Assembly: GCA_016649715.1 (NCBI GenBank)
Contig: JAENXC010000005.1
Location: 1 to 64,000 of the forward strand
DNA: 64,000 nucleotides
Source: Flavobacteriaceae bacterium
GTDB taxonomy: Bacteria > Bacteroidota > Bacteroidia > Flavobacteriales > Flavobacteriaceae
Reading direction: 5' to 3'
The notes under the pieces are model-generated. The model was not told the DNA's origin and made no database searches. It worked only from the letters and a program-made list of their open reading frames with translations. Made by a program: the position numbers and the translations under genes. This document shows positions 1-64,000 of this stretch, piece after piece; position 1 is the stretch's first letter; each line of letters starts with the position of its first letter.

Positions 1-268
1 CCAGGGGGTCCATTCCCAAACCAGGACTATTTTACCACCAACCGCGAACAATAAACAATTCGTATATTCGTGGTGAAATTTCCCAACCATCATCAAAAGC
101 CTAAATCCCATTCCCCCTTTAGGGTCCAGGGGGTCCATTCCCAAACCAGGACTATTTTACCACCAACCGCGAACAATAAACAATTCGTATTCGTGGTGAA
201 ATTTCCCAAACATCATCAAAGCCGAAATCCCATTCCCCCTTTAGGGGGCCAGGGGGTCCATTCCCAAA
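1..268. repeat. Tandem repeat of about 125 bp, two copies plus a partial third
   Basis: Copy one spans 1-125, copy two 126-248, and a third begins at 249 and stops matching near 268. Each unit starts with CCAGGGGGTCCATTCCC and ends with the G/C-rich palindrome-like ATTCCCCCTTTAGGG. Copies one and two differ by a few small indels. A related C/G-run palindrome lies just upstream of rimO near 13291-13311, so this is probably a dispersed extragenic repeat family. An open frame across the repeat at 70-324 has no protein-like composition and is not called as a gene. The array may continue to the left of the window. Confidence 0.85.
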
Positions 269-611
269 ACATCATCAACCATCAACCATACTCCCATGAT
301 ACTCCCATGATACTTGCACCATGATAGCACCATAAGGCACTGCTCTATAAATGAAAAGAAATAAGTAAACCCCACGATTTTAAGAAATCCAAAGGATTTT
401 AAAACGAAATACGCTTTAGGAAAAGTTAATCAGTATTTATACCCTTGGAATCGTAAATGAAAAAATTCCCCCATATAGGAAACTAAAACCTGTTTTAAAA
501 ACAAAAGCCAAATCGCAATAAAAAAATGGAAAAATATACTAAAAAAGAGAATTCATTTCATTCCAAAACCCACTATTTGCAAGGCTTCACAAAGCATCGT
601 ACTATTGTTCT
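269..611. other. Intergenic stretch, no gene seen
   Basis: The first 50 bases contain a short imperfect repeat of ATACTCCCATG. The rest is AT-rich and holds no plausible coding frame, tRNA or strong hairpin. It ends at the ATG of the split hypothetical gene at 612. Confidence 0.6.
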
Positions 612-1364
612 ATGGCAAAACAAAAAGGCCCATTAAAAATTGTTGGCTCCCTTGAGGACATCAATTTTTACAAACTGAAGAAATGATACGGAGTCCGCAT
701 GAAGGGCGGTGTGGACAAAGACCGTATCCTAAGCGAAGCAAGATTCGCAAGAACCCGTGAAAACATGTCAGAATTTGGCCATTGTGCCACAGCTGGCAAG
801 TATTTGCGCAAAGCAGCTGCAGGGATGACCCTCACTGCTAAAGACAGTGCCGTGGTAGCAAGGCTTACCAAGGTAATGACGGAGATTAAGAACCTGGACG
901 GTACTTCCAATCGCGGAAGTCGCCGTGTAGAGGTGGGAATCCAAACCCCTGAAGGATTGGCAAAGCTCTTCGGCTTTGACTTTAACGACAGGGCTCCAAG
1001 TTTCCACGTTCTTAAGGCTCCTTTCACCGTGGAGGTAGCCACGGGAGAAATAGAGATTCCTTCGCTGCTTACAGCCAAAAATCTTGAAGCTCCTCCAGCC
1101 GCCACCCACGTAAGCCTAATGAGTGCTTTCTTAAAGATCGACTTCGCCTCCGGTGAATTCAATGTGAGCGAGAGCCCCATTACAAACCTGCCGATCAATT
1201 TAACCCCTATGGCGGTTACTTTGACCCCGGCAACAGTCCCCTCGGGCAGTGGGGTGTCACTTTTCTTGCTTGGAATACAATTTTTCCAGGAGATAAACGG
1301 CACCCAATACCCCTTGGCAGAAGGAGCCTTCAACACGCTAAGCATCGTTGCGGCAGCTAGTTAA
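612..1364 (+). pseudogene. Conserved hypothetical gene interrupted by an in-frame TGA
   Basis: An ATG at 612 opens a frame that reads MAKQKGPLKIVGSLEDINFY and then, after three more codons plus lysine, hits TGA at 684-686. Reading continues in exactly the same frame to TAA at 1362-1364, giving a 250-codon gene if the stop is ignored. The join reads KLKK-stop-YGVRMKGGVDKDR. I recall a family of about 250-residue Bacteroidota hypothetical proteins beginning MAKQ.G.I...G.I..I.FYK and continuing with a KGGVD..R....FARTREN..EFG segment, which matches both sides of the stop. The family function is unknown to me. One substitution (for example GGA to TGA) would explain the break; a sequencing error is the alternative. 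Translation could restart at the ATG at 699, giving 221 residues. Confidence 0.7.
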
Positions 1365-1616
1365 AAGGCTCTTTAAACAGTCCGGCTAAAACACCGAATC
1401 CTTTTCCCCTAAAAAAGATTAACCGCGGGAAAAATGGAAGTGCGCTCGCCGGACTTGTTTTTTATGCTTTATGAATCGATCCTCCATTACTTAACAATTT
1501 TCGTAAATAGCATTTATTGGCCAAATATTATATACCATATTCAAAAAGTCCCATCAGCCCATAACCTTATAAAATCATAGCCTTATAATCTCATTCAAGT
1601 TCAGTGTTAATTTAGA
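1365..1616. other. Intergenic stretch with a weak long-looped inverted repeat
   Basis: GTCCGGC at 1380-1386 is complementary to GCCGGAC at 1448-1454, which is followed by TTGTTTTTT. This could be the terminator of the upstream gene, but the loop of about 60 bases makes it weak. Nothing else is recognisable here. Confidence 0.35.
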
Positions 1617-1672
1617 TTCAACTTCAACTTCATTTTCAACTTCATCTTCAAATTCAACTTCATCTTCAACTT
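1617..1672. repeat. Imperfect hexamer repeat (AACTTC)n
   Basis: A run of TTCAACTTCAACTTC-type units with interruptions (AACTTCATCTTCAA and similar). The same hexamer on the opposite strand, GAAGTT, makes up the repeat at 6211-6244 after slyD. Confidence 0.6.
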
Positions 1673-1860
1673 AGCCACCCTTCAAGTCAGGGCTAATGCG
1701 GTTAAGGTCCAATCTTCTCCACCAACAAAAAAAAGGGCTCTTGTAGATTCACGCAAATTTCTTTCCTCTGATGAAAAAATCCGCGAACATCTGCGAGAAA
1801 AATCCGCGAACATCTGCGAGAAACAACGATGTCATTGGTCAGTGATTCTGAAATTAAAAC

Positions 1861-1920
1861 GAATCCCGAATTAACGTATCCCGAATTAACGAATCCCAAA
1901 TTAACGAATCCCGAATCAAC
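1861..1920. repeat. 15-bp tandem repeat, four copies
   Basis: Four consecutive 15-mers close to GAATCCCGAATTAAC occupy 1861-1875, 1876-1890, 1891-1905 and 1906-1920, with one or two substitutions between units. The same motif recurs at 2243-2263, 20538-20600 and 57643-57680. On the minus strand it reads as VNSGF/VNSGY repeats in a spurious frame, which I do not consider a gene. Confidence 0.85.
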
Positions 1921-2256
1921 AGTATTGTCACACTGAGCGCAGTGGAAGTGCTTTGTAATAGGTTTTACTGCTAATAAAGGGGTTCGACTGCGCTCACCCT
2001 GACATTGGGGATGCAAGCACGGCAGCCAGTTTTAGGGCAAGGCCAATCAAAGTTGAAGTGCCAAATCCACAAATCCCGAATCCCGAATCAACAGTATTGT
2101 CACACTGAGCGCAGTGGAAGTGCTTTGTAATAGGTTTTACTGCTAATAAAGGGGTTCGACTGCGCTCACCCTGACATTGGGGATGCAACCATGGCAGCCA
2201 GTTTTAGGGCAAGGCCAATCAAAGTTGAAGTGCCAAATCCACAAATCCCGAATTAA
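1912..2256. repeat. 172-bp tandem duplication carrying a REP/BIME-like palindrome
   Basis: The block starting at AGTATTGTCACACTGAGC (1921) is repeated at 2093, a period of 172 bp, and the copies are almost identical. Each holds two inverted arms: TGTCACACTGAGCGCAGTGG (1926 on; 2098 on) and the complement-related TTCGACTGCGCTCACCCTGA (1983 on; 2155 on). Arms match at about 18 of 22 positions. The core TGTCACxCTGAGC is shared with the rimO-adjacent repeats at 11764-11987. The remainder up to the barrel gene stop at 2272 is non-coding. Confidence 0.85.
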
Positions 2257-2271
2257 CGATTCCACGTTATT

Positions 2272-2925
2272 TTAATACCAGTCGGCATGATATTTTTCTT
2301 CCCCGAAGCTGTACATAACCCCGATACTCACGTTAACAAAGCTACCTGGCTCTGGGTCGAGGTTAGCGTTGAGTAATTGTCCGTCGTAGCCGTAATGCTG
2401 TTTGAAATTTTTAACGTAGGTCATATCTCCCAAAAGAGTAAAGCTTTCGTTCAATTTAACCTCTCCCGTAAACCCGACGAGAAAATTGCCCATATGGTCG
2501 GTTCCGTTAACAGAAGATGGTTTGGCGAAGGTTACTCCAATACCTGTATGAAACAATAGACCAAAGTGTTCGCGAAGATGGTTATTTACCTTTAGAAGCC
2601 TCCCAACGTTGGCAACACCCTCTAAACCTACTCTGTTCATGCTCATTCCCATTTCTGTATTGTCTGGATTGGCAAAACGGTTAAAGGCATAATGGCCTTT
2701 TAAACCAAACTTTTCAGTAAACATATAGCGTCCGGCCAACCCAAACTGTTTAAAGGCAATATATTTTGTTCGGGATATACCCGTACCTGGAGATAAAGGA
2801 ACATGGACTCCTGTTGTTAATTCTAAAGAAAATCGGTTGAATTTAGCTTCTTGTGCCGAAGCGATAAAACTGCATAATAAGATTAGGGACACCGCCAAAG
2901 AGGTTCGAAAAGACAATAAATTCAT
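2272..2925 (-). CDS. Small outer-membrane beta-barrel protein
   Basis: The 217-residue product starts with a signal peptide (about residues 1-24, hydrophobic core LAVSLILLCSFIASA, cleavage before Q). The mature part alternates aromatic and polar strands typical of an OmpA-like or porin-family eight-stranded barrel, and ends in a short strand VMYSFGEEKYHADWY. Such proteins sit in the outer membrane; no ligand or partner can be named. The gene stands alone, with repeats downstream and a 313-bp divergent intergenic region upstream. A TAnnTTTG match on the minus strand lies at 3039-3032, about 110 bp before the ATG. Confidence 0.7.
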   Translation of the reverse strand: MNLLSFRTSLAVSLILLCSFIASAQEAKFNRFSLELTTGVHVPLSPGTGISRTKYIAFKQFGLAGRYMFTEKFGLKGHYAFNRFANPDNTEMGMSMNRVGLEGVANVGRLLKVNNHLREHFGLLFHTGIGVTFAKPSSVNGTDHMGNFLVGFTGEVKLNESFTLLGDMTYVKNFKQHYGYDGQLLNANLDPEPGSFVNVSIGVMYSFGEEKYHADWY

Positions 2926-3238
2926 AGCAAGAGTTTATAGGTTAAGTTCTATTTTTGCCCAAGCTTATGCTCGGAGTTAATTAAAAATCCATCCCTAAAG
3001 CAGGATTGGGGAATCACTTCAAGATGGAGGACAAAGTTAAGTTTCTCAGATAAAAACGCAGATTATTTAACCTTTATTTGACAAAACATTAAGTTTTTTT
3101 GAGGCGAGGAGGCAGTTACCCATTATTTCTTATTGATAAATTATACCACTTTGCACCTTACCCAATATTTAATTTATATTTAATCTAAAGAGAATTTTAT
3201 ATAATTTAATACCGCATTTCAATAAATACGTACCCGTT
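2926..3238. promoter_or_regulatory. Divergent intergenic region between barrel and cytochrome genes
   Basis: The 313 bp are AT-rich and have no coding frame. A minus-strand TAACTTTG (plus 3032-3039) could serve as the -7 box of the barrel gene. No clear TAnnTTTG box was found for the cytochrome gene on the plus strand. Confidence 0.35.
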
Positions 3239-3760
3239 ATGAAAATAAAGAAAAAACTATTCGCTCTCTTTTCTGGTATTGGAATTTTGATGGTGGGATT
3301 CGGGCTATATGCTTTCACGGCTGGCCCCAGTTCCGACCAAGGTTACTTACCACAACCTCCTTGGGAAAATCTCAAAGTACTTCCCAAAGATATTTCAAAG
3401 GACAGCCTTACACATCTTATGAAAAACTATACCGCTTCCCTTGGGGTAAAATGTAATTATTGCCATATGCCAAGTAAGGTGGATCCATCAAAATTGGATT
3501 TTCCAAATGATACCAAGATTGAGAAGGAAATTGCTCGTGGGATGATCAAAATGACCAATGAAATCAACGAGAACTATTTTAAGCCATTCTTTCCTGATCC
3601 AAAACCTAAACAAGTGCAGGTAGTAAACTGTGTGTTATGCCACCGGGGGACTGCCAATCCAGAAAAATATTTATCGCAAATGGGAGAAATGTATAAAACG
3701 TATGACCCCAACAGAGATAACAGAAAAGAGAAGGCCTTGGAAGGAGAAGGAAAACAATAA
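3239..3760 (+). CDS. Dihaem c-type cytochrome (reaction-centre cytochrome c subunit-like)
   Basis: The 173-residue protein has an N-terminal signal or anchor helix (residues 7-27) and two haem c sites: C72-x-x-C75-H76 and C131-x-x-C134-H135. The spacing and the surrounding sequence (LKVLPKDIS..., NYTASLGVKCNYCH, VNCVLCHRG) match the short Bacteroidota and Acidobacteria proteins related to the photosynthetic reaction-centre cytochrome c domain, used here as periplasmic electron carriers rather than in photosynthesis. Adjacent genes give no partner; azurin, another periplasmic electron carrier, lies 4.8 kb away. The start ATG follows an AT-rich leader without a Shine-Dalgarno sequence. Confidence 0.8.
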   Translation: MKIKKKLFALFSGIGILMVGFGLYAFTAGPSSDQGYLPQPPWENLKVLPKDISKDSLTHLMKNYTASLGVKCNYCHMPSKVDPSKLDFPNDTKIEKEIARGMIKMTNEINENYFKPFFPDPKPKQVQVVNCVLCHRGTANPEKYLSQMGEMYKTYDPNRDNRKEKALEGEGKQ

Positions 3761-3910
3761 TTTATAGACCTTTCAAATTCTTGTGTCACTATTGATGATT
3801 ATATGATGATGGTATTGTTTTGAGAAATAATTTTTTGAATGTCCGTATTCAATCATAATGGCCAAATTGTTATCTATGAATAACTGAATTACATTCAATA
3901 ATATATTGAA

Positions 3911-3942
3911 ACTTAATGAGATTCCTCCTTCGTCGGAATGAC
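3911..3942. repeat. Short extragenic repeat, single arm
   Basis: GATTCCTCCTTCGTCGGAATGAC lies in the 249-bp gap between the cytochrome gene and the aldehyde dehydrogenase gene. From memory this motif is common between genes in Flavobacteriaceae, usually as one arm of a palindrome. A similar ATGACGAAGGAAGA segment lies inside the aconitase terminator (23150-23164). Confidence 0.4.
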
Positions 3943-4009
3943 AAAATCATCACGGTCATGCATTTCTGGGTAATTGCGGATAATCAAAATAATTTTTAAC
4001 TAATCAAAA

Positions 4010-5365
4010 CTACTTTACATAAACAGTTTTTCTGTTCACAAACTCCATCATCCCGTCTTTGGCAAGTTCGCGGCCATAGCCGGAACGTTTTTCTCCACCG
4101 AAAGGCAATCTTGGGTCGCTTTTAACCAATTCGTTTATAAAGTAAGAGCCATCGCTTACTTCGCCAGCACATTCAAGGGCCTTTTTAATATTTGTTGTGC
4201 AAACCGTAACGCCCAGCCCATATCTGGATTGCTCTGAAAGTGCAAACGCTTCTTCTATTGTTTTCACCTTTATCATTGCCGCCAAAGGGCCAAAGGTTTC
4301 TTCATCAAAAGCGGGCATTCCGGGTTTTACATTTCCCAAAACGGTGGGCTCGTGGTAGGCCCCGTTTTGTTTTCCGCCCAAAATTAGTTTTGCGCCTTTT
4401 TTTATGGAAGCTTGTACTTGCTTTTGCAATTCGTCAGCCAAATCTTCGCGCGCCAACGGACCCACTTTGGTTTCTTCTTCCAACGGGTCGCCAGATTTGA
4501 GTTCTATAACGCCTTTTGTGAATTTTTCTACAAATTCGTCATAAATACCTTCCATCAAAATGAAGCGTTTTGCAGCAATGCAGCTTTGTCCGCAGTTCAG
4601 CATTCGCGCGGTGAGCGCCGTTGCCACGGCTTTGTCAATATCGGCATCGTCCCAAACTATGAAAGCGTTATTTCCGCCCAGTTCCATCAGGCTCTTTTTG
4701 ATGTATTTTCCCGAAATTTGTGCCACTGCTGCCCCAGCTCTTTCGCTGCCGGTCAAGGTTACTGCTTTTACGGCATCGTGCGCAATAATTTTTTCAATTT
4801 TGTTGTGATGAATGATTAAACTCTGAAAAACGTTCTCGGGAAAACCTGCCTTTCTAAAAACTCCTTCTATCTGTTGGGAACAGCCAAACACATTGGAGGC
4901 GTGTTTCAGCAATCCAACATTTCCTGTGGTCAATGTGGGCGCGGCAAAACGGAAAACTTGCCAAAAAGGAAAGTTCCACGGCATAATGGCCAAAACGGTG
5001 CCAATTGGGTCGTGGCGCACAAAGCTTTTTTGGGCATCGGTCTCAATGGTTTCATCGGCCAAAAAGGTCACTGCATTTTCGGCGTAGTAGTCGCAAACCC
5101 AAGCGCATTTGTTCACTTCGGCACGCGATTCGGTTATGGGTTTGCCCATTTCCAAGGTTATCATTTTTGCGTATTCTTCAAGGTTTTCCCTAAGCACTTG
5201 CCCTGCTTTTTTCATGAGTTTAGCTCTTTCCTTTAATGGCACTTTTCGCCATTTTTCAAAAGCCTGTGCAGATTTTTCCAACTTTTGGGTCAATTGGTTT
5301 TCGGTCAATTCTTCGTATGTATGTATTTCCTTACCGTTGTACGGGTTTACACTTATAAATTCCAT
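4010..5365 (-). CDS. gabD: NAD(P)-dependent succinate-semialdehyde dehydrogenase
   Basis: The 451-residue protein belongs to the aldehyde dehydrogenase superfamily. The catalytic Cys262 lies in [12 protein letters not shown] and the general base Glu228 in [11 protein letters not shown]. The NAD-binding [11 protein letters not shown] motif is near residue 129 and the C-terminal [14 protein letters not shown] motif is present. Length and motifs match the short Bacteroidota succinate-semialdehyde dehydrogenases that oxidise succinate semialdehyde to succinate in GABA catabolism. Substrate assignment rests on family resemblance only; another medium-chain aldehyde is possible. The gene is monocistronic, with 365 bp upstream. 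Confidence 0.8.
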
Positions 5366-5686
5366 AACATTTTTCTGTATTTTATCTCCACCTCAATATA
5401 AATTTAGCAGAGAATCTCTTTTTAAAATTAACGATAAAATTCTTGAATCCCATCCCGAAACTTCGAAATTAAAGTTTGAATTATTTCATTAGACTTCCGT
5501 TAATCTCCTACTGCTCCTTTTTGTCCTTAAGAATTGTGAAAACATAATTACCTTAATTTGCGTTTGTCCAATTTCTGGTATTTATGTTGGAATTAAAGGA
5601 GAGGTTCCAAGGGTAAAAGTTAGTTAATCTTTCCTTAATCCGGAACATTCATACTGGTATTCTGTGGAATTGGCATCCCAAACCCA
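5366..5686. other. Intergenic region, no gene seen
   Basis: The divergent spacer between the aldehyde dehydrogenase gene and slyD. No coding frame, tRNA or strong hairpin is visible before the candidate slyD promoter at 5687. Confidence 0.5.
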
Positions 5687-5694
5687 TAGTTTTG
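5687..5694 (+). promoter_or_regulatory. Candidate -7 box of slyD
   Basis: TAGTTTTG fits the Bacteroidota TAnnTTTG consensus and lies 36 bp before the slyD ATG. No TTG was found at the ideal 19-20 bp spacing upstream, so this rests on the -7 match alone. Confidence 0.4.
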
Positions 5695-5730
5695 CCCACA
5701 TATTGAACAATAATTGAAAAAACAAAAATT

Positions 5731-6159
5731 ATGAGTCAAGTACAAGGAAATGAAACAGTAAAACTTCACTACACAGGGAAACTGAACAACGGACAGGTGT
5801 TCGATAGTTCCATAGAGCGCGAGCCGCTTGAGGTAAAACTCGGTGAAGGCAGGTTGATACCTGGTTTCGAAAAAGGATTGGTAGCTATGAAAGTGAAAGA
5901 AAAGAAAACCATCACCATTCCAAAAGAAGAAGCTTACGGCGAAGTGCAAAAAGAACTTTTCCAAAAAATACCAACTGAAAACCTTCCGCAGGAAATTAAG
6001 CCTGTAGTAGGAATGGGCCTCGTTTCCAAAAACCCCGACGGCACCGAAAGCCAATTGCGCATAGCCGATGTTAAGGACGGTTTTATAATTGTGGACGCCA
6101 ACCATCCCTTGGCCGGACAGGATTTGACCTTTGAACTGGAATTGCTTGAGATAAAGTAA
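5731..6159 (+). CDS. slyD: SlyD-type FKBP peptidyl-prolyl isomerase
   Basis: The 142-residue cytosolic protein shows the split FKBP domain of SlyD: KLHYTGKLNNGQVFDSS at the start, GEGRLIPGFEKGLVAMK near residues 38-54, and the closing FELELLEIK strand. The inserted insert-in-flap chaperone domain lies between about residues 70 and 120. The metal-binding His-rich tail of E. coli SlyD is absent. It should catalyse Xaa-Pro isomerisation and act as a folding helper. A compact terminator follows at 6186. Confidence 0.85.
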   Translation: MSQVQGNETVKLHYTGKLNNGQVFDSSIEREPLEVKLGEGRLIPGFEKGLVAMKVKEKKTITIPKEEAYGEVQKELFQKIPTENLPQEIKPVVGMGLVSKNPDGTESQLRIADVKDGFIIVDANHPLAGQDLTFELELLEIK

Positions 6160-6185
6160 TTTTTTTAGAAGAATATATAAATGAA

Positions 6186-6209
6186 GGCTGCCGGAAGGTG
6201 GCCTTTTTT
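6186..6209 (+). terminator. Rho-independent terminator after slyD
   Basis: GGCTGCC, loop GGAA, GGTGGCC, then six T. The seven-base stem has two G-U pairs. It lies 27 bp past the slyD stop. Confidence 0.7.
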
Positions 6210-6210
6210 G

Positions 6211-6244
6211 TTGAAGGTGAAGTTGAAGTTGAAGTTGAAGGTGA
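6211..6244. repeat. Hexamer repeat (GAAGTT)n
   Basis: About five units of TTGAAG/GTGAAG. It is the complement of the AACTTC repeat at 1617-1672. Confidence 0.6.
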
Positions 6245-6298
6245 GAGGTTTATAAACTTTCTTTTTAATAAATTTTCTTTTACGAACAGGCCGAATCC

Positions 6299-7894
6299 CT
6301 AATCCCTACCACCTACTCCCTTTTTAGCAATTGCATCCACACAATTAATTCCATCAATAGCTGCGGAAATAATACCCCCTGCATAGCCCGCACCTTCCCC
6401 GCAGGGATACAATCCTTTAATTTCAATATGCTCCAAAGTATCCGGATTTCGGGGAATGGAGATAGGCGAAGAAGTCCGGCTCTCCGGTGCATGAAGCACG
6501 GCTTGGTTGGTATAATAACCTTTCATCTTCTTTCCGAAAGCCACAAACGCTTTTTTTAATCGCTTTGAAATCAACTGTGGAAGAACTTCGTTCAAATCTG
6601 CGGAAACAATTCCGGGTTGATATGAAGTTTTCGGAAAGTCTTCTGAAATTTTACCTTCCACAAAATCGACCATCCGTTGGGCCGGTACTTTTTGCGTTTT
6701 CCCTCCTGCTTCCCAACAACGCTTTTCAACTTCCATTTGAAAATTGAGGCAGACAAAAGGGTCGCCTTCTTTATAATTTGGCAAATCTTTCGGTTCCACG
6801 CTAACCACAATTCCACTGTTCGCATACGGATTGTTGCGTTTGCTGGGGCTCCAACCGTTAGTAACCACCTCTTCCTGTTCCGTGGCACAAGGCGCGATAA
6901 TTCCGCCTGGACACATACAAAAGGAATAAACGCCAAGTCCATCCACCTGCTCCACCAATGCATAACTGGCCGGTGGCAGATACGGATTGTCATTTTCGCC
7001 GTGATACTGAATATAATCAATAAGTTCCTGTTGATGCTCCACCCGAACGCCAATGGCGAAAGGTTTGGCTTCAATCTTAATATTTTTATCGTGAAGCAAA
7101 TAAAATATATCGCGAGCCGAATGACCAGTTGCGAGGATTACATCGTCAAACTTTCGCCATTCTTCATTGTTTATTTGAATGGCTTCAATTGAATTATGCT
7201 TCAGTTTTAAATCCGTCAACTTTGAATTGAAATGAACTTCTCCCCCATTTTCAAGAATCGCTTCCCGCATTGAAGTAATTATTTTAGGGAGTTTATTCGT
7301 GCCAATATGCGGATGGGCATCTACCAAAATATCTTCATCTGCCCCAAAGTGCACGAACCATTCCAAGGCTTTCAGCACATTTCCACGTTTTTTTGAACGT
7401 GTATAAAGTTTTCCGTCACTATAAGTTCCCGCGCCGCCTTCGCCAAAACAATAGTTGCTTTCGGGGTTTACAATTTGGTCTTTATTGATTATTGCGAGAT
7501 CCCTTCTGCGTTCGCGAACGTCTTTTCCCCGTTCAAAAATGATGGGTTTCATGCCTGCTTCTATAGCGCGAAGTGCTGCGTAGAGTCCCGCAGGGCCCGC
7601 GCCAATAATTGCAATTTCTTTACCGCCTCCCTTCGCTGAAGCTTCGGAAGACAAAGAAGAAACATTTTGCGGCAGAAATGGGGGAATGGTTTCACGTTTT
7701 TCGCCTTTCAACCACAGTTCAATTTGCAGGTTTATTTTGATAGGTTTACGGCGGGCATCTATAGAACGTTTCCGTATTCGCCAATCACTTATTCCATCCC
7801 TTCGAAGCTTTTCCTTTTCCAAAGCAAGTTCCAAAAGATAATCTAAATCTTCCTGTTGATGCGGCAATACAGCTATTTGGACCAATCTGCTCAT
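6299..7894 (-). CDS. FAD-dependent dehydrogenase of the COG2509 type
   Basis: The 531-residue protein has an FAD-binding Rossmann motif IIGAGPAGLYAALRA at residues 97-111, preceded by about 90 residues that resemble the N-terminal domain of these flavoproteins. CFGEGGAGTYSDGKLYTR is the family hallmark, and LATGHSARD and PCGEGAGYAGGI are the later FAD contacts. The substrate is not known. The protein is probably cytosolic. The azurin terminator separates it from the gene upstream, so it probably has its own promoter, although none stands out. Confidence 0.8.
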   Translation of the reverse strand: MSRLVQIAVLPHQQEDLDYLLELALEKEKLRRDGISDWRIRKRSIDARRKPIKINLQIELWLKGEKRETIPPFLPQNVSSLSSEASAKGGGKEIAIIGAGPAGLYAALRAIEAGMKPIIFERGKDVRERRRDLAIINKDQIVNPESNYCFGEGGAGTYSDGKLYTRSKKRGNVLKALEWFVHFGADEDILVDAHPHIGTNKLPKIITSMREAILENGGEVHFNSKLTDLKLKHNSIEAIQINNEEWRKFDDVILATGHSARDIFYLLHDKNIKIEAKPFAIGVRVEHQQELIDYIQYHGENDNPYLPPASYALVEQVDGLGVYSFCMCPGGIIAPCATEQEEVVTNGWSPSKRNNPYANSGIVVSVEPKDLPNYKEGDPFVCLNFQMEVEKRCWEAGGKTQKVPAQRMVDFVEGKISEDFPKTSYQPGIVSADLNEVLPQLISKRLKKAFVAFGKKMKGYYTNQAVLHAPESRTSSPISIPRNPDTLEHIEIKGLYPCGEGAGYAGGIISAAIDGINCVDAIAKKGVGGRD

Positions 7895-7963
7895 AAGGTG
7901 GTAAAGATAGATTTATTTGGGCTTTGCTTCTTGGATTTTTTTTCAAAAGCAAGAATAAATAAC

Positions 7964-7997
7964 AAAAAAAAGCCGCAATAAAAATTGCAGCTTTTTC
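7964..7997 (-). terminator. Terminator of the azurin gene
   Basis: Minus-strand stem: AAAAAGCTGCAAT, short A/T loop, ATTGCGGCTTTTTTT. The stem is about ten base pairs with one mismatch and a T-tract follows. It lies 26 bp past the azurin stop. Confidence 0.75.
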
Positions 7998-8022
7998 GTG
8001 TTTTGTACTTCGTGCTTCGTTT

Positions 8023-8532
8023 CTATTCCACAATAAACTTACCTTGCATCAAGGCGTAATGCCCTGGGAAGGTACACATATAAGTATAAGTTCCTGGAGC
8101 TGGTGCGTCAAACTCTATAGTATCGCTTTCGCCACCACCAAGCATTTTAGTGTGCACAATAATCTTGTCCTTCATACCGGCAGGGATATAATCAGTATCC
8201 GCAGCAGTTGCCGAAGCTTGCCCAACAGCAGCCATATCGGCATCTTGGGTAAGCAAGGTCCAGTTATGGCCCATAACGTCTTTCTTCATTGTACCCACGT
8301 GTTTTAGGGTAAGCCTTACTTTTTGACCAGCTTTTACACGAATCTCGCTTTTGTCGTACTTCATCTGATCGTTACCCGTAATGTTTACTACGGCCACATT
8401 GTCATCCGTGGCTTGGGCTGGGGCAGCTTCTTCCACTTGGGTACCGATTTTTAAATCAGAATTTTCATCCTTTTTGTTGTTGCCACAACTGATTGCCAAA
8501 GCGGCTGCAAATACTAAAATTATTTTATTCAT
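8023..8532 (-). CDS. azu: Azurin-like blue copper lipoprotein
   Basis: From the ATG at 8532 the product is 169 residues with a lipoprotein signal (lipobox LAISC, Cys16). The type 1 copper ligands are visible: His89 in MGHNW, then Cys153, His158 and Met162 in YMCTFPGHYALMQG. Gly88 beside the first histidine fits the weak axial carbonyl of azurins. It should shuttle single electrons in the periplasm, tethered to a membrane. A start 57 bases further upstream is possible on paper, but the well-matched promoter at 8565-8594 ends inside that extension, which supports 8532. A cytochrome c lies elsewhere in the window (3239), but no direct partner is adjacent. Confidence 0.9.
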   Translation of the reverse strand: MNKIILVFAAALAISCGNNKKDENSDLKIGTQVEEAAPAQATDDNVAVVNITGNDQMKYDKSEIRVKAGQKVRLTLKHVGTMKKDVMGHNWTLLTQDADMAAVGQASATAADTDYIPAGMKDKIIVHTKMLGGGESDTIEFDAPAPGTYTYMCTFPGHYALMQGKFIVE

Positions 8533-8564
8533 CTTGTTGTAATTTAGATTAATTATATTTAAGA

Positions 8565-8594
8565 CAAAATTAATGGGTATTTTTTGCATGACAA
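8565..8594 (-). promoter_or_regulatory. Azurin promoter
   Basis: On the minus strand TTG (8594-8592) is followed after 19 bases by TAATTTTG (8572-8565), matching both halves of the Bacteroidota consensus. Transcription would begin about 25-30 bases before the ATG at 8532. Confidence 0.7.
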
Positions 8595-8769
8595 AGCCTT
8601 ATTCCAACCAATTTAAAAACATTAAGAAAACACTAACATTTCGGCAGTCTAAATGCAGAAGAAATCAATCTAAAAATATATAAGAATAAACTATCCCAGC
8701 TATAGGAACAAAACAGCTCAAGGACGGGAACGATAGTTGTTGATTAGGGATTGAAAAAGAGGCAAAAAA

Positions 8770-10071
8770 TTATTGTTGCAAATTTTTGGCTTCAATCCAC
8801 TTGCTCAAATATTTTGTGCTTTGTAGGGTGTGATGTTGCAATATTTGCCCAAAGAAATTTTGCTCGCGGTGCTTTTCAAGGTTTGCGGAAAGGTTGCGAA
8901 CGCGATTTTTAAAACCTTCGGAAAAGTGACTTTTTTGAAAACGTTTTTCAATGATGCTGAAACCGTTTCGCTGTGCTTTTCTCCAAAGTTTTTCTTCAGT
9001 ATACAATTGGACTGAGGCGTTAATGAAATCTTCATTTGAAGTAGTGATAATTCCGCCAAAAGGAAGTGTGCCCATCATGCCTTCTGCACCAATTTCAGTT
9101 GTGACCGATGGCAATCCAAAGCGCATCGCATCCAAAAGTTTTCCTTTTAAACCCGCGCCAAACCGAAGTGGAGCTAGTTGCACACGATAGGTTTTCATCA
9201 CTGTTTCCACAGTATCTGCCCAACCTTTTATAATAAAACCCTCCTCTTTATTATTTAGTCGGAGTATTTGTTGTGGTGCATAAGCTCCGTAAATATGAAG
9301 CTCTGCATTTGGGAGTTGCTTTTTTATTTCTGGCCAAAGTTCCTTTAACTGCAATACCGAATCAACATTGGGTGCGTGCAACAAATTGCCAATTGCAAGA
9401 AAATGTTCGCGCGCTTCAAAAGAAGGAATTGTTTTTTCTTTTGAAATAGTTTCGACCAAAAAGGGCAAATAATAAAGTAGCTCCGAAGAAATTTTAAAGG
9501 TGTTTTGAAGCAGTTCCATTTCATATTCTGATATGATAAGCGACAGATCGCATCGTAAAATGCTCGCCAATTCACGTTTGGTGGTTTCTGAAAAAAGATT
9601 TGCTTCAGAAATGGACTTGCCTTTTTTCACTGCTTCTTCCCTAGCCTTCCTCAGAAAATGAAGGTCTTCCGTATCGAGGATTTTTAAGGTATTTGGACAG
9701 TTTTCGGAAACGCGCCACCCGAATTGTTCTTCCGTAACGTAACGGTCAAAGATTACAATTTCAGGATTCAATTCTTTTATAAATTCATCAAAAGAAGCAT
9801 CATTCAACAGAATATTTTTTACTGAAATTTCCAGTGATTCAAGATTCGCAGACTTTTCAGAAATAGCTGCTGTACTGGCAAAAGTAATCTGGTAATTTTC
9901 CTGCCTGCCCTCCCCGGCAGGCATGGCTTCCTTAAACAATTCAACCAACTGCATCATCCTACTTCCCGCAGCAGTGGTGCTGGGCTCGGGGAAGGTGTGG
10001 CCGATAATGATAACATTTTTCAATTGTAGTTTTTTCAAAGATAAGGATTTGCCGGGCGGGCAATAACCCAT
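8770..10071 (-). CDS. GT4-like glycosyltransferase
   Basis: The 433-residue protein has a GT-B layout: an N-terminal half opening with NVIIIGHTFPEPSTTAAGSRM (an acceptor-side loop) and a C-terminal half with AELHIYGAY, VQLAPLRFGAGLKGKLLDAMRFGLPSV, which is the nucleotide-sugar-binding E/G-rich segment of the GT4 family. Donor and acceptor are unknown. Its ATG overlaps the TAA of the upstream sialidase-fold gene (TAATG), so the two are translationally coupled. Residues 49-58 (EAMPAGEGRQ) are encoded by a GC-rich palindrome at 9900-9927 that looks like an in-frame repeat insertion. Confidence 0.7.
   Translation of the reverse strand: MGYCPPGKSLSLKKLQLKNVIIIGHTFPEPSTTAAGSRMMQLVELFKEAMPAGEGRQENYQITFASTAAISEKSANLESLEISVKNILLNDASFDEFIKELNPEIVIFDRYVTEEQFGWRVSENCPNTLKILDTEDLHFLRKAREEAVKKGKSISEANLFSETTKRELASILRCDLSLIISEYEMELLQNTFKISSELLYYLPFLVETISKEKTIPSFEAREHFLAIGNLLHAPNVDSVLQLKELWPEIKKQLPNAELHIYGAYAPQQILRLNNKEEGFIIKGWADTVETVMKTYRVQLAPLRFGAGLKGKLLDAMRFGLPSVTTEIGAEGMMGTLPFGGIITTSNEDFINASVQLYTEEKLWRKAQRNGFSIIEKRFQKSHFSEGFKNRVRNLSANLEKHREQNFFGQILQHHTLQSTKYLSKWIEAKNLQQ
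9900..9927. repeat. Intragenic palindrome CCTGCC...GGCAGG in the glycosyltransferase gene
   Basis: CCTGCCTGCCCTCCCCGGCAGGCATGGC is an imperfect palindrome much richer in G/C than its surroundings. The closely related CCTGCCTTTCGGCAGGCACGGC occurs inside the thioredoxin gene at 22843-22864. In both, the minus-strand reading frame is PAxxxRQE-like. Confidence 0.75.
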
Positions 10072-11330
10072 TATAAATTTGCAATAGAAATGGTTGCAGT
10101 TTTAATAGAACTTTTCTTTCCGTCAACCATTGTCCAAGCGGCATAAAGTGTATTTCCGGCAATTTCCAACTGCGGAAAACCACTGGCACGCTCAAAACTA
10201 GTTTTTGAAATAGTAACAGGAAATCCTTTAGTACCATCTGCGGAAACGCGCATTACCTGTATTAGGGTTTCTTCCCCTAAATTTTCCATCCAACTTACAA
10301 TAGCAGAATTTTCAGAAGTCATTACAACATCAACCCTGCCCAAAGTTTCGTATGTATTTACTTGAATTGGGGCCGCAAAAGTTTTGCCTTTATCACTTGA
10401 AAAAGCCAGCTGAACTTTAGGGTTGTCGTTTACAGCGGTAAACCAAGCAACTACCGCATTATTTTTATAGGAAGCAATTGAAGGGCCATTAACGGGGCAA
10501 CCGGGAATTTCCCAGTTATCATTATAAACCGGTTTCGAAACCGAAAATGAATCATCAAAAAGTCCGATGCGAGCTATGTCTCTCACTTCTGTATTTGTTC
10601 GGTCTCTGTAAACAAGTACTGGCGCATCCTCAATGGAAGTCATTGCCGTTTGGCAGCAATCACAAACACGGTTATCCAGTTCAACTTCAGGTTGCATCGT
10701 GCCATCTGCATGTACCAATCGGCCGCGAAGGGACATTGCTCCCGAACCGTGATTATCGTGGCCGCCGGCTTCAGCTGTGGTATTTCTTCCATCTAACCAA
10801 ACTACATAAAAAGACGATTTAGCCTGCGGAACTACTGAAACAAAACCGTGTTCACTGGCTGTTCCATCGTTGTGTAGAAGAATATCCTTTTTCCAAGTCT
10901 GTGTTTCGGCCGAAAAAAGATTGATTTTCGCATCATAAGTATATTTACCGTTGGCAGATTTTTGTAGGTAGCTGATTAAAATATTCCCATTGTTTTCTGC
11001 GATGGCGGGAAAATCTGCCCAATTGATAAACCAATCACTTCCAGAATTTACTTCGAAAGGTTTTGTCCATTTTCCATCTTCAAGTGTGGAAAAATACAAT
11101 ACTGAAATTGAGTCCTTCTTTTCAACCCAAGACATAAAAAGCTGATTCTCTGTTCCAAAAAGTCTCGGTAAGGCGCTATTGCCAGAAGTTGGATTTTCTA
11201 ATAAAACGACGGTTTCTGCCGTTGTTTCAATTTCGAAAGGGGTTGTAGATTTCTTTTTTGTTTCAGTTTTACAGGAAACAAGTACTGTTGCACTAAGAAA
11301 AATTGTAAATATTAATTTTAAAAAACTCAT
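10071..11330 (-). CDS. Sialidase-fold (BNR-like) lipoprotein
   Basis: The 419-residue protein has a lipoprotein signal (ATVLVSC, Cys20). The rest consists of repeated beta-propeller blades with sialidase-like phrases such as VQLAFSSDKGKTFAAPIQVN, FYVVWLDGRN and LYAAWTMVDGK. A CDCCQ cluster near residue 225 is distinctive. Catalytic residues of true sialidases could not be identified, so a binding or structural propeller role is as likely as glycosidase activity. It is the first gene of a two-gene unit with the glycosyltransferase. Confidence 0.65.
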   Translation of the reverse strand: MSFLKLIFTIFLSATVLVSCKTETKKKSTTPFEIETTAETVVLLENPTSGNSALPRLFGTENQLFMSWVEKKDSISVLYFSTLEDGKWTKPFEVNSGSDWFINWADFPAIAENNGNILISYLQKSANGKYTYDAKINLFSAETQTWKKDILLHNDGTASEHGFVSVVPQAKSSFYVVWLDGRNTTAEAGGHDNHGSGAMSLRGRLVHADGTMQPEVELDNRVCDCCQTAMTSIEDAPVLVYRDRTNTEVRDIARIGLFDDSFSVSKPVYNDNWEIPGCPVNGPSIASYKNNAVVAWFTAVNDNPKVQLAFSSDKGKTFAAPIQVNTYETLGRVDVVMTSENSAIVSWMENLGEETLIQVMRVSADGTKGFPVTISKTSFERASGFPQLEIAGNTLYAAWTMVDGKKSSIKTATISIANL

Positions 11331-11333
11331 CGG

Positions 11334-11480
11334 CTAAATATTTCTTTTTTGCCAGTTTTTGGGGTCGCGACTCGTGTGAAACACAGCAATCACTTTTATA
11401 ATTTCGTTTTCAATAATAAAATGAATTCCGTATGGGAAAGTCTCGCAATAATAAACCTGGATGTCTTTATGTTTTTGTAA
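11334..11480 (-). pseudogene. C-terminal remnant of a RelE/ParE-type toxin
   Basis: Downstream of the antitoxin gene the minus strand reads HKDIQVYYCETFPYGIHFII followed by ENEIIKVIAVFHTSRDPKNW and a TAG at 11336-11334. This is the C-terminal half of RelE/ParE family plasmid-stabilisation toxins, whose typical ending is ...FPYGIHY...ILVLAVFHTSRDP..W. The frame is closed by TAA at about 11483-11481, so the first 50 or so residues are missing. The gap after the antitoxin stop is only about 20 bases, which suggests a deletion of the toxin's 5' half. Confidence 0.8.
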
Positions 11481-11499
11481 TTAAGAAATGAGCCGTAAA

Positions 11500-11724
11500 T
11501 TATTCAACTTCGTTTAAACGATTTTCATATTCTTCCAAAGAATAAAAGTTCATTTTCCCTTCTGAATGCTTTTTCAAACGACGGTCAAGTTCGGCTTTTT
11601 GAGAATCAGAAAGTTCGCGTTCTTGCTCACGTTTAAGCAATTGTTTTATTTCTTTCAAGACTTCTTCGCTTTCAGAATCCAACAATAGTTGTATTAGTTC
11701 AATTTTTTCTGTTTCAAGGTTCAT
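11500..11724 (-). CDS. Antitoxin of a decayed type II toxin-antitoxin pair
   Basis: The 74-residue protein is short, highly charged and helical: KIELIQLLLDSESEEVLKEI at the start, followed by a Lys/Glu-rich linker and the tail SLEEYENRLNEVE. This is the usual build of the addiction-module antitoxins that precede RelE/ParE toxins in Bacteroidota. The toxin remnant follows on the same strand. The antitoxin frame itself is intact and may now be an orphan, or may bind other toxins. Confidence 0.7.
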   Translation of the reverse strand: MNLETEKIELIQLLLDSESEEVLKEIKQLLKREQERELSDSQKAELDRRLKKHSEGKMNFYSLEEYENRLNEVE

Positions 11725-11763
11725 TTGTAAATCTATTATTAAACTAAGATAACAAATTATTTA

Positions 11764-11991
11764 ACCACTTCCGCATAAAGATCAACCCTTCGACTTTAGT
11801 TTATCCTGAGCTTGTTGAAGGGCTCAGGGTGACAATTAGACCACTTCCGCATAAAGATCGACCCTTCGACTTTAGTTTATCCTGAGCTTGTCGAAGGGCT
11901 CAGGGTGACAATTAAACTACCTCGGCATAAAGATCGACCCTTCGACTTTAGTTTATCCTGAGCTTGTCGAAGGGCTCAGGGTGACAATTAA
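11764..11991. repeat. 76-bp tandem repeat, three copies, containing the rimO 3' end and a REP palindrome
   Basis: Units begin at 11764, 11840 and 11916, and the matching 5' part continues into rimO at 11992, an exact 76-bp period. Each unit has about 22 bases matching the last codons of rimO (DLYAEVV-stop on the minus strand) and a 50-bp palindrome built on CCCTTCGAC...GTCGAAGGG with GCTCAGGGTGACA. The rimO-like parts of the first two units differ from those of the last two only at third codon positions. Confidence 0.9.
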
Positions 11992-13289
11992 ACTACCTCG
12001 GCATAAAGATCAAAATCTTCAGCCGCCGTGATTTTTACTGTGAAGAATTCCCCGGTGCGAAGGTAGTCTGATTCGGCATTTATCAAAACTTCGTTGTCCA
12101 CATCCGGGCTGTCAAATTCAGTTCTGCCCACAAAATAACCTCCTTCTTTTCTGTCGATTACTACTCGGAATTCTTTTCCTATTTTTTGCTGGTTCAGTTC
12201 CCATGAGATCTGGCTTTGAATTTCCATAATTTCATTGGCGCGATCCATCTTTACCTCTTCCGGCACATCGTCTTCAAGATTGTAGGCGTGGGTATTTTCT
12301 TCGTGACTGTATGTGAAACATCCTAAACGCTCAAAACGCATCTCTTTTACCCATTGTTTTAGGGTTTGGAAATCTTCTTCGGTTTCGCCGGGATAGCCAA
12401 CTATTAAGGTAGTTCTTATTGCCATTTCGGGAACGGCAGCCCTAAATTCTTCCAACAATTTTGTGGTCTTGGCTTTAGTAGTTCCACGGCGCATCGACTT
12501 CAAAATTGAATCGGAAATATGCTGTAAAGGAATATCCAAATAATTACAGATTTTTGGTTCAGTGCGCATCACTTCCAAAACGTCCATCGGGAAACCCGTT
12601 GGGAATGCGTAGTGAAGACGGATCCATTCTATACCTTCTACCTTTGCGAGTTTTTGGAGCAGTTCTGCAAGGTTTCGTTTTTTGTATAAATCAAGTCCGT
12701 AATAGGTTAAATCCTGTGCGATCAAAATCAATTCTTTCACCCCTTTTGCTGCAAGTTTTTCGGCTTCAATAACCAAATCTTCCATTGGAGTGCTTCGGTG
12801 TTTTCCACGCATAATCGGTATTGCGCAGAACGAACACGGGCGGTCACAGCCTTCGGCAATTTTAAAGTAGGCGTAGTTTTTAGGAGTAGTTGTTACTCGT
12901 TCCCCAATCAATTCGTGTTTGTAATCCGCACCCAAAGCTTTCAACAAACCAGGAAGTTCGGTAGTGCCAAAATACTCATCCACATTCGGGATTTCCTTTT
13001 GCAGTTCCGGCTTATATCGTTCGGAAAGACAGCCTGTAACAAAAACCTTGTCCACCAAGCCTTCTTCCTTTTTTTGAACGTATTCCAAAATTGTATTGAT
13101 GCTTTCCTCCTTCGCATTATTAATAAATCCACAAGTATTGATCACCACAATATTGCCTTCCTCTTCGTGCACCACTTCTTTGTTGCTGGCGCGCAGTTGG
13201 CCCATCAACACCTCGCTGTCATACACATTTTTGGAGCAACCGAGGGTTACTACGTTTATTTTATTTTTCTTTATGGTTTTGGTACGCAT
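11988..13289 (-). CDS. rimO: Ribosomal protein S12 (aspartate 89) methylthiotransferase
   Basis: The 433-residue radical SAM enzyme adds a methylthio group to Asp88/89 of ribosomal protein S12. The N-terminal MTTase domain has Cys18 (TLGCSKN), Cys53 (NTCGFI) and Cys87 (TGCLSER) for one iron-sulphur cluster. The radical SAM cluster is C148-x3-C152-x2-C155 in EGCDRPCSFC. A TRAM domain follows near the C terminus (FRVVIDRKEGGYFVGRTEFDSPDVD). The ATG at 13289 (MRTKTIKKNKINVV) is preferred over one 18 bases upstream that lies in a C/G-run repeat. The promoter is at 13424-13453. The final codons have been duplicated downstream. Confidence 0.95.
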   Translation of the reverse strand: MRTKTIKKNKINVVTLGCSKNVYDSEVLMGQLRASNKEVVHEEEGNIVVINTCGFINNAKEESINTILEYVQKKEEGLVDKVFVTGCLSERYKPELQKEIPNVDEYFGTTELPGLLKALGADYKHELIGERVTTTPKNYAYFKIAEGCDRPCSFCAIPIMRGKHRSTPMEDLVIEAEKLAAKGVKELILIAQDLTYYGLDLYKKRNLAELLQKLAKVEGIEWIRLHYAFPTGFPMDVLEVMRTEPKICNYLDIPLQHISDSILKSMRRGTTKAKTTKLLEEFRAAVPEMAIRTTLIVGYPGETEEDFQTLKQWVKEMRFERLGCFTYSHEENTHAYNLEDDVPEEVKMDRANEIMEIQSQISWELNQQKIGKEFRVVIDRKEGGYFVGRTEFDSPDVDNEVLINAESDYLRTGEFFTVKITAAEDFDLYAEVV

Positions 13290-13423
13290 AAGCCCCCTAA
13301 CCCCCAAAGGGGGAATTTGTTTGTTATTTATAATTAATATAATGCCAAATCATATTATTATTGATTGACAGATTCAAAATATTGAACATTGAATATTGAA
13401 TATATTTAATATTTAAAAGCGTG

Positions 13424-13453
13424 CAAAGATACAACCATTTTAAACCATTTCAA
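13424..13453 (-). promoter_or_regulatory. rimO promoter
   Basis: Minus-strand TTG (13453-13451), 19-base spacer, TATCTTTG (13431-13424). This is a full match to the Bacteroidota promoter. The leader to the ATG at 13289 is about 130 bases and includes the CCCCCTAACCCCCAAAGGGG palindrome. Confidence 0.65.
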
Positions 13454-13484
13454 CAATGAATGGTCAAAGCTGAAACACAAACTT

Positions 13485-14564
13485 ATGAAGCCTTTCTTTT
13501 CAATACTTTTATTGCTATTGGTCTTTTTCTCAGGTTGTTCACAAGCTGATGAAACTACGGAAACCACTTCAACAGCGCCCTATTTTCCACCTGTCAATTC
13601 TGAAGTATGGGAAACTATTAGCCCAGAATCCTTAAACTGGAACACTGCATTTCTTCCCGAACTTAAAAATTATTTAGACGAAAAACATACCGATGCTTTC
13701 ATTATTTTGAAGAATGGACGCATTGTTGTGGAGTATTATTTTAATGGTTTTACTTCCGCAACACCCCACGCTTGGAACTCTGCGGGAAAAACACTCACCG
13801 CTTTTTCGACTGGAATGGCGCAACAGGATGGCTATTTGGATCTTGACGATTCAACCACCAAATATCTGGGGCCGAGTTGGACGGTAATGACGCCTGAGCA
13901 GGAAGCGGCAATCACAATCCGCCATCAGCTTACTATGACTTCCGGTGGCGATTACAACGTTCCCGACACAGCTTGCACAGACCCTGAGTGTTTGCAATAT
14001 TTAAACGAAGCTGGGAGTTTTTGGTTTTATCACAATGCTTTTTACAGTTTGCTCCAACCCGTGTTGGATGCGGCCATCCCTGAAGGTTTTGATACTTATT
14101 TTGAAGAAAAACTAAAAAACCCAATTGGGATGTCGGGCGCTTGGTTGCAATTCGGCTATCAACGTGTGTTTTTCAGCAATGCCCGTTCAATGGCGCGTTT
14201 TGGGATATTGAACCTCAACCGCGGGAAATGGGACGGAACACAATTATTGAACGAAAACTATTTTCAAGCAATGACGAATACTTCTCAGCAGCTCAACAAA
14301 TCATACGGTTATTTATGGTGGCTGAACGGCAAGGAGAGCTTTCGGCTTCCGCAGAGCACGCTTGAATTTCAAGGGAAATTAATCCCAAATGCACCCGATG
14401 ATCTCATCGCGGCCTTGGGGAAAAATGACCAAAAATTATACATCGTTCCCAGTCAAAACCTAATAGTAATCCGTATGGGTGATGATGCCGGAAATTCGCT
14501 TCCCGGCCCTTCGGGTTTTGACAATGAACTTTGGGGGAAGTTGGGAGAATTGTTCAATTATTGA
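13485..14564 (+). CDS. Serine hydrolase lipoprotein, class C beta-lactamase-like
   Basis: The 359-residue protein has a lipobox (FFSGC, Cys18) and the beta-lactamase/penicillin-binding-protein fold of family S12. The active-site SxxK is Ser99-Ala-Gly-Lys102 (NSAGKTLTAF), followed by TIRHQLTMTSG and LWWLNG. Such proteins are usually esterases or peptidases, not true antibiotic-inactivating enzymes; its substrate is unknown. It is secreted and lipid-anchored. It is divergent from rimO and followed by a 119-bp gap and the S9 peptidase. Confidence 0.75.
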   Translation: MKPFFSILLLLLVFFSGCSQADETTETTSTAPYFPPVNSEVWETISPESLNWNTAFLPELKNYLDEKHTDAFIILKNGRIVVEYYFNGFTSATPHAWNSAGKTLTAFSTGMAQQDGYLDLDDSTTKYLGPSWTVMTPEQEAAITIRHQLTMTSGGDYNVPDTACTDPECLQYLNEAGSFWFYHNAFYSLLQPVLDAAIPEGFDTYFEEKLKNPIGMSGAWLQFGYQRVFFSNARSMARFGILNLNRGKWDGTQLLNENYFQAMTNTSQQLNKSYGYLWWLNGKESFRLPQSTLEFQGKLIPNAPDDLIAALGKNDQKLYIVPSQNLIVIRMGDDAGNSLPGPSGFDNELWGKLGELFNY

Positions 14565-14683
14565 GAAAACTTCATCTCAGGCTTATCTATTACCTATTTC
14601 CCTGAAAACTGCCAACTGCAACTGAACACCGCAACTTTTTTAAGTAACTTTACACTTCTTAAAAATTCAATAATTATTTAAAG

Positions 14684-16582
14684 ATGAAAAAAATAACTTT
14701 CCTGCTGGCCTTTCTATGCGCCAGCTTTTTGTTCGCCCAAAAAACAATGACACCTGAACTTTTATGGCAGGTGAAAAAAGTAAGCCCGATGGGCATTTCC
14801 AATGACGGAAAGCAACTTTTTTACAAGGTTTCCACACCAAATATGGAAGAGAATAGCTTTGATTCAAAATATTACGCAATGCCGGTTACTGGTGGCAATT
14901 TCGCCGAAATTTCTAAAGATGAAGCGAAGGTTACGGACAAAAACCTTTCCGTAAACGGACAATACCTTTTAATGAACAAAGCCGTTCACGTGAAAGATGT
15001 GGCAGGGAAAGATATTTACAAAGATTTACCAAAAAGCGATGCCTACGTTTACACTTCTTTGGACTACCGCCATTGGGACACTTGGAACGACGGCAGCTAC
15101 AACCACGTTTTTTATAAAGATGTAAAAACGGGAGCCGAAACTGACATTACGCCAGAGCAACCTTATTATACACCGCAAGCACCTTTTGGGGGCGATGAGG
15201 ATTACGTTTGGGGACCAAAAAGCGAAAATATTTATTACGTCAGTAAAAAAGTGGCGGGTACTGAATATGCTATTAGCACCAATACTGATATCTATAAATA
15301 CAACTTAGCCAGTAAACAAACCGAAAATATTACCGAAGAAAACAAAGGCTACGACACCCAACCAGCGTTTTCAAAACAAGGGGCTTTGGCTTGGCTACAA
15401 ATGAAAACCCCAGGTTATGAAGCTGATAAAAACGATATTATTGTACTTCAAGACGGCGTTAAACAAAACCTGACCTCACAATGGGATGGAACGGTGAACG
15501 GGTTTATTTGGGCAAGCAACAATAAGGATATTTACTTTACCGCTCCTATTGACGGAACCATTCAGATTTTTAAAGTGGATCATCCCGGAAAAACAAAAAA
15601 AATGGCGGTTGTTGAACAACTTTCCCAAGGTCAATTTGACGTTACGGGCATTGTTGCCGAAAACAACGGCCAACTAATTGTTACGCGTACCGATATGAAC
15701 CACGCTTCCGAAATTTTTTCTTTTGACTTAAAGAACAAAACTTTTAGACAACTTACCCAAGTAAATAATGAATTCTACGGAAAACTAGATTTGCCAACAG
15801 TTGAAAAAAGAATGGTTACAACTAAAGACGGCAAACAAATGTTGGTTTGGGTAATTTTACCTCCAAATTTTGACAAAAACAAAAAATATCCAACCTTGCT
15901 CTATGCTCAGGGCGGGCCACAATCTGCTTTGTCGCAATTTTATTCCATTCGTTGGAATTTTCAGTTGATGGCTTCGGAAGGATATATTATCGTAGCACCA
16001 AACCGTCGCGGAATGCCCGGTCACGGTGTAGATTGGAACGCCGAGATCAGCGGTGACTGGGGTGGCGGTGCCATGCAGGATTATTTGGATGCTATTGACG
16101 ATGTTTCTAAAGAACCGTATGTAGATAAAAATCGTCTTGGCGCAATTGGCGCAAGTTTTGGTGGCTATTCTGTGTATTGGCTTGCTGGAAATCACGATGG
16201 GCGTTTTAAAACATTCATCGCCCACGATGGCGTTTTTGACACGCGTTCTATGTATGGAACCACCGAGGAACTTTTCTTCGTAAACCACGATTTGGGTGGC
16301 GCTTATTGGGATAAAAACAATGCAACCGCACAAAAATCTTTTAACGAATTCAACCCAATAAACTATGTTGATAAATGGGACACACCCATAATGATTGTTC
16401 AGGGAGGAAAAGATTACCGCGTGCCCATTGAACAAGGTTTGGGGGCTTTTCAAGCTGCACAATTAAAAGGAATAAAAAGCAAATTGCTCTATCTTCCCGA
16501 AGAAAACCACTGGGTACTTCAACCGCAAAATGCGCTCGTTTGGCAACGTGAGTTTTATAGTTGGTTGAAGGAAACGCTATAA
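14684..16582 (+). CDS. S9-family prolyl oligopeptidase-type peptidase
   Basis: The 632-residue protein carries a signal peptide (MKKITFLLAFLCASFLFAQ). An N-terminal beta-propeller is followed by an alpha/beta-hydrolase domain from about residue 380. The catalytic triad is visible: Ser near 491 in GASFGGYS, Asp near 577 in QGGKDYRVP, His near 608 in ENHWV. Architecture and length match acylaminoacyl-peptidase/DPP IV-like enzymes of the periplasm that cut short peptides after proline or alanine. Exact specificity is not readable. Confidence 0.85.
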   Translation: MKKITFLLAFLCASFLFAQKTMTPELLWQVKKVSPMGISNDGKQLFYKVSTPNMEENSFDSKYYAMPVTGGNFAEISKDEAKVTDKNLSVNGQYLLMNKAVHVKDVAGKDIYKDLPKSDAYVYTSLDYRHWDTWNDGSYNHVFYKDVKTGAETDITPEQPYYTPQAPFGGDEDYVWGPKSENIYYVSKKVAGTEYAISTNTDIYKYNLASKQTENITEENKGYDTQPAFSKQGALAWLQMKTPGYEADKNDIIVLQDGVKQNLTSQWDGTVNGFIWASNNKDIYFTAPIDGTIQIFKVDHPGKTKKMAVVEQLSQGQFDVTGIVAENNGQLIVTRTDMNHASEIFSFDLKNKTFRQLTQVNNEFYGKLDLPTVEKRMVTTKDGKQMLVWVILPPNFDKNKKYPTLLYAQGGPQSALSQFYSIRWNFQLMASEGYIIVAPNRRGMPGHGVDWNAEISGDWGGGAMQDYLDAIDDVSKEPYVDKNRLGAIGASFGGYSVYWLAGNHDGRFKTFIAHDGVFDTRSMYGTTEELFFVNHDLGGAYWDKNNATAQKSFNEFNPINYVDKWDTPIMIVQGGKDYRVPIEQGLGAFQAAQLKGIKSKLLYLPEENHWVLQPQNALVWQREFYSWLKETL

Positions 16583-16583
16583 A

Positions 16584-16650
16584 AAGACTTAGGACCGCTT
16601 CGCTATAAGACGTAAGACCGCTTCGCTAAAAGACTTAAAACGCAGGACTA
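16584..16650. repeat. 23-bp tandem repeat, two copies plus a partial
   Basis: AAGACTTAGGACCGCTTCGC with TAT at its end (16584-16606) is repeated with small changes at 16607-16629 and partially from 16630. It directly follows the S9 peptidase stop. Confidence 0.7.
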
Positions 16651-16771
16651 AAAAATGTCAACAACCTACTGTGGAAAAATTAATTTTTTCAACTTTTCTA
16701 CTGTCGCATAAATGACTTTCAATGGTCTTGAAATTAAACTTCAATAAGTAAAATTAAGGGTATAAAATTTT

Positions 16772-16779
16772 TATATTTG
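16772..16779 (+). promoter_or_regulatory. Candidate -7 box for the small RNA / tRNA-Leu region
   Basis: TATATTTG is a perfect TAnnTTTG match and is followed by GCACC, placing a start near 16786. No TTG at ideal spacing was found upstream. Confidence 0.5.
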
Positions 16780-16786
16780 CACCTCG

Positions 16787-16949
16787 AAAATTATATTTTT
16801 GACATATTGATATCAAAAAACAAGTTCGCAATTCGTCAATGTGGATTGTATAAATTAACAGATGACTTGCTGTGATTGGGCTGGAAAGATTTCACCCAAA
16901 TCCAGCTAAGTCACAAAAAGTTAAACTTCCCGTTTAACTTTTTGTGTTT
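16787..16949 (+). ncRNA. Candidate small RNA of about 160 nt, possibly the flavobacterial 6S-type RNA
   Basis: The stretch lies between a -7 box and a strong terminator and has no coding frame. Inside it TGTGA/GCTGG (16871-16884) can pair with CCAGC/TCACA (16902-16915), giving an interrupted stem, and GTCA/TGAC can pair further 5'. The size, the isolated promoter and the terminator fit an independent non-coding RNA. 6S RNA (Flavo-1-type) is the likeliest family for this layout, but I cannot confirm its consensus from memory. It could instead be a leader of the tRNA transcript. Confidence 0.45.
16912..16949 (+). terminator. Strong hairpin terminator upstream of tRNA-Leu
   Basis: CACAAAAAGTTAAAC (16912-16926), loop TTCCC, GTTTAACTTTTTGTG (16932-16946): a perfect 15-bp stem. 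The inner GTTAAAC/GTTTAAC stem followed by TTTTTGTGTTT is also a classical terminator on its own. Confidence 0.75.
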
Positions 16950-16995
16950 AAAGCACTTCTAAAACTGCTTTAACCGCTTTGAAAATTAAGTATCT

Positions 16996-17078
16996 ACCCG
17001 GGTGCTGGAATTGGTAGACAGGCATGGTTGAGGGCCATGTGTCCTAAGGATGTGTGGGTTCAAGTCCCATTCCGGGTA
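16996..17078 (+). tRNA. tRNA-Leu (anticodon GAG)
   Basis: The acceptor arm ACCCGGG (16996-17002) pairs with TCCGGGT (17071-17077); A17078 is the discriminator. The anticodon stem CATGG/CCATG encloses the loop TTGAGGG, giving anticodon GAG, which reads CUU/CUC leucine codons. A long variable arm (TGTCCTAAGGATGT) and a T loop GGTTCAAGTCC mark it as a class II leucine tRNA. The CCA end is not encoded. Confidence 0.95.
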
Positions 17079-17172
17079 CAATTTTTCTACTGTGTTTATA
17101 GAATTTCAATTTTATCTAAACAAATTCACTTCCTTTTAGTATTTTCACACAGTAATATTAAAGTACACTTCT

Positions 17173-18075
17173 GTGGTTAAAAATCAATTTGGGATAAAGG
17201 ATCTCGAAAACCTTTCAAACGTTAAGGCCCACACCATACGCATTTGGGAGAAACGCTACAACCTTCTTGAACCGGACCGTACCGATACCAACATCAGAAA
17301 GTACAACCTTGAAAACCTTAAAAAATTACTGAACATTGCCTATCTATACAACGCGGGGCATAAAATTTCAAAACTTGCAAGCATAGATTCAGCACAGATC
17401 CAGGCATTGATTAAAAACAACATCAATGGTCTGGATCCCGAATATACACGCAATATTTTCAAATCAATAATGCTGGAGTTTGATGGGGAACTTTTTGATG
17501 AAACCCTTAAAAAATTATTGGAGCACAAAACCTTTCGCGAAGTTTTTTCATTCGTATTTGTGCCGCTGCTCAACGAAACGGGCGTATTGTGGCATTCGGG
17601 GACTATAGATCCTTCGCACGAACATTTTATTTCAGAAAAAATAAAGCATTCCATTATACTGCACAGTGATACCTTCCAAAAAACAACAGAAAGGGAAACT
17701 TCAAAAACTTTTGTCCTTTATCTTCCACACGATGAAATCCACGAAATAGGGCTTTTGTATGCAAATTATGAGCTTCTTTCCGCAGGTTTCAAAACTATCT
17801 ATTTGGGTGCAAGTATTCCTTTAGAAAGTCTGAGCAACGTTCTCAAAAATAAAAATGAGGTCATTTTCATCACCTATTTTACCGTGTGTCCAGAGCAAGA
17901 CCAAATTGAAAAATATCTGAACGAATTTCAGCGCGATGTATGTACAAGCAATCCATGCGAATTGTGGGTTTTAGGGAGTAAAGCAAAAAAGAATACCCCG
18001 CACGGCGAAAATATCCGTTTCTTCAATGATTTGAAGCTGTTTACAAAAGAACTCGAAAATCCTAAATACAATTGA
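17173..18075 (+). CDS. MerR-family regulator with a B12-binding light-sensor domain (CarA/CarH/LitR type)
   Basis: The 300-residue protein starts at GTG. Residues 5-70 form a MerR winged-helix domain (HTIRIWEKRYNLLEPDR). Residues 95-170 form the helical bundle that caps cobalamin and contain W140-x9-E150-H151, the motif of adenosylcobalamin-dependent photoreceptors. Residues 180-290 form the Rossmann-like B12-binding domain with E188-I-H190-E-I-G193, where the histidine ligates cobalt. In known CarH proteins the dark tetramer represses carotenoid genes and light breaks the cobalt-carbon bond to release DNA. The position just before crtI strongly suggests the same role here. Light response is inferred, not shown. 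Confidence 0.85.
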   Translation: MVKNQFGIKDLENLSNVKAHTIRIWEKRYNLLEPDRTDTNIRKYNLENLKKLLNIAYLYNAGHKISKLASIDSAQIQALIKNNINGLDPEYTRNIFKSIMLEFDGELFDETLKKLLEHKTFREVFSFVFVPLLNETGVLWHSGTIDPSHEHFISEKIKHSIILHSDTFQKTTERETSKTFVLYLPHDEIHEIGLLYANYELLSAGFKTIYLGASIPLESLSNVLKNKNEVIFITYFTVCPEQDQIEKYLNEFQRDVCTSNPCELWVLGSKAKKNTPHGENIRFFNDLKLFTKELENPKYN

Positions 18076-18177
18076 ATTCCTCAGTTTTTTCAAAAATTAA
18101 AAATCCATAAATACGCTTCAAATAAAAATTATTCTCAAATTCTTAAAAAACCCCAACAAATAAATTTATATAAATTA

Positions 18178-18213
18178 TATTTTTGTTTAAATAAAATGTA
18201 GTTTTGTTAAACA
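18178..18213 (+). promoter_or_regulatory. crtI promoter region with two -7 boxes and a candidate operator
   Basis: TATTTTTG (18178-18185) and TAGTTTTG (18199-18206) both match TAnnTTTG. TGTTTAA (18184-18190) and TTAAACA (18207-18213) form a perfect 7-bp inverted repeat spanning both boxes. Viewed otherwise, TTTTGTTTAAA and TTTTGTTAAAC form a direct repeat with a 21-bp period, near two helical turns. A repressor bound here would block RNA polymerase. The neighbouring MerR-B12 protein is the natural candidate. Confidence 0.5.
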
Positions 18214-18215
18214 GA

Positions 18216-19682
18216 ATGGAAAAAAATATTGCAGTTATTGGTTCCGGTTTTTCGTCGCTCGCCGCTTCGTGCTATCTGGCACAAGCGGGAAATAAGGTGA
18301 CTATTTACGAGAAAAATGAAACCATTGGCGGTCGTGCACGACAGTTCAAAAAAGCTGGATTTACCTTTGATATGGGTCCAACCTGGTACTGGATGCCCGA
18401 TGTCTTCGAGCATTTTTTCAATGACTTCAGGAAAAAGCCATCCCAATTTTATGAACTTGAAAAGTTAAATCCAGCCTACCGTGTTTTCTTTGGAACGGAT
18501 GATTATATAATTATTGAAGACACAATCGAAAAAATTTGCGCGGCTTTTGAAAAAGAAGAATCTGGAAGCTCCATAAAACTTAAAGAATTTATGGCCCAAG
18601 CAATGGACAATTACAATATTGCCATTAAAGATTTGGTTTATAGGCCCGGCATTTCCCCGATTGAGCTGGTAACCCCAATAACAATGAAAAAAATTGGGCA
18701 ATTTTTCAGTACCATCAGCAAAGAGGTCCGTAGCGAATTCAAAAACCCAAAACTTATTTCAATCTTAGAATTTCCTGTTTTATTTTTAGGTGCCAAACCT
18801 TCTAAAACCCCTGCTTTTTACAACTTTATGAACTATGCAGATTTTGGACTCGGCACCTTTCACCCAAAAAAAGGAATGTATTCCGTAGTCAATGGAATGA
18901 AAGAGCTTGCCGAGGAATTGGGTGTAACAATAAAAACCAAACAAAAGGTCGAAAAAATTATAGTCGAAAAAGGAAAGGTCACTTCAATCATAGTAAATGG
19001 CGAAAAAATTATTGCGGATGTAGTTTTAAGCGGAGCAGACTATCACCACACGGAAACCTTGCTCGATATAAAATTTCGGCAGTATTCTGAAAACTATTGG
19101 CAAAAGAAAACCTTTGCCCCTTCAGCATTGCTTTTTTACGTGGGTTTCAGCAAAAAAATAGAAAATGTGGACCATCATACTTTATTTTTCGATGTAGATT
19201 TTGAAAAACATACCGAAGAAATATATGACAAGCCGCAATGGCCGGACGAGCCACTTTTTTATGCCAGCTTTCCTTCCAAAACCGATGAAACCGTTTCACC
19301 AGAAGGCAAAGAAGCGGGTATTTTCCTGATTCCATTGGCACCCGGACTGGATGATATACCCGAAATCCGCGAGGAATATTTCGATAAAATTTTAGAAAGA
19401 TTTGAAAAAACCACCAACCAAGAGGTCAAAAATTACGTTATATTTAAAGAGTCTTTTTGCATCAACGATTTCATTTCAGATTACAACAGCTATAAAGGGA
19501 ATGCTTACGGACTTGCAAATACACTAATGCAAACGGCCTTTTTGAGACCAAAACTGAAAAGTGGGAAAGTGAAAAACCTGTTTTTTACAGGGCAACTAAC
19601 CGTGCCAGGGCCGGGAGTGCCCCCAGCCCTTATTTCAGGAAAACTGGTGGCGGGACTTATAGAAAAAGAAAGCCAAAATTGA
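18216..19682 (+). CDS. crtI: Phytoene desaturase
   Basis: From the ATG at 18216 the product is 488 residues. The FAD motif VIGSGFSSLAASCYLA is at the N terminus, followed by YEKNETIGGRARQF. The carotenoid desaturase signature FFTGQLTVPGPGVPPALISG closes the C-terminal end. It dehydrogenates phytoene to lycopene using FAD at the membrane. A TTG four codons upstream also opens the frame but lies inside the candidate operator. The stop overlaps the start of crtB by four bases, so the two are translationally coupled. Confidence 0.95.
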   Translation: MEKNIAVIGSGFSSLAASCYLAQAGNKVTIYEKNETIGGRARQFKKAGFTFDMGPTWYWMPDVFEHFFNDFRKKPSQFYELEKLNPAYRVFFGTDDYIIIEDTIEKICAAFEKEESGSSIKLKEFMAQAMDNYNIAIKDLVYRPGISPIELVTPITMKKIGQFFSTISKEVRSEFKNPKLISILEFPVLFLGAKPSKTPAFYNFMNYADFGLGTFHPKKGMYSVVNGMKELAEELGVTIKTKQKVEKIIVEKGKVTSIIVNGEKIIADVVLSGADYHHTETLLDIKFRQYSENYWQKKTFAPSALLFYVGFSKKIENVDHHTLFFDVDFEKHTEEIYDKPQWPDEPLFYASFPSKTDETVSPEGKEAGIFLIPLAPGLDDIPEIREEYFDKILERFEKTTNQEVKNYVIFKESFCINDFISDYNSYKGNAYGLANTLMQTAFLRPKLKSGKVKNLFFTGQLTVPGPGVPPALISGKLVAGLIEKESQN

Positions 19683-20518
19683 AAGAACTCTTCGACATAG
19701 TATCTGAAAAATGCAGCAAAAAGGTTACTGAAACTTACAGTACTTCTTTTTCGTTGGCCACGCGAATGTTGGGCCCTTCCATTCGGCAGGATATCTACAA
19801 TATTTATGGTTTCGTTCGCCTCGCAGACGAAATTGTGGATTCTTTTCACGATTATGAAAAAGAAATGCTTTTCAACCGTTTCGAAAATGCTTTAAATGAA
19901 GCTATGCAGGATCGCATTAGCCTCAACCCTATCTTGAATTCATTTCAAAAAACAGTTTATAAATACAATATTGAAAAGGAATTGATCCAAACTTTTATGG
20001 ACAGCATGCGGTTGGATTTGACAAAAAGCTCTTATTCTGTGGAAGAATTCAATGAGTATATCTACGGTTCGGCAGATGTGGTGGGGCTTATGTGCCTAAA
20101 AGTTTTTGTGAAAGGAGATGCAAAAAAATACAATGAATTGAAAGAATCCGCTATGAATCTGGGTTCCGCATTCCAAAAAGTGAACTTTCTGCGCGACTTA
20201 AAGGAAGATTTTGATAATTTGAACCGAAACTATTTCCCAAATACCAATCTAAATGCTTTGGATGAAGTTTCAAAAGAAAAGATAATCCAGGAAATTGAAG
20301 AAAATTTCAACAAGGGATATTTAGGCATCCTACTTTTGCCACACGATGCAAAACTGGGCGTTTATATAGCGTATAGATATTACAGAAGATTACTGAAAAA
20401 ACTACAACAAACTCCCGCAACTGAAATTAAAAATGCACGAATACGCGTGCCGAATTCTGAAAAAATCGGGCTATTGACCCGCAGCTATGTAAAATATCAA
20501 TTAAATTTGGTGAAATGA
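19679..20518 (+). CDS. crtB: Phytoene synthase
   Basis: The 279-residue trans-isoprenyl synthase condenses two geranylgeranyl diphosphates to phytoene. Both Mg-binding aspartate motifs are present: D50-E-I-V-D54 (RLADEIVDSF) and D173-L-K-E-D177 (FLRDLKEDFDN). ETYSTSFSLATRML matches the conserved family start. No ATG is available at the right place; the TTG at 19679, overlapping the crtI TGA as TTGA, fits the family's usual N terminus. It is the second gene of the carotenoid operon. Confidence 0.95.
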   Translation: MKELFDIVSEKCSKKVTETYSTSFSLATRMLGPSIRQDIYNIYGFVRLADEIVDSFHDYEKEMLFNRFENALNEAMQDRISLNPILNSFQKTVYKYNIEKELIQTFMDSMRLDLTKSSYSVEEFNEYIYGSADVVGLMCLKVFVKGDAKKYNELKESAMNLGSAFQKVNFLRDLKEDFDNLNRNYFPNTNLNALDEVSKEKIIQEIEENFNKGYLGILLLPHDAKLGVYIAYRYYRRLLKKLQQTPATEIKNARIRVPNSEKIGLLTRSYVKYQLNLVK

Positions 20519-20537
20519 TGGGTGATGGATGCTGCAA

Positions 20538-20600
20538 AAATCACAAATTAACAAAACACAAATCACAAATTAACAAATCCCGAATTAACGAATTAACAAA
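20538..20600. repeat. 15-bp AATTAAC repeat between crtB and crtZ
   Basis: Degenerate units of AATCACAAATTAACA and AATCCCGAATTAACG fill the 87-bp gap between crtB and crtZ. This is the same family as 1861-1920 and 57643-57680. Its presence inside an operon may affect coupling between the two genes. Confidence 0.7.
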
Positions 20601-20605
20601 CAACA

Positions 20606-21055
20606 ATGACAATCCTTCTTTGGATATTAATATTCATAACCACTTTCTGCTTTATGGAATTTATGGCGTGGTTTACGCATAAATACATTATGCACGGCTT
20701 CCTGTGGAAACTTCACAAAGACCACCATCACAAGGATCACGGCAGTTGGTGGGAGCGCAACGATTATTTTTTTCTCTTTTATGCGCTTGTGAGCATCAGT
20801 TGTTTTGTGGGTTGGAGTTATTTCAGTTTTTGGGCCGGACTGCCACTTGGTTTGGGGATTTTCGCCTACGGACTCACCTATTTTTTAGTACACGACATTT
20901 TCATCCACCAGCGTTTTAAAATGTTCCGAAATAGCAATAATTGGTATGCTCGCGGAATCCGGAGAGCGCACAAAATCCATCACAAACATTTGGGAAAAGG
21001 AGAAAGTGAATGTTTCGGAATGCTTCTTCCGCCGTTAAAATATTTCAAAAAATAA
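20606..21055 (+). CDS. crtZ: Beta-carotene hydroxylase
   Basis: The 149-residue integral membrane protein belongs to the fatty-acid-hydroxylase superfamily. The di-iron histidine clusters are all visible: THKYIMHG, LHKDHHHKDH, HDIFIHQRF and RAHKIHHKH. Membrane segments lie at about residues 3-20, 53-72 and 78-95. It hydroxylates the beta-ionone rings of beta-carotene to give zeaxanthin, the usual yellow pigment of marine flavobacteria. Confidence 0.93.
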   Translation: MTILLWILIFITTFCFMEFMAWFTHKYIMHGFLWKLHKDHHHKDHGSWWERNDYFFLFYALVSISCFVGWSYFSFWAGLPLGLGIFAYGLTYFLVHDIFIHQRFKMFRNSNNWYARGIRRAHKIHHKHLGKGESECFGMLLPPLKYFKK

Positions 21056-21058
21056 GTT

Positions 21059-21769
21059 ATGTGGCACCTTTATCTATTGCTTGACGTTGCTTCGCTCAGT
21101 GTTCCTTTTGTGTTCAGCTTTCACCCAAAACTTAAGTTTTACAGGCTTTGGAAATACTTTATCCCATCCACTTTTATAATGATGGCGTTTTTTATACCGT
21201 GGGACATCATTTTTACGCAAAACGGTTTCTGGGGCTTCAATGAAAAATATCTTTCGGGAATAAAATTTGCGGATTTACCTTTGGAAGAATGGCTCTTTTT
21301 TATCTGCATTCCCTACGCTTGCCTTTTCACAATTTATGCTTTTAAGAATTTATTGCCGAAGTTTTCCCTTTCTAACAAAACCACGGCCGTTGTTTACTTT
21401 TCTATGCAAACCGTTTTGTTAGTAGCGCTTTTATACTTTTATAACCGTTGGTACACAGCCATAAATTTTGGCTATTCAATAGTATTAATGGCTTTGGTCT
21501 ATAATTACAAACGGGAAGCTTTGAATGTTTTCTTCCCCGTATTCAGCATTCTTTTAATTCCTTTTTTTATTGTGAATGGATTCCTCACCGGCAGCTGGAT
21601 CCACAAAGAAGTGGTTTGGTACAACAATGCCGAAACCCTTGGAATCCGAATTGGCACCGTGCCCATTGAAGACAGTATCTATGCCCTCGGAATGCTGCTA
21701 ACGGTTTTTGTTTTGATGGAAAAGTTTAGGGAAAAATACTCTTCAAAAATTAAAAAAATGCAAGAGTGA
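21059..21769 (+). CDS. crtY: Lycopene cyclase, fused CrtYcd type
   Basis: The 236-residue protein has about seven membrane segments and the duplicated lycopene-cyclase-domain motifs, FFIPWDIIFTQNGFWGF and LPLEEWLFFICIPYACLF in the first half and VPIEDSIYALGMLL in the second. Heterodimeric Gram-positive cyclases (CrtYc + CrtYd) are fused in Bacteroidota, and this length fits the fusion. It converts lycopene to beta-carotene, the CrtZ substrate. The ATG is three bases after the crtZ stop, so it is the fourth gene of the operon. Confidence 0.9.
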   Translation: MWHLYLLLDVASLSVPFVFSFHPKLKFYRLWKYFIPSTFIMMAFFIPWDIIFTQNGFWGFNEKYLSGIKFADLPLEEWLFFICIPYACLFTIYAFKNLLPKFSLSNKTTAVVYFSMQTVLLVALLYFYNRWYTAINFGYSIVLMALVYNYKREALNVFFPVFSILLIPFFIVNGFLTGSWIHKEVVWYNNAETLGIRIGTVPIEDSIYALGMLLTVFVLMEKFREKYSSKIKKMQE

Positions 21770-21881
21770 GTTTCTGAAAAAATCGGCAAATTAACTGTAT
21801 TAAAATTTTATATGCAATAGGTTGGCAATGTAAAACTATACAGATTTTATACTACATTTAAACCTAAAATCACGATTGTTT

Positions 21882-22466
21882 ATGATACATCCAAAAACCG
21901 AACTGAAACTAATAAGCAAAGAAATTGGCTACGGCGTTGTTGCCAAAGAATTTATACCCGCAGGAACAATTACATGGACTCTGGACGATTTGGACCGCGA
22001 ATTTACCCCAGCGCAATTCAGAAAAATGAATCCGCTCTATCAAAATATACTCGATACCTATTGCTACAGAAACAACAAAGGAAACTTGGTGCTCTGTTGG
22101 GATTATGGCCGCTTCGTAAACCACAGTTTTAAAAGCAACTGCCTTTCCACCGCGTATGATTTTGAAATTGCGATCCGCGATATTCAGTCAGGCGAGGAAC
22201 TGACGGATGACTACGGCTATTTAAACGTTTCGGAACCATTTAAGGGAATAGACGAAGGAACAAAGCGCAAAACAGTTTATCCCGATGACCTTTTGAACCA
22301 TTATCAAACTTGGGACAAACAACTCATTAAAAATTTTTCAAAAATAATTAAAGTAGAGCAGCCCTTAAAACAACTTATCGATCCAAAAGTATGGGATGAA
22401 ATCGTTGACATTTCCAAAGGAAAAAAAGAAATGGAATCTATTTTGAAAAATCATTTCGCGGGTTAA
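21882..22466 (+). CDS. SET-domain protein lysine methyltransferase
   Basis: The 194-residue protein is essentially a bare SET domain. GYGVVAKEFIPAGT opens the fold, FVNHSFKSNCLST is the NHS..N cofactor motif, and SGEELTDDYGY carries the catalytic tyrosine region. The family transfers methyl groups from S-adenosylmethionine to lysines; the target protein is unknown. The ATG at 21882 is preferred to a TTG six bases upstream. It follows the carotenoid operon by 112 bp without an obvious terminator, so partial cotranscription is possible. Confidence 0.8.
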   Translation: MIHPKTELKLISKEIGYGVVAKEFIPAGTITWTLDDLDREFTPAQFRKMNPLYQNILDTYCYRNNKGNLVLCWDYGRFVNHSFKSNCLSTAYDFEIAIRDIQSGEELTDDYGYLNVSEPFKGIDEGTKRKTVYPDDLLNHYQTWDKQLIKNFSKIIKVEQPLKQLIDPKVWDEIVDISKGKKEMESILKNHFAG

Positions 22467-22477
22467 TTCTTAAAAAA

Positions 22478-23062
22478 TCATTCAATGAGAAGATTATCCA
22501 AAAGCGTTCGCATTTTTTCGCTGTTCCAATCGGCTGCGCCTTCTTCATCAATAACTATTTCACCCGATTTCGAAATTAAATAACTCGTTGGAAGAACATT
22601 TGATTCCAGCTGTTTCGGAGCTTCTGAAGTTTGAAGATAAATGTGTAAAGTATAGCCGTTTTTCTCCATAAAATGCTGCACTTTTTCAGCCTTTTCCGAA
22701 GTTACAAAATAGAAATCCACTTTGTCTTTATAACTGTCATATAATTTTTGAAACGAAGGCATTTCCGCAACACAGGGCGGGCACCAAGTAGCCCAGAAGT
22801 TCACTATTACAACTTTCCCTTTCGATTGCGAAAAATTTACTTCCTGCCTTTCGGCAGGCACGGCTTCAGCATCCAATTTCTGCAAATTCCAATTGTAATC
22901 TTGAAGCGTTTCACGATCATTCCCAGATTTTTCAGAAGGCGAAAAAGATATGAGCCGTTGCACGAAAACCTGAATTGGCATCCGTGTTTGAGGAATAATC
23001 AATAAGGCCAAAAATGCGACAAACAAGATGTTGCTCCAGTGTTTTTTTAGAAAGGGAATCAT
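22478..23062 (-). CDS. TlpA-like membrane-anchored thioredoxin
   Basis: The 194-residue protein has an N-terminal membrane anchor (residues 10-25) and a periplasmic thioredoxin domain with C94-P-P-C97 in FWATWCPPCVAEMPSF. The family reduces disulphides in the periplasm, often for cytochrome c maturation. Residues 67-73 (AVPAERQ) come from a palindromic repeat at 22843-22864 and lie in the linker just before the domain, where extra residues are harmless. It lies head-to-tail after aconitase but is separated from it by a long hairpin. Confidence 0.85.
   Translation of the reverse strand: MIPFLKKHWSNILFVAFLALLIIPQTRMPIQVFVQRLISFSPSEKSGNDRETLQDYNWNLQKLDAEAVPAERQEVNFSQSKGKVVIVNFWATWCPPCVAEMPSFQKLYDSYKDKVDFYFVTSEKAEKVQHFMEKNGYTLHIYLQTSEAPKQLESNVLPTSYLISKSGEIVIDEEGAADWNSEKMRTLLDNLLIE
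22843..22864. repeat. Intragenic palindrome CCTGCC...GGCAGG in the thioredoxin gene
   Basis: CCTGCCTTTCGGCAGG followed by CACGGC. This is the same element as at 9900-9927 in the glycosyltransferase gene, in the same reading frame relative to the palindrome (PAERQE here, PAGEGRQE there). Confidence 0.75.
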
Positions 23063-23078
23063 AATTTTATTGTATAAA

Positions 23079-23175
23079 AAACCTCAAAGGTCTTTCATTC
23101 TTCGCTTAAAGCTTGTGCCTCCGCTAAAGCTTCAGCGACACGCGGACGAATGACGAAGGAAGACCTTTGAGGTTT
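23079..23175 (-). terminator. Long hairpin after aconitase
   Basis: AAACCTCAAAGGTC (23079-23092) and GACCTTTGAGGTTT (23162-23175) are perfect 14-bp complements. The 69-base interior contains a shorter REP-like segment (GACGAATGACGAAGGA). It terminates aconitase transcription on the minus strand and also sits immediately upstream of the thioredoxin ATG at 23062. Confidence 0.65.
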
Positions 23176-23194
23176 AAACTTTAGATATTTTAAT

Positions 23195-25459
23195 TTAAGC
23201 GTTCTGCTTTTTAATCAAATTTAAAGCTGATCCTTCGTGATACCACTTTATTTGGGCATCGTTGTAAGTGTGGTTCGCTTTTATGGTTTCTTTATTGCCA
23301 TCTTTATGAACTATTTCAATGGTCAACGGTTTGTTTTCAGCAAAATCGGCAATGTCCACAAAGTTGAAGGTATCGTCTTCCTGAATTTTATCGTAATCTG
23401 CTTCATTGGCAAACGTCAGTCCCAACATTCCCTGTTTCTTCAAATTCGTTTCGTGGATACGTGCGAATGATTTTACTAAAACCGCCGCAACACCCAGAAA
23501 GCGAGGCTGCATGGCTGCGTGCTCACGCGAGGAACCTTCACCGTAATTATGGTCACCCACAACAATGGTTTTTATTCCTTTGGCTTTGTATTGACGCTGA
23601 ACGTCTGGCACTCCCCCGTAATCACCAGTGAATTGGTTTTTTACAAAATTCGTTTTTTTGTTGAAAGCATTTACAGCGCCAATCAAGGTATTGTTAGCTA
23701 TATTGTCCAAATGCCCACGGTAGCGCAACCAAGGTCCAGCCATAGAAATATGGTCGGTGGTACATTTTCCAAAAGCTTTGATCAGCAATTTCACACCCTG
23801 CAATTCAGAATTTTTTATGGGAACAAATGGCTCCAACAATTGAAGCCTCTCACTGTCTTTAGCAACTTTCACGTCAACCGAGCTTCCGTCTTCCTTTGGT
23901 GCCAAAAAGCCGTTGTCATCCACTTCAAAACCTTTTGGGGGAAGTTCCAAACCAATGGGTTCATCGAGTTTTACTTCCTTTCCATCTTCATTTATGAGTG
24001 TATCGTTCATTGGGTCAAAATCCAAACGGCCCGAGATTGCGATAGCGGCTACCATTTCCGGAGAGCCTACAAAAGCGTGGGTGTTTGGGTTTCCATCAGC
24101 TCGTTTTGAAAAGTTACGGTTGAAGGAATGGACGATGGTGTTCTTTTCGTCACCTTTTCTATCACTTCGGTCCCATTGACCAATGCAGGGACCGCAAGCA
24201 TTTGTAAAAATAGTTGCTCCAAGATTTTCAAAAACTTCCAATAGTCCGTCGCGTTGCGCCGTAAAACGAATTTGTTCAGAACCTGGGTTAATTCCTAAAT
24301 CACTTTTCGGTTTTATTTTTTTGTCGATGGCTTGTTGTGCGATAGAAGCTGCTCTCGTTAAATCTTCATAAGAAGAGTTTGTGCAGGAACCGATCAAGCC
24401 CCAATCTACCTTTATGGGCCAATCATTTTTCTTCGCCTTTTCACCTAATTGACCAACCGGAGTTGCCAAATCTGGCGTAAAAGGTCCGTTTAAATGTGGG
24501 CGAAGGGTTGTTAAATCTATTTCAATAACCTGATCGAAATACTTTTCCGGATTTGCATATACTTCATCATCACCTGTTAAATACTCTCTAATTTTATTTG
24601 CTTCATCCGCAATCTCAGAACGATCAGTTGCTCGAAGGAAACGCTCCATTGCGTCATCATAACCAAAAGTCGAAGTTGTTGCTCCAATTTCGGCACCCAT
24701 ATTGCAAATTGTCCCTTTTCCAGTACAGGAAAGATTTTTTGCGCCTGGACCAAAATATTCAACAATAGCCCCAGTTCCCCCTTTTACAGTAAGGATTCCG
24801 GCTACTTTCAAAATAACATCTTTTGATGCGGTCCAGCCATTTAATTCTCCAGTTAATTTAACACCGATTAGCTTTGGAAATTTCAATTCCCACGGCATTC
24901 CTGCCATTACGTCCACAGCATCTGCTCCACCAACGCCAATGGCGACCATTCCCAAACCACCAGCATTTACGGTGTGGCTGTCGGTCCCGATCATCATTCC
25001 GCCGGGGAATGCATAATTTTCAAGAACAACTTGATGGATTATTCCTGCTCCCGGTTTCCAAAAGCCAATTCCGTATTTGTTTGAAACAGATTCCAAAAAA
25101 TCAAAAACTTCGCTGCTGGTTTCATTGGCGCGCCTCAAATCTGGCACCGCACCCTGTTTGGCCTGTATTAAGTGATCACAGTGTACGGTTGTTGGCACTG
25201 CAACGGTTTTCTTTCCGGCTTGCATAAATTGAAGAAGTGCCATTTGTGCGGTAGCATCTTGGCAAGCAATCCGGTCTGGGGCAAAATCAACGTAGTCTTT
25301 TCCGCGTTGAATAGCTTTGTTTGGATTGCCGTCCCAAAGGTGGGAGTATAGTATTTTTTCAGAAAGGGTAAGCGGTTTTCCAGTGATTTCACGTGCTTTG
25401 TCTACACGTTCTGCCATCTGGGCATAAACCTTTTTAATCATATCAATATCAAAAGCCAT
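23195..25459 (-). CDS. acnA: Aconitate hydratase, mitochondrial type
   Basis: The 754-residue TCA-cycle enzyme interconverts citrate and isocitrate. The three cluster cysteines are Cys359 ([10 protein letters not shown]) and Cys422/Cys425 (ACGPCIGQW). The swivel domain at the C terminus has [14 protein letters not shown]. Length and the opening [15 protein letters not shown] match the mitochondrial-type aconitases common in Bacteroidota rather than the roughly 890-residue AcnA. Monocistronic. Confidence 0.95.
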
Positions 25460-25671
25460 AGTCGTATTTTTTTGTGATGCGAAAGTACAAAAAAAATTAG
25501 AATATTTAAAAAATATTTAATGAAAATGCTCATTTAATGAATATAATTCATTAAAAATCAAATAATATTGCATATAATTATTAAATCAATAATTTTAGAT
25601 AGCCAAAATTATGGATTTCAAAATATTTAATATGGAAGATTTTGAAACTTTAAAGGAAAGCCAAACGGATT

Positions 25672-26625
25672 TTAATACAAGCTTTTGATAATCTCTTCAA
25701 TGCTCAACCCTTCGGCTTCAGCTTTGTAGTTTTTTATCAATCGGTGTCTTAAAATTCCAATTGCAGCTTTTTGGACATCTTCAATGTCTGGGGAAAATTT
25801 CCCGTGAAGGGCCGCGTGCGATTTTGCGGCCAAAATCAAGTTTTGCGAAGCCCGTGGACCTGCGCCCCAATCTATATAATTTTTTATAATTTCTGTGGCC
25901 GTAGAATTATTGGGCCGTGTTTTCCCAACTAAAGTAACCGCATATTCCACAACATTATCTGCCACGGGGATTCTTCGAATTAACTGTTGGAAATCGATAA
26001 TTTCTTGGGCAGTAAATAGTGGATTTACTTTTTGGGTTTCGCCAGAAGTTGTTTGCTTAACCACTTCCACCTCTTCCGAAAAAGAAGGATAATCTAGATT
26101 TATGGCGAACATAAAACGGTCCAATTGCGCTTCGGGCAACGGATAAGTCCCCTCCTGTTCTATTGGGTTTTGGGTGGCGAGTACAAAATAGGGCAAATCC
26201 AGTTTATAGTGATGCCCAGCAACTGTAACGGCGCGTTCCTGCATTGCTTCCAAAAGAGCAGCTTGGGTTTTTGGAGGTGTACGGTTAATCTCATCCGCAA
26301 GAATTATATTTGCGAAGATTGGGCCTTTTATGAATTTGAACTCACGGTTTTGATCAAGGATTTCAGAACCTAAAATGTCACTCGGCATCAGATCTGGCGT
26401 AAACTGTATTCTTTTGAATTGTAGCCCAAGAGCTTCCGCAACGGTATTAACCAATAATGTTTTTGCAAGCCCCGGAACGCCGATGAGCAACGCATGGCCG
26501 CCCGAAAAGATGGCGAGCAACACTTGCTCAACCACTTCATCCTGACCCACAATTACTTTTTTTATTTCCTGCCGAAGGGCGTTGTATTTTGAAACCAGTT
26601 GCGTTACCGCTGCTACGTCTGACAT
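25672..26625 (-). CDS. MoxR-family AAA+ ATPase
   Basis: The 317-residue ATPase has Walker A GVPGLAKT near residue 55 and Walker B LADEINRTPPKTQAALLEAM, the MoxR-specific extended form, plus sensor TQNPIEQEGTYPLPEAQLDRF. MoxR proteins act as chaperones that assemble or activate partner complexes, often with DUF58 and VWA proteins; none of those is adjacent here. The gene lies 13 bp downstream of the PPIase operon on the same strand and may be its last member. Confidence 0.85.
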   Translation of the reverse strand: MSDVAAVTQLVSKYNALRQEIKKVIVGQDEVVEQVLLAIFSGGHALLIGVPGLAKTLLVNTVAEALGLQFKRIQFTPDLMPSDILGSEILDQNREFKFIKGPIFANIILADEINRTPPKTQAALLEAMQERAVTVAGHHYKLDLPYFVLATQNPIEQEGTYPLPEAQLDRFMFAINLDYPSFSEEVEVVKQTTSGETQKVNPLFTAQEIIDFQQLIRRIPVADNVVEYAVTLVGKTRPNNSTATEIIKNYIDWGAGPRASQNLILAAKSHAALHGKFSPDIEDVQKAAIGILRHRLIKNYKAEAEGLSIEEIIKSLY

Positions 26626-26638
26626 ATTTTTTTCGCTA

Positions 26639-28075
26639 TTATTTTTTCAACCAATTTCCAGCAAAATCACAATCTTGATAGTCTTGATTGATGCTAATAT
26701 ACGTATCTTTTATTTTCTCGTTCTGCCACTTGTTGATTACCTTAATCTGTTTTTCGCGCAATGCCAATTGTTTTATGCGCTCGTAATCCTTGGCGTAATC
26801 TGCTTTGTGTTCTTCGTATTTTTTGGTAACTGTAAGTAATTTTAAACTGCTTTTTCCGGTACGATCACGGTCTGTAAAAACTTTTGAAACTTCGCCCTCT
26901 TTCAAATTATATATCTGTGCACTTAGGGTCGGGTCCATTTTGGTAAGGTCAAATTTGGTGTCGAAATTAACTGGGTTTATAAGCTGGCCGCCGTTGTTGC
27001 GGGTTTCTTTATCATCGGAATATTTTCGTGCAGCATCCGCAAAAGTAATTTCTCCCGAATCTATTTGCACCTTTATATCTTCTATTTTCTTCTGTGCCGC
27101 ATCAATGGATTCCTGCGAAACATCGGGAAACATCAAAATATGTCTTACATCAACTTCTTGCCCTCGGATTTTTTCGACATAAAGAATATGGTATCCAAAT
27201 TCGGTTTCAAAAGGTTCGCTTATTTCGCCTTCCAAAAGCGAAAATGCTTGATCCTTAAATTCTTTTGCCCAAGGCGAATCTCTTTTCACACCAATATATA
27301 GCCCTCCTTTGGAATTCGAGCCGGGATCTTTGGAATACAACACCGCTTTGGTGGCAAAACTGGCTCCATTGTCTATAATATCTGCGCGAATTGCATTCAG
27401 TTTTGCTACAACTTCATCTTTTGCTTGCTGGGTTATTTCGGGGTCTATCACTATTTGGGCCACTTCAATTTCGGCATTAAAAACGGGCCGTTCCGCTTCC
27501 GGAATTGAGTAGAAAAATGTTCTAACCTCTTCCGGCGTAACTTCCACTTTTTCAATTACCTTTTGCTGCATCAAGCTGGCAAGTTTTATGTTTTTGTTTG
27601 CCTCAAAAAGTTCTGTTCTGAGTTGTGCAATATTGTCTTTTCGGTAATAGGCCGCCACTTTTTCCTCGCTGCCCAACTCGCTGACCATATATTGCAATTG
27701 CTGGTCTATCATCCCATTGATTTCTGCATCGGGAACGGTTAAACTGTCCTGTTTTGCTTGGTGGGCGTAGAGTTTGTCTTCCATCAGTTTTCCCATCAAT
27801 TGGCAACGGCTCACGTCTTCAATAGACATTCCCTGCGACTGCATTTCAACATAGGCCTTGTCAATATCGCTGTCCAGAATAACGTATTCGCCCACCACGG
27901 CGCTAACGCCTTCGGCTTTATATCTTTTGAAAGTTTTCAGAGTGTCGCGCTGAACCACTTTTTGCACCACCAGCGAATCGTTGTCTTTCACAACGCCAGT
28001 GCTGTCTGGCTCCAATACGGTCTGGGCTTGAAGCACAGCGGTAGAAAATAGCAACACCAATAAAAACTTATTCAT
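26639..28075 (-). CDS. SurA-like periplasmic peptidyl-prolyl isomerase
   Basis: From the ATG at 28075 the product is 478 residues with signal peptide MNKFLLVLLFSTAVLQAQ. An N-terminal SurA-type chaperone segment (GVSAVVGEYVILDSDIDKAYVEMQ) precedes two parvulin domains, a degenerate first (EVAQIVIDPE...GGLYIGV...FGYHILYVEK) and a second beginning VDVRHILMFPD. It should escort outer-membrane proteins through the periplasm. The ORF can be extended 12 codons upstream but the signal peptide marks the start. It overlaps the preceding lipoprotein gene by eight bases. Confidence 0.85.
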   Translation of the reverse strand: MNKFLLVLLFSTAVLQAQTVLEPDSTGVVKDNDSLVVQKVVQRDTLKTFKRYKAEGVSAVVGEYVILDSDIDKAYVEMQSQGMSIEDVSRCQLMGKLMEDKLYAHQAKQDSLTVPDAEINGMIDQQLQYMVSELGSEEKVAAYYRKDNIAQLRTELFEANKNIKLASLMQQKVIEKVEVTPEEVRTFFYSIPEAERPVFNAEIEVAQIVIDPEITQQAKDEVVAKLNAIRADIIDNGASFATKAVLYSKDPGSNSKGGLYIGVKRDSPWAKEFKDQAFSLLEGEISEPFETEFGYHILYVEKIRGQEVDVRHILMFPDVSQESIDAAQKKIEDIKVQIDSGEITFADAARKYSDDKETRNNGGQLINPVNFDTKFDLTKMDPTLSAQIYNLKEGEVSKVFTDRDRTGKSSLKLLTVTKKYEEHKADYAKDYERIKQLALREKQIKVINKWQNEKIKDTYISINQDYQDCDFAGNWLKK

Positions 28076-28925
28076 TTTTATAAATTTCAAAATTGTTTGT
28101 TTCAATAGCATCTTTTGTAATATCTGTTTCTAATTTTTTTATGAGTTCAAGCTTCCTTTTGTTCAAAATAATTTGTTTCAAAGTAGGCTTAATATAGGAA
28201 ATTGGCGCTGTATCATTGGGATTGAGCACGTTTTCAATTTTCATCAAATATACTCCTAATGAATCTTGCAACTGTGCAAAATTGGATTTTTTTAACACTT
28301 GATCGCTATTGTCCTTTAACACTGGTAAAGCGTTCAGCAAAACATCTTTTTTTATCCAAACTGAATCATTAAAATTTGAAGAAATAAATTTGTAATTCTG
28401 ACTGTTCAGTGACTTTCTGTCCTTTTCATTATATCGATTCAGTTTTTCCTTCACAGCGGCCAATCCTTCAAAATTCAAAGGAAGTTGTACATAACGCATT
28501 TTTACGAGCAGATTTCTCTGCTTGAAGTTTTCTTTATTTTCCTCGTAAAAACTCTGATATTCCTGTTCGGTTATCACGCTGTCCAATTGCTTGTCCACAA
28601 TTACATTTTTATAGGCTTCGGTAAGCAGGTCGTTTTTATATTCCTGAACCAGCTTATCAAATTCTTCGAGCTTTTCTGGAGTAAGATTTATTTTTGCTTG
28701 ATCAATAAGCAATTGCTGGGTTGCCCAACGATTTATGTAATTGTTTACAATGAGGGTACTGTCTTCCGGCGAAGTATTTTCAGAAATCAATTTTGCAATA
28801 TCCGCCTTGTATAAATAATTATCGTTTACCCGAGCCACCGCGTTTTGCTCGGGTTCCTTTTTAAAATAATCACAGGAAACAAAAACGGTACAGCAAAGAA
28901 TTATATAAAGAAAATGCTTTATCAC
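28068..28925 (-). CDS. PPIase-associated lipoprotein, parvulin-like without a clear catalytic core
   Basis: The 285-residue protein has a lipobox (TVFVSC, Cys19) and a SurA-N-like helical region (ARVNDNYLYKADIAKLI...WATQQLLIDQAK). The region where a parvulin domain should be (LLVKMRYVQLPLNFEG...) retains the opening strand but lacks the FGYH-type signature seen in its neighbours. It overlaps the genes on both sides by four and eight bases, so the three proteins are made together. A non-catalytic holdase role in outer-membrane protein folding is likely. Confidence 0.65.
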   Translation of the reverse strand: MIKHFLYIILCCTVFVSCDYFKKEPEQNAVARVNDNYLYKADIAKLISENTSPEDSTLIVNNYINRWATQQLLIDQAKINLTPEKLEEFDKLVQEYKNDLLTEAYKNVIVDKQLDSVITEQEYQSFYEENKENFKQRNLLVKMRYVQLPLNFEGLAAVKEKLNRYNEKDRKSLNSQNYKFISSNFNDSVWIKKDVLLNALPVLKDNSDQVLKKSNFAQLQDSLGVYLMKIENVLNPNDTAPISYIKPTLKQIILNKRKLELIKKLETDITKDAIETNNFEIYKNE

Positions 28926-30874
28926 TTCAGTTCTTTCTTAACGTGCTTCAATGTTTTTTTGTTCACTTCTACCTTATATTTTGAATGTAGACTCTTCATC
29001 CACGACGCTTCTATGTCGTTTTGATAGTTGCTCAGCACCTTTCCTTTTACATCTTCCAACGATTTTGGGCCCGGTGGAATAACTTCCTTTATATTAACGA
29101 CAACGAATGAATCATTGCTTGGATAAATAGCGGAAGTGCCTTTCTTTATTTCAAGGTTTTGGGGAAGCTCACGTTGGCCTACTTCAAAAACTCCGGGGGT
29201 GATCAAAACATTTACTTTATCGGCGGTGTTCAAAGCTGCTTTAATTTCTTCGGAAGTTTTTCCTTCGCTTATCATTTTCTGAACCTGCTGTGCAAGGATT
29301 TCTGAATTGGCCGAATAGATATCAGCATCCACACGCTGTTTCCACTGGTAGTTCTGTTTGGTCTTAGTGTAATATTCCTGAATTCCGATAGAATCATTTT
29401 TCCCTTTTTGCCAAATATTTTTGTCCATCACGTCAAAAATTAAAAGACCATCACGGTATTCGTTGAGGATGGCGGCATAATCTTCGTTTTCTTCCTCAAG
29501 TTTTTCCTTGAAATAATCTTTCAGTGCTTCAGTTTCAAATTCGTCATAAAAAACCACTAGCAATGTTTCCTTCTGTTTGTATGGTTTAGCAGTTCTTTGG
29601 CGGGCTTCAATATATTTTGCGAAGTCTGTATAAGTTACATTTTTGTTGCTGATGGTGAAAAGTGTTTTATCCTGAGCGGGCGGTATTGGCTCCATTACCC
29701 ATTTTCTTCTTAAAATATCGTCGCCCAGATAGGTATCAAAAAACGGCAAATAACTTTCGCCCTTTTTGAAACCGTATTTCTCTATAATTTTTTTGTTGAT
29801 GGCACTGGTAACAATTTTGGAGCGGTCGCCTTCGTTCACTTTTTTCTCAAGTTCTTCTTTTTGTTGGTCAAAAGTTTCCATCGACAGTTTTTCATCCAAA
29901 CGGATAATGTGCCAACCAAAATCTGTTTTTACAGGTTTGCTGAGGTCGCCTATATTTTTAAGGGTGTAAGCTGCATCCTCAAACTCTGGGGCACGAAGGT
30001 CGCCTTTTGTGAAAGGTTTCAGTTTTCCACCCATAACGGCAGAGTTTTTATCGTCGGAAAACTGTTTTGCAAGACTTTCAAAAGACTGGCCCTGCTTCAA
30101 CATGTTGTAAATTTCATTGATGCGTTCTTCGGGTTTGAAATCGCGGGCGCCTTTTTTATCGGAAATCATTATGTGCGAAACAGAAATCTTCGGAAGTCTC
30201 GCCCTTTTGTCGTTTACCTTCACAATGTGATAGCCAAAACTGGTCCGAATAATATCCGAAATGTCGCCAACCTTCGTATTGTAAGCGGCATTTTCAAACG
30301 GATAAACCATAGAGAAAACCGTAAAATAGCCCAGCTCGCCGCCTCTTTCCTTCGCTCCTGGTTCTTCGGAATACGCTTTTGCCAACTTCGTGAAATCTTC
30401 GCCCTTCAGCGCCCTTTCGCGAATTGCCTTAATTTTATTGTAGGCCGCCAAGGTATCCTGTGGCACGGCTTCATAATCAACCTTAATTAAAATATGGGAG
30501 GCGTCAACGTCCTGTTTTCCACGCTCGTATGCTTCCTTGGCGAGTTCTTCGGTAACTTTGTCTTCAAAAAGATAATTTCTTGAAAGTTGGTCGCGGTATT
30601 TTGAAAATTCTTTTTTGTAATCTTCTTCCTTATCCAAACCCTGTGCTTGGGCTTCGGCTATTTTCAGTTTATAATCAATAAAAAGTTGAAGATAACCATC
30701 AATATCCTTTTGCGATTCGTCCTGGACTAAGTCTAGGTTTTTTTTGTAAACACGCTCAAATTCGCTTGCATACACGGGCTTGCCGTCTATGGTCATCAAT
30801 ACTTCCTTTTTATTTTGTGAAAAAGTGGTGGCGCTCAAAAGTGCCAAGAAACATACGGTAAGAAAATTTTTCAT
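28922..30874 (-). CDS. Periplasmic peptidyl-prolyl isomerase with two parvulin domains
   Basis: The 650-residue protein has signal peptide MKNFLTVCFLALLSATTFSQ and a SurA-like N-terminal helical region. Two complete parvulin domains follow: DASHILIKVD...GGELGYFTVF...FGYHIVKVND (about 120-235) and SVSHIMISDK...FGWHIIRLDE (about 235-345). A roughly 300-residue C-terminal extension of helical character has no match I recognise. It is the first gene of the operon; a candidate -7 box lies at 30942-30949. Confidence 0.85.
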   Translation of the reverse strand: MKNFLTVCFLALLSATTFSQNKKEVLMTIDGKPVYASEFERVYKKNLDLVQDESQKDIDGYLQLFIDYKLKIAEAQAQGLDKEEDYKKEFSKYRDQLSRNYLFEDKVTEELAKEAYERGKQDVDASHILIKVDYEAVPQDTLAAYNKIKAIRERALKGEDFTKLAKAYSEEPGAKERGGELGYFTVFSMVYPFENAAYNTKVGDISDIIRTSFGYHIVKVNDKRARLPKISVSHIMISDKKGARDFKPEERINEIYNMLKQGQSFESLAKQFSDDKNSAVMGGKLKPFTKGDLRAPEFEDAAYTLKNIGDLSKPVKTDFGWHIIRLDEKLSMETFDQQKEELEKKVNEGDRSKIVTSAINKKIIEKYGFKKGESYLPFFDTYLGDDILRRKWVMEPIPPAQDKTLFTISNKNVTYTDFAKYIEARQRTAKPYKQKETLLVVFYDEFETEALKDYFKEKLEEENEDYAAILNEYRDGLLIFDVMDKNIWQKGKNDSIGIQEYYTKTKQNYQWKQRVDADIYSANSEILAQQVQKMISEGKTSEEIKAALNTADKVNVLITPGVFEVGQRELPQNLEIKKGTSAIYPSNDSFVVVNIKEVIPPGPKSLEDVKGKVLSNYQNDIEASWMKSLHSKYKVEVNKKTLKHVKKELK

Positions 30875-30941
30875 CTCTGTTTGAATATTAATTTTTTAAT
30901 GAAGTGATTCACCTAAGTTTAAGCTTCGGCGAACAAAGGTG

Positions 30942-30949
30942 CAAAAATA
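30942..30949 (-). promoter_or_regulatory. Candidate -7 box of the PPIase operon
   Basis: Minus-strand TATTTTTG, 68 bases before the ATG at 30874. No well-spaced TTG was found. Confidence 0.4.
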
Positions 30950-31114
30950 ACAAAAAGCTACGGGAACTTATGCCAGAAAAGTAAACGAATTTTATATAAT
31001 TATAGTGTTTCCCGTAATTTAAAAATATTTATAAATCCCGTAACTTGCAGCAACAAATAAAAAGGGCGAAAGTGGCCATTTTTAAATAGAAGCGGTAGCA
31101 CCAACAAAACATAA

Positions 31115-31357
31115 ATGACTGAAAGAATAAAACTTATCTGGGATTTCCGTGGCCCCAGTGCAAAGCCCATTGCCGAACATCACGCAAAGCATCTTGCTGA
31201 ATTTGCCGAAACGGAAAAACTGCAAAATGCATTTACCGGCCAAGAAGAAATCACCCCGATGCACCATATTGCTTTTTTAGTGGTTGAAAAAAACCTGATG
31301 AATACCTTAAGGGAAACCTTGAAGCCCACCCGTGGGCAAATATATGACGAACCGTGA
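31115..31357 (+). CDS. Small conserved protein, function unknown
   Basis: The 80-residue product (MTERIKLIWDFRGPSAKPIA...) is rich in histidine and glutamate in its first half (EHHAKHLAEFAE) and has no signal peptide or membrane segment. I do not recognise a family. Its TGA overlaps the GTG start of the downstream DinB-type gene (GTGA), so the two are translationally coupled and likely act together. Confidence 0.6.
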   Translation: MTERIKLIWDFRGPSAKPIAEHHAKHLAEFAETEKLQNAFTGQEEITPMHHIAFLVVEKNLMNTLRETLKPTRGQIYDEP

Positions 31358-31797
31358 AAGCCTTTTTTCAAGATACATTTGAATACACATACCACTGCAA
31401 CCAGCGGTTAATTGAGGAATTGCTTAAAAATCCTGAAACTTACTCAGAAAAGATAGGCCTTCTGGCCAGCCATACTTTAAACGCCCATCACGTTTGGAAC
31501 CACAGAATTTTTGGCGTGGCTCCTGCCCTTTCGGTTTGGCAACATTTGGAAATGGACAATTTGCAGTTAATAAACAATGAAAATTTTGAGCACAGTAAAG
31601 AAGTTCTTCAGAAAAATAATTTAAATAAACCGATAAACTACACCAATAGCAAGGGTCAAAATTTCACAAACACCGTGGGTGAAATTCTTTTCCACATCAT
31701 CAATCACAGCACTTATCATCGTGGGCAGCTTATCAGTCTTTTGAAAACCAAAGGAGTGGAACCTATTGTTACGGACTACATTTTTTACAAACGATAA
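31354..31797 (+). CDS. DinB-family protein
   Basis: The 147-residue four-helix-bundle protein starts at GTG. Metal-binding histidines are apparent in SHTLNAHHVWNHRI and in HIINHSTYHRGQL, the usual DinB triad positions. DinB proteins include thiol-S-transferases that use bacillithiol or other cofactors; the substrate here is unknown. Coupled to the small gene upstream. Confidence 0.75.
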   Translation: MKAFFQDTFEYTYHCNQRLIEELLKNPETYSEKIGLLASHTLNAHHVWNHRIFGVAPALSVWQHLEMDNLQLINNENFEHSKEVLQKNNLNKPINYTNSKGQNFTNTVGEILFHIINHSTYHRGQLISLLKTKGVEPIVTDYIFYKR

Positions 31798-31817
31798 AAA
31801 CAACCGTCAGTTTATTT

Positions 31818-31839
31818 GCAATATTTATAGTAATATTGC
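31818..31839. other. Perfect inverted repeat before ompH
   Basis: GCAATATT, six-base loop TATAGT, AATATTGC. It lies between the DinB gene stop and the OmpH-like start and lacks a T-tract, so it is either a weak terminator or a protein-binding site. Confidence 0.45.
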
Positions 31840-31864
31840 GCTCTGAATATTTAAAACGAAAAAA

Positions 31865-32380
31865 ATGAAATTTCTAAAAATAGCGGTATTCTTTATCGGT
31901 CTTTCAACTTTCGCCCAAGGCAAAGTGGGCGCGGTGGATATAGATTATATTATGTCTAAAATGCCTGAAATGACAATTGTCCAAACCCAATTGGGATCCT
32001 ACGGAAAACAATTGGACGTGGATCTCAACAAAAAAATTGATGCCTATAAAATTCTTGCCGAGGATTATAAAAAAGGGGAACCCACATTTACGCCCGAGCA
32101 AAAAAAGGAAAAACAGGAGGCACTGTTAAATCTGGATGCAGACATCCAAAAATTTCAACAGAACGGAGCCAAACTTATGGAAATTAAGCAACAGGAGTAC
32201 CTTAAACCATTGTATCAAAAAATTGGGGTTGCTTTGGAAAAAATTGCACAAGCCCAAAATTACACCCAAGTGTTGCAGGCTACTCAGGATATAGTTTATT
32301 TGGATCCGAACTATGACCTTACCATACCTATTCTAAACGAACTTGGCATTACAATTACTGCGGAAGAAGGAGGGAAATAA
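31865..32380 (+). CDS. OmpH/Skp-family periplasmic chaperone
   Basis: The 171-residue protein has a signal peptide (MKFLKIAVFFIGLSTFAQG), then VGAVDIDYIMSKMPE, the family opening, and a long Lys/Glu/Gln-rich coiled coil from about residue 40 to 110. Skp-like trimers bind unfolded outer-membrane proteins. A strong terminator follows at 32407. Confidence 0.85.
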   Translation: MKFLKIAVFFIGLSTFAQGKVGAVDIDYIMSKMPEMTIVQTQLGSYGKQLDVDLNKKIDAYKILAEDYKKGEPTFTPEQKKEKQEALLNLDADIQKFQQNGAKLMEIKQQEYLKPLYQKIGVALEKIAQAQNYTQVLQATQDIVYLDPNYDLTIPILNELGITITAEEGGK

Positions 32381-32406
32381 TACAATTTCTCTTTAAAAAA
32401 AAACGT

Positions 32407-32440
32407 AAAACGTGGAGCTTTTGGGCTTCACGTTTTTTTT
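32407..32440 (+). terminator. Terminator after ompH
   Basis: AAAACGTGGAGC, loop, GGCTTCACGTTTTTTTTT. The stem is about ten base pairs with one bulge and a long T-tract. Confidence 0.85.
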
Positions 32441-32580
32441 ATTTGGGAAATTGTTTTTGAATTGTTTTTTAAAATTGGGAGCATTGAAAACTATCCTCTT
32501 TAAACAATAACTGTATTTTTAAATTTTAAAATTTCAATAAAGGATTTCAAAATCTACTATTGAAAAAATAAACATTTCCA

Positions 32581-32997
32581 ATGACCGAAAAAATAATTGA
32601 ACATATTCTCCAAAATCCTTCTGGAACAAAAACCGAAACGATTATTATTAATGGTCAGAATTATGAAATTATCTATAATTGGAAACGGCGGATTCAAATA
32701 AAAATCAAACCAGCCCAAGATTTATTTCAAGATATGGAGGTTTGTGAAATTCGTAGAAATCACTTAATGAGCATTATTGCCCGTTATCCCAACTACAATT
32801 TACTGGGAAAAAGAACTGAGCTCACCGAAAAATTGCTTTCCAACAAATACACTCCTGTACTATTAAACTTTCCCGTATCCAAGTTAATTTGTGAAAACAA
32901 CCAATTATCTTACGCAGCAACGATTCGAAAAAAACATTTAATGAAATTGGAAATAATAATCCGTTATTTTGATGCTTTATTGGCTACTTTGAAATAA
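32581..32997 (+). CDS. Hypothetical protein, 138 residues
   Basis: No family is recognised. The product has no signal peptide or membrane segment, is basic (KRRIQIKIKP, IRKKHLMKLE) and predicted mixed alpha/beta. It converges on the toxin gene at 33008 with a ten-base gap. Composition is AT-rich compared with the housekeeping genes around it, as is common for accessory genes. Confidence 0.55.
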   Translation: MTEKIIEHILQNPSGTKTETIIINGQNYEIIYNWKRRIQIKIKPAQDLFQDMEVCEIRRNHLMSIIARYPNYNLLGKRTELTEKLLSNKYTPVLLNFPVSKLICENNQLSYAATIRKKHLMKLEIIIRYFDALLATLK

Positions 32998-33007
32998 TTT
33001 TTCTCAA

Positions 33008-33208
33008 TTATTGATGGTCGGATATTTCGAACACGAAAAGCGAATTATTTTCCTTTATAGCAAATGCTCTATATTTTTTCGAAATTCTAAATTGGTAAAT
33101 ACCGAGTTTTTTGGGTTTTCTGAGTTTTAGCTGCACTTTTTGGTATTGTCCTTCCCTAATATAATTGCACGTCTTTTTATATTGTTTTTTTAGGTTGTAT
33201 TTCTGCAC
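33008..33208 (-). CDS. Probable RelE/HigB-like toxin of a type II pair
   Basis: The 66-residue product from GTG at 33208 is very basic (KKQYKKTCNYI, KLRKPKKLG) and ends FRISKKYRAFAI...LFVFEISDHQ, the typical closing strands of RelE/HigB mRNA interferases. The frame stays open upstream through IEVFDNDGTRKDV and overlaps the antitoxin stop at TAATAG. If ATA at 33244 is used, or was once ATG (TAATG), the protein is 79 residues. The start is therefore uncertain. The antitoxin-like gene lies immediately upstream on the same strand. Confidence 0.6.
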   Translation of the reverse strand: MQKYNLKKQYKKTCNYIREGQYQKVQLKLRKPKKLGIYQFRISKKYRAFAIKENNSLFVFEISDHQ

Positions 33209-33243
33209 ATCCTTGCGTGTGCCGTCATTGTCAAAAACCTCTA

Positions 33244-33435
33244 TTAGGATGCCGGGCGAAAAGTTGAGTCGGGAGAAGCTAGTTCTTTTTTGGCATCTTT
33301 AGTTTTTTGGATAGTTTCAGGGGAAAGCGGCACTTCGCCTTGAAAATAATCCACTGCCCAATCCAAAAGTTCTTCCAAGGATTCAAAATCTGTTCTGGGT
33401 AGTTTTTTGCCGTTCTTTATGGTAATGGTGGTCAT
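33244..33435 (-). CDS. Probable antitoxin partner
   Basis: From the ATG at 33435 the product is 63 residues: a beta-strand start (MTTITIKNGKKLPRTDF) and a helical, acidic remainder (SLEELLDWAVDYFQGEVPLS). Small acidic proteins of this kind immediately before a RelE-like gene are antitoxins. A longer in-frame start at 33564 gives an unlikely N terminus. The assignment depends mainly on position beside the toxin-like gene. Confidence 0.5.
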   Translation of the reverse strand: MTTITIKNGKKLPRTDFESLEELLDWAVDYFQGEVPLSPETIQKTKDAKKELASPDSTFRPAS

Positions 33436-33615
33436 TTTTTCTGAAATTATTTGGCTTAAAGATAAGGAATTGGAAGATAACTTAAAGGTTAACAAATCCA
33501 ACTTTGACAAAGTTGTCAAATTCAAATTGAACCATCCATAGTGTTGTAAATTCTGAAATTTCAAGAATAGAACCCGAAAACTTTGCCAAAGTTACTACCG
33601 ACTACTCTCTAAAAA

Positions 33616-35088
33616 CTACCTACTATAATTCGGTGATTCGCTAGTAATGGTAACATCATGCGGATGGCTCTCATTGATTCCCGAAGCGGTAATTTTAATA
33701 AACCGCCCGTTTTCTTTTAAAGTCTCAATATCCTTGGAACCACAATAACCCATTCCGGCACGGAGACCTCCAATAAATTGGGTCATACTTTCCACCAACT
33801 CTCCTTTGTACGGTACGCGGCCAACGATACCTTCGGGAACCAGTTTTTTGATATCATCTTCAACGTCTTGAAAGTAACGGTCTTTAGAACCCTGTTTCAT
33901 TGCTTCCACAGACCCCATTCCTCGATAGGATTTATATTTCCTTCCTTCATAAATAATAGTCTCACCCGGAGATTCCTTAGTACCCGCCAATAACGAACCT
34001 AACATCACGCAATCAGCCCCGGCAGCAATCGCTTTTGGAATATCACCGGTGTATCTAATTCCACCATCGGCAATTACGGGAACACCGCTGCCTTTAATTG
34101 CAGCAGCCACTTCCAGCACTGCGGAAAATTGTGGAAACCCAACACCGGCAACTATGCGAGTGGTACATATTGAGCCTGGACCAATTCCTACTTTCACTGC
34201 GTCAGCTCCAGCGGCAACCAGATATTTCGCGGCATCGGCAGTTGCTATATTTCCAACAATTACATCAAGGTCTGGAAATCTTTGTTTCACTTTTTTCAAA
34301 ACCTCAACAACACCTTTGGTATGGCCGTGGGCAGTATCTATGATAACTGCGTCAACCTGTGCGTTTACCAATGCTTCTGCCCTTTCTACGGCATCTGCGG
34401 TTACCCCAAGCGCGGCTGCAACGCGAAGCCTTCCGTATTTATCTTTGTTGGCCATGGGTTTTTGGGTAAGTTTGGTAATGTCCCTAAAAGTGATAAGCCC
34501 CAAAAGTTTTCCTACCTCGTTTACGACAGGTAGTTTTTCTATTTTGTTTTTCTGAAGAATTAATTCAGCTTCCTTTAAAGATGTGCCCTGAGCCACGGTA
34601 ACCAAATTTTCGGTAGTCATCACTTCGCTCAAAGGGCGTTTCAAATCTTTTTCAAAACGAAGATCGCGGTTGGTGACAATACCAATCAATTTTCCGGTAT
34701 TATCCGTAATCGGGATTCCGCCAATACTGTATTCGCGCATGGTTTTTTGGGCATCGCCTACCGTGTTTTCCTTATGAAGCGTAACTGGATCGATGATCAT
34801 TCCACTTTCAGCGCGTTTCACTTTTCGCACTTCGGCAGCCTGTTGCTCAATGCTCATGTTTTTGTGAAGTACCCCAATACCTCCTTCGCGAGCCATGGCA
34901 ATTGCCATTGCGCTTTCGGTAACGGTATCCATAGCTGCGGAAACAATAGGTACGTTTAATGTAATATTTCGTGAAAATTTTGTGGCGATGGAAACTTCGC
35001 GGGGTAAAACTTCGGAATAGGCAGGCACTAATAGTACGTCGTCGTAAGTAAGGCCTTCCCCAAGAATTTTGTTGTCGTGTGCGATCAT
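33616..35088 (-). CDS. guaB: Inosine-5'-monophosphate dehydrogenase
   Basis: The 490-residue enzyme oxidises IMP to XMP, the committed step of guanine nucleotide synthesis. The catalytic cysteine is in [15 protein letters not shown]. Two CBS domains lie between about residues 95 and 205 ([15 protein letters not shown]..., [12 protein letters not shown]...). The mobile flap has [10 protein letters not shown]. Length is standard. A candidate promoter is at 35142-35149. Confidence 0.97.
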
Positions 35089-35141
35089 TGCAATTAAATT
35101 AACTTTCGAAGATGCGAAAGTGATTATGGATTAATTGCGTG

Positions 35142-35149
35142 CAAATGTA
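35142..35149 (-). promoter_or_regulatory. Candidate -7 box of guaB
   Basis: Minus-strand TACATTTG, 54 bases before the ATG; GCACGC follows, a common start-site context. No TTG at ideal spacing. Confidence 0.45.
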
Positions 35150-35219
35150 CAGTATTTAATCCAGAAATATGAAAACTAAGTTCAAACAATAAGTGCAACA
35201 GTTGAGAAGTATGGAAATA

Positions 35220-35714
35220 TTATTTCTTTTCCGAAGCAAACAATTGAACCAGCACTGCCCCAGCAGCAACCACATAAACCACAGTCATCAAGGTCCCAGA
35301 AATAATGACAACCCATTTCACCCACAGCATACCTTTCCACATAAAATAGATTCCGCCGAAAGTTAAAAGGATAGAAACAAAAGGCTCAATCATTAAGAAA
35401 GCTTTCCATTTTGGCGGAAGGGAAGTGATAGCCACCAAGCCGCCCAACAAAAAGAAAATAAACGAAATGGAAAGAATATGGGTATGCAAAATGGTAAGCA
35501 TCTCGCGCTCCCCTTTTTTGAAAATCATTACTGTAGGGTTTTCAGCTTCCTCATTGCCAAGGTAATTTTCCTGAAGCCCGTGCGGGCTTACTGAGCCCGT
35601 TTCGCGAACAAAGTTCAGACCCGTGAAATATCCAACACTCAAAACAATAACAAATGCCACAATAAATTGTTTTGCATAACGCGGAAGGTTGTGGATACGG
35701 CCGTGGAGTTGCAT
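35220..35714 (-). CDS. Four- to five-helix membrane protein of unknown function
   Basis: The 164-residue protein has membrane segments near residues 17-33, 75-95, 105-125 and 130-155. A periplasmic loop of about 35 residues (NFVRETGSVSPHGLQENYLG...) follows the first. The pair HTHILSISFIFFLLGG may bind haem or metal. No family name is recognised. The ATG abuts the stop of the FMN-binding gene, so it is probably its membrane partner in an electron-transfer unit. Confidence 0.6.
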   Translation of the reverse strand: MQLHGRIHNLPRYAKQFIVAFVIVLSVGYFTGLNFVRETGSVSPHGLQENYLGNEEAENPTVMIFKKGEREMLTILHTHILSISFIFFLLGGLVAITSLPPKWKAFLMIEPFVSILLTFGGIYFMWKGMLWVKWVVIISGTLMTVVYVVAAGAVLVQLFASEKK

Positions 35715-36245
35715 TTATAAAATATTTGATTTCTGCAGGATTGCAATACTCTTCAGAAGGGAGTTCATTTCAGTGGTCAAGGACCTTACCGAAATTGTAG
35801 CCCCGCTAATGGGAATGATATTACGGTTGTAAACAAGTTCTTTGGAAGTGGGGGATGCGCCTTCAAACTGTTTTAGCCAACGTTTGCTGCTTATTTCGCC
35901 ACCGTATTCTTCGCGGTAAAACAGCACTTTGCTCGTAGTAATGACGAAGTTTTTATCAAACAACACCAAATAATCAAAAGTTGCGGTTTTGCTGGGTGCA
36001 TTCCCTATATATCCATAACCTAGGAGTTTACCGCCCGAATGGATCTTAAATAGGTTTTCATCCCCAAATTCCGAAATCGTCTTATCATTCAAATCTTTAG
36101 GAACTGAAATGATTTCCTTCGAGAAATTTTCGGTTCCATAAAATTTCACCATTTCCTTATGGGCTTTTTTGGCCACGTTATCTGGAACGGTAAAGGCTGC
36201 CAAAGCGAGAACAACAATTAAAAGAATAGAAAATCTTGTTTTCAT
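35715..36245 (-). CDS. Periplasmic FMN-binding-domain protein
   Basis: The 176-residue protein has a signal peptide (LLIVVLALAAFTVP). The domain resembles the RnfG/NqrC FMN-binding fold, and the SGATIS motif near residue 148 is the site at which such proteins carry covalently linked FMN on a threonine or serine. It is probably a periplasmic redox protein. It is followed without a gap by the membrane protein and preceded by a porin gene 67 bp upstream. Confidence 0.75.
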   Translation of the reverse strand: MKTRFSILLIVVLALAAFTVPDNVAKKAHKEMVKFYGTENFSKEIISVPKDLNDKTISEFGDENLFKIHSGGKLLGYGYIGNAPSKTATFDYLVLFDKNFVITTSKVLFYREEYGGEISSKRWLKQFEGASPTSKELVYNRNIIPISGATISVRSLTTEMNSLLKSIAILQKSNIL

Positions 36246-36311
36246 TAAACAAAGGTATTGATTTCAAAAATTATGTTGAACCATATCTAAAATAGTGTTC
36301 TCTAAGGTTTA

Positions 36312-37490
36312 TTAGAACCAAACGCCAATTCCAAAATTGAGTTGGTTCTTCACCTCAGCTCCATCCAGTGCATTGTCTTTAATTTGATAATCGCCTTTTA
36401 TTACCACTCCATTTGCAATGTGGTAAGACAAACCCGCGGTTATATCTTGGCGGTTATAAGCATCGTTGCGCGCCAAACCACCTTCTGTACTGGCGTGTGT
36501 GTCATATTGTTCATATCTGGCAAATGCAAAAAGTTTTTGTTTGGCGGTAAGTGGCAGCAAATTATACGCACCTTCTACATAATAGCCCATAAGGGCACTT
36601 CCCAAGTCCTTTCCGGTAAGGGTGTTGTATTGGTCCGTGTCCGTAAGCGATGCATAAATAAATTCGCCACGCGCAGTAAATTTACGGAAAGCGTAACGTA
36701 CGTCGAAACCAACCATGGAGATTCCAATATTTGCACCATCCAAATCTTCTACTTCATCTGCTGCTTGTGTTTTCCCAAAATATCCAGCTAATCCGAAACG
36801 CAGGCCTGGGACTCCATAGTAATCCAGTTTTATTGAAAAAGTTGGGCTGTCCACGGTAGATTCTATCCCTTTTTGACGTCCTCCTCTCAAACCGTCTTTG
36901 CCTTTTAAAAATCCATTTACCCCTCCCAAATCGTCTGGGGCAGTGGATTTGAAGCCATTAAAAACGTAGGCTTGGTAACCTAAAGAGATTTCCGGAAAAC
37001 GCCCAGTTACCCCTACGCCCAGTTCGCGCCAAGTGGTTGGCACTATATCGTGGTCCACTGCAGGGCGGTCTGTACCGTTAAAAGTGGTGGGTTCGTGATA
37101 TTCATTTATTATTCCCATTGGGACCAACATCAATCCCCCACGGAGGTTCACATTATTGCTTACAGCATAGTTTACAAAGGCTTGCTCTATGTATATTTCT
37201 TCTACATGTTCCACTTCAATCTCGGTAATGAACTGTGTTTTTTCATCAAATTTATAGCCCAAAAGAAGGACCAAGCGGTGCACATCGAGGGTACCGTTGT
37301 CGCCCTCTGGCTGGTTATAGACCATTTCACCGTATCCACCAAGTGTCACTGCCTTCCCAAAAGTACCCGTAAGTATTCGTTGGATTGAATTTTGTTGTTC
37401 TTGTTGAGTTGTGGGTATTGAATCAGAAACGGTTTGCGAAAAGGAAATAGCACTAAAAAATAAAACGGATAAAGTAATGTATTTTTTCAT
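36312..37490 (-). CDS. Porin of the OprO/OprP-like type
   Basis: The 392-residue protein has a signal peptide (MKKYITLSVLFFSAISFSQ) and ends in a strand finishing GIGVWF, the aromatic-terminated signal for barrel insertion. The body (VLLLGYKFDEKTQFITEIEVEHVEEIYIEQAFVNY and similar) matches Bacteroidota porins that carry small anions or are annotated as phosphate-selective. Its cargo cannot be read. First gene of a likely operon with the FMN protein and the membrane protein. Confidence 0.75.
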   Translation of the reverse strand: MKKYITLSVLFFSAISFSQTVSDSIPTTQQEQQNSIQRILTGTFGKAVTLGGYGEMVYNQPEGDNGTLDVHRLVLLLGYKFDEKTQFITEIEVEHVEEIYIEQAFVNYAVSNNVNLRGGLMLVPMGIINEYHEPTTFNGTDRPAVDHDIVPTTWRELGVGVTGRFPEISLGYQAYVFNGFKSTAPDDLGGVNGFLKGKDGLRGGRQKGIESTVDSPTFSIKLDYYGVPGLRFGLAGYFGKTQAADEVEDLDGANIGISMVGFDVRYAFRKFTARGEFIYASLTDTDQYNTLTGKDLGSALMGYYVEGAYNLLPLTAKQKLFAFARYEQYDTHASTEGGLARNDAYNRQDITAGLSYHIANGVVIKGDYQIKDNALDGAEVKNQLNFGIGVWF

Positions 37491-37614
37491 TAAATATTAT
37501 TTAGACTGAATTAAAATAGATTGATTTTTCAGAAGCAAAAATAATATGAAAAAGAAAACCTGCAAATTTTATTTAGAATTAATTTAAATAAAATTTAGAA
37601 AGTAAGATTTGAAA

Positions 37615-38094
37615 TTATTTTGAAGAAACCTCCAAGAGATGTTTATATTGAAGCCTAGCCAAGCCGCCCCATTGGAGCAATAACTTTTTTTCATCTTTGG
37701 AAAGATTGCCGTGAACTATAGTGTATGACCATAAAGGCATTTCGTCATTTTCAACCATTTCTACGAGTTCTTCGAGCTTGTGTTCTTTCTTTTTAGCTGT
37801 GTAATTGCCCCATTCTGAAACGTTAAAATGCTTTTTCCCCTGCAAGATATGATCATTAAGAAATAGAGAAAAAGGGACAGCTTCCGAATACCACGGATAC
37901 ACGGTCTGGTTGCTGTGACAATCATAACATCTTTCATTTAAAATAGATGCTACTTTTGCGGATGGTTTGGTTTCAGCTTCAAAAAATGCGACACTTTCAT
38001 AACCACCATTATTTTTTTCGGGGCGTATAAATTGGATTAATACTAACACAACCAGCGCCAAAACCAAAAAGATTTTTATAACTCTTTTAAACAC
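37615..38094 (-). CDS. Haem-binding-domain protein (single c-type haem)
   Basis: The 159-residue product has an N-terminal anchor helix (residues 4-21) and one haem c motif C56-x-x-C59-H60 in CYDCHSNQTVYPWYS, the hallmark of the Haem_bd family found in Bacteroidota. It is a periplasmic membrane-anchored electron carrier or sensor. It starts with GTG that overlaps the TAG of the 5'-nucleotidase gene (TAGTG), so the two are coupled. Confidence 0.8.
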   Translation of the reverse strand: MFKRVIKIFLVLALVVLVLIQFIRPEKNNGGYESVAFFEAETKPSAKVASILNERCYDCHSNQTVYPWYSEAVPFSLFLNDHILQGKKHFNVSEWGNYTAKKKEHKLEELVEMVENDEMPLWSYTIVHGNLSKDEKKLLLQWGGLARLQYKHLLEVSSK

Positions 38095-39638
38095 TACTTT
38101 TTTAACGAATTCAAATAGGAAATAATTGTTTTGCGAATATCCCCGGCAGCATCGGTTTCCTTTGGGGTATAGATTTTTACAATGTCTTTGTTCTCAGGGG
38201 TTAAAAATGGAATGTCCAAACCTTTTAGCAAAAAGTCGCTGATTGCTATACTGTATGTTTTTCGGTCGTTTATTGTTTTTCCGTCAATTTCCCACTCCCC
38301 GTTTCCATTTTGGGAAAAGTTATAACGCTGTAAGTATGCGCCTTCGCCAGTTTGCAATTTGCCATAATCCAATATTTCCTTTAATAGACTTCCTTTTAAA
38401 TCAACCTTCAAAACACTTCCGCCAAAAGGAAGCACCCTGAAAATATCGGTACTGGTTATGTCTCCCACCAATCTGTCGTCTATTCTTATGGAACCGCCGT
38501 TTACCATTGCCCCATCCACATTATTTTTGTAAACATACGCCATGGAACGGGCTATTAGCTCGCCCAAGTTGGTCTGTTTACTTCGGTTGGAGGTGTCTGT
38601 GCCGTCTAATGGGGAAGTGGCGTTATAAATAACTTCACCCGGATTTTCAATTACTTCCTTCAGCTTTTTGTTCAAAAGATCTGTCCATTTGTTGACCACT
38701 CGCTCCACTTTGGCTGAAGAGGCAATTTTATCTGTAACCATCACCAATTCAGAACTAACATGAAGGTATTTTGTGCGCAAATTATATCTAAGGGTATGCA
38801 CATATATACTTTTTGCATTGGCGTCTGCTTTGGCTATAATGGTCCTGCCCTCTTTCTCCAACATATTATAATGTTCATGACCACCCATAATTAAAGGAAG
38901 TGAACTCTTGAAGCGTCTAGCTATTTTTTTATCTTCTTCTAATGAAACATGCGTTAGACCGACAACAAAATCTGATTTTTGAATTGCCAAATCATAGGCC
39001 CGTACTGCATTGTCATATATATCGCCATAGGAAACGAATTCTTTTGGGTTTGAAGGTAATGTTACGCCAAAAACACCAAACCTGATTTTGTTGCCGTCTG
39101 CGTCCACAGCATCAAAAGTAGAAAAGTCAGAGATTGGAACATTCGTATATTCCCATTTTGTGGTGAATGGAACAAGTTTCTTTTCGGTTGCATGGCGCAC
39201 ATTGGCAGATGTCCATTTAAAAGTGGATTCATTCAGCCGTTTTTGTAGATCCTCTTCACTAAGGTCAAACTCGTGATTCCCGAAAGTAACCAAATCAACA
39301 TCCATTGCGTTCAGCACATCTATCATTTGTTTTCCGTTCAACCTTTCACCATCTACCTTTAAAGTGCCCAACAGGGAAGGATTTAAAAAATCACCCGCCA
39401 AAAACAAGAAAGTATTCGGAAATATTTCTTTAATGGAATCACGAATGTGGGCCACACGCGCCAGGCCACCGTATTCCCCACCGTTTAAAGGGGCAATCTC
39501 ATAGACGTCATTCATTTGGACGAATTTTAAGGTAATGGCCCCAGCCCCCTCTATGGAATCCTCCTTTGGCAAATCTAAAACCGAACAACTTATGGTAAAA
39601 AAAACCGCCAGAATTGAAAATAGTAATGCTTTCCTCAT
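38094..39638 (-). CDS. 5'-nucleotidase/metallophosphatase lipoprotein
   Basis: From the ATG at 39638 the product is 514 residues with a lipobox (FTISC). The calcineurin-like phosphatase domain has VQMNDVYEI, AGDFLNPS, TFGNHEFDL and GGHEHYN as metal-binding motifs. The 5'-nucleotidase C-terminal substrate domain begins near residue 340 (NLGELIARSMAYVY...GGSIRIDDRLVGDIT). It hydrolyses extracellular nucleotides in the periplasm. The ORF can be extended 87 codons into the HMG-CoA lyase gene but the lipoprotein signal fixes the start, two bases after the lyase stop codon. Confidence 0.85.
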   Translation of the reverse strand: MRKALLFSILAVFFTISCSVLDLPKEDSIEGAGAITLKFVQMNDVYEIAPLNGGEYGGLARVAHIRDSIKEIFPNTFLFLAGDFLNPSLLGTLKVDGERLNGKQMIDVLNAMDVDLVTFGNHEFDLSEEDLQKRLNESTFKWTSANVRHATEKKLVPFTTKWEYTNVPISDFSTFDAVDADGNKIRFGVFGVTLPSNPKEFVSYGDIYDNAVRAYDLAIQKSDFVVGLTHVSLEEDKKIARRFKSSLPLIMGGHEHYNMLEKEGRTIIAKADANAKSIYVHTLRYNLRTKYLHVSSELVMVTDKIASSAKVERVVNKWTDLLNKKLKEVIENPGEVIYNATSPLDGTDTSNRSKQTNLGELIARSMAYVYKNNVDGAMVNGGSIRIDDRLVGDITSTDIFRVLPFGGSVLKVDLKGSLLKEILDYGKLQTGEGAYLQRYNFSQNGNGEWEIDGKTINDRKTYSIAISDFLLKGLDIPFLTPENKDIVKIYTPKETDAAGDIRKTIISYLNSLKK

Positions 39639-39639
39639 T

Positions 39640-40503
39640 TTAATGATATTTAGTGAAAATCTTCGTTGCTTCATTGTACGCGCTTTCAAAAGACATCGGG
39701 TTAATGTTGCTCGAAATTTTTTCAGCTGTAAAATAACTGAGCATTTTCTCGGTAGGCATATTCCCCGTAAGTTCATCTTTTGCCATTGGGCAGCCTCCAA
39801 AACCTTGTATTGCGCCGTCAAACCTTCGGCAGCCCGCTTTGTAGGCTGCATCAACTTTTTCGTGCCAAGCGTTTGGAGTGGTGTGCAAATGCGCACCAAA
39901 TTCTATGTGGGGATATTTGGGGATTAAATTACTAAATAAATATGAAATAATAGCAGGAGTAGATGAACCAACGGTATCACTAAGGGAAAGAATCTTCACA
40001 CCCATAGCTGAAAGTCGCTCTGTCCATTCACCCACTATCGCTACATTCCAGGGGTCACCATACGGGTTTCCGAAGCCCATAGAAAGATAGGCAACCACTT
40101 CTTTATTATTTTTATGGGCAAGATTCAATATTTCTTGAAGTATCACCAAAGACTCCGCAATGGTTTTGTGCGTGTTCCGCATTTGAAAGTTTTCCGAAAT
40201 GGAAAAAGGGTAGCCCAAATAATCAATTTCGGGATGTTTCACTGCATCTTCCGCCCCGCGAAGGTTGGCGATAATTGCAAGCAATTTACTTTTGGTTGTA
40301 GAAAGGTCCAGTTTTGAAAGCACCTCGGCCGTATCCTGCATTTGCGGGATTGCCTTAGGCGAAACGAAACTCCCAAAATCAATGGTATCAAACCCGCAGC
40401 GCAAAAGTGATTGGATGTATTTCACTTTTTCCACTGTGGGAATCCAGTCTTTAATGCCTTGCATGGCATCTCGCGGACATTCTATGATTTTTACTTGCTG
40501 CAT
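39640..40503 (-). CDS. Hydroxymethylglutaryl-CoA lyase
   Basis: The 287-residue TIM-barrel enzyme splits HMG-CoA to acetoacetate and acetyl-CoA, the last step of leucine breakdown. VKIIECPRDAMQG contains the divalent-metal Asp, GAHLHTTPNAW the metal histidines, and GFGGCPMAKDELTGN the glycine-rich loop with the catalytic cysteine. It starts the operon with the 5'-nucleotidase and haem protein. Leucine dehydrogenase in the same window (46650) serves the first step of the same pathway. Confidence 0.93.
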   Translation of the reverse strand: MQQVKIIECPRDAMQGIKDWIPTVEKVKYIQSLLRCGFDTIDFGSFVSPKAIPQMQDTAEVLSKLDLSTTKSKLLAIIANLRGAEDAVKHPEIDYLGYPFSISENFQMRNTHKTIAESLVILQEILNLAHKNNKEVVAYLSMGFGNPYGDPWNVAIVGEWTERLSAMGVKILSLSDTVGSSTPAIISYLFSNLIPKYPHIEFGAHLHTTPNAWHEKVDAAYKAGCRRFDGAIQGFGGCPMAKDELTGNMPTEKMLSYFTAEKISSNINPMSFESAYNEATKIFTKYH

Positions 40504-40730
40504 TGCTCCAAAGATAGTTTTTGAAAGAAGAAATACGAAATTAGATTTGGGAAATATTTGCTTAAGAAATATAAAGGAGGATTTCTTTTATGGAAGAAAA
40601 AATAAATTTATGAGCCTTTTTAAAAAAAAATAACACGAAAAAAATAAGAGCTATTTATAATTTTATTAAATTTATTATAGATTTTTAAAATCTATATTCC
40701 ACTTAAGTTCAACAATTAAATTTTGAAGTC

Positions 40731-41207
40731 ATGAAAAAAATTAATTTACTTTGGCTTTTCGTGTTGTCAGTACTTATTGTTAGCTGTACGGACAATGATT
40801 CTTCTTCGTCCGAAGAAAACGCAAAGAATGTTGAGGGAACTTCTTTGATTGGAAACAAAATTCTAAATAAATTAGAATACGATAAAGATTTTTTAACTAT
40901 AAAAGATCAATTCTATGTATGGCAAAATAAGGAAAATGAAATTATCTTTTTAAGTAAGAATAACACTAATAGAAATCTATTGATACTTCAAGGAGCTGAC
41001 AGGCAAACTCCATTGAAGGATGGAAATTATGAGATAGTGTACTTAAAACATTCTTTTTTGGCGCACAATCTTACTACTGGTTCTATGAGTTATTTAAAGG
41101 TTCCTAAAACAGAAGAAAGTATCATTACTGATAAAATTACCAAACAAAATATTGATTTTGATACCCAAATTGAGGGTTTTGGATTAATACTGGCTTATAT
41201 TGATTAA
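40731..41207 (+). CDS. Small lipoprotein of unknown function
   Basis: The 158-residue protein has a lipobox (LIVSC, Cys19) followed by an Asp/Ser/Glu-rich tether (DNDSSSSEENAK) and a predicted all-beta domain. No family is recognised. Its composition is distinctly AT-rich. The Cys-rich peptide gene begins 22 bases after its stop on the same strand; a shared terminator at 41456 suggests a two-gene unit. Confidence 0.65.
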   Translation: MKKINLLWLFVLSVLIVSCTDNDSSSSEENAKNVEGTSLIGNKILNKLEYDKDFLTIKDQFYVWQNKENEIIFLSKNNTNRNLLILQGADRQTPLKDGNYEIVYLKHSFLAHNLTTGSMSYLKVPKTEESIITDKITKQNIDFDTQIEGFGLILAYID

Positions 41208-41228
41208 AAAAATAATAATCAATTATCA

Positions 41229-41429
41229 TTGGAAACTTTGAAGAAACAAAATTCCCTTACGCTCTATCTATCTTCTGTTTTGGATAATCGAAGTGGTTGT
41301 GCAAATGGAGGCCCTGGAGCAACATCTTGTTCAATAGCACCAGATGGTGGTGGAGGTTGTTCAGTTTCCTGTGGAGCAGGTTTTTATGCATGTTGTAATT
41401 TCACTTGTACCTGCGTACCCGATCCCTGA
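41229..41429 (+). CDS. Cys/Gly-rich small peptide, RiPP- or bacteriocin-like
   Basis: The frame encodes 66 residues from TTG at 41229 (or 63 from TTG at 41238, MKKQNSLTLYLSSVL). No ATG is available. The C-terminal 43 residues hold eight cysteines: C24, C34, C44, C48, C55, C56, C60 and C62, in CANGGPGATSC, CSVSCGAGFYACC and CTCVPDP. The N-terminal part looks like a short leader, and Gly27-Gly28 or Gly40-43 could be processing sites. I recall a family of short Bacteroidota peptides with GPGxTSCS...SVSC..GYYACC; their function is not established. No modification enzyme or transporter is adjacent. It could be a secreted disulphide-rich peptide or a modified natural product. Confidence 0.55.
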   Translation: METLKKQNSLTLYLSSVLDNRSGCANGGPGATSCSIAPDGGGGCSVSCGAGFYACCNFTCTCVPDP

Positions 41430-41455
41430 AAATAATAACAGTAAAAACATATTTG

Positions 41456-41493
41456 AAAAACCACTTAATATCTTAAAATATTCGGTGGTTTTT
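41456..41493 (+). terminator. Terminator after the Cys-rich peptide, probably bidirectional
   Basis: AAAAACCAC (41456-41464), inner AATAT/ATATT pairing, GTGGTTTTT (41485-41493). A- and T-tracts on both sides let it also terminate the convergent LysE gene. Confidence 0.8.
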
Positions 41494-41497
41494 CATT

Positions 41498-42109
41498 TTA
41501 AAATAAAATAAAAACCGCAATCCCCACAAAAACCAAAATCTGCAACCATTTCAAAACAAATCCCATGCTTTTCCATTCCAAAAGTAAAGTAGAAATGCGT
41601 CCCGCCGCCATAGCGATAACGCTGAATGTTATAAACGAAATCAGCATAAAAGTAATTCCCAGAATATAAAACTGTACAACAGTGTTCCCTTCCTTGTCCC
41701 AAAGAAAGCCGGGGAAAAATGCCAAAAAGAAAATCATCACTTTTGGGTTTACCAAATTCATGATAACACCAGTTTTGAAAAGTTGGGCATATGATTTTTT
41801 TGGAGCATTTTCAGCCAGCGAAATGTGCTCATCACTATTATAGACTTTGTAAGCTAAGTAAAGTAAATAGCATGCTCCCAAAACTTTTATTCCGTAAAAT
41901 ATTTCTTCCGAAGCGGTGATGATAGCCGAAACTCCAAATGCTAAAAGAGTGGTGTGGACAATACAACCACTTATAAGTCCGGCGGTTGTTGCAATGCCGC
42001 TTTTGGTGCCGTTGACCAAGGATTGGGTAAGCACATAAATATTATCGGGTCCCGGGGAAATGGCGAGGGCGAGGGTTGCGATTGTAAAAGAAAGTAAGGT
42101 TTCTAGCAT
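41498..42109 (-). CDS. LysE/RhtB-family amino acid exporter
   Basis: The 203-residue inner-membrane protein has six hydrophobic segments and the family opening LALAISPGPDNIYVLTQSL, with the GPDN signature, followed by GIATTAGLISG. LysE/RhtB proteins export amino acids such as lysine, homoserine or leucine; substrate unknown. Monocistronic, with a 15-bp tandem repeat upstream. Confidence 0.88.
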   Translation of the reverse strand: MLETLLSFTIATLALAISPGPDNIYVLTQSLVNGTKSGIATTAGLISGCIVHTTLLAFGVSAIITASEEIFYGIKVLGACYLLYLAYKVYNSDEHISLAENAPKKSYAQLFKTGVIMNLVNPKVMIFFLAFFPGFLWDKEGNTVVQFYILGITFMLISFITFSVIAMAAGRISTLLLEWKSMGFVLKWLQILVFVGIAVFILF

Positions 42110-42121
42110 AAATGACTTTAT

Positions 42122-42181
42122 GAAACAGGACGGTTTGAAACAGGACGGTTTGAATCACGACGTTTTGAGGCACGACTATTT
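42122..42181. repeat. 15-bp tandem repeat, four copies, upstream of LysE
   Basis: GAAACAGGACGGTTT at 42122 and 42137 (identical), then GAATCACGACGTTTT at 42152 and GAGGCACGACTATTT at 42167. The period matches that of the 1861-1920 array but the sequence is unrelated. It fills half of the spacer between the LysE start and the pyrD stop. Confidence 0.8.
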
Positions 42182-42229
42182 AAAAAAAATCACCAAACGC
42201 CCTTTCCTTGAGTAATTTGAAAACAGACA

Positions 42230-43336
42230 TCAATCTTTAGTTCTAAATTCATCCGTCTTCTGTCTTCTGTCTTCCGTCTCTTTTAAAATCGCTTTGTTTA
42301 TTTGTTTTATCAAGCCTGGGCCTTCGTAAATAAAACCTGTGTAAAGTTGCACCAAACTTGCGCCGGCATCCAGTTTTTCCATAGCATCTTCTGCGGAATG
42401 GATTCCACCAACGCCAATAATTGGAAATGCTTTGTTGCTTTTTTCCGAAAGAAAACGAATTACTTCGGTAGCTCTTTCGCTTAAAGGTTTTCCGCTTAAA
42501 CCTCCCATTTCTTTTTTATTTTCTGAAGATATTCCTTCGCGCGAAATTGTGGTATTCGTTGCAATAACGCCGTCAATTTTTGTTGTTCCAACTATTTCAA
42601 TAATATCTAAAAGTTGTTCATCGGTCAAATCTGGAGCAATTTTTAGAAGAATTGGTTTGCGTTTTTCTTTTGAATTATTTCGGTTTTGAAGCGTTTGCAA
42701 TAAATCCATCAGCGGTTTCTTCTCCTGTAAAGCGCGAAGATTTGGCGTGTTGGGAGAACTTACGTTTACCACAAAATAATCTACACAATCAAAAAGGGCT
42801 TCAAAACAGATTATGTAATCGTTCACCGCTTCCTCGTTAGGCGTGATTTTATTTTTGCCAATATTTCCACCAATTAAAACGTGTTTTGTCTCCCCGAGCC
42901 CTTCGGCTTCGCTCAGGACAGGCTTTGTCGAGGGGTTTTCCTTCAACCTTTCAACAGCCTCTTCCACTCCTCCGTTATTAAAACCCATTCGGTTTATGAT
43001 GGCTGAATCTTCCTTTAAACGAAACAAACGCGGTTTATCATTTCCGGGTTGCGCTTTTGGAGTTACGGTGCCTATTTCAATAAAGCCGAAACCGAAATTT
43101 GAAAGTTCTTTGTACAGTTTTGCATCTTTATCGAAACCCGCCGCAAGTCCCACGGGATTTGGAAATTTCAACCCAAAAAGTTCCCGTTCCAATTTTGGGT
43201 CATTCACTTTATACATACATCGGAAAATACTTCCAAAGCCAATCTTATGAAAAAAATTAATCAGTGAAAATGTAAAATGATGGATTTTTTCGGGGTCGAA
43301 GCTGAAAAAGAGGGGACGGATGACGGTTTTGTACAT
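42230..43336 (-). CDS. pyrD: Dihydroorotate dehydrogenase (quinone), with an in-frame repeat insertion
   Basis: The 368-residue class 2 enzyme oxidises dihydroorotate to orotate at the membrane in pyrimidine synthesis. The catalytic serine is in [14 protein letters not shown] contacts include GLAAGFDKD and GVGGI; the N-terminal helices bind quinone. Residues about 134-150 ([17 protein letters not shown]) are encoded by a palindromic repeat at 42891-42940 and sit in a loop before [13 protein letters not shown]. The C terminus ends in a low-complexity [10 protein letters not shown] tail derived from a heptamer repeat. Both features are additions to a normal enzyme, so activity is likely kept. 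Confidence 0.92.
42255..42280. repeat. Heptamer repeat GTCTTCT in the 3' end of pyrD
   Basis: Three units of GTCTTC(T/C) at 42255-42275 and a partial fourth. The unit length is not a multiple of three, so gain or loss of a unit would change the C-terminal frame of PyrD. Confidence 0.7.
42891..42940. repeat. REP-family palindrome inserted in pyrD
   Basis: GAGCCCTTCGGCTTCGCTCA followed by GGACAGGCTTTGTCGAGGGG aligns with the reverse complement of the 11764-11987 palindrome (GAGCCCTTCGACAAGCTCAG, GATAAACTAAAGTCGAAGGG). The shared blocks are GAGCCCTTCG, GCTCAGGA and GTCGA(a/g)GGG at nearly the same spacing. This marks one repeat family present both between and within genes. Confidence 0.8.
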
Positions 43337-43421
43337 AGTTGAAAAATGTGGTACAAAAATACACTAAACTATGTATTTGTTATTTTGAATATGCTTTATT
43401 TTGCAGTGTAAAAGAAAAGTT

Positions 43422-44681
43422 ATGATTGAAAAACAACACATTATTGACCGCTTCATAAGCTATATAACCATAGATACCGAAAGCGATCCAAACAGCGATA
43501 CCACCCCAAGCACCAAAAAACAATGGGACCTTGCCAACAAACTGGCCGAAGAGCTGAAACAGATAGGGATGGAAGACGTTACCATTGATGAAAACGCTTA
43601 CATAATGGCCACGTTGCCTTCCAACGTTTCGCATTCCGTTCCCGTTATCGGTTTTGTTTCACATTTTGATACCTCCCCAGATTTTACGGGTGCGAACGTG
43701 AAACCGCAAATTATTGAAAACTACAACGGAAAAGATATTGTTCTAAATAAAGAACAGAACATCATTCTTTCTCCAGATTATTTTGAGGATTTGCTGCTTT
43801 ACAAAGGACAAACATTGATAACAACCGATGGAACCACCCTTTTGGGCGCAGACGATAAAGCGGGTATTACTGAAATTGTTTCCGCAATGGAATACCTAAT
43901 AAACCATCCAGAAATTAAACACGGAAAAATTCGCGTAGGTTTCACTCCCGATGAGGAAATTGGCCGCGGTGCCCATAAGTTTGACGTAAAGAAATTTGGC
44001 GCTGAATGGGCCTACACTATGGACGGCAGCCAAGTGGGCGAACTGGAATACGAGAATTTCAACGCTGCTGGAGCAGTCGTTACGGTGAAAGGAAAAATAG
44101 TGCATCCAGGTTATGCCAAAGGAAAAATGGTAAACAGTATGTACATTGCCACAGACTACATCAATTCCTTACCACGGCTTGAAACCCCCGAACACACCGA
44201 AGGCCGTGAAGGCTTTTTTCACCTTCACAACATACACGGTACTGTGGATGAAACCAAAATTCAGTACATAATCCGCGACCACAACAAAAAACATTTTGAG
44301 GCAAGAAAGGAAATGGTCCAAAAACTTGCGGACGACCTGAACGACCAGTTTGAAATGGAAGTGGTGAATGTTGAAATAAAAGACCAATATTATAACATGC
44401 GTGAAAAGATTGAACCCGTGATGCACATTGTGGAAATTGCAAAACAAGCAATGGAGCAGGCTGGCATTGAGCCCATCATAAAACCAATCCGCGGTGGGAC
44501 CGATGGTTCTCAGCTAAGTTTTATGGGGCTTCCGTGCCCAAACATTTTTGCTGGCGGCCACAATTTTCACGGAAGATATGAATATGTTCCTGTGGAAAGT
44601 ATGCAAAAGGCTGTGGAGGTAATTGTGAACATTGCACAGTTGACGGCGCAGGATCTTTCGCAATTTAAAATGGAAAAGTAA
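43422..44681 (+). CDS. pepT: Peptidase T (tripeptide aminopeptidase)
   Basis: From the ATG at 43422 the product is 419 residues. It is an M20-family di-zinc enzyme that removes N-terminal residues from tripeptides. Zinc and catalytic motifs are visible: [32 protein letters not shown], and [17 protein letters not shown] plus FHGRYEYVP at the C-terminal end. A start seven codons upstream is possible but adds residues not typical of the family. Cytosolic. Confidence 0.93.
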
Positions 44682-44700
44682 TAGATTTTCAAACTCCAAA

Positions 44701-44741
44701 AAAAACTCCCTCAACTACTTAAACATAGCGAGGGAGTTTTT
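44701..44741. terminator. Bidirectional terminator between pepT and yajC
   Basis: AAAAACTCCCTC (44701-44712) pairs with GAGGGAGTTTTT (44730-44741). It serves pepT on the plus strand and the yajC unit on the minus strand. Confidence 0.9.
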
Positions 44742-44763
44742 ATTTAAAAAAGGAACAGTTTGC

Positions 44764-45054
44764 TTATTTCTTTTCTATTACGGGAGCATTCAGTTTTGCG
44801 GTTCTTTCCATTGAAATGGCCGATCTTTCAAACTTTATTTTTCCGGCGCCACATTCAATAATGCAGGTGCCATCATCGTTAAGCTCCAGTACTTTACCGT
44901 GCAGGCCGCCAGTGGTTATCACCTTGTCGCCTTTTTTAAGTTGGGCGGCAAACTGTTTTTCCTGTTTGGCTTTTTTCATTTGGGGACGTATCAAAAAAAG
45001 ATACATCACCACAAACAATAATATAATAGGTAAAAAACTTTTTATTTGTTCCAT
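44764..45054 (-). CDS. yajC: Sec translocase accessory subunit YajC
   Basis: The 96-residue protein has one N-terminal membrane helix (FLPIILLFVVMYLFLIRPQMK) and the conserved cytosolic domain beginning LKKGDKVITTGGLHGKVLEL. It associates with SecDF and the SecYEG channel. It lies 27 bp downstream of the DUF1573 lipoprotein gene; nusB, DUF1573 and yajC run in series on the minus strand, an arrangement I recall from other Bacteroidota. Confidence 0.95.
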   Translation of the reverse strand: MEQIKSFLPIILLFVVMYLFLIRPQMKKAKQEKQFAAQLKKGDKVITTGGLHGKVLELNDDGTCIIECGAGKIKFERSAISMERTAKLNAPVIEKK

Positions 45055-45081
45055 AGTAATTTTTAGTAATCCAAAAATTAA

Positions 45082-45564
45082 TTATTTGGATGTTGGGGTT
45101 TTTATTGGAGCGGCACCACCTGCTTTAGGAGTTACGAAAGCTTTAATAGTCAAGGCTTCGGTTCCCGCTTTTGTATTGGTGGTAAGGGTTACGGTTTTGC
45201 TCACTTGGTTTTGGCCGCTTCCGTTGAATTTTACTAACAATTGACCTTCTGCTCCAGGAGCAACAGGATCTTTAGTGTATTCGGGAATGGTACAACCGCA
45301 GCTACTTTTAGCGTTCACGATCATCAATGGAGCCTCTCCGGTGTTCTTGAATTTAAAAACGTGTTCAACAGGAGTACCTTGGTCGATAGTTCCAAAATCG
45401 AATTCGTTTTCTTCAAAAACAATTGTTGGAAACTTTCCAGAATCCGCATCGCGAGCTTCTGCAGTGGCAACGTTGTCTTCATTCACTTTGTCTGCTGCAT
45501 TGTCTTTACAAGAAGAAAAGGCAAAAACAGATAGTATTGCTACTATTAAAATTGATTTTTTCAT
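45082..45564 (-). CDS. DUF1573 lipoprotein
   Basis: The 160-residue protein has a lipobox (FAFSSC, Cys19) and the DUF1573 immunoglobulin-like domain (FDFGTIDQGTPVEHVFKFKNTGEAPLMI, with the hallmark SSCGCTIPEY). Function is unknown; the CGC motif is conserved in the family. Candidate -7 box at 45596-45603. Confidence 0.88.
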   Translation of the reverse strand: MKKSILIVAILSVFAFSSCKDNAADKVNEDNVATAEARDADSGKFPTIVFEENEFDFGTIDQGTPVEHVFKFKNTGEAPLMIVNAKSSCGCTIPEYTKDPVAPGAEGQLLVKFNGSGQNQVSKTVTLTTNTKAGTEALTIKAFVTPKAGGAAPIKTPTSK

Positions 45565-45595
45565 GATAATTAAAATTTTTATGTTTTTAGCAGGG

Positions 45596-45603
45596 CAAAA
45601 ATA
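45596..45603 (-). promoter_or_regulatory. Candidate -7 box of the DUF1573-yajC unit
   Basis: Minus-strand TATTTTTG, 32 bases before the DUF1573 ATG. It overlaps the end of nusB's 3' spacer. Confidence 0.45.
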
Positions 45604-45618
45604 GGGATTATTTTGCTT

Positions 45619-46563
45619 TTATTGAAGCCCCCGTCCAATTTTATTCAATTTGCCATTTTCTGAAAATTCTTTCACTATTTTATCCAAAATACCATTTACG
45701 AAGATGCTGCTTTTTGGGGTTGAATATTCTTTGGAAACTTCCAAATATTCGTTTATTGTAGCCCTAACAGGAATAGAGGGAAAATACAAAAACTCGGCAA
45801 TGCCCATTTTCAGGATTATTAAATCCACATCGGCGATGCGGTCTTGGTCCCAGTTTGGGGTTTTGCCTTCTATTTGCGCATTCAGTTTGTCCTCATTCAG
45901 TATTACTTTTCTGAAAAGTTGCAGCGCATATTCCCTGTCTTCCTCGTTTTTATAAAGGTTCGGAACCAAAAGCGAAGAAGCATTTTTTTCAGAAAGCTTG
46001 CCCAACATTTTAACAATGGCTGTATTCACAATCGGAAAATCATCTATCCAAGTGAGGCGCTTGTCCTCTAAATATTCATATAACTTATCGTTTGGAGCAA
46101 TGACTTCTTTGTAAACCTTCAGCACAAAATCTTGGTCTTCTTTAAATGTGGTTTCGTTTTTTGAAAGGTAAACATCATACCAGTCCCATTCTCGAAGTTC
46201 GTTGAAAATGATGTTTACATATTCACTATCCAAAGCCCAATAATTGAGTTTTTTCCTCTTTATTATTTCAGAAAAAGTAGTGTTGGAGGTAATTATGCGG
46301 ATAAGCTTATTGTCAATAAAAGTGCGGCTTGGATCTTTTTCCAAGGCCGTGGCAAGATGTTTTTTTTGAGATTTAACAAGAAAACTTTCGGCTTGTTGCT
46401 GAAGTGAAACCAGCAATTGCAACAACAATAAATAGAGGTCCTGCATCTGGTCTATGCTGTGGTGCAAAAATTTTTCCTGCGAGTCTATATTTGGGTTTTC
46501 ACGCTGGTTATGTGCGTAAATGGACTGCAAAACTTTTACCCGGATATGTCTTCTTGTAAGCAT
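45619..46563 (-). CDS. nusB: Transcription antitermination factor NusB
   Basis: From the ATG at 46563 the product is 314 residues, longer than the roughly 140-residue E. coli NusB, as is normal in Bacteroidota, where an N-terminal half precedes the core. The start MLTRRHIRVKVLQSIYAHNQ and the core DIVNTAIVKM-like ... ADVDLIILKMGIAEFLYFPSIP, ATINEYLEVSKEY and FVNGILDKI match the family. It binds boxA RNA for rRNA antitermination. The longer frame to 46623 begins inside the 28-bp palindrome and is unlikely. Confidence 0.92.
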   Translation of the reverse strand: MLTRRHIRVKVLQSIYAHNQRENPNIDSQEKFLHHSIDQMQDLYLLLLQLLVSLQQQAESFLVKSQKKHLATALEKDPSRTFIDNKLIRIITSNTTFSEIIKRKKLNYWALDSEYVNIIFNELREWDWYDVYLSKNETTFKEDQDFVLKVYKEVIAPNDKLYEYLEDKRLTWIDDFPIVNTAIVKMLGKLSEKNASSLLVPNLYKNEEDREYALQLFRKVILNEDKLNAQIEGKTPNWDQDRIADVDLIILKMGIAEFLYFPSIPVRATINEYLEVSKEYSTPKSSIFVNGILDKIVKEFSENGKLNKIGRGLQ

Positions 46564-46592
46564 ATTTTTTTGAAAGAACTGTTTTAAAGAAA

Positions 46593-46620
46593 CAACGCAC
46601 AGGAAATTTCCTGTGCGTTG
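46593..46620 (-). terminator. Perfect 28-bp palindrome between leucine dehydrogenase and nusB
   Basis: CAACGCACAGGAAA joins TTTCCTGTGCGTTG with no spacer. On the minus strand it is followed by TTTCTTT. It ends 30 bp past the leucine dehydrogenase stop and lies 30 bp before the nusB ATG, so it can act as terminator of the former and shape the leader of the latter. Confidence 0.7.
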
Positions 46621-46649
46621 CAAAGATAGTATTTTAAGAAAAAGAAAAA

Positions 46650-47747
46650 CTATTTTTCATTTTTTCTTGCATCAATTCTGGCTTGTGCTACGTTGAATGC
46701 CGCCTGATAGGTAGTGATGTTTTCCGCATCAGCTTTTTTCAATATCTCAAGCGTGGTGTTGTAAATGTTTTCTGTCTTGCGAATTATTTCCTTTCGGTCA
46801 TAATTTTCAAGTTCTGCGTATACATTTATGATTCCACCGGCGTTAATCAAAAAATCGGGAGCGTACACAATTCCTTTTTCGCGGAGCATCTTTCCGTGTT
46901 TCTGCTCATCGGCCAATTGATTGTTTGCAGCACCGGCAATTATTTTTGTGTTCAATTGACTTATTGTGAAATCATTCACCGTTGCACCTAAGGCACACGG
47001 CGCATAGATGTCCATTTTTTCAGCGTAGAGATTGCTTCCGCCGTAAATTTCAACACTGTATTTGTCGCGCACTTCTTCCAAACGCTCTTGGTTAATGTCT
47101 GCAATATATACTTTGGCGCCTTCGTTGGTAAGGTTTTCAACCAAAGCCTCGCCAACGTGTCCGATTCCCTGTACATAAATTACTTTATCTTCCAAAACAT
47201 CACTTCCGAAGGTATATTTTGCGGCAGCTTTCATTCCCATAAAAACCCCGTAGGCAGTAATTGGGGAAGGATTTCCCGAACCACCGTTTGATTCTGAAAT
47301 TCCGGTAACGTAAGGAGTTACTGTGCGCACCAAATCCATATCGGAAGTTGCCATCCCTACGTCTTCGGCAGTAATGTATTTTCCGCCAAGCGAATTAACG
47401 AATTCACCAAACTTCAACATCAACTCAGGCGTTTTTTGGGTTTTGGCATCACCTATCAAAACTGCTTTTCCGCCGCCAAGGTTCAAACCTGTGATTGCGC
47501 TTTTATAGGTCATCCCGCGCGACAGACGAAGTACGTCATTCAACGCTTCCCATTCGCTGGCGTAGTTCCACATCCGAGTACCTCCCAAGGCAGGTCCCAA
47601 AACGGTATTGTGGATACCGATTATTGCTTTTAAACCAGTATCTTTGTCGTTGCAAAAAACGATTTGCTCGTGATTGTCAAAGGATAGTTGCCCGAAAACC
47701 GGGTCCATTTTGCGAAGTTCGTTTGTATTGATTACCTCAATTGCCAT
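46650..47747 (-). CDS. Leucine/phenylalanine/valine dehydrogenase
   Basis: From the ATG at 47747 the product is 365 residues. It deaminates branched-chain amino acids with NAD. The substrate lysines are in PALGGTRMW and GLNLGGGKAV; the catalytic Asp is in YITAEDVGM; the Rossmann motif is YVQGIGHVGEALVENL. Length and motifs fit leucine dehydrogenases. With the HMG-CoA lyase at 39640 it indicates leucine catabolism. A well-formed promoter precedes it. Confidence 0.93.
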   Translation of the reverse strand: MAIEVINTNELRKMDPVFGQLSFDNHEQIVFCNDKDTGLKAIIGIHNTVLGPALGGTRMWNYASEWEALNDVLRLSRGMTYKSAITGLNLGGGKAVLIGDAKTQKTPELMLKFGEFVNSLGGKYITAEDVGMATSDMDLVRTVTPYVTGISESNGGSGNPSPITAYGVFMGMKAAAKYTFGSDVLEDKVIYVQGIGHVGEALVENLTNEGAKVYIADINQERLEEVRDKYSVEIYGGSNLYAEKMDIYAPCALGATVNDFTISQLNTKIIAGAANNQLADEQKHGKMLREKGIVYAPDFLINAGGIINVYAELENYDRKEIIRKTENIYNTTLEILKKADAENITTYQAAFNVAQARIDARKNEK

Positions 47748-47788
47748 AGCTTTTTTATTTATTTTGTTCATCCTCTAAAAAGGCGGTG

Positions 47789-47819
47789 CAAAAGTAATTG
47801 ATTGTTATTGATTTTGCAA
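47789..47819 (-). promoter_or_regulatory. Promoter of leucine dehydrogenase
   Basis: Minus-strand TTG (47819-47817), 20-base spacer, TACTTTTG (47796-47789). Both elements and spacing match the Bacteroidota sigma consensus. Confidence 0.75.
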
Positions 47820-47966
47820 TACAACTGGTGTTAATTCAAGAATTCTTAAAAAATTACGCATTTCGTGAATAACCACCAACCGTTGCACGGATAAAGACTT
47901 TTGAACATATATGGGGTTCCGATTGTTTTATGATGAAGGACACGCAATAAATAACAAGCCTACTAC

Positions 47967-47994
47967 TTACTGATTACTGATTACTGATTACTGA
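47967..47994. repeat. TTACTGA heptamer repeat, four exact copies
   Basis: Four perfect TTACTGA units end three bases before the ATG of the ABC transporter gene, so they occupy its ribosome-binding zone. Confidence 0.9.
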
Positions 47995-47997
47995 AAA

Positions 47998-49755
47998 ATG
48001 AAAGATTTAAAATATCTCAACAAATATTTTCTGAAATACAAAGGACGCTTGCTTTTGGGCGTTTTCATTACCATTATCGCAACGGTCTTTAAACTGGTAG
48101 TGCCCATGAAAGTGGGCGATTCCATTACTGCCGTGAAACAATACTTGAATGGCGAAATTACAGACCTTGCCTTTGTAAAACACGAACTGCTCATCAACAT
48201 TCTCTTGCTTTTGGGTGCGGCAGTGCTTTCAGGATTGTTCACATTTATGATGCGGCAAACCTTTATTGTGGTTTCCCGCTATGTGGAATACGACCTTAAA
48301 AACGAGATTTTTCAACATTACGAAAAACTATCCCTCGGCTTTTACAAACAGAACCGCACGGGCGATTTGATGAACCGCATTAGCGAAGACGTTTCCAAAG
48401 TGAGGATGTATGTTGGTCCGGCATTGATGTACAGCATCACGACAGTTACACTTTTTATAGTGGTGGTAAGTTATATGTTTTACAAAGCACCAACATTAAC
48501 GCTATACGCAATTGCGCCATTGCCCATCCTTTCCATTGCTATTTATAAATTGAGCGTCATCATCAACCACCGCAGCACTATCGTGCAGCAATATCTTTCA
48601 AAATTAACCACTTTTACACAGGAAAGTTTTAGCGGGATTGCTGTGATAAAAGCGTACGGAATAGAGCCACGAACCAATACAAGTTTTGAAGAACTCGCCG
48701 AAGGAAGCAAAATAAAAAACATAGACCTCGCGAAAGTGCAGGCCCTCTTTTTCCCGTTGATGATGCTGCTTATTGGCGTTAGCAACATTTTGGTAATTTA
48801 CATTGGCGGAACGCGATACATAAACGGCCAGATTATTGAATTCGGGACCATTGTTGAATTTTTGATTTATGTGAATATGCTCACCTGGCCCGTTGCCGTG
48901 GTTGGCTGGGTTACCTCCATGGTACAGCAGGCGGAAGCTTCGCAGAAACGAATCAACGAGTTTTTGGAGACCGAGCCTACCATCCAAAATTTGGTGGAAG
49001 AAAACACACCTGTTTCGGGAAATATTGAATTCAACAACCTCACTTTTACCTACCCCGATACTGGGATTACAGCATTGAAAAACGTTTCATTTTCAGTAAA
49101 ACCTGGCGAAACTTTAGCGATTATTGGAAATACAGGCTCGGGAAAATCAACCATTTTTGAATTAATAGGAAGGCTGTATGATGTGGAAGAAGGAATGTTG
49201 AAAATGGACGGCACGCCAATCAGAAACCTAAACCTCAACGACTTGCGCGACAGCGTTGGTTATGTGCCGCAGGATGCGTTTCTTTTCAGTGATACGCTTC
49301 GGAACAATATCCGTTTTGGAAAGGAAAACGCTTCCGATGAAGAAGTGATTGAAGCCGCAAAAAACGCCGCGGTTCACGATAATATTATCGGTTTTTCGAA
49401 AGGTTATGACACCATTTTGGGCGAACGCGGCATTACCTTGAGCGGTGGGCAAAAACAGCGGGTTTCCATTGCGCGGGCCATTATTAAAGACCCACAAATT
49501 TTGCTTTTCGACGACTGTCTTTCAGCCGTTGACACCGAAACCGAAGAAGAAATACTTCAAAATTTACAGAAAATTTCCAAAGCAAAAACCACTATCATTG
49601 TGAGCCACCGCATTTCTTCCGCAAAGAATGCCTCTAAAATAATTGTGTTGGAAGAAGGAGAAATCATTCAACACGGAACCCACAATCAACTGGTAAACAC
49701 TGAAGGTTATTACAAAGAATTGTACGCAAAACAACTTTTGGAAAAAGAAATGTAA
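47998..49755 (+). CDS. ABC exporter, fused permease and ATPase (MsbA/MdlB type)
   Basis: The 585-residue half-transporter has six membrane helices over residues 15-305 and an ATPase domain from about 340. Walker A is GNTGSGKST (about 378-386), the signature LSGGQKQR is near 481, Walker B is ILLFDDCLSAVD and the switch is VSHRISS. It works as a dimer that exports lipids, peptides or drugs; substrate unknown. The start is immediately preceded by a heptamer repeat. Confidence 0.93.
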   Translation: MKDLKYLNKYFLKYKGRLLLGVFITIIATVFKLVVPMKVGDSITAVKQYLNGEITDLAFVKHELLINILLLLGAAVLSGLFTFMMRQTFIVVSRYVEYDLKNEIFQHYEKLSLGFYKQNRTGDLMNRISEDVSKVRMYVGPALMYSITTVTLFIVVVSYMFYKAPTLTLYAIAPLPILSIAIYKLSVIINHRSTIVQQYLSKLTTFTQESFSGIAVIKAYGIEPRTNTSFEELAEGSKIKNIDLAKVQALFFPLMMLLIGVSNILVIYIGGTRYINGQIIEFGTIVEFLIYVNMLTWPVAVVGWVTSMVQQAEASQKRINEFLETEPTIQNLVEENTPVSGNIEFNNLTFTYPDTGITALKNVSFSVKPGETLAIIGNTGSGKSTIFELIGRLYDVEEGMLKMDGTPIRNLNLNDLRDSVGYVPQDAFLFSDTLRNNIRFGKENASDEEVIEAAKNAAVHDNIIGFSKGYDTILGERGITLSGGQKQRVSIARAIIKDPQILLFDDCLSAVDTETEEEILQNLQKISKAKTTIIVSHRISSAKNASKIIVLEEGEIIQHGTHNQLVNTEGYYKELYAKQLLEKEM

Positions 49756-49821
49756 ATTTACTTTGGCTGGTTTGGATTTTTTTTGGATTTTTGGCAAAAC
49801 ATACCAAAAAAAACAGAAATT

Positions 49822-50238
49822 ATGAGCGACCAATATACGATGGAGCAAGAAGAAATTTTTTCAAAAGTAATGCGCGCCGGAAGACGCACCTACTTTTTTG
49901 ATGTAAGGTCCACAAAGGCAGGCGATTTTTACCTGACCGTTACCGAGAGCAAAAAGTTTACAAACGACGATGGTTCCTACCATTACAAAAAACACAAAAT
50001 CTATCTTTACAAAGAAGATTTCAGTGAATTTAAGGATACATTGGATGAAATGATAAACTACGTAATCGATGAAAAAGGCGAAGAAGTAATCAGCGAACGC
50101 CATCAAAAGGATTATAAACCTGCCCAGCCGATAGGCGAGAAAGAAACAGACGAAATGCCAATTGCTGCGGAACCAGCTTCAGAAAATGACGAAACAGATT
50201 CAAGCAATTTCACTGATATAGAATTTGACGATATATAA
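49822..50238 (+). CDS. DUF3276 / PUR-domain nucleic-acid-binding protein
   Basis: From the ATG at 49822 the product is 138 residues. The core (EEIFSKVMRAGRRTYFFDVRSTKAGDFYLTVTESKK) is the PUR-type single-stranded nucleic-acid-binding domain found in most Bacteroidota and in spirochaete BpuR. The C-terminal 45 residues are acidic and disordered (DEMPIAAEPASENDETDSSN). It probably binds RNA or single-stranded DNA. A terminator follows. Confidence 0.85.
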   Translation: MSDQYTMEQEEIFSKVMRAGRRTYFFDVRSTKAGDFYLTVTESKKFTNDDGSYHYKKHKIYLYKEDFSEFKDTLDEMINYVIDEKGEEVISERHQKDYKPAQPIGEKETDEMPIAAEPASENDETDSSNFTDIEFDDI

Positions 50239-50256
50239 ACTCAAGTATTAAAACAC

Positions 50257-50292
50257 AAAACCGGCACGGGCAAAACCGCTGCCGGTTTTTTT
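50257..50292 (+). terminator. Terminator after the PUR-domain gene
   Basis: AAAACCGGCA, 13-base loop, TGCCGGTTTTTTT. The ten-base stem is perfect. Confidence 0.92.
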
Positions 50293-50367
50293 ATTTTCGG
50301 CAAAAACGCAAGTTCGATTACTTTACTTACTTTTCATACTTAAAATCAACAACCACAAAACCTTTAA

Positions 50368-51969
50368 ATGGTAAACAAACTGTACCAACCCTATAAACCA
50401 AATCTCGATTTTTCGGGGCTGGACCATATAGTGGTTGGCAGTGGAATGGGCGGAATTACCGTAGCCACCTGGCTCGCGAAAGCCGGAAAAAAAGTCGCCA
50501 TTTTTGAACGCCATTATGTTCCCGGAGGTTTTACGCACAGCTTTAAACGGAAAGACGGTTTTCAGTGGGATGTGGGCGTACACTATGTGGGCAATATGGA
50601 CGAAGATTCTTCGCTCCGCAGTTTTTTCGACTTTTTGACCGATGGAAAACTGGAATGGGAATCCATGGGCGAGGTTTACGATGTAGCAAATATTGATGGT
50701 TCCGAATATCAATTCAAAGCTGGAAAGGAAAATTTCAGAAAACAGCTCATCAGTTATTTTCCCGAAGAAGAAAAAACGATTGATTCCTACTTAAAAATCA
50801 TTGAAAAAACAAACAAACGCGCTAGTGCTTTCTACTTTGAAAAAATATTCGAGCCTTGGCTAAGTAAAACTGTGGGGTGGATTTTCAGAAAAAGATATTC
50901 AAAATTTTCAAAAAAAACCACCTGGGAAGTTTTAAAAGGAATAACCAAAAACGAACGGTTGATCGCCGTGCTTTGTGCACAATGTGGCAATTATGGGCTT
51001 TCGCCAAAAAACAGCAGTTTTGGAGCACACGCAATGGTGATTGGCCATTTTTTGGAAGGTGGTTTCTACCCCATTGGCGGCGCAGACCAGATTTGCGAAA
51101 AAACGCTGGAAGTCTTTACCGCACATGGCGGAAAAGTTTTTATAAATGCTGATGTTACAAAAATTATAACCGAAAACAATCGCGTAAAAGGAATAAATAT
51201 CGATGAAAAATTCATAGCCTGCAAAAGTGTGATAAGCAATGTGGGCGTGAATAATACCTTCAATCATTTGCTTTCGGAAGCAGATAAAAATAAATGTAAC
51301 TTCAGTTTAAAAAATGTGCAACCTGCCAGTGCGCATATCTGTTTATATCTTGGGCTGAACCAATCCAGTGAAGCTTTAAATCTACCGAAACACAATCTTT
51401 GGTACTACAAACACCATGACATTGACAAAATTTTTGATGAAGCTACTTTGGAAAACGCTCCTGAAAATTTTGCGTACATCTCCTTCCCTTCCGCCAAAGA
51501 TCCAAATTGGGAAATAAAAAATCCGGGGACTGCAACCATTCAAGCCATTTCCGTGGGAAATATGGAATGGTTTGAAAACTATAAAAACACCAATTGGATG
51601 AAGCGCGGCGAAGAATATTTAAAGCTTAAATTGAAGTTTGAAACTGAAATGCTCAGCGTTCTTTTCAAATTTTTCCCGCAGATTGAAGGAACCGTTGTAG
51701 CTTCTGAAGTTTCAACACCACTTTCAACCGAAAACTTTACCAATTATAAAAGTGGTGAAATCTATGGTTTGGCACATTCCCCAAAACGGTTTACACTTTC
51801 TTTTTTAAGGCCAAAAACGAAAATAAGAGGGTTGTTTTTAACGGGACAGGATATCACACTTGTGGGCGTTGCAGGCGCTATGCTTTCAGGTTTATTATGC
51901 GCGACTGCTATTTTGAAAATAGGCTCGTGGAAAATTTTTAAGGAAATTCGAGCTTCTAAATACTCGTGA
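50368..51969 (+). CDS. CrtISO/retinol-saturase-like FAD oxidoreductase
   Basis: The 533-residue protein has FAD motif VVGSGMGGITVATWLAKAG and ERHYVPGGFTHSF near the start, and FLTGQDITLVGVAGAMLSG near the C terminus. It belongs to the carotenoid isomerase / all-trans-retinol 13,14-reductase branch of the CrtI superfamily. It is distinct from the CrtI at 18216 and lies 32 kb from it. A role in carotenoid isomerisation, carotenoid side-chain saturation or lipid reduction is possible; the sequence does not decide. Confidence 0.8.
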   Translation: MVNKLYQPYKPNLDFSGLDHIVVGSGMGGITVATWLAKAGKKVAIFERHYVPGGFTHSFKRKDGFQWDVGVHYVGNMDEDSSLRSFFDFLTDGKLEWESMGEVYDVANIDGSEYQFKAGKENFRKQLISYFPEEEKTIDSYLKIIEKTNKRASAFYFEKIFEPWLSKTVGWIFRKRYSKFSKKTTWEVLKGITKNERLIAVLCAQCGNYGLSPKNSSFGAHAMVIGHFLEGGFYPIGGADQICEKTLEVFTAHGGKVFINADVTKIITENNRVKGINIDEKFIACKSVISNVGVNNTFNHLLSEADKNKCNFSLKNVQPASAHICLYLGLNQSSEALNLPKHNLWYYKHHDIDKIFDEATLENAPENFAYISFPSAKDPNWEIKNPGTATIQAISVGNMEWFENYKNTNWMKRGEEYLKLKLKFETEMLSVLFKFFPQIEGTVVASEVSTPLSTENFTNYKSGEIYGLAHSPKRFTLSFLRPKTKIRGLFLTGQDITLVGVAGAMLSGLLCATAILKIGSWKIFKEIRASKYS

Positions 51970-52022
51970 GTCTTGTTGATGAAACGAATAAAACTGCTTA
52001 TAGCGTCCAAAATAGAAAACCC

Positions 52023-52030
52023 TATCTTTG
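52023..52030 (+). promoter_or_regulatory. Candidate -7 box of the SulP gene
   Basis: TATCTTTG, 21 bases before the ATG at 52052. No well-spaced TTG. Confidence 0.5.
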
Positions 52031-52051
52031 CCGCCTTTTTAAATCAACAGC

Positions 52052-53671
52052 ATGTTAGCAAAGACAATCAAGAATTTTACCCAAAACCCTAAAAACGACA
52101 TACTTTCGGGCCTTACCGTAGCTTTGGCTTTGGTGCCCGAAGCCGTTGCGTTTGCTTTTGTAGCGGGCATTGACCCGTTGGTTGGATTGTACGGTGCGTT
52201 TATGATGGGTATTGTAACCGCTCTTTTTGGTGGCCGTCCCGGAATGATTTCCGGTGCAACTGGCGCGATGGCGGTAGTGATGGTCCATTTGATTCAAAAG
52301 GGAAACGAAGTTGGATTAACATTAGCCGAACCCATTGAATATCTTGGCCTGTAGTGGCTTTTCATTACGCTGCTTTTTGTGGGGACATTCCAAATTTTGG
52401 CAGGGGTTTTTAAGTTGGGAAAATTTGTGAGGCTTATCCCCCATCCAGTAATGATGGGATTTGTGAACGGTTTGGCAATCGTAATATTTCTTTCGCAATT
52501 AGGGCTTTTTAAGGAAAGTCGCGGTACCGTTCCGCAATGGCTCAATGGGCTGGATCTTTGGATTATGCTGGCATTAGTGGCCTTAACAATGGGTATCATG
52601 TTTGGGTTGCCAAAACTTACCAAAAAAATTCCTGCGGCATTAATTGCTATTGTCCTGGTTGCTTGTATTACAATTTTTGGAAATCTTGATGTTAGCACTG
52701 TTGGCTCCTTCATCCGCGATGGCGGCGGAAGTGGTTTAAAAGGTTCTCTCCCCGTTTTCCAAACCCAGATTTTTGGGTTTTTAGATACATTGAACGGGCA
52801 TTGGGGTTTAATCATTTCAACAGCATTTCTATTGGCCGCAGTCGGTTTGATTGAATCTTTGATGACGCTGAATTTAATAGACGAAATGACCGAAACCCGA
52901 GGCAGCGGCAACCGTGAATGTGTGGCGCAAGGCGGCGCGAATATATTGAACGGACTTTTCGGTGGAATGGGCGGCTGCGCAATGATCGGGCAATCTATCA
53001 TCAACGTGAGTTCTGGCGGTCGGGGTAGGCTTTCGGGCGCAACGGCGGCGATTGCACTATTGTGTTTTGTGCTTTTCGGCGCACCGTTGATTGAACAAAT
53101 TCCTATTGCAGCTTTGGTGGGCGTAATGTTTATGGTGGTAATCGGCACTTTTGCTTGGAGCAGTTTTAGGATCCTTCATAAAATACCTGTGGCAGACGCC
53201 ATTGTTTTGATTACGGTTTCAGCGGTAACGGTTTGGCAGGATCTGGCTATTGCGGTACTCGTGGGCGTGATTATGAGCGCCCTAGTTTTTGCGTGGAAAA
53301 GCGCCACAAGGATTCGAGCAAGAAAAAGGATTAAAGAAGACGGCACGAAAGTTTACGAGATTTGGGGGCCATTATTTTTCGGTTCTACAACCGCTTTCAA
53401 CAGTAAATTTGATGTTTCAACCGATCCAAATTCAATAGAAATTGATTTTATAGAATCTAAAATTTCAGACCATTCGGGAGTTGAAGCAGTTCGGAATATT
53501 GCCAACAAATATCTCGACACAGGAAAGAAAATCAAGTTAACGCACCTCAGCCCAGACTGTAAAGCACTTCTTCTAAAATGGAACCCGGAGTTTGAAACTA
53601 TTATTAAAGATTCTGTTGAAGATCCGCGCTATTATGTGGTTACCGATACTTTGGATGCAGAGGTTCCGTAA
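52052..53671 (+). pseudogene. SulP-family anion transporter interrupted by an in-frame TAG
   Basis: The frame from 52052 runs 100 codons to TAG at 52352-52354 and continues in the same frame to 53671, 539 codons in all. The join is IEYLGL-stop-WLFITLLFVGTFQILAG, where SulP proteins usually carry an amino acid such as glutamine before an aromatic helix start; CAG to TAG is the simplest change. Up to the stop lie the first SulP helices ([27 protein letters not shown]). Beyond it are the remaining helices and a C-terminal STAS domain (YEIWGPLFFGSTTAF...HSGVEAVRNI). Without readthrough the first product is a useless 100-residue fragment. A restart at 52379 or later would lack the N-terminal helices. 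Confidence 0.85.
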
Positions 53672-54181
53672 TTAATTTTTCCGCGAAAAGTAGAAATCAA
53701 CTTTTTTGGCTTCACCTTTTTCCTTTCCCTCAATCCAAGCGTGGAGGGAATCTTTTGCGGGATTTGAATAGATTATTCTTTCGGGAAAGTCGTGGTTTTT
53801 GTTTTCAAAAGTTACTTGTCCTTTTTCCGAAGAAATCATTTTAAATGTAATGGGTTTTTGATCGTTTTGGTTTGCGGTTGCGACGGTCAATAATAAATCC
53901 CCAGCTTTTTGTTCCAACGCCATGGTTTCCGCAAAAACAACTTCGCCTTTTACCTCCACAAAACTATAGGCCGTGTAGGTGCTATCGTTTTCTTTTGACC
54001 AACTTTCTTGTGAAAATCCCTCACCAGTTTCGTTGGTCCACGTTCCCAAAAGCCATTGTAAGTTACTTATTTCTTCATATTTATCATTGCTAACCGTAGC
54101 TTCGGAAGATTCAATTTCTTTCTTGTTATTACAGGAAATAACTAATTGCAACATAAAAATCAACAAAAGATATTTTTTCAT
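53672..54181 (-). CDS. DUF6265-like lipoprotein
   Basis: The 169-residue protein has a lipobox (QLVISC, Cys17) and a lipocalin-like domain with LQWLLGTWTNETGEGFSQESW and NHDFPERIIY, features of the DUF6265 family. Function is unknown. Its stop codon directly abuts that of the SulP gene on the other strand. Confidence 0.7.
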   Translation of the reverse strand: MKKYLLLIFMLQLVISCNNKKEIESSEATVSNDKYEEISNLQWLLGTWTNETGEGFSQESWSKENDSTYTAYSFVEVKGEVVFAETMALEQKAGDLLLTVATANQNDQKPITFKMISSEKGQVTFENKNHDFPERIIYSNPAKDSLHAWIEGKEKGEAKKVDFYFSRKN

Positions 54182-54425
54182 GGAAGTTTTTTTTATGCTG
54201 TTAAAGATATGCAGTATTTCAGAATAATGTGAAATATTGATTTTTTCTAGTTTTTCTATCCAAAACCCCAGAAGGAATAAATATTACATCCATTAAATAG
54301 TATGGCGAGAAACTTTGTTGGTATTCCAAAAACGATTTCTAGAAGTTTAACAATATTATTGCAGTTAGTACACATTTTAAAAGAAAACATTTTATTTATC
54401 TTTAATAGTTATAAGTGACTAAAAA

Positions 54426-55274
54426 ATGGGGACTTCCGAAAAACCTATCAATGAATCGCTCAAAGAATATGCACGTGGCATAACAGGCGGCTTGTTATTC
54501 AGTTTACCGATGCTATACACTATGGAATTGTGGTGGACGGGATTTATTGCAGACCCACTTCCGCTGCTACTATATTTTATTGTAGGGATGTTTTTGCTCA
54601 TGGTTTACAATCACTATGTTGGTATTCGTGAAGAACATTCCCTTTTGGAAGGCTTAGAGGAATCTATAGAAGAAATGGGAGTAGGGATTTTGCTTACAGC
54701 CTTTATTCTTTGGGTTACGGGACGTATTGCCCCAAGTATGTCTTTCAGTGAAATAAGTGGAAAAATAATAGTGGAGGCAGTTACCGTGGCCATCGGAATT
54801 TCGGTGGGTAAATCGCAATTGGGTGGAAATACAGACGAAGATAAAGAGAGCAAAATCAGCCAAAAGATAACTTCAAAACCACATGTTCTCCGCACCGTAA
54901 ACATTGCCCTTTGTGGTGCAATACTTATTGCATCAAACGTGGCACCCACTGAGGAAGTAATAGTAATTGCTCTTGAATCGGAAATATTCAAACTTTTAAT
55001 TATAGCCTTACTTTCCATAAGCATTGGTGGAGCTGTGTTGTATTATATTAATTTTAAAGGTGCTAAAACAACAGTGGTCCATAGTACCACTTGGAATGCC
55101 TTGGTGGGAACTTTAATAATGTATGCGGTTGCTCTTGTATCTTCAGCTTTTATGTTGTGGTTTTTTGGGCGTTTTAATGGATTGTCACTTTATGGTATGG
55201 TGGCAGAAACGGTGGTTTTAGGGTTTCCTGCAGCATTGGGCGCCTCTGCCGGACGATTGCTAATTCAATCTTAA
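54426..55274 (+). CDS. TIGR02587-family membrane protein
   Basis: The 282-residue protein has about eight hydrophobic segments arranged as two similar halves. Phrases such as LKEYARGITGGLLFSLPMLYTMELWW and the partner gene beside it match the TIGR02587 family. Function is undescribed as far as I know. It starts 244 bp from the divergent lipoprotein gene and is the first of two adjacent genes. Confidence 0.75.
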   Translation: MGTSEKPINESLKEYARGITGGLLFSLPMLYTMELWWTGFIADPLPLLLYFIVGMFLLMVYNHYVGIREEHSLLEGLEESIEEMGVGILLTAFILWVTGRIAPSMSFSEISGKIIVEAVTVAIGISVGKSQLGGNTDEDKESKISQKITSKPHVLRTVNIALCGAILIASNVAPTEEVIVIALESEIFKLLIIALLSISIGGAVLYYINFKGAKTTVVHSTTWNALVGTLIMYAVALVSSAFMLWFFGRFNGLSLYGMVAETVVLGFPAALGASAGRLLIQS

Positions 55275-55275
55275 T

Positions 55276-55662
55276 ATGAAAAAAAATAAGGAAGAAAAAA
55301 ATTGGCTAGAATGGTTGGTAACTATTGTTTCAGCAATATTGGTGTTTTTTACATTCGGTTTTTTGGTTTATCAATTGATTTTTGTAGAAAATACCCCAGC
55401 AGATATAGAAGTTGTTCTAGGAGAAGTTACCCAAAAGGACAATGGGTACGCAGTGGCTATTACTGCCAAAAATAAAGGATCTGAAACTGCTGAAAATGTG
55501 ATTATCGAAATAGTTCTTCAAAGCGTAGAATCAGAAGAAAAAGCTCAGATTACTTTCACTTATTTGCCTGGGAAATCATCCGGAAATGGATGGGTTATTT
55601 TCACTTTAAAACCGAAGGATGGAGAACTGAAGAGCCATGTCTTGGGATATGAAATTCCGTGA
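55276..55662 (+). CDS. TIGR02588-family protein
   Basis: The 128-residue protein has one N-terminal membrane helix (residues 12-31) and a soluble immunoglobulin-like domain outside the membrane (VVLGEVTQKDNGYAVAITAKNKGSETAENVIIEI). The gene lies one base after the TIGR02587 gene; the two families are known to occur side by side. They probably form one membrane complex of unknown role. Confidence 0.75.
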   Translation: MKKNKEEKNWLEWLVTIVSAILVFFTFGFLVYQLIFVENTPADIEVVLGEVTQKDNGYAVAITAKNKGSETAENVIIEIVLQSVESEEKAQITFTYLPGKSSGNGWVIFTLKPKDGELKSHVLGYEIP

Positions 55663-55710
55663 TTTTGAAAAGTTTGAAATATTTGAAAATCTGTTTTAGT
55701 AGATTGTATA

Positions 55711-56049
55711 TTATAAAATTCGCAATCCATTTTCAACAGATTTACCTGGCTGTAAAAGCGTTACGTTTTTCCCTTCCACAGCACCCAAAACCAAACATTC
55801 GCTCATAAAATTGGCTATTTGTTTTTTCGGAAAATTGACCACGGCAACCACCTGCTTACCAATCAATTCTTCTTTGGAATAAAGCGAAGTGATCTGCGCC
55901 GAAGATTTTAAATTGCCAATTTCACTGCCAAAATCTATCAAAAGTTGATAGGAAGGATTTCGGGATTCGGGAAAGTCGTTGGCTTCAATAATGGTCCCGA
56001 CCCGTATTTCAACCTTTTCAAAATCGGTCCACGAAAGATTATTCGTCAT
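55711..56049 (-). CDS. csaA: CsaA-type tRNA-binding protein
   Basis: The 112-residue protein is a single OB-fold domain (VEIRVGTIIEANDFPESRNPSYQLLIDFG, GKQVVAVVNFPKKQIANFMSE) related to the C-terminal domain of methionyl-tRNA synthetase and to Bacillus CsaA, which binds tRNA and unfolded secretory proteins. It overlaps the upstream 103-residue gene by 11 bases. Confidence 0.9.
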   Translation of the reverse strand: MTNNLSWTDFEKVEIRVGTIIEANDFPESRNPSYQLLIDFGSEIGNLKSSAQITSLYSKEELIGKQVVAVVNFPKKQIANFMSECLVLGAVEGKNVTLLQPGKSVENGLRIL

Positions 56050-56350
56050 GATGGATGGTAAGTTTTTTAATCATTTCTGGAGAAATCTCGCCTTGATCTG
56101 CGCCGTAAACATCAACAAGCAATCCCTTTCTTCCGTCGTGGGTTTCTATCAAATAAAGAATCGTATTGTCGCCCGGATCAGTCATACCTTCAAAACGGTA
56201 AAACTTAATGACTTCCAAGTGACCAGCTTTCCATTCTTTTTTAAGCGTTTTTGACTGTATGCCTTCGCCAACAAGATTAAAATCTTCAGTAAATCCGTGA
56301 TTTTGTAAATCTTCAATTGCCACAGAGAGTGATGAATATGAATTTTTCAT
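56039..56350 (-). CDS. Small conserved protein, often misnamed phosphoribosylpyrophosphate synthetase
   Basis: The 103-residue product (YSSLSVAIEDLQNHGFTEDFNLVG...FYRFEGMTDPGDNTILY...GLLVDVYG) matches a short Bacteroidota family that, to my recollection, is labelled as PRPP synthetase in databases without sharing that fold. True function unknown. Its 3' end overlaps csaA, so the pair is coupled. Confidence 0.7.
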   Translation of the reverse strand: MKNSYSSLSVAIEDLQNHGFTEDFNLVGEGIQSKTLKKEWKAGHLEVIKFYRFEGMTDPGDNTILYLIETHDGRKGLLVDVYGADQGEISPEMIKKLTIHHDE

Positions 56351-56527
56351 AATAGTTATCTTAGATATTTAAAGTTAATGGAGATATTAATGAACTGCAA
56401 TGATTTTAGAAAAAAGTTTAAGAGTTGAGGCACTAAAAAGTTTAGAAGCCTATATATCAATATTTCAAAAACCATTCAAAAGCCGTAACTTTAAACCATA
56501 GTTTGCAACCAATTTAGATGAGAAGAA

Positions 56528-57085
56528 ATGGCCAACACAGAATCCAAAATGCTCCCTTTAGGAACCAAAGCACCCGATTTTACACTAATTGACGCAGTGT
56601 CCAATAATCCGGTTTCCTTAAAGGATGTCCGTGGCAAAAAAGGGACAGTGGTTATGTTTATCTGCAACCATTGCCCTTACGTAAAACATGTTAATGACGA
56701 AATTGTACGGCTAAGCAATGATTATCGTGTTACTGGATTTGGTTTTGTGGCTATCAATAGTAACGATGTAATTAAATATCCCGAGGATTCGCCAGCAGAA
56801 ATGTGGCGAACAGCTCAAAAAGAAAGTTATCCTTTCCCCTATCTATACGATGAAACACAGGAAGTGGCAAAGGCTTACGATGCCGCTTGTACTCCAGACT
56901 TCTATCTTTTTGATGCCTATTTGAAACTAGTTTACCGTGGTCAACTTGATAATAGCCGCCCCGGAAACGGAATTCCCGTAAATGGTCGAGATCTTCGGGA
57001 AGCTATTGATAATGTTTTAAATAACAATCCACAGCGGAAAGACCAAAAGCCGAGTATGGGGTGTAATATTAAGTGGAAAAAATAA
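56528..57085 (+). CDS. Thioredoxin-family protein (AhpC/TSA-like)
   Basis: The 185-residue cytosolic protein has a redoxin domain with the active site C46-N-H-C49 in FICNHCPYVKHV and the opening KAPDFTLIDAVSNNPVSL. The C-terminal GCNIKWKK is typical of this subfamily of thiol-reductase-like proteins. No signal peptide is visible. Substrate unknown; peroxide or disulphide reduction is likely. Confidence 0.85.
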   Translation: MANTESKMLPLGTKAPDFTLIDAVSNNPVSLKDVRGKKGTVVMFICNHCPYVKHVNDEIVRLSNDYRVTGFGFVAINSNDVIKYPEDSPAEMWRTAQKESYPFPYLYDETQEVAKAYDAACTPDFYLFDAYLKLVYRGQLDNSRPGNGIPVNGRDLREAIDNVLNNNPQRKDQKPSMGCNIKWKK

Positions 57086-57086
57086 G

Positions 57087-57623
57087 CTACTTCCACCCCT
57101 CTCTTTTTAACAAATTTTCAATATGAGTATAGTGGTGATTGCTATGCCAAGCATAAATGCCAACAGTTTCTGCAAGTGTAAAATTACGATTGTGTTCTGG
57201 ATGATGAAATTCTTTTAGCAATTGCTCTTGCGATAATCCTTTTACCAAATAAACCCATTTCGCATGCAAAGCGCTTATTGCTGATAAAGACAATTCAATT
57301 GGCGCATTTTTGGCATCAGCAGTTTCTGCCCACGCTTTTTCATCATACGCTTTTATGGTTGGAGTAGCTTCTGTTAAGGCCCACTTAAAACGCGTATAAG
57401 CGTTGTGATGACTGTCGTAAACGTGATGGATTGTTTGGCGCACAGTCCAACCCTCTGGTCTGTATGGAGTGTTCAATTGATTTTCGGAAAGATTGCCTAC
57501 CAAATTGTTCAATCTATTCGGAAAATGTTCCAAAATCGAAATCCAAGCTTGCTGAATTTCAGCAGTGATGTTTGAAGGGCAGTCAAAGGTGCCAATAGGG
57601 TATTTCAGTTTTTTTATATCCAT
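57087..57623 (-). CDS. YfiT/BstA-like thiol transferase (DinB superfamily)
   Basis: The 178-residue protein has the YfiT opening (YPIGTFDCPSNITAEI) and metal-binding histidines in RQTIHHVYDSHHNAY and WHSNHHYTH. Characterised relatives are zinc- or nickel-dependent hydrolases or bacillithiol S-transferases that detoxify electrophiles. The stop lies one base beyond the convergent thioredoxin-family gene. Confidence 0.85.
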   Translation of the reverse strand: MDIKKLKYPIGTFDCPSNITAEIQQAWISILEHFPNRLNNLVGNLSENQLNTPYRPEGWTVRQTIHHVYDSHHNAYTRFKWALTEATPTIKAYDEKAWAETADAKNAPIELSLSAISALHAKWVYLVKGLSQEQLLKEFHHPEHNRNFTLAETVGIYAWHSNHHYTHIENLLKREGWK

Positions 57624-57642
57624 TTTATTTTGGGGGATTCGA

Positions 57643-57675
57643 GATTCGTTAATTCGGGATTCGAATTAACGAATC
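57643..57675. repeat. Inverted copies of the AATTAAC motif between YfiT-like and PPIase genes
   Basis: GATTCGTTAATTCG (57643-57656), loop GGATT, CGAATTAACGAATC (57662-57675): a perfect 14-bp stem formed from two inverted units of the 15-bp family at 1861. It sits in the 61-bp gap and may terminate the PPIase gene on the minus strand. Confidence 0.8.
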
Positions 57676-57683
57676 CCGAAGCA

Positions 57684-58616
57684 CTATTTCACATCCATCA
57701 ATTCCACATCAAAAATCAAGGTTGCACCTGGAGGAATTACCCCACCAGCTCCGCGCTCGCCATAGGCAAGGTTTGATGGAATCACAAAACGAGCTTTGTC
57801 GCCCACTTGCAAAAGTTGGATGCCTTCATCCCAGCCTTCAATTACGTTGCCCATTCCCAAGGGAAAATCGATTGGTTGTTTTCTTTTATAGGAAGAATCA
57901 AAATCGGTTCCATCGGTCAACATACCTTTGTAGTGCACGGAAACAGTCTTGCCTTTTTCGGCTTTTTTACCGCTTCCCTTTTGAATTATCTTATAGAGAA
58001 GTCCACTCTCGGTTCTATCAAAACCTTCTGAAAATTTCTTTAGTTCTGCTTCCTCTTTTGCTTTAATATTTGCAATTCGCGCTTCCCTTTCGCCCGTAAA
58101 ACTTCTGAAAGCTTCTACAGCGTTCCATTTTTCGGCTTCTTCGCCTACGCGGATTATTTCAACTTTCTTCATCGTATCGCCTTGAGCGACGCTATCAACA
58201 ACATCCTGCCCCTCTACAACATTTCCAAAAACGGTGTGTTTGTTGTCTAACCAAGGGGTGGCAACGTGGGTGATAAAAAATTGGCTACCGTTGCTCGCCG
58301 GACCAGAGTTGGCCATAGAAAGCACGCCCGGAGTATCGTGGCGAAGGTCTGGATGGAACTCATCCTCAAAATCATAACCTGGTCCACCAGAACCGGTTCC
58401 TTTTGGGTCGCCGCCCTGTATCATAAAATCTGGGAGTACTCTGTGAAATTTCAATCCGTCGTAATAGGGTGTTCCCTGTGGTTTTGCTGCGTTTTCCAAA
58501 TTGCCTTCCGCCAAAGCCACAAAGTTTCCAACCGTTCCCGGGGTTTTGTCGTGAGTTAGTTTTATAAGGATTTCTCCTTTTTCAGTCGTTATTTTTGCGT
58601 AAATTCCGTCTTGCAT
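57684..58616 (-). CDS. Cyclophilin-FKBP fusion peptidyl-prolyl isomerase
   Basis: From the ATG at 58616 the product is 310 residues. An N-terminal cyclophilin domain ([41 protein letters not shown]) spans about 5-165. A charged linker follows, and a C-terminal FKBP domain ([55 protein letters not shown]) spans about 205-310. Dual-type isomerases of this order occur in Flavobacteria. No signal peptide, so cytosolic. Promoter candidate at 58641-58648. Confidence 0.93.
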
Positions 58617-58640
58617 TGCTTTTTTTTTAAAATTGAAAGG

Positions 58641-58648
58641 CAAAGGTA
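58641..58648 (-). promoter_or_regulatory. Candidate -7 box of the cyclophilin-FKBP gene
   Basis: Minus-strand TACCTTTG, 25 bases before the ATG at 58616, giving a leader of about 18 bases. Confidence 0.5.
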
Positions 58649-58708
58649 ATGAAATAGGAAGAAAGAATTACCCGCGACGAGCGATGAGGAATGAGCGATT
58701 AGGGGTTT

Positions 58709-58793
58709 GGAAACTATCCGTTAGGGTTCTGAACATATCCAGCGGGGTTGGTGGACGTGTCCGGCGGGGTTCGGAACGTATAGAAGGGGTTGG
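58709..58793. repeat. 22-bp degenerate tandem repeat, four units
   Basis: Units GAACATATCCAGCGGGGTTG and relatives begin at 58709, 58731, 58753 and 58773. Spacing is 22, 22 and 20 bp. On the minus strand the repeat reads as proline/threonine-rich peptide, but the composition argues against a gene. The rest of the 347-bp gap (58617-58963) holds only the PPIase promoter. Confidence 0.7.
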
Positions 58794-58963
58794 AAAGGGG
58801 TAAATTTGTATATTTGGAATTAAAGATACAATGGGAATAAATTCAACTGTTTTATTTATCCTCATGGTAGGCAACATCGGATTACAAAACATTTTACTGA
58901 AGAACCTAACGCTATAAAATCGAAATTAAATAGATTTAAAAAAATTAAAGACCAATTATTAAT

Positions 58964-60025
58964 ATGTCGAAAAAATCTGATGAAAAACTTATAGTAGCAA
59001 TTATAATAATTGGAATTCCACTTTTTATTCTTTATAAGATATTAGAAAACATTATTGCAATTCTTCAAAATTTAGCCAAAGCAATAGTTAACAATCTCAA
59101 TATAATAATCACAGTAATAGTTCTGTCAATTTTAATTTACTTTTCAAATAAATTATACCCTATAATTTACTTTCAAAGTAAAAAATTCAAAAAACTTAAG
59201 GAAACAATAAGTGACCATATTAACAATTGTAATGAATTGAACCAATACATAGAAGAACTGAAAAACTCCTATTTAAAAATGTCATCGTATAATTATGGAA
59301 TGGGAGAAATGACAGACAATAGCTTACACAATTATCAAAGAAGCGAATGGAAAAACCAAGATAAAAGCTATAATGTTCATGACTGCTCTGCATCTGTTTG
59401 TATGAATGCAAGCAATCAACCAATGAAGTATTTATGCAAATACTTTGATATTAAGAAAAATGAAAATTCGCTAATAAAGTTCGAGAAAGTTTTGAATGAT
59501 TTTATCTCTGTAGAACAAGGAAAAGAATTATTACAGAAAGAAAAAATATCTATTCTCCAAAGTATTTCTAAATCTGTTCCTTTCCTAATAAAAAAATATC
59601 ATGAGAAACAATTGTCTAAAAAACTAGGATTTGAAACTGTTGACATAAGCGACTCCTATATTCCTACTTTCTCATTCCAATACGTCTCCGCTGGAGGATA
59701 TAGTTCAACAAATTGCGACATTAAATTGAGTATTGAAAATCTGAACAATTTAATCAATTATTTAAATGACGAAATTAAATGGAGAAAAAGTGTAATTGGT
59801 CAAAGAGCACTTATGACATCCCAACTGAGAAATCAAATCAAAAAAAGAGATAATTACACATGTTGTTCATGTAGTTTAGGAATAGAAGATGAACCAAATT
59901 TACTGTTGGAAATTGACCATATCCGACCCGTTTCAAAAGGAGGCCTAACTACCTATGAGAACTTACAAACATTGTGTTGGAAATGTAATAGAAGAAAAGG
60001 AGTCAAAGTATTTGTGGGATTTTAA
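58964..60025 (+). CDS. Membrane-anchored HNH endonuclease-like protein
   Basis: The 353-residue protein has two N-terminal membrane helices (about 8-30 and 45-65), a long helical middle with several coiled-coil stretches, and a C-terminal HNH nuclease domain from about residue 293. The HNH core is clear: two zinc CxxC pairs (TCCSCS, CWKCN), the catalytic IDHIRPVSKGG and the YENLQTLC asparagine. The gene is markedly AT-richer than its neighbours and has no operon partners. It may be a defence or stress nuclease held at the membrane; no specific system is recognised. Confidence 0.75.
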   Translation: MSKKSDEKLIVAIIIIGIPLFILYKILENIIAILQNLAKAIVNNLNIIITVIVLSILIYFSNKLYPIIYFQSKKFKKLKETISDHINNCNELNQYIEELKNSYLKMSSYNYGMGEMTDNSLHNYQRSEWKNQDKSYNVHDCSASVCMNASNQPMKYLCKYFDIKKNENSLIKFEKVLNDFISVEQGKELLQKEKISILQSISKSVPFLIKKYHEKQLSKKLGFETVDISDSYIPTFSFQYVSAGGYSSTNCDIKLSIENLNNLINYLNDEIKWRKSVIGQRALMTSQLRNQIKKRDNYTCCSCSLGIEDEPNLLLEIDHIRPVSKGGLTTYENLQTLCWKCNRRKGVKVFVGF

Positions 60026-60195
60026 ATATTATTGAACTAAAATATTAAAAACAACTTAAACAATAAATAAGACATATATTTTTTCACCGTAAATAATTTC
60101 CACACCGCTACTCACTCCACGAATCCCAAAGCACAAATCTGTAACAAAACCACAACCCACTCGACATACAACCAACTACTTTCAAAATCAATTCT
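60026..60195. other. Spacer before the ABC-2 transporter
   Basis: 170 bp, AT-rich then C-rich toward the GTG start at 60196. No clear promoter or hairpin was found. Confidence 0.4.
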
Positions 60196-61092
60196 GTGGA
60201 TACTATCCTTTCAATAAACAATCTTACCAAGAAATTTGGCTCGCTCACAGCCGTGAATAACCTTTCCTTTTCTATTGAAAAAGGCAACGTTTACGGCATC
60301 CTCGGACCCAACGGTAGCGGAAAAAGCACCACGCTGGGCATTGTGCTGAATGTAGTCAATAAAACTTCGGGCGACTTTAAATGGTTTAACGGCAACGTTT
60401 CCACACATAACGCTTTGAAAAAAGTGGGCGCTATCATTGAACGCCCCAACTTTTACCCCTATGTGACGGCGGTGCAAAACCTACAACTGGTTTGTAAAAT
60501 AAAAGAGGTTTCCGAAGAAAAGATTTCAGAAAAATTGCAACTCGTTGGGCTATTGGATCGGAAAGACAGCAAATTCAGTACTTTTTCTTTAGGAATGAAA
60601 CAACGTTTGGCAATCGCTTCGGCATTACTGAATGATCCGGAAATATTGATACTCGATGAACCCACCAACGGATTGGATCCACAGGGAATCCATCAAATTC
60701 GGGAAATCATCAAGTCTATTGCTTCAAAGGGAACAACCATATTGTTGGCTTCGCATTTGCTGGATGAAGTGGAAAAAGTTTGTACCCACGTGGTTATTCT
60801 TCGGAAAGGAGTTAGCCTCTATTCAGGCAGCGTGGATGGGATGAATGCCAGCCACGGTTTTTTGACGATGCAGAGCAACGATATGGAACTGCTTCAAAAT
60901 GCTTTGGAAGGAAATCCCGCCTTTGGCATCGTGAAACGCGAAGGCGATTATTTGATAGCTTACCTCAACCAACCGATGGATGCTGCGGAAGTTAATAAAC
61001 TCCTTTTTGAAAAAGGCATCACCCTTTCTCATCTCGTGAAACGAAAAGAAAGCCTCGAAGAACAATTCCTCGAACTCACCAAACAAAACTAA
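60196..61092 (+). CDS. ABC-2 transporter ATP-binding protein
   Basis: The 298-residue ATPase starts at GTG. Walker A is GPNGSGKST (38-46), the signature is FSLGMKQRL and Walker B is ILILDEPTNGLDPQG. The roughly 80-residue C-terminal tail is typical of BcrA/CcmA-like proteins. It pairs with the permease gene five bases downstream to form a membrane exporter of unknown substrate. Confidence 0.9.
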   Translation: MDTILSINNLTKKFGSLTAVNNLSFSIEKGNVYGILGPNGSGKSTTLGIVLNVVNKTSGDFKWFNGNVSTHNALKKVGAIIERPNFYPYVTAVQNLQLVCKIKEVSEEKISEKLQLVGLLDRKDSKFSTFSLGMKQRLAIASALLNDPEILILDEPTNGLDPQGIHQIREIIKSIASKGTTILLASHLLDEVEKVCTHVVILRKGVSLYSGSVDGMNASHGFLTMQSNDMELLQNALEGNPAFGIVKREGDYLIAYLNQPMDAAEVNKLLFEKGITLSHLVKRKESLEEQFLELTKQN

Positions 61093-61097
61093 GCACG

Positions 61098-61937
61098 ATG
61101 CTACGATTGTTAAATATTGAACTCCAAAAACTGCGCTATAATAAATCCGTTAAGGTTATATCAATAGTATATTTTTCCTTGATTTGTTTTATGGCTTTTA
61201 TCGCTTCTATTGAATTCAATATTGGCGATCTTCACGTACGTGCAGCAGACCAAGGGATCTTCAATTTTCCCTATATATGGCATTTCAATGCTTGGGTTGC
61301 TGCTTGGCTGAAAATTTTCTTGGCCATTGTGATTGTTTCCATTGTGGCCAACGAATACAGTTATCGCACCCTAAAACAAAACCTGATTGATGGACTTAGC
61401 AAAAAGGAATTCCTTCTTTCCAAAGTGCTTGTAGTAATACTTTTTTCAGCAGTTTCAACCCTATTTCTGTTTGTTGTGTCCTTAATTTTAGGGTTGATAT
61501 TCTCAGACTATACCGAGTTTTCCATAATCTTCAGCGATATGCAATACCTCTTCGCTTATTTTTTAAAACTCGTTGCTTTCTTTAGCTTTTGTATGTTTTT
61601 GGCTTTCTGGGTAAAAAGATCGGCTTTTGCTCTCGGTTTTTTGGGGCTTTGGCAAGTGGTGGAAGGGCTTATCGCTATTCTTTTTCAATATATAAAAGTG
61701 AAAACAGGTGTTAATTTATTTGAAACTGTTTATAATTTTTTGCCCCTAAACGCAATGTGGGACCTGATTGTGGAACCTTTTTCACGCATGGGCTTTGTTC
61801 AAACAGCTGCTAACCAAATTGGAGAGAAAATCCAGCAGAATTACGATGTTCCTTGGTATTCCGTAATTATTACAATAGCTTGGACTGCTATTTTTATCTA
61901 TGGCTCCTACGTTATTCTGAAGAAAAGAGACCTTTAA
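61098..61937 (+). CDS. ABC-2 transporter permease
   Basis: The 279-residue protein has six membrane helices (about 20-38, 65-85, 110-135, 150-172, 175-200, 250-270). The first periplasmic loop of about 25 residues lies between helices 1 and 2. It has the general ABC-2 permease form, including ANEYSYRTLKQNLIDGLSKKEFL. It is the partner of the ATPase immediately upstream. Confidence 0.85.
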   Translation: MLRLLNIELQKLRYNKSVKVISIVYFSLICFMAFIASIEFNIGDLHVRAADQGIFNFPYIWHFNAWVAAWLKIFLAIVIVSIVANEYSYRTLKQNLIDGLSKKEFLLSKVLVVILFSAVSTLFLFVVSLILGLIFSDYTEFSIIFSDMQYLFAYFLKLVAFFSFCMFLAFWVKRSAFALGFLGLWQVVEGLIAILFQYIKVKTGVNLFETVYNFLPLNAMWDLIVEPFSRMGFVQTAANQIGEKIQQNYDVPWYSVIITIAWTAIFIYGSYVILKKRDL

Positions 61938-62001
61938 AAAACACCTTTTCCCGTTGATTTTTTGTCTATATTTAGCGAACAATCAACTATTTATTTTTCT
62001 T

Positions 62002-64000
62002 TTGAAGCGTTATCTTTTCATACTTTTTCTGTTGCTTTCCTCCGTGGTTATTTCACAGGATATTGCTTTGTACAAACAGTTTAACGGCCATTATGATTAC
62101 ACTGCTTTTGGAAATACTTTAAATGTTGAAGAAAACGGCCAGGGCACACAATGTTTTATACTTACCAGCAGCAGCGCCGATTTTCAGCTGCAAACAAATC
62201 AAGAAGTGGTTGCTGCCTATCTTTATTGGGCTGGCTCCGGCCCAGGGGATTTCAACGTTACATTTAATCAAGTTCCCATTGTTGCCGAACGCACTTTCAA
62301 TTTTATCTTTAGCAGCGGCGGTCAGGACTATATCTATTTTTCAGCCTTTGCCGATGTTACCGAACAACTAAAAACCACGGGCAACGGCAACTACACGCTT
62401 TCCGATTTAGACCTTACCCTCGTAATCCCTGCTTATTGCATTCCGCCGGGCTCTGGCACAAACTTTGGCGGCTGGGCAGTGACGGTGGTTTATGAAGATG
62501 CTGCGCTGTCCAACAACCAAGTGAATATTTTTGACGGTTTGGAAAGCGTTTCGCAAAATAACCAAACGTTGAATATAACCTTGGACAATTTATTGGTTTT
62601 AGACACCCAAGGCGCAAAAATCGGATTTCTGGCGTGGGAAGGCGACAAAGCATTGGCCGTGAATGAAACCCTTCGCATAAACGGAAATATTCTCAGCAAT
62701 CCACCGCTAAACCCTGCCGATAATGCTTTCAACGGCACCAACAGTTTTACGGGCAGCGATGTGCTTTACAATATGGATATTGACTTTTACCCTATTTCAA
62801 ATTATATAAATCCGGGCGATACTTCGGCAACTATCCAACTTACCAGCGGGCAGGATTTTGTGATGGTGAACAACATAATTACCGTGCTAAATACCGAATT
62901 GCCCGATGCTACCATTTCCATAGATGAAATAATTGGCGGCACGGAATGCGGCAATCGGGAACTCACAGTAGACTACACAGTTTACAACCTCAACAGTACC
63001 GATGTTTTACCCGCTGGAACGCCAATCGCATTCTACGCAGACGAAATTTTGGTAGCACAAAGCGCAACCATTGCCGTTATTCCTATTGACGGACAAGAAA
63101 GTGGAAGCATTACTTTCACAGTTCCGAACACTATTGAAGCAGATTTTATTCTAAAAACCGTTGTGGACGACACCGGCAACGGAACGGGGATTGTTAATGA
63201 AACGAACGAAGAAAACAACGAAGCCGAAACCCCTATCCATTTACTCATATACCCAGTAATCACAGGGCTTCACAATTTGGAAACCTGCGATGTTATTGGG
63301 GAAGAATTTTTCGATTTAACGGAGGCCACTTCACAAATAGACCCGATTTATGCATTAGGTTTTTTCCTTTCGGAAGCGGATGCTCAGAACAACAGCAACC
63401 CAATTCCCAACCCAGAAAACTTTCAGAATACTGAAAACCCGCAGACCATTTTCATTCGTGTTTCAAACCCCGATTGTTTTTTGATAGACAGTTTTACGGT
63501 GGAAGTAATTCTCTGTCCTCTGCCCGATGCCACGATTGTGCTTCCTGAAATCTCTGCATGCCGCGATCGAGTTTTATTGCTTCCGTTTACGGTTTACAAT
63601 CTGGAAGCCACAGCGCCCTTGCCTGCCAATGTTTCAATAGCTTTTTATGCCGAAGGGGTTTTGTTGGGGCTTTCGCAAACGCAACAGATTATCCCTATTG
63701 GTAGCAGCGAAACTAGCGAAGTGGAACTGCTTTTGCCCGACAGTCTGCCCGATACTTTTACAATAACCGCCGTGGTTGATGATGACGGAAACGGCAATGG
63801 CTCAGTGGAAGAACTGCGTGAAGACAACAATACTTTTACGCAGTCCATTTCTTTTGAAAGCATCCCTCCCATCCCCTATTTGCCAAATCTTTTGGAATGC
63901 GACACAGGTTTTGAAACGGCTATTTTCAACTTAACGGTTCAAGATGTTTTAATTCGAACTGGGCCCGATGATGTGATTCGGTATTTTACCACTTTGGAAA
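62002..64000 (+). CDS. Large secreted surface protein with repeated Ig-like domains, incomplete (runs off the window)
   Basis: The frame starts at TTG 62002 and is open to the end of the window, 666 codons so far. The signal peptide is KRYLFILFLLLSSVVISQ. The first 270 residues read AYLYWAGSGPGDFNVTFNQ...GGWAVTVVYED, a domain found at the start of Bacteroidota gliding-motility-associated and T9SS-exported proteins. Two similar CARDB-type modules follow (VDYTVYNLNSTDVLPAGTPIAFYADE... and LPFTVYNLEATAPLPANVSIAFYAEG...) and each ends in VVDDxGNGxG. A C-terminal sorting domain would be expected beyond the window edge. Probably an adhesin or motility protein. Confidence 0.8.
   Translation, partial: MKRYLFILFLLLSSVVISQDIALYKQFNGHYDYTAFGNTLNVEENGQGTQCFILTSSSADFQLQTNQEVVAAYLYWAGSGPGDFNVTFNQVPIVAERTFNFIFSSGGQDYIYFSAFADVTEQLKTTGNGNYTLSDLDLTLVIPAYCIPPGSGTNFGGWAVTVVYEDAALSNNQVNIFDGLESVSQNNQTLNITLDNLLVLDTQGAKIGFLAWEGDKALAVNETLRINGNILSNPPLNPADNAFNGTNSFTGSDVLYNMDIDFYPISNYINPGDTSATIQLTSGQDFVMVNNIITVLNTELPDATISIDEIIGGTECGNRELTVDYTVYNLNSTDVLPAGTPIAFYADEILVAQSATIAVIPIDGQESGSITFTVPNTIEADFILKTVVDDTGNGTGIVNETNEENNEAETPIHLLIYPVITGLHNLETCDVIGEEFFDLTEATSQIDPIYALGFFLSEADAQNNSNPIPNPENFQNTENPQTIFIRVSNPDCFLIDSFTVEVILCPLPDATIVLPEISACRDRVLLLPFTVYNLEATAPLPANVSIAFYAEGVLLGLSQTQQIIPIGSSETSEVELLLPDSLPDTFTITAVVDDDGNGNGSVEELREDNNTFTQSISFESIPPIPYLPNLLECDTGFETAIFNLTVQDVLIRTGPDDVIRYFTTLE

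Follow-up and report, generated by a model that had tools for sequence, protein, structure and literature searches.

REP-associated retirement of gene ends is real and recurrent in Aequorivita and some of its relatives, and is a variant of known REP and BIME biology. The recurrent order is live gene end, REP, spare end. Several congeners and two genomes from outside the genus have it at rimO, and it was also found at the 3′ end of hemB in two species and at the start (5′ end) of a DUF58 gene. At all three genes the GTCACC side of the GTCACC-type REP points toward the live gene. A layout of this kind, polar and recurrent, with a REP in place of a gene end and the former end kept behind it, lets the history of insertions be read at individual genes. 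Insertions of different ages are available, the young ones with spares that differ only silently and the old ones with decayed spares. The layout would also reveal the exchange between species of the last residues and the stop codon of conserved proteins. How REPs disseminate is called poorly understood in a passage of PMC8266576.

The rimO array

The window, that is, the whole stretch of DNA analysed (64,000 bases), comes from a marine Flavobacteriaceae genome of the genus Aequorivita (G000), assembled as a 71-contig draft. G019 is its sister species, and the other G and L labels stand for genomes and loci of relatives. The rimO gene was recognized by TIGR01125, with 500 bits against a cut-off of 357, and its TRAM_2 domain extends to the last residue. 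The start is probably the ATG at 13289, in a frame open from a TTG at 13307. At the end of the gene we found a tandem array of 253 bases (TRF period 76, 3.3 copies, score 436), whose parts are listed in Table 1.

Table 1 Features of the rimO array and its surroundings in the window.
Feature	Description	Position	Strand	Evidence
rimO	Live gene, ribosomal protein S12 methylthiotransferase	11988..13289	-	ORF, TIGR01125, TRAM_2
T1	Live rimO end, GATCTTTATGCCGAGGTAGTTTAA, GAT CTT TAT GCC GAG GTA GTT TAA (DLYAEVV-TAA)	11988-12011	-	
REP1	48-base REP-like element, GTCACC...GAAGGG	11938-11985	-	
T2	Second copy of the rimO end, exactly as T1	11912-11935	-	
REP2	Exactly as REP1	11862-11909	-	
T3	GATCTTTATGCGGAAGTGGTCTAA, outer codons GCG GAA GTG GTC with the inner stop and REP border (TAATT-GTCACC)	11836-11859	-	
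REP3	One base off REP1	11786-11833	-	
T4	Outermost copy, GATCTTTATGCGGAAGTGGTTAAATAA, DLYAEVVK-TAA	11757-11783	-	
Antitoxin-like ORF	Behind T4	11500..11724	-	PF09720 Unstab_antitox, 36.6 bits

TRF and the coordinates bear out the sequence-only reading of this DNA, which had described a 76-bp array that repeats the last codons of rimO together with REP-like palindromes. Some of its details needed correction. A palindrome follows T2 and T3, as it had said of every downstream copy, but none lies behind T4. Of the two nearest units said to be spelled like rimO, T2 is indeed so spelled, but the other, T1, is rimO itself. T3 and T4 have GCG GAA GTG where rimO has GCC GAG GTA. Over seven codons T1 and T4 differ by three bases, all at third positions, so that the claim of third-position differences only stands for these codons but not for the whole end, where T4 has one extra codon (AAA) ahead of its TAA. 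The exact word GCTCAGGGTG occurs three times in the window, always inside the array. Between 11600 and 12200, known structured RNA was considered and rejected, the two Rfam matches being far below gathering scores and belonging to eukaryotic snoRNA families.

The antitoxin-like ORF of Table 1 is also found behind rimO in G006 and G023. A broken toxin partner may lie between it and the next gene.

rimO ends in Aequorivita relatives

A search for relatives at rimO gave a match in 28/28 genomes of the genus (in G016 to the REP only). We read 27 rimO ends, namely our own, 25 near-complete congener loci and one fragment. By eye, a REP or its remnant lies at most about 10 bases from the rimO stop in at least 14 of the 27, and a recognisable second tail follows the REP in 11. 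Two of these 11 (G001 and G021) have a different palindrome, which is present in G019 as its second one. The second tails range from near-perfect (G019) to decayed (DFYLEDLK, GFYVAVVI, ALYVEVV, DLFAELV), and the DNA behind rimO varies widely between species.

T4 most probably represents the original end of rimO, because a live counterpart exists in G006. This genome has no REP at rimO, and its live tail directly precedes the same antitoxin gene as T4. The tail and the 261 bases behind it align to the T4 region, with 72% identity over 284 bases, from the first base of T4. In addition, rimO ends with EVVK-stop in several species lacking the REP and in the outgroup Patiriisocius marinus (L233). 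The earlier proposal that the outermost copy is the ancestral end held up, and in G019 a similar outer tail stands behind a single copy of the same REP.

It had further been proposed that each unit was once the live end. T4 probably was one and T3 may have been, but T1 and T2, like REP1 and REP2, are identical and look like the product of a tandem duplication of one cassette. None of the 27 rimO ends terminates at a T3-like copy. In G019, T1 is identical to that of the window and belongs to a single cassette identical to T1-REP1. Behind this cassette comes an outer tail like the live ones of G001 and G021, then another palindrome of a different kind, and last a decayed tail, the third at this locus.

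Recurrence at other genes and genomes

A second array in the window genome (G000:C7:33233 onward) lies at the start of the DUF58 gene, with a 53-base unit and three REPs. Twenty-six DUF58 loci were compared, 21 of them with readable starts, and by eye 9/21 had a REP and an outer copy and one more had a REP alone. The outer copies start with GTG, TTG or ATG, and the well-kept ones differ almost only silently from the inner ones. At the 3′ end of hemB the layout was present in 2/27 loci; that of G015 came to light, like the second array, when REP flanks were compared, and orthologue searches added G003 together with DUF58 in further species.

Outside Aequorivita, L254 and G344 carry it at rimO, at the same site and with the same border (GGG/TTGAT). 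The two tails around the REP of L254 are identical over 18 bases and look like a fresh event, as would be expected of one. In G344 the two rimO tails differ in four codons, all silently. Both loci may come from one genus, their rimO being 94% identical in protein and 81% in DNA; each shares about 88–89% protein identity with the window rimO.

The insertion borders are GGG/TTGAT at rimO and GGG/TCG at hemB and DUF58. The duplication measures 18 bases in L254, 28 at rimO and 29 at DUF58 in G000, and 12–15 in low-complexity flanks. Direct repeats scoring at least 10 flank 14/122 REP copies, counting several from the same arrays and some with low-complexity flanks, and 0/604 mismatched-flank controls, which argues that the duplications are not due to chance.

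In wide searches the tail-REP-tail pattern is rare. The rimO junction pattern gave seven matches in 397 genomes of the family, only those of G000 and G344 being at rimO and the other five elsewhere. The DUF58 junction pattern gave no match beyond G000 in the 397 family genomes, and neither did a junction search of 395 genomes of the order. When 228 sequences (the window and 227 loci) were scanned for hairpins flanked by direct repeats, nine rows came out and no clear new gene-end case; the scan is insensitive, since it also missed the DUF58 array.

The outer start copies of DUF58 (L202, which is G000, L204, L206, L212, L217 and L221) form mini-ORFs of 15–25 codons. In 6/6 species these end at the next start codon (ATGA, GTGA, TAATG) or at most 4 bases from it. 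Inner starts are ATG in 5/6 species, and outer starts GTG or TTG in 5/6. Such an arrangement might couple the former ribosome site to the new start. In several species REPs also occupy matching positions downstream of the same genes (L087, L088, L093, L099 and L118; L051, L075, L116, L126 and L149), and the REP sequence there is, by eye, often better conserved than its flanks.

Tails with a probably different history from their gene

Two comparisons at rimO set the live tail apart from the gene that carries it. Between G344 and its congener G156, 13/600 bases differ upstream (98% identity) and 9/25 in the live tail (P 1.6e-9). The retired tail of G344 differs from the live tail of G156 at 3/29 bases (P 0.02, a slight divergence). 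Because of these counts, the live tail and REP of G344 look like a small patch of alien sequence in an otherwise native gene. A donor of this tail was not found among the other rimO tails compared, the best of which agrees at 22/27 bases. The second comparison is between the sisters G000 and G019 (support 0.999, 86.5% identity over three genes). Their rimO genes differ at 80/600 bases upstream and at 21/100 next to the tail, and from the tail to the end of the REP there is no difference in 75 bases (P 1.8e-4 for at most 1 in 78; P 0.03 for the tail alone).

Homologous recombination over long tracts could also bring in a new gene end. A rimO of another species, with its REP, would then replace part of the gene, with the crossover in the tail where the DNA behind is non-homologous, and the REP would have no special role. 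The wide variation behind rimO is what this predicts, and congeners do seem to recombine. Behind hemB, the DNA of G007 (L185) and G011 (L177) is 94% identical, whereas hemB itself is 84% identical, a sign of recombination between species with the break at the gene end. The alien tract of G344 and the tract shared by G000 and G019, however, begin at most about 10 bases from the duplicated tail and not further upstream, and we regard long tracts as unlikely.

The outer hemB copy of G015 resembles those of its clade-mates less than the inner copy does (by eye). A join of two lineages whose outer side is foreign would fit this as well as import of the inner tail would, though the nearest relative does not clearly change in the DNA downstream of hemB in G015. 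Inner and outer DUF58 copies of one species are no closer to each other than those of different species (permutation rank 432/720, six species), a result that fits separate histories and carries little information. The DUF58 pairs may share one ancestral insertion.

Silent and amino-acid differences between tails

If a REP were simply inserted with a long target duplication, the two tails would start identical, after which the live (inner) one would change silently only and the dead (outer) one would drift neutrally. This was the null of our simulations. Together, rimO in G000 and G344 and hemB in G003 and G015 have 14 synonymous codons and one non-synonymous codon, against a null mean of 9.5 non-synonymous (0/20,000 simulations). 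DUF58 in five species has nine and one, against 7.3 non-synonymous (0/20,000 simulations), and 15 pairs including decayed ones have 35 and 18, against 37 (0/4,000 simulations). The window rimO locus taken alone, with three synonymous and no non-synonymous codons, is marginal (1005/20,000 simulations; P about 0.05), and single-locus tests are weak since the tails measure only 18–24 bases.

The strength lies in the pooled pattern and in no single locus, because the simulated pairs were chosen by hand among the alignable cases and the codon at the REP border and the DUF58 start codons were set aside. At that border, hemB has S inside and N outside in both species, and the K of rimO is missing inside. 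Cases with indels, decay or near-copies were left out as well (rimO in L013, L014, L020, L021 and L030, the third tail of G019, and DUF58 in L208 and L210), and rimO in G019 and L254 was listed yet kept out of the simulations.

Old retired copies of the rimO end have decayed, with two synonymous and four non-synonymous codons in G012 and one and five in G022. Spares with silent differences only have therefore probably been dead for a short time. Those of rimO and hemB nevertheless carry three to five silent base changes relative to the live end, so the live end seems to have brought the differences with it. On these counts, in-place duplication with neutral decay does not explain the silent differences of the young spares. 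Simple insertion does account for the identical tails of L254 and for the decayed outer tails of several species, but dead copies should gain more amino-acid than silent changes, and the pooled young pairs do the opposite. It is also at odds with the live tail of G344, so much more changed than the DNA upstream of it, and we hold it to be quite unlikely.

Selection might instead have kept the outer copies, for example because they are translated into leader peptides or because loss of the REP would bring them back as the gene end. The DUF58 mini-ORFs speak for it, as all six stop at or close to the next start, with three decayed cases outside this sample and with stops supplied by the REP and by the ATGA of the start; here the outer copy may still be translated. 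At rimO and hemB, by contrast, a stop codon stands ahead of the outer copy, and G000 has a further one before it in the copy's own frame. Protection of the outer copy as a general rule was rejected, several having decayed freely, and selection is in our opinion improbable.

An assembly artefact, to which a 71-contig draft and an array of 253 bases could give rise, has next to no probability, given that the units differ from each other, that the sister species, assembled separately, has the same cassette once, and that a REP at rimO is also present in genomes assembled as one contig, G022 among them. The array as such can hardly be a pure artefact with unequal units, and its copy number is unproven because the assembly is a draft; none of the single-contig genomes was seen to have a multi-unit array.

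Proposed mechanism

We favour, as moderately probable, a reading in which the insertion of a REP duplicates the gene end, cassettes of tail and REP move between lineages by short-tract recombination, and the array in G000 then grew in place. The recombination route, the order of events in G000 and the enzymes, if any, are what we infer. A REP-like element would insert at a gene end and duplicate about the last 18–31 bases, or the first ones where it lands at a 5′ end. Of the two copies, that facing GTCACC would become, or arrive as, the live end, and that facing GAAGGG would be retired. Cassettes would cross lineages through short-tract recombination anchored in the tail itself. A short fragment of a tail-REP-tail allele has tail homology at both ends and could convert a REP-less tail into donor tail, REP and recipient tail. 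The new live tail would then carry the codons of the other lineage, and the retired tail would keep those of the recipient.

Applied to the window, T3-REP3 would probably be the local first insertion, as T3 has the codons of the outer type but the stop and REP border of the inner copies. The T1-REP1 cassette would have come from the lineage of G019, or be common with it, and have been added later, and one tandem duplication of it would have given T2-REP2. The insertion borders and the variable length of the duplication hint at template switching that uses short homology, and speak less for a transposase, whose stagger would be fixed. That tails were exchanged with another lineage's rimO had already been suggested from the sequence alone. 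As the best reading, and as that only, the idea agrees with the codon simulations and with the comparisons of G344 with G156 and of G000 with G019.

A bolder version, possible but doubtful, is that the REP spreads by allelic homing. The 25–30 coding bases on its GTCACC side would serve as a targeting arm to the corresponding gene end of other species, the old end being left behind retired.

The REP element and known systems

The 48-base form of the REP has a predicted single-strand fold of -13.5 kcal/mol (z -2.1; 6/200 shuffles as good), and the 24-base form from DUF58 folds no better than its shuffles (z -0.01). The word GTCACCCTGAGC has 25 exact copies in its own genome, against 0 for the pattern read backwards, and used as a seed it has matches in 23/27 genomes. 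Near 85/142 REP copies, the stop of an open frame of at least 100 codons lies within about 60 bases. The element has the properties of a REP, being a short imperfect palindrome with many dispersed copies, mostly extragenic and near gene ends. The 25 exact copies of this word are fewer than the ‘more than 100’ per genome stated for REP elements in a passage of PMC2817692. A BIME has REPs in alternating orientation, whereas all three here point one way. The array is also unlike a CRISPR array, in which identical repeats separate different spacers, since its would-be spacers are near-identical REPs.

In the relevant passage of Nunvar et al. 2010 (PMC2817692), four cases are given in which the 3′ end of a rayt gene lies inside the inter-REP segment of an array. 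As in these REP/BIME cases, short palindromes here sit near gene ends and the 3′ end of a gene is built into an array. Compared with what that passage describes, the copied ends here belong to ordinary housekeeping genes, the spares differ synonymously from the live end, and the sole Y1 transposase gene is flanked by other palindromes. A RAYT with a cognate palindrome was not found in the genome, where the sole PF01797 match (C51:87447) is flanked by GTGCCAGCGGCAC-type repeats instead; a RAYT as the cause of this REP was rejected, as the palindromes differ. Behind the Y1 transposase gene at this locus (L064, G000:C51:87447) stand tandem units that belong to another palindrome family (GTGCCAGCGGCACGACCC and CCTTGGAATTTATTCCAAGG), and from this neighbourhood the gene is possibly a RAYT with its own repeats.

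REPs tagged with GTAG/CGTC supply stop codons to neighbouring ORFs, according to a passage of PMC3733652, and are similar to ours in lying so close to a gene that the end of the reading frame changes. That passage mentions neither a duplicated coding tail nor an alien tail patch. Our literature search, which covered titles and the beginnings of abstracts, with most subscription papers and bioRxiv outside its scope, found no tail-REP-tail duplication at housekeeping genes.

Integrative elements can bring a replacement 3′ end for a gene and displace the old end behind them. They share with our cases the incoming homologous gene end, but the insert here measures only about 50–80 bases and has no recombinase gene. 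Homing introns co-convert the flanking exon, and in both systems a short foreign flank travels along as the element passes from one allele to another. Here, in contrast, the flank is one-sided and duplicated, and no known endonuclease is present.

Two further places in the window genome have similar sequences. At a contig end, L003 (G000:C1:1-2100) holds a dense set of 48-base REP variants (GTCATGCTGAGTCC...GAAGCA), which sit between AAATCCC-type repeats around two small ORFs. In the window itself, a 172-base tandem duplication at 1905-2253 (98% matches) holds a REP-like palindrome pair (GTCACACTGAGCGCAG ... CTGCGCTCACCCTGAC).
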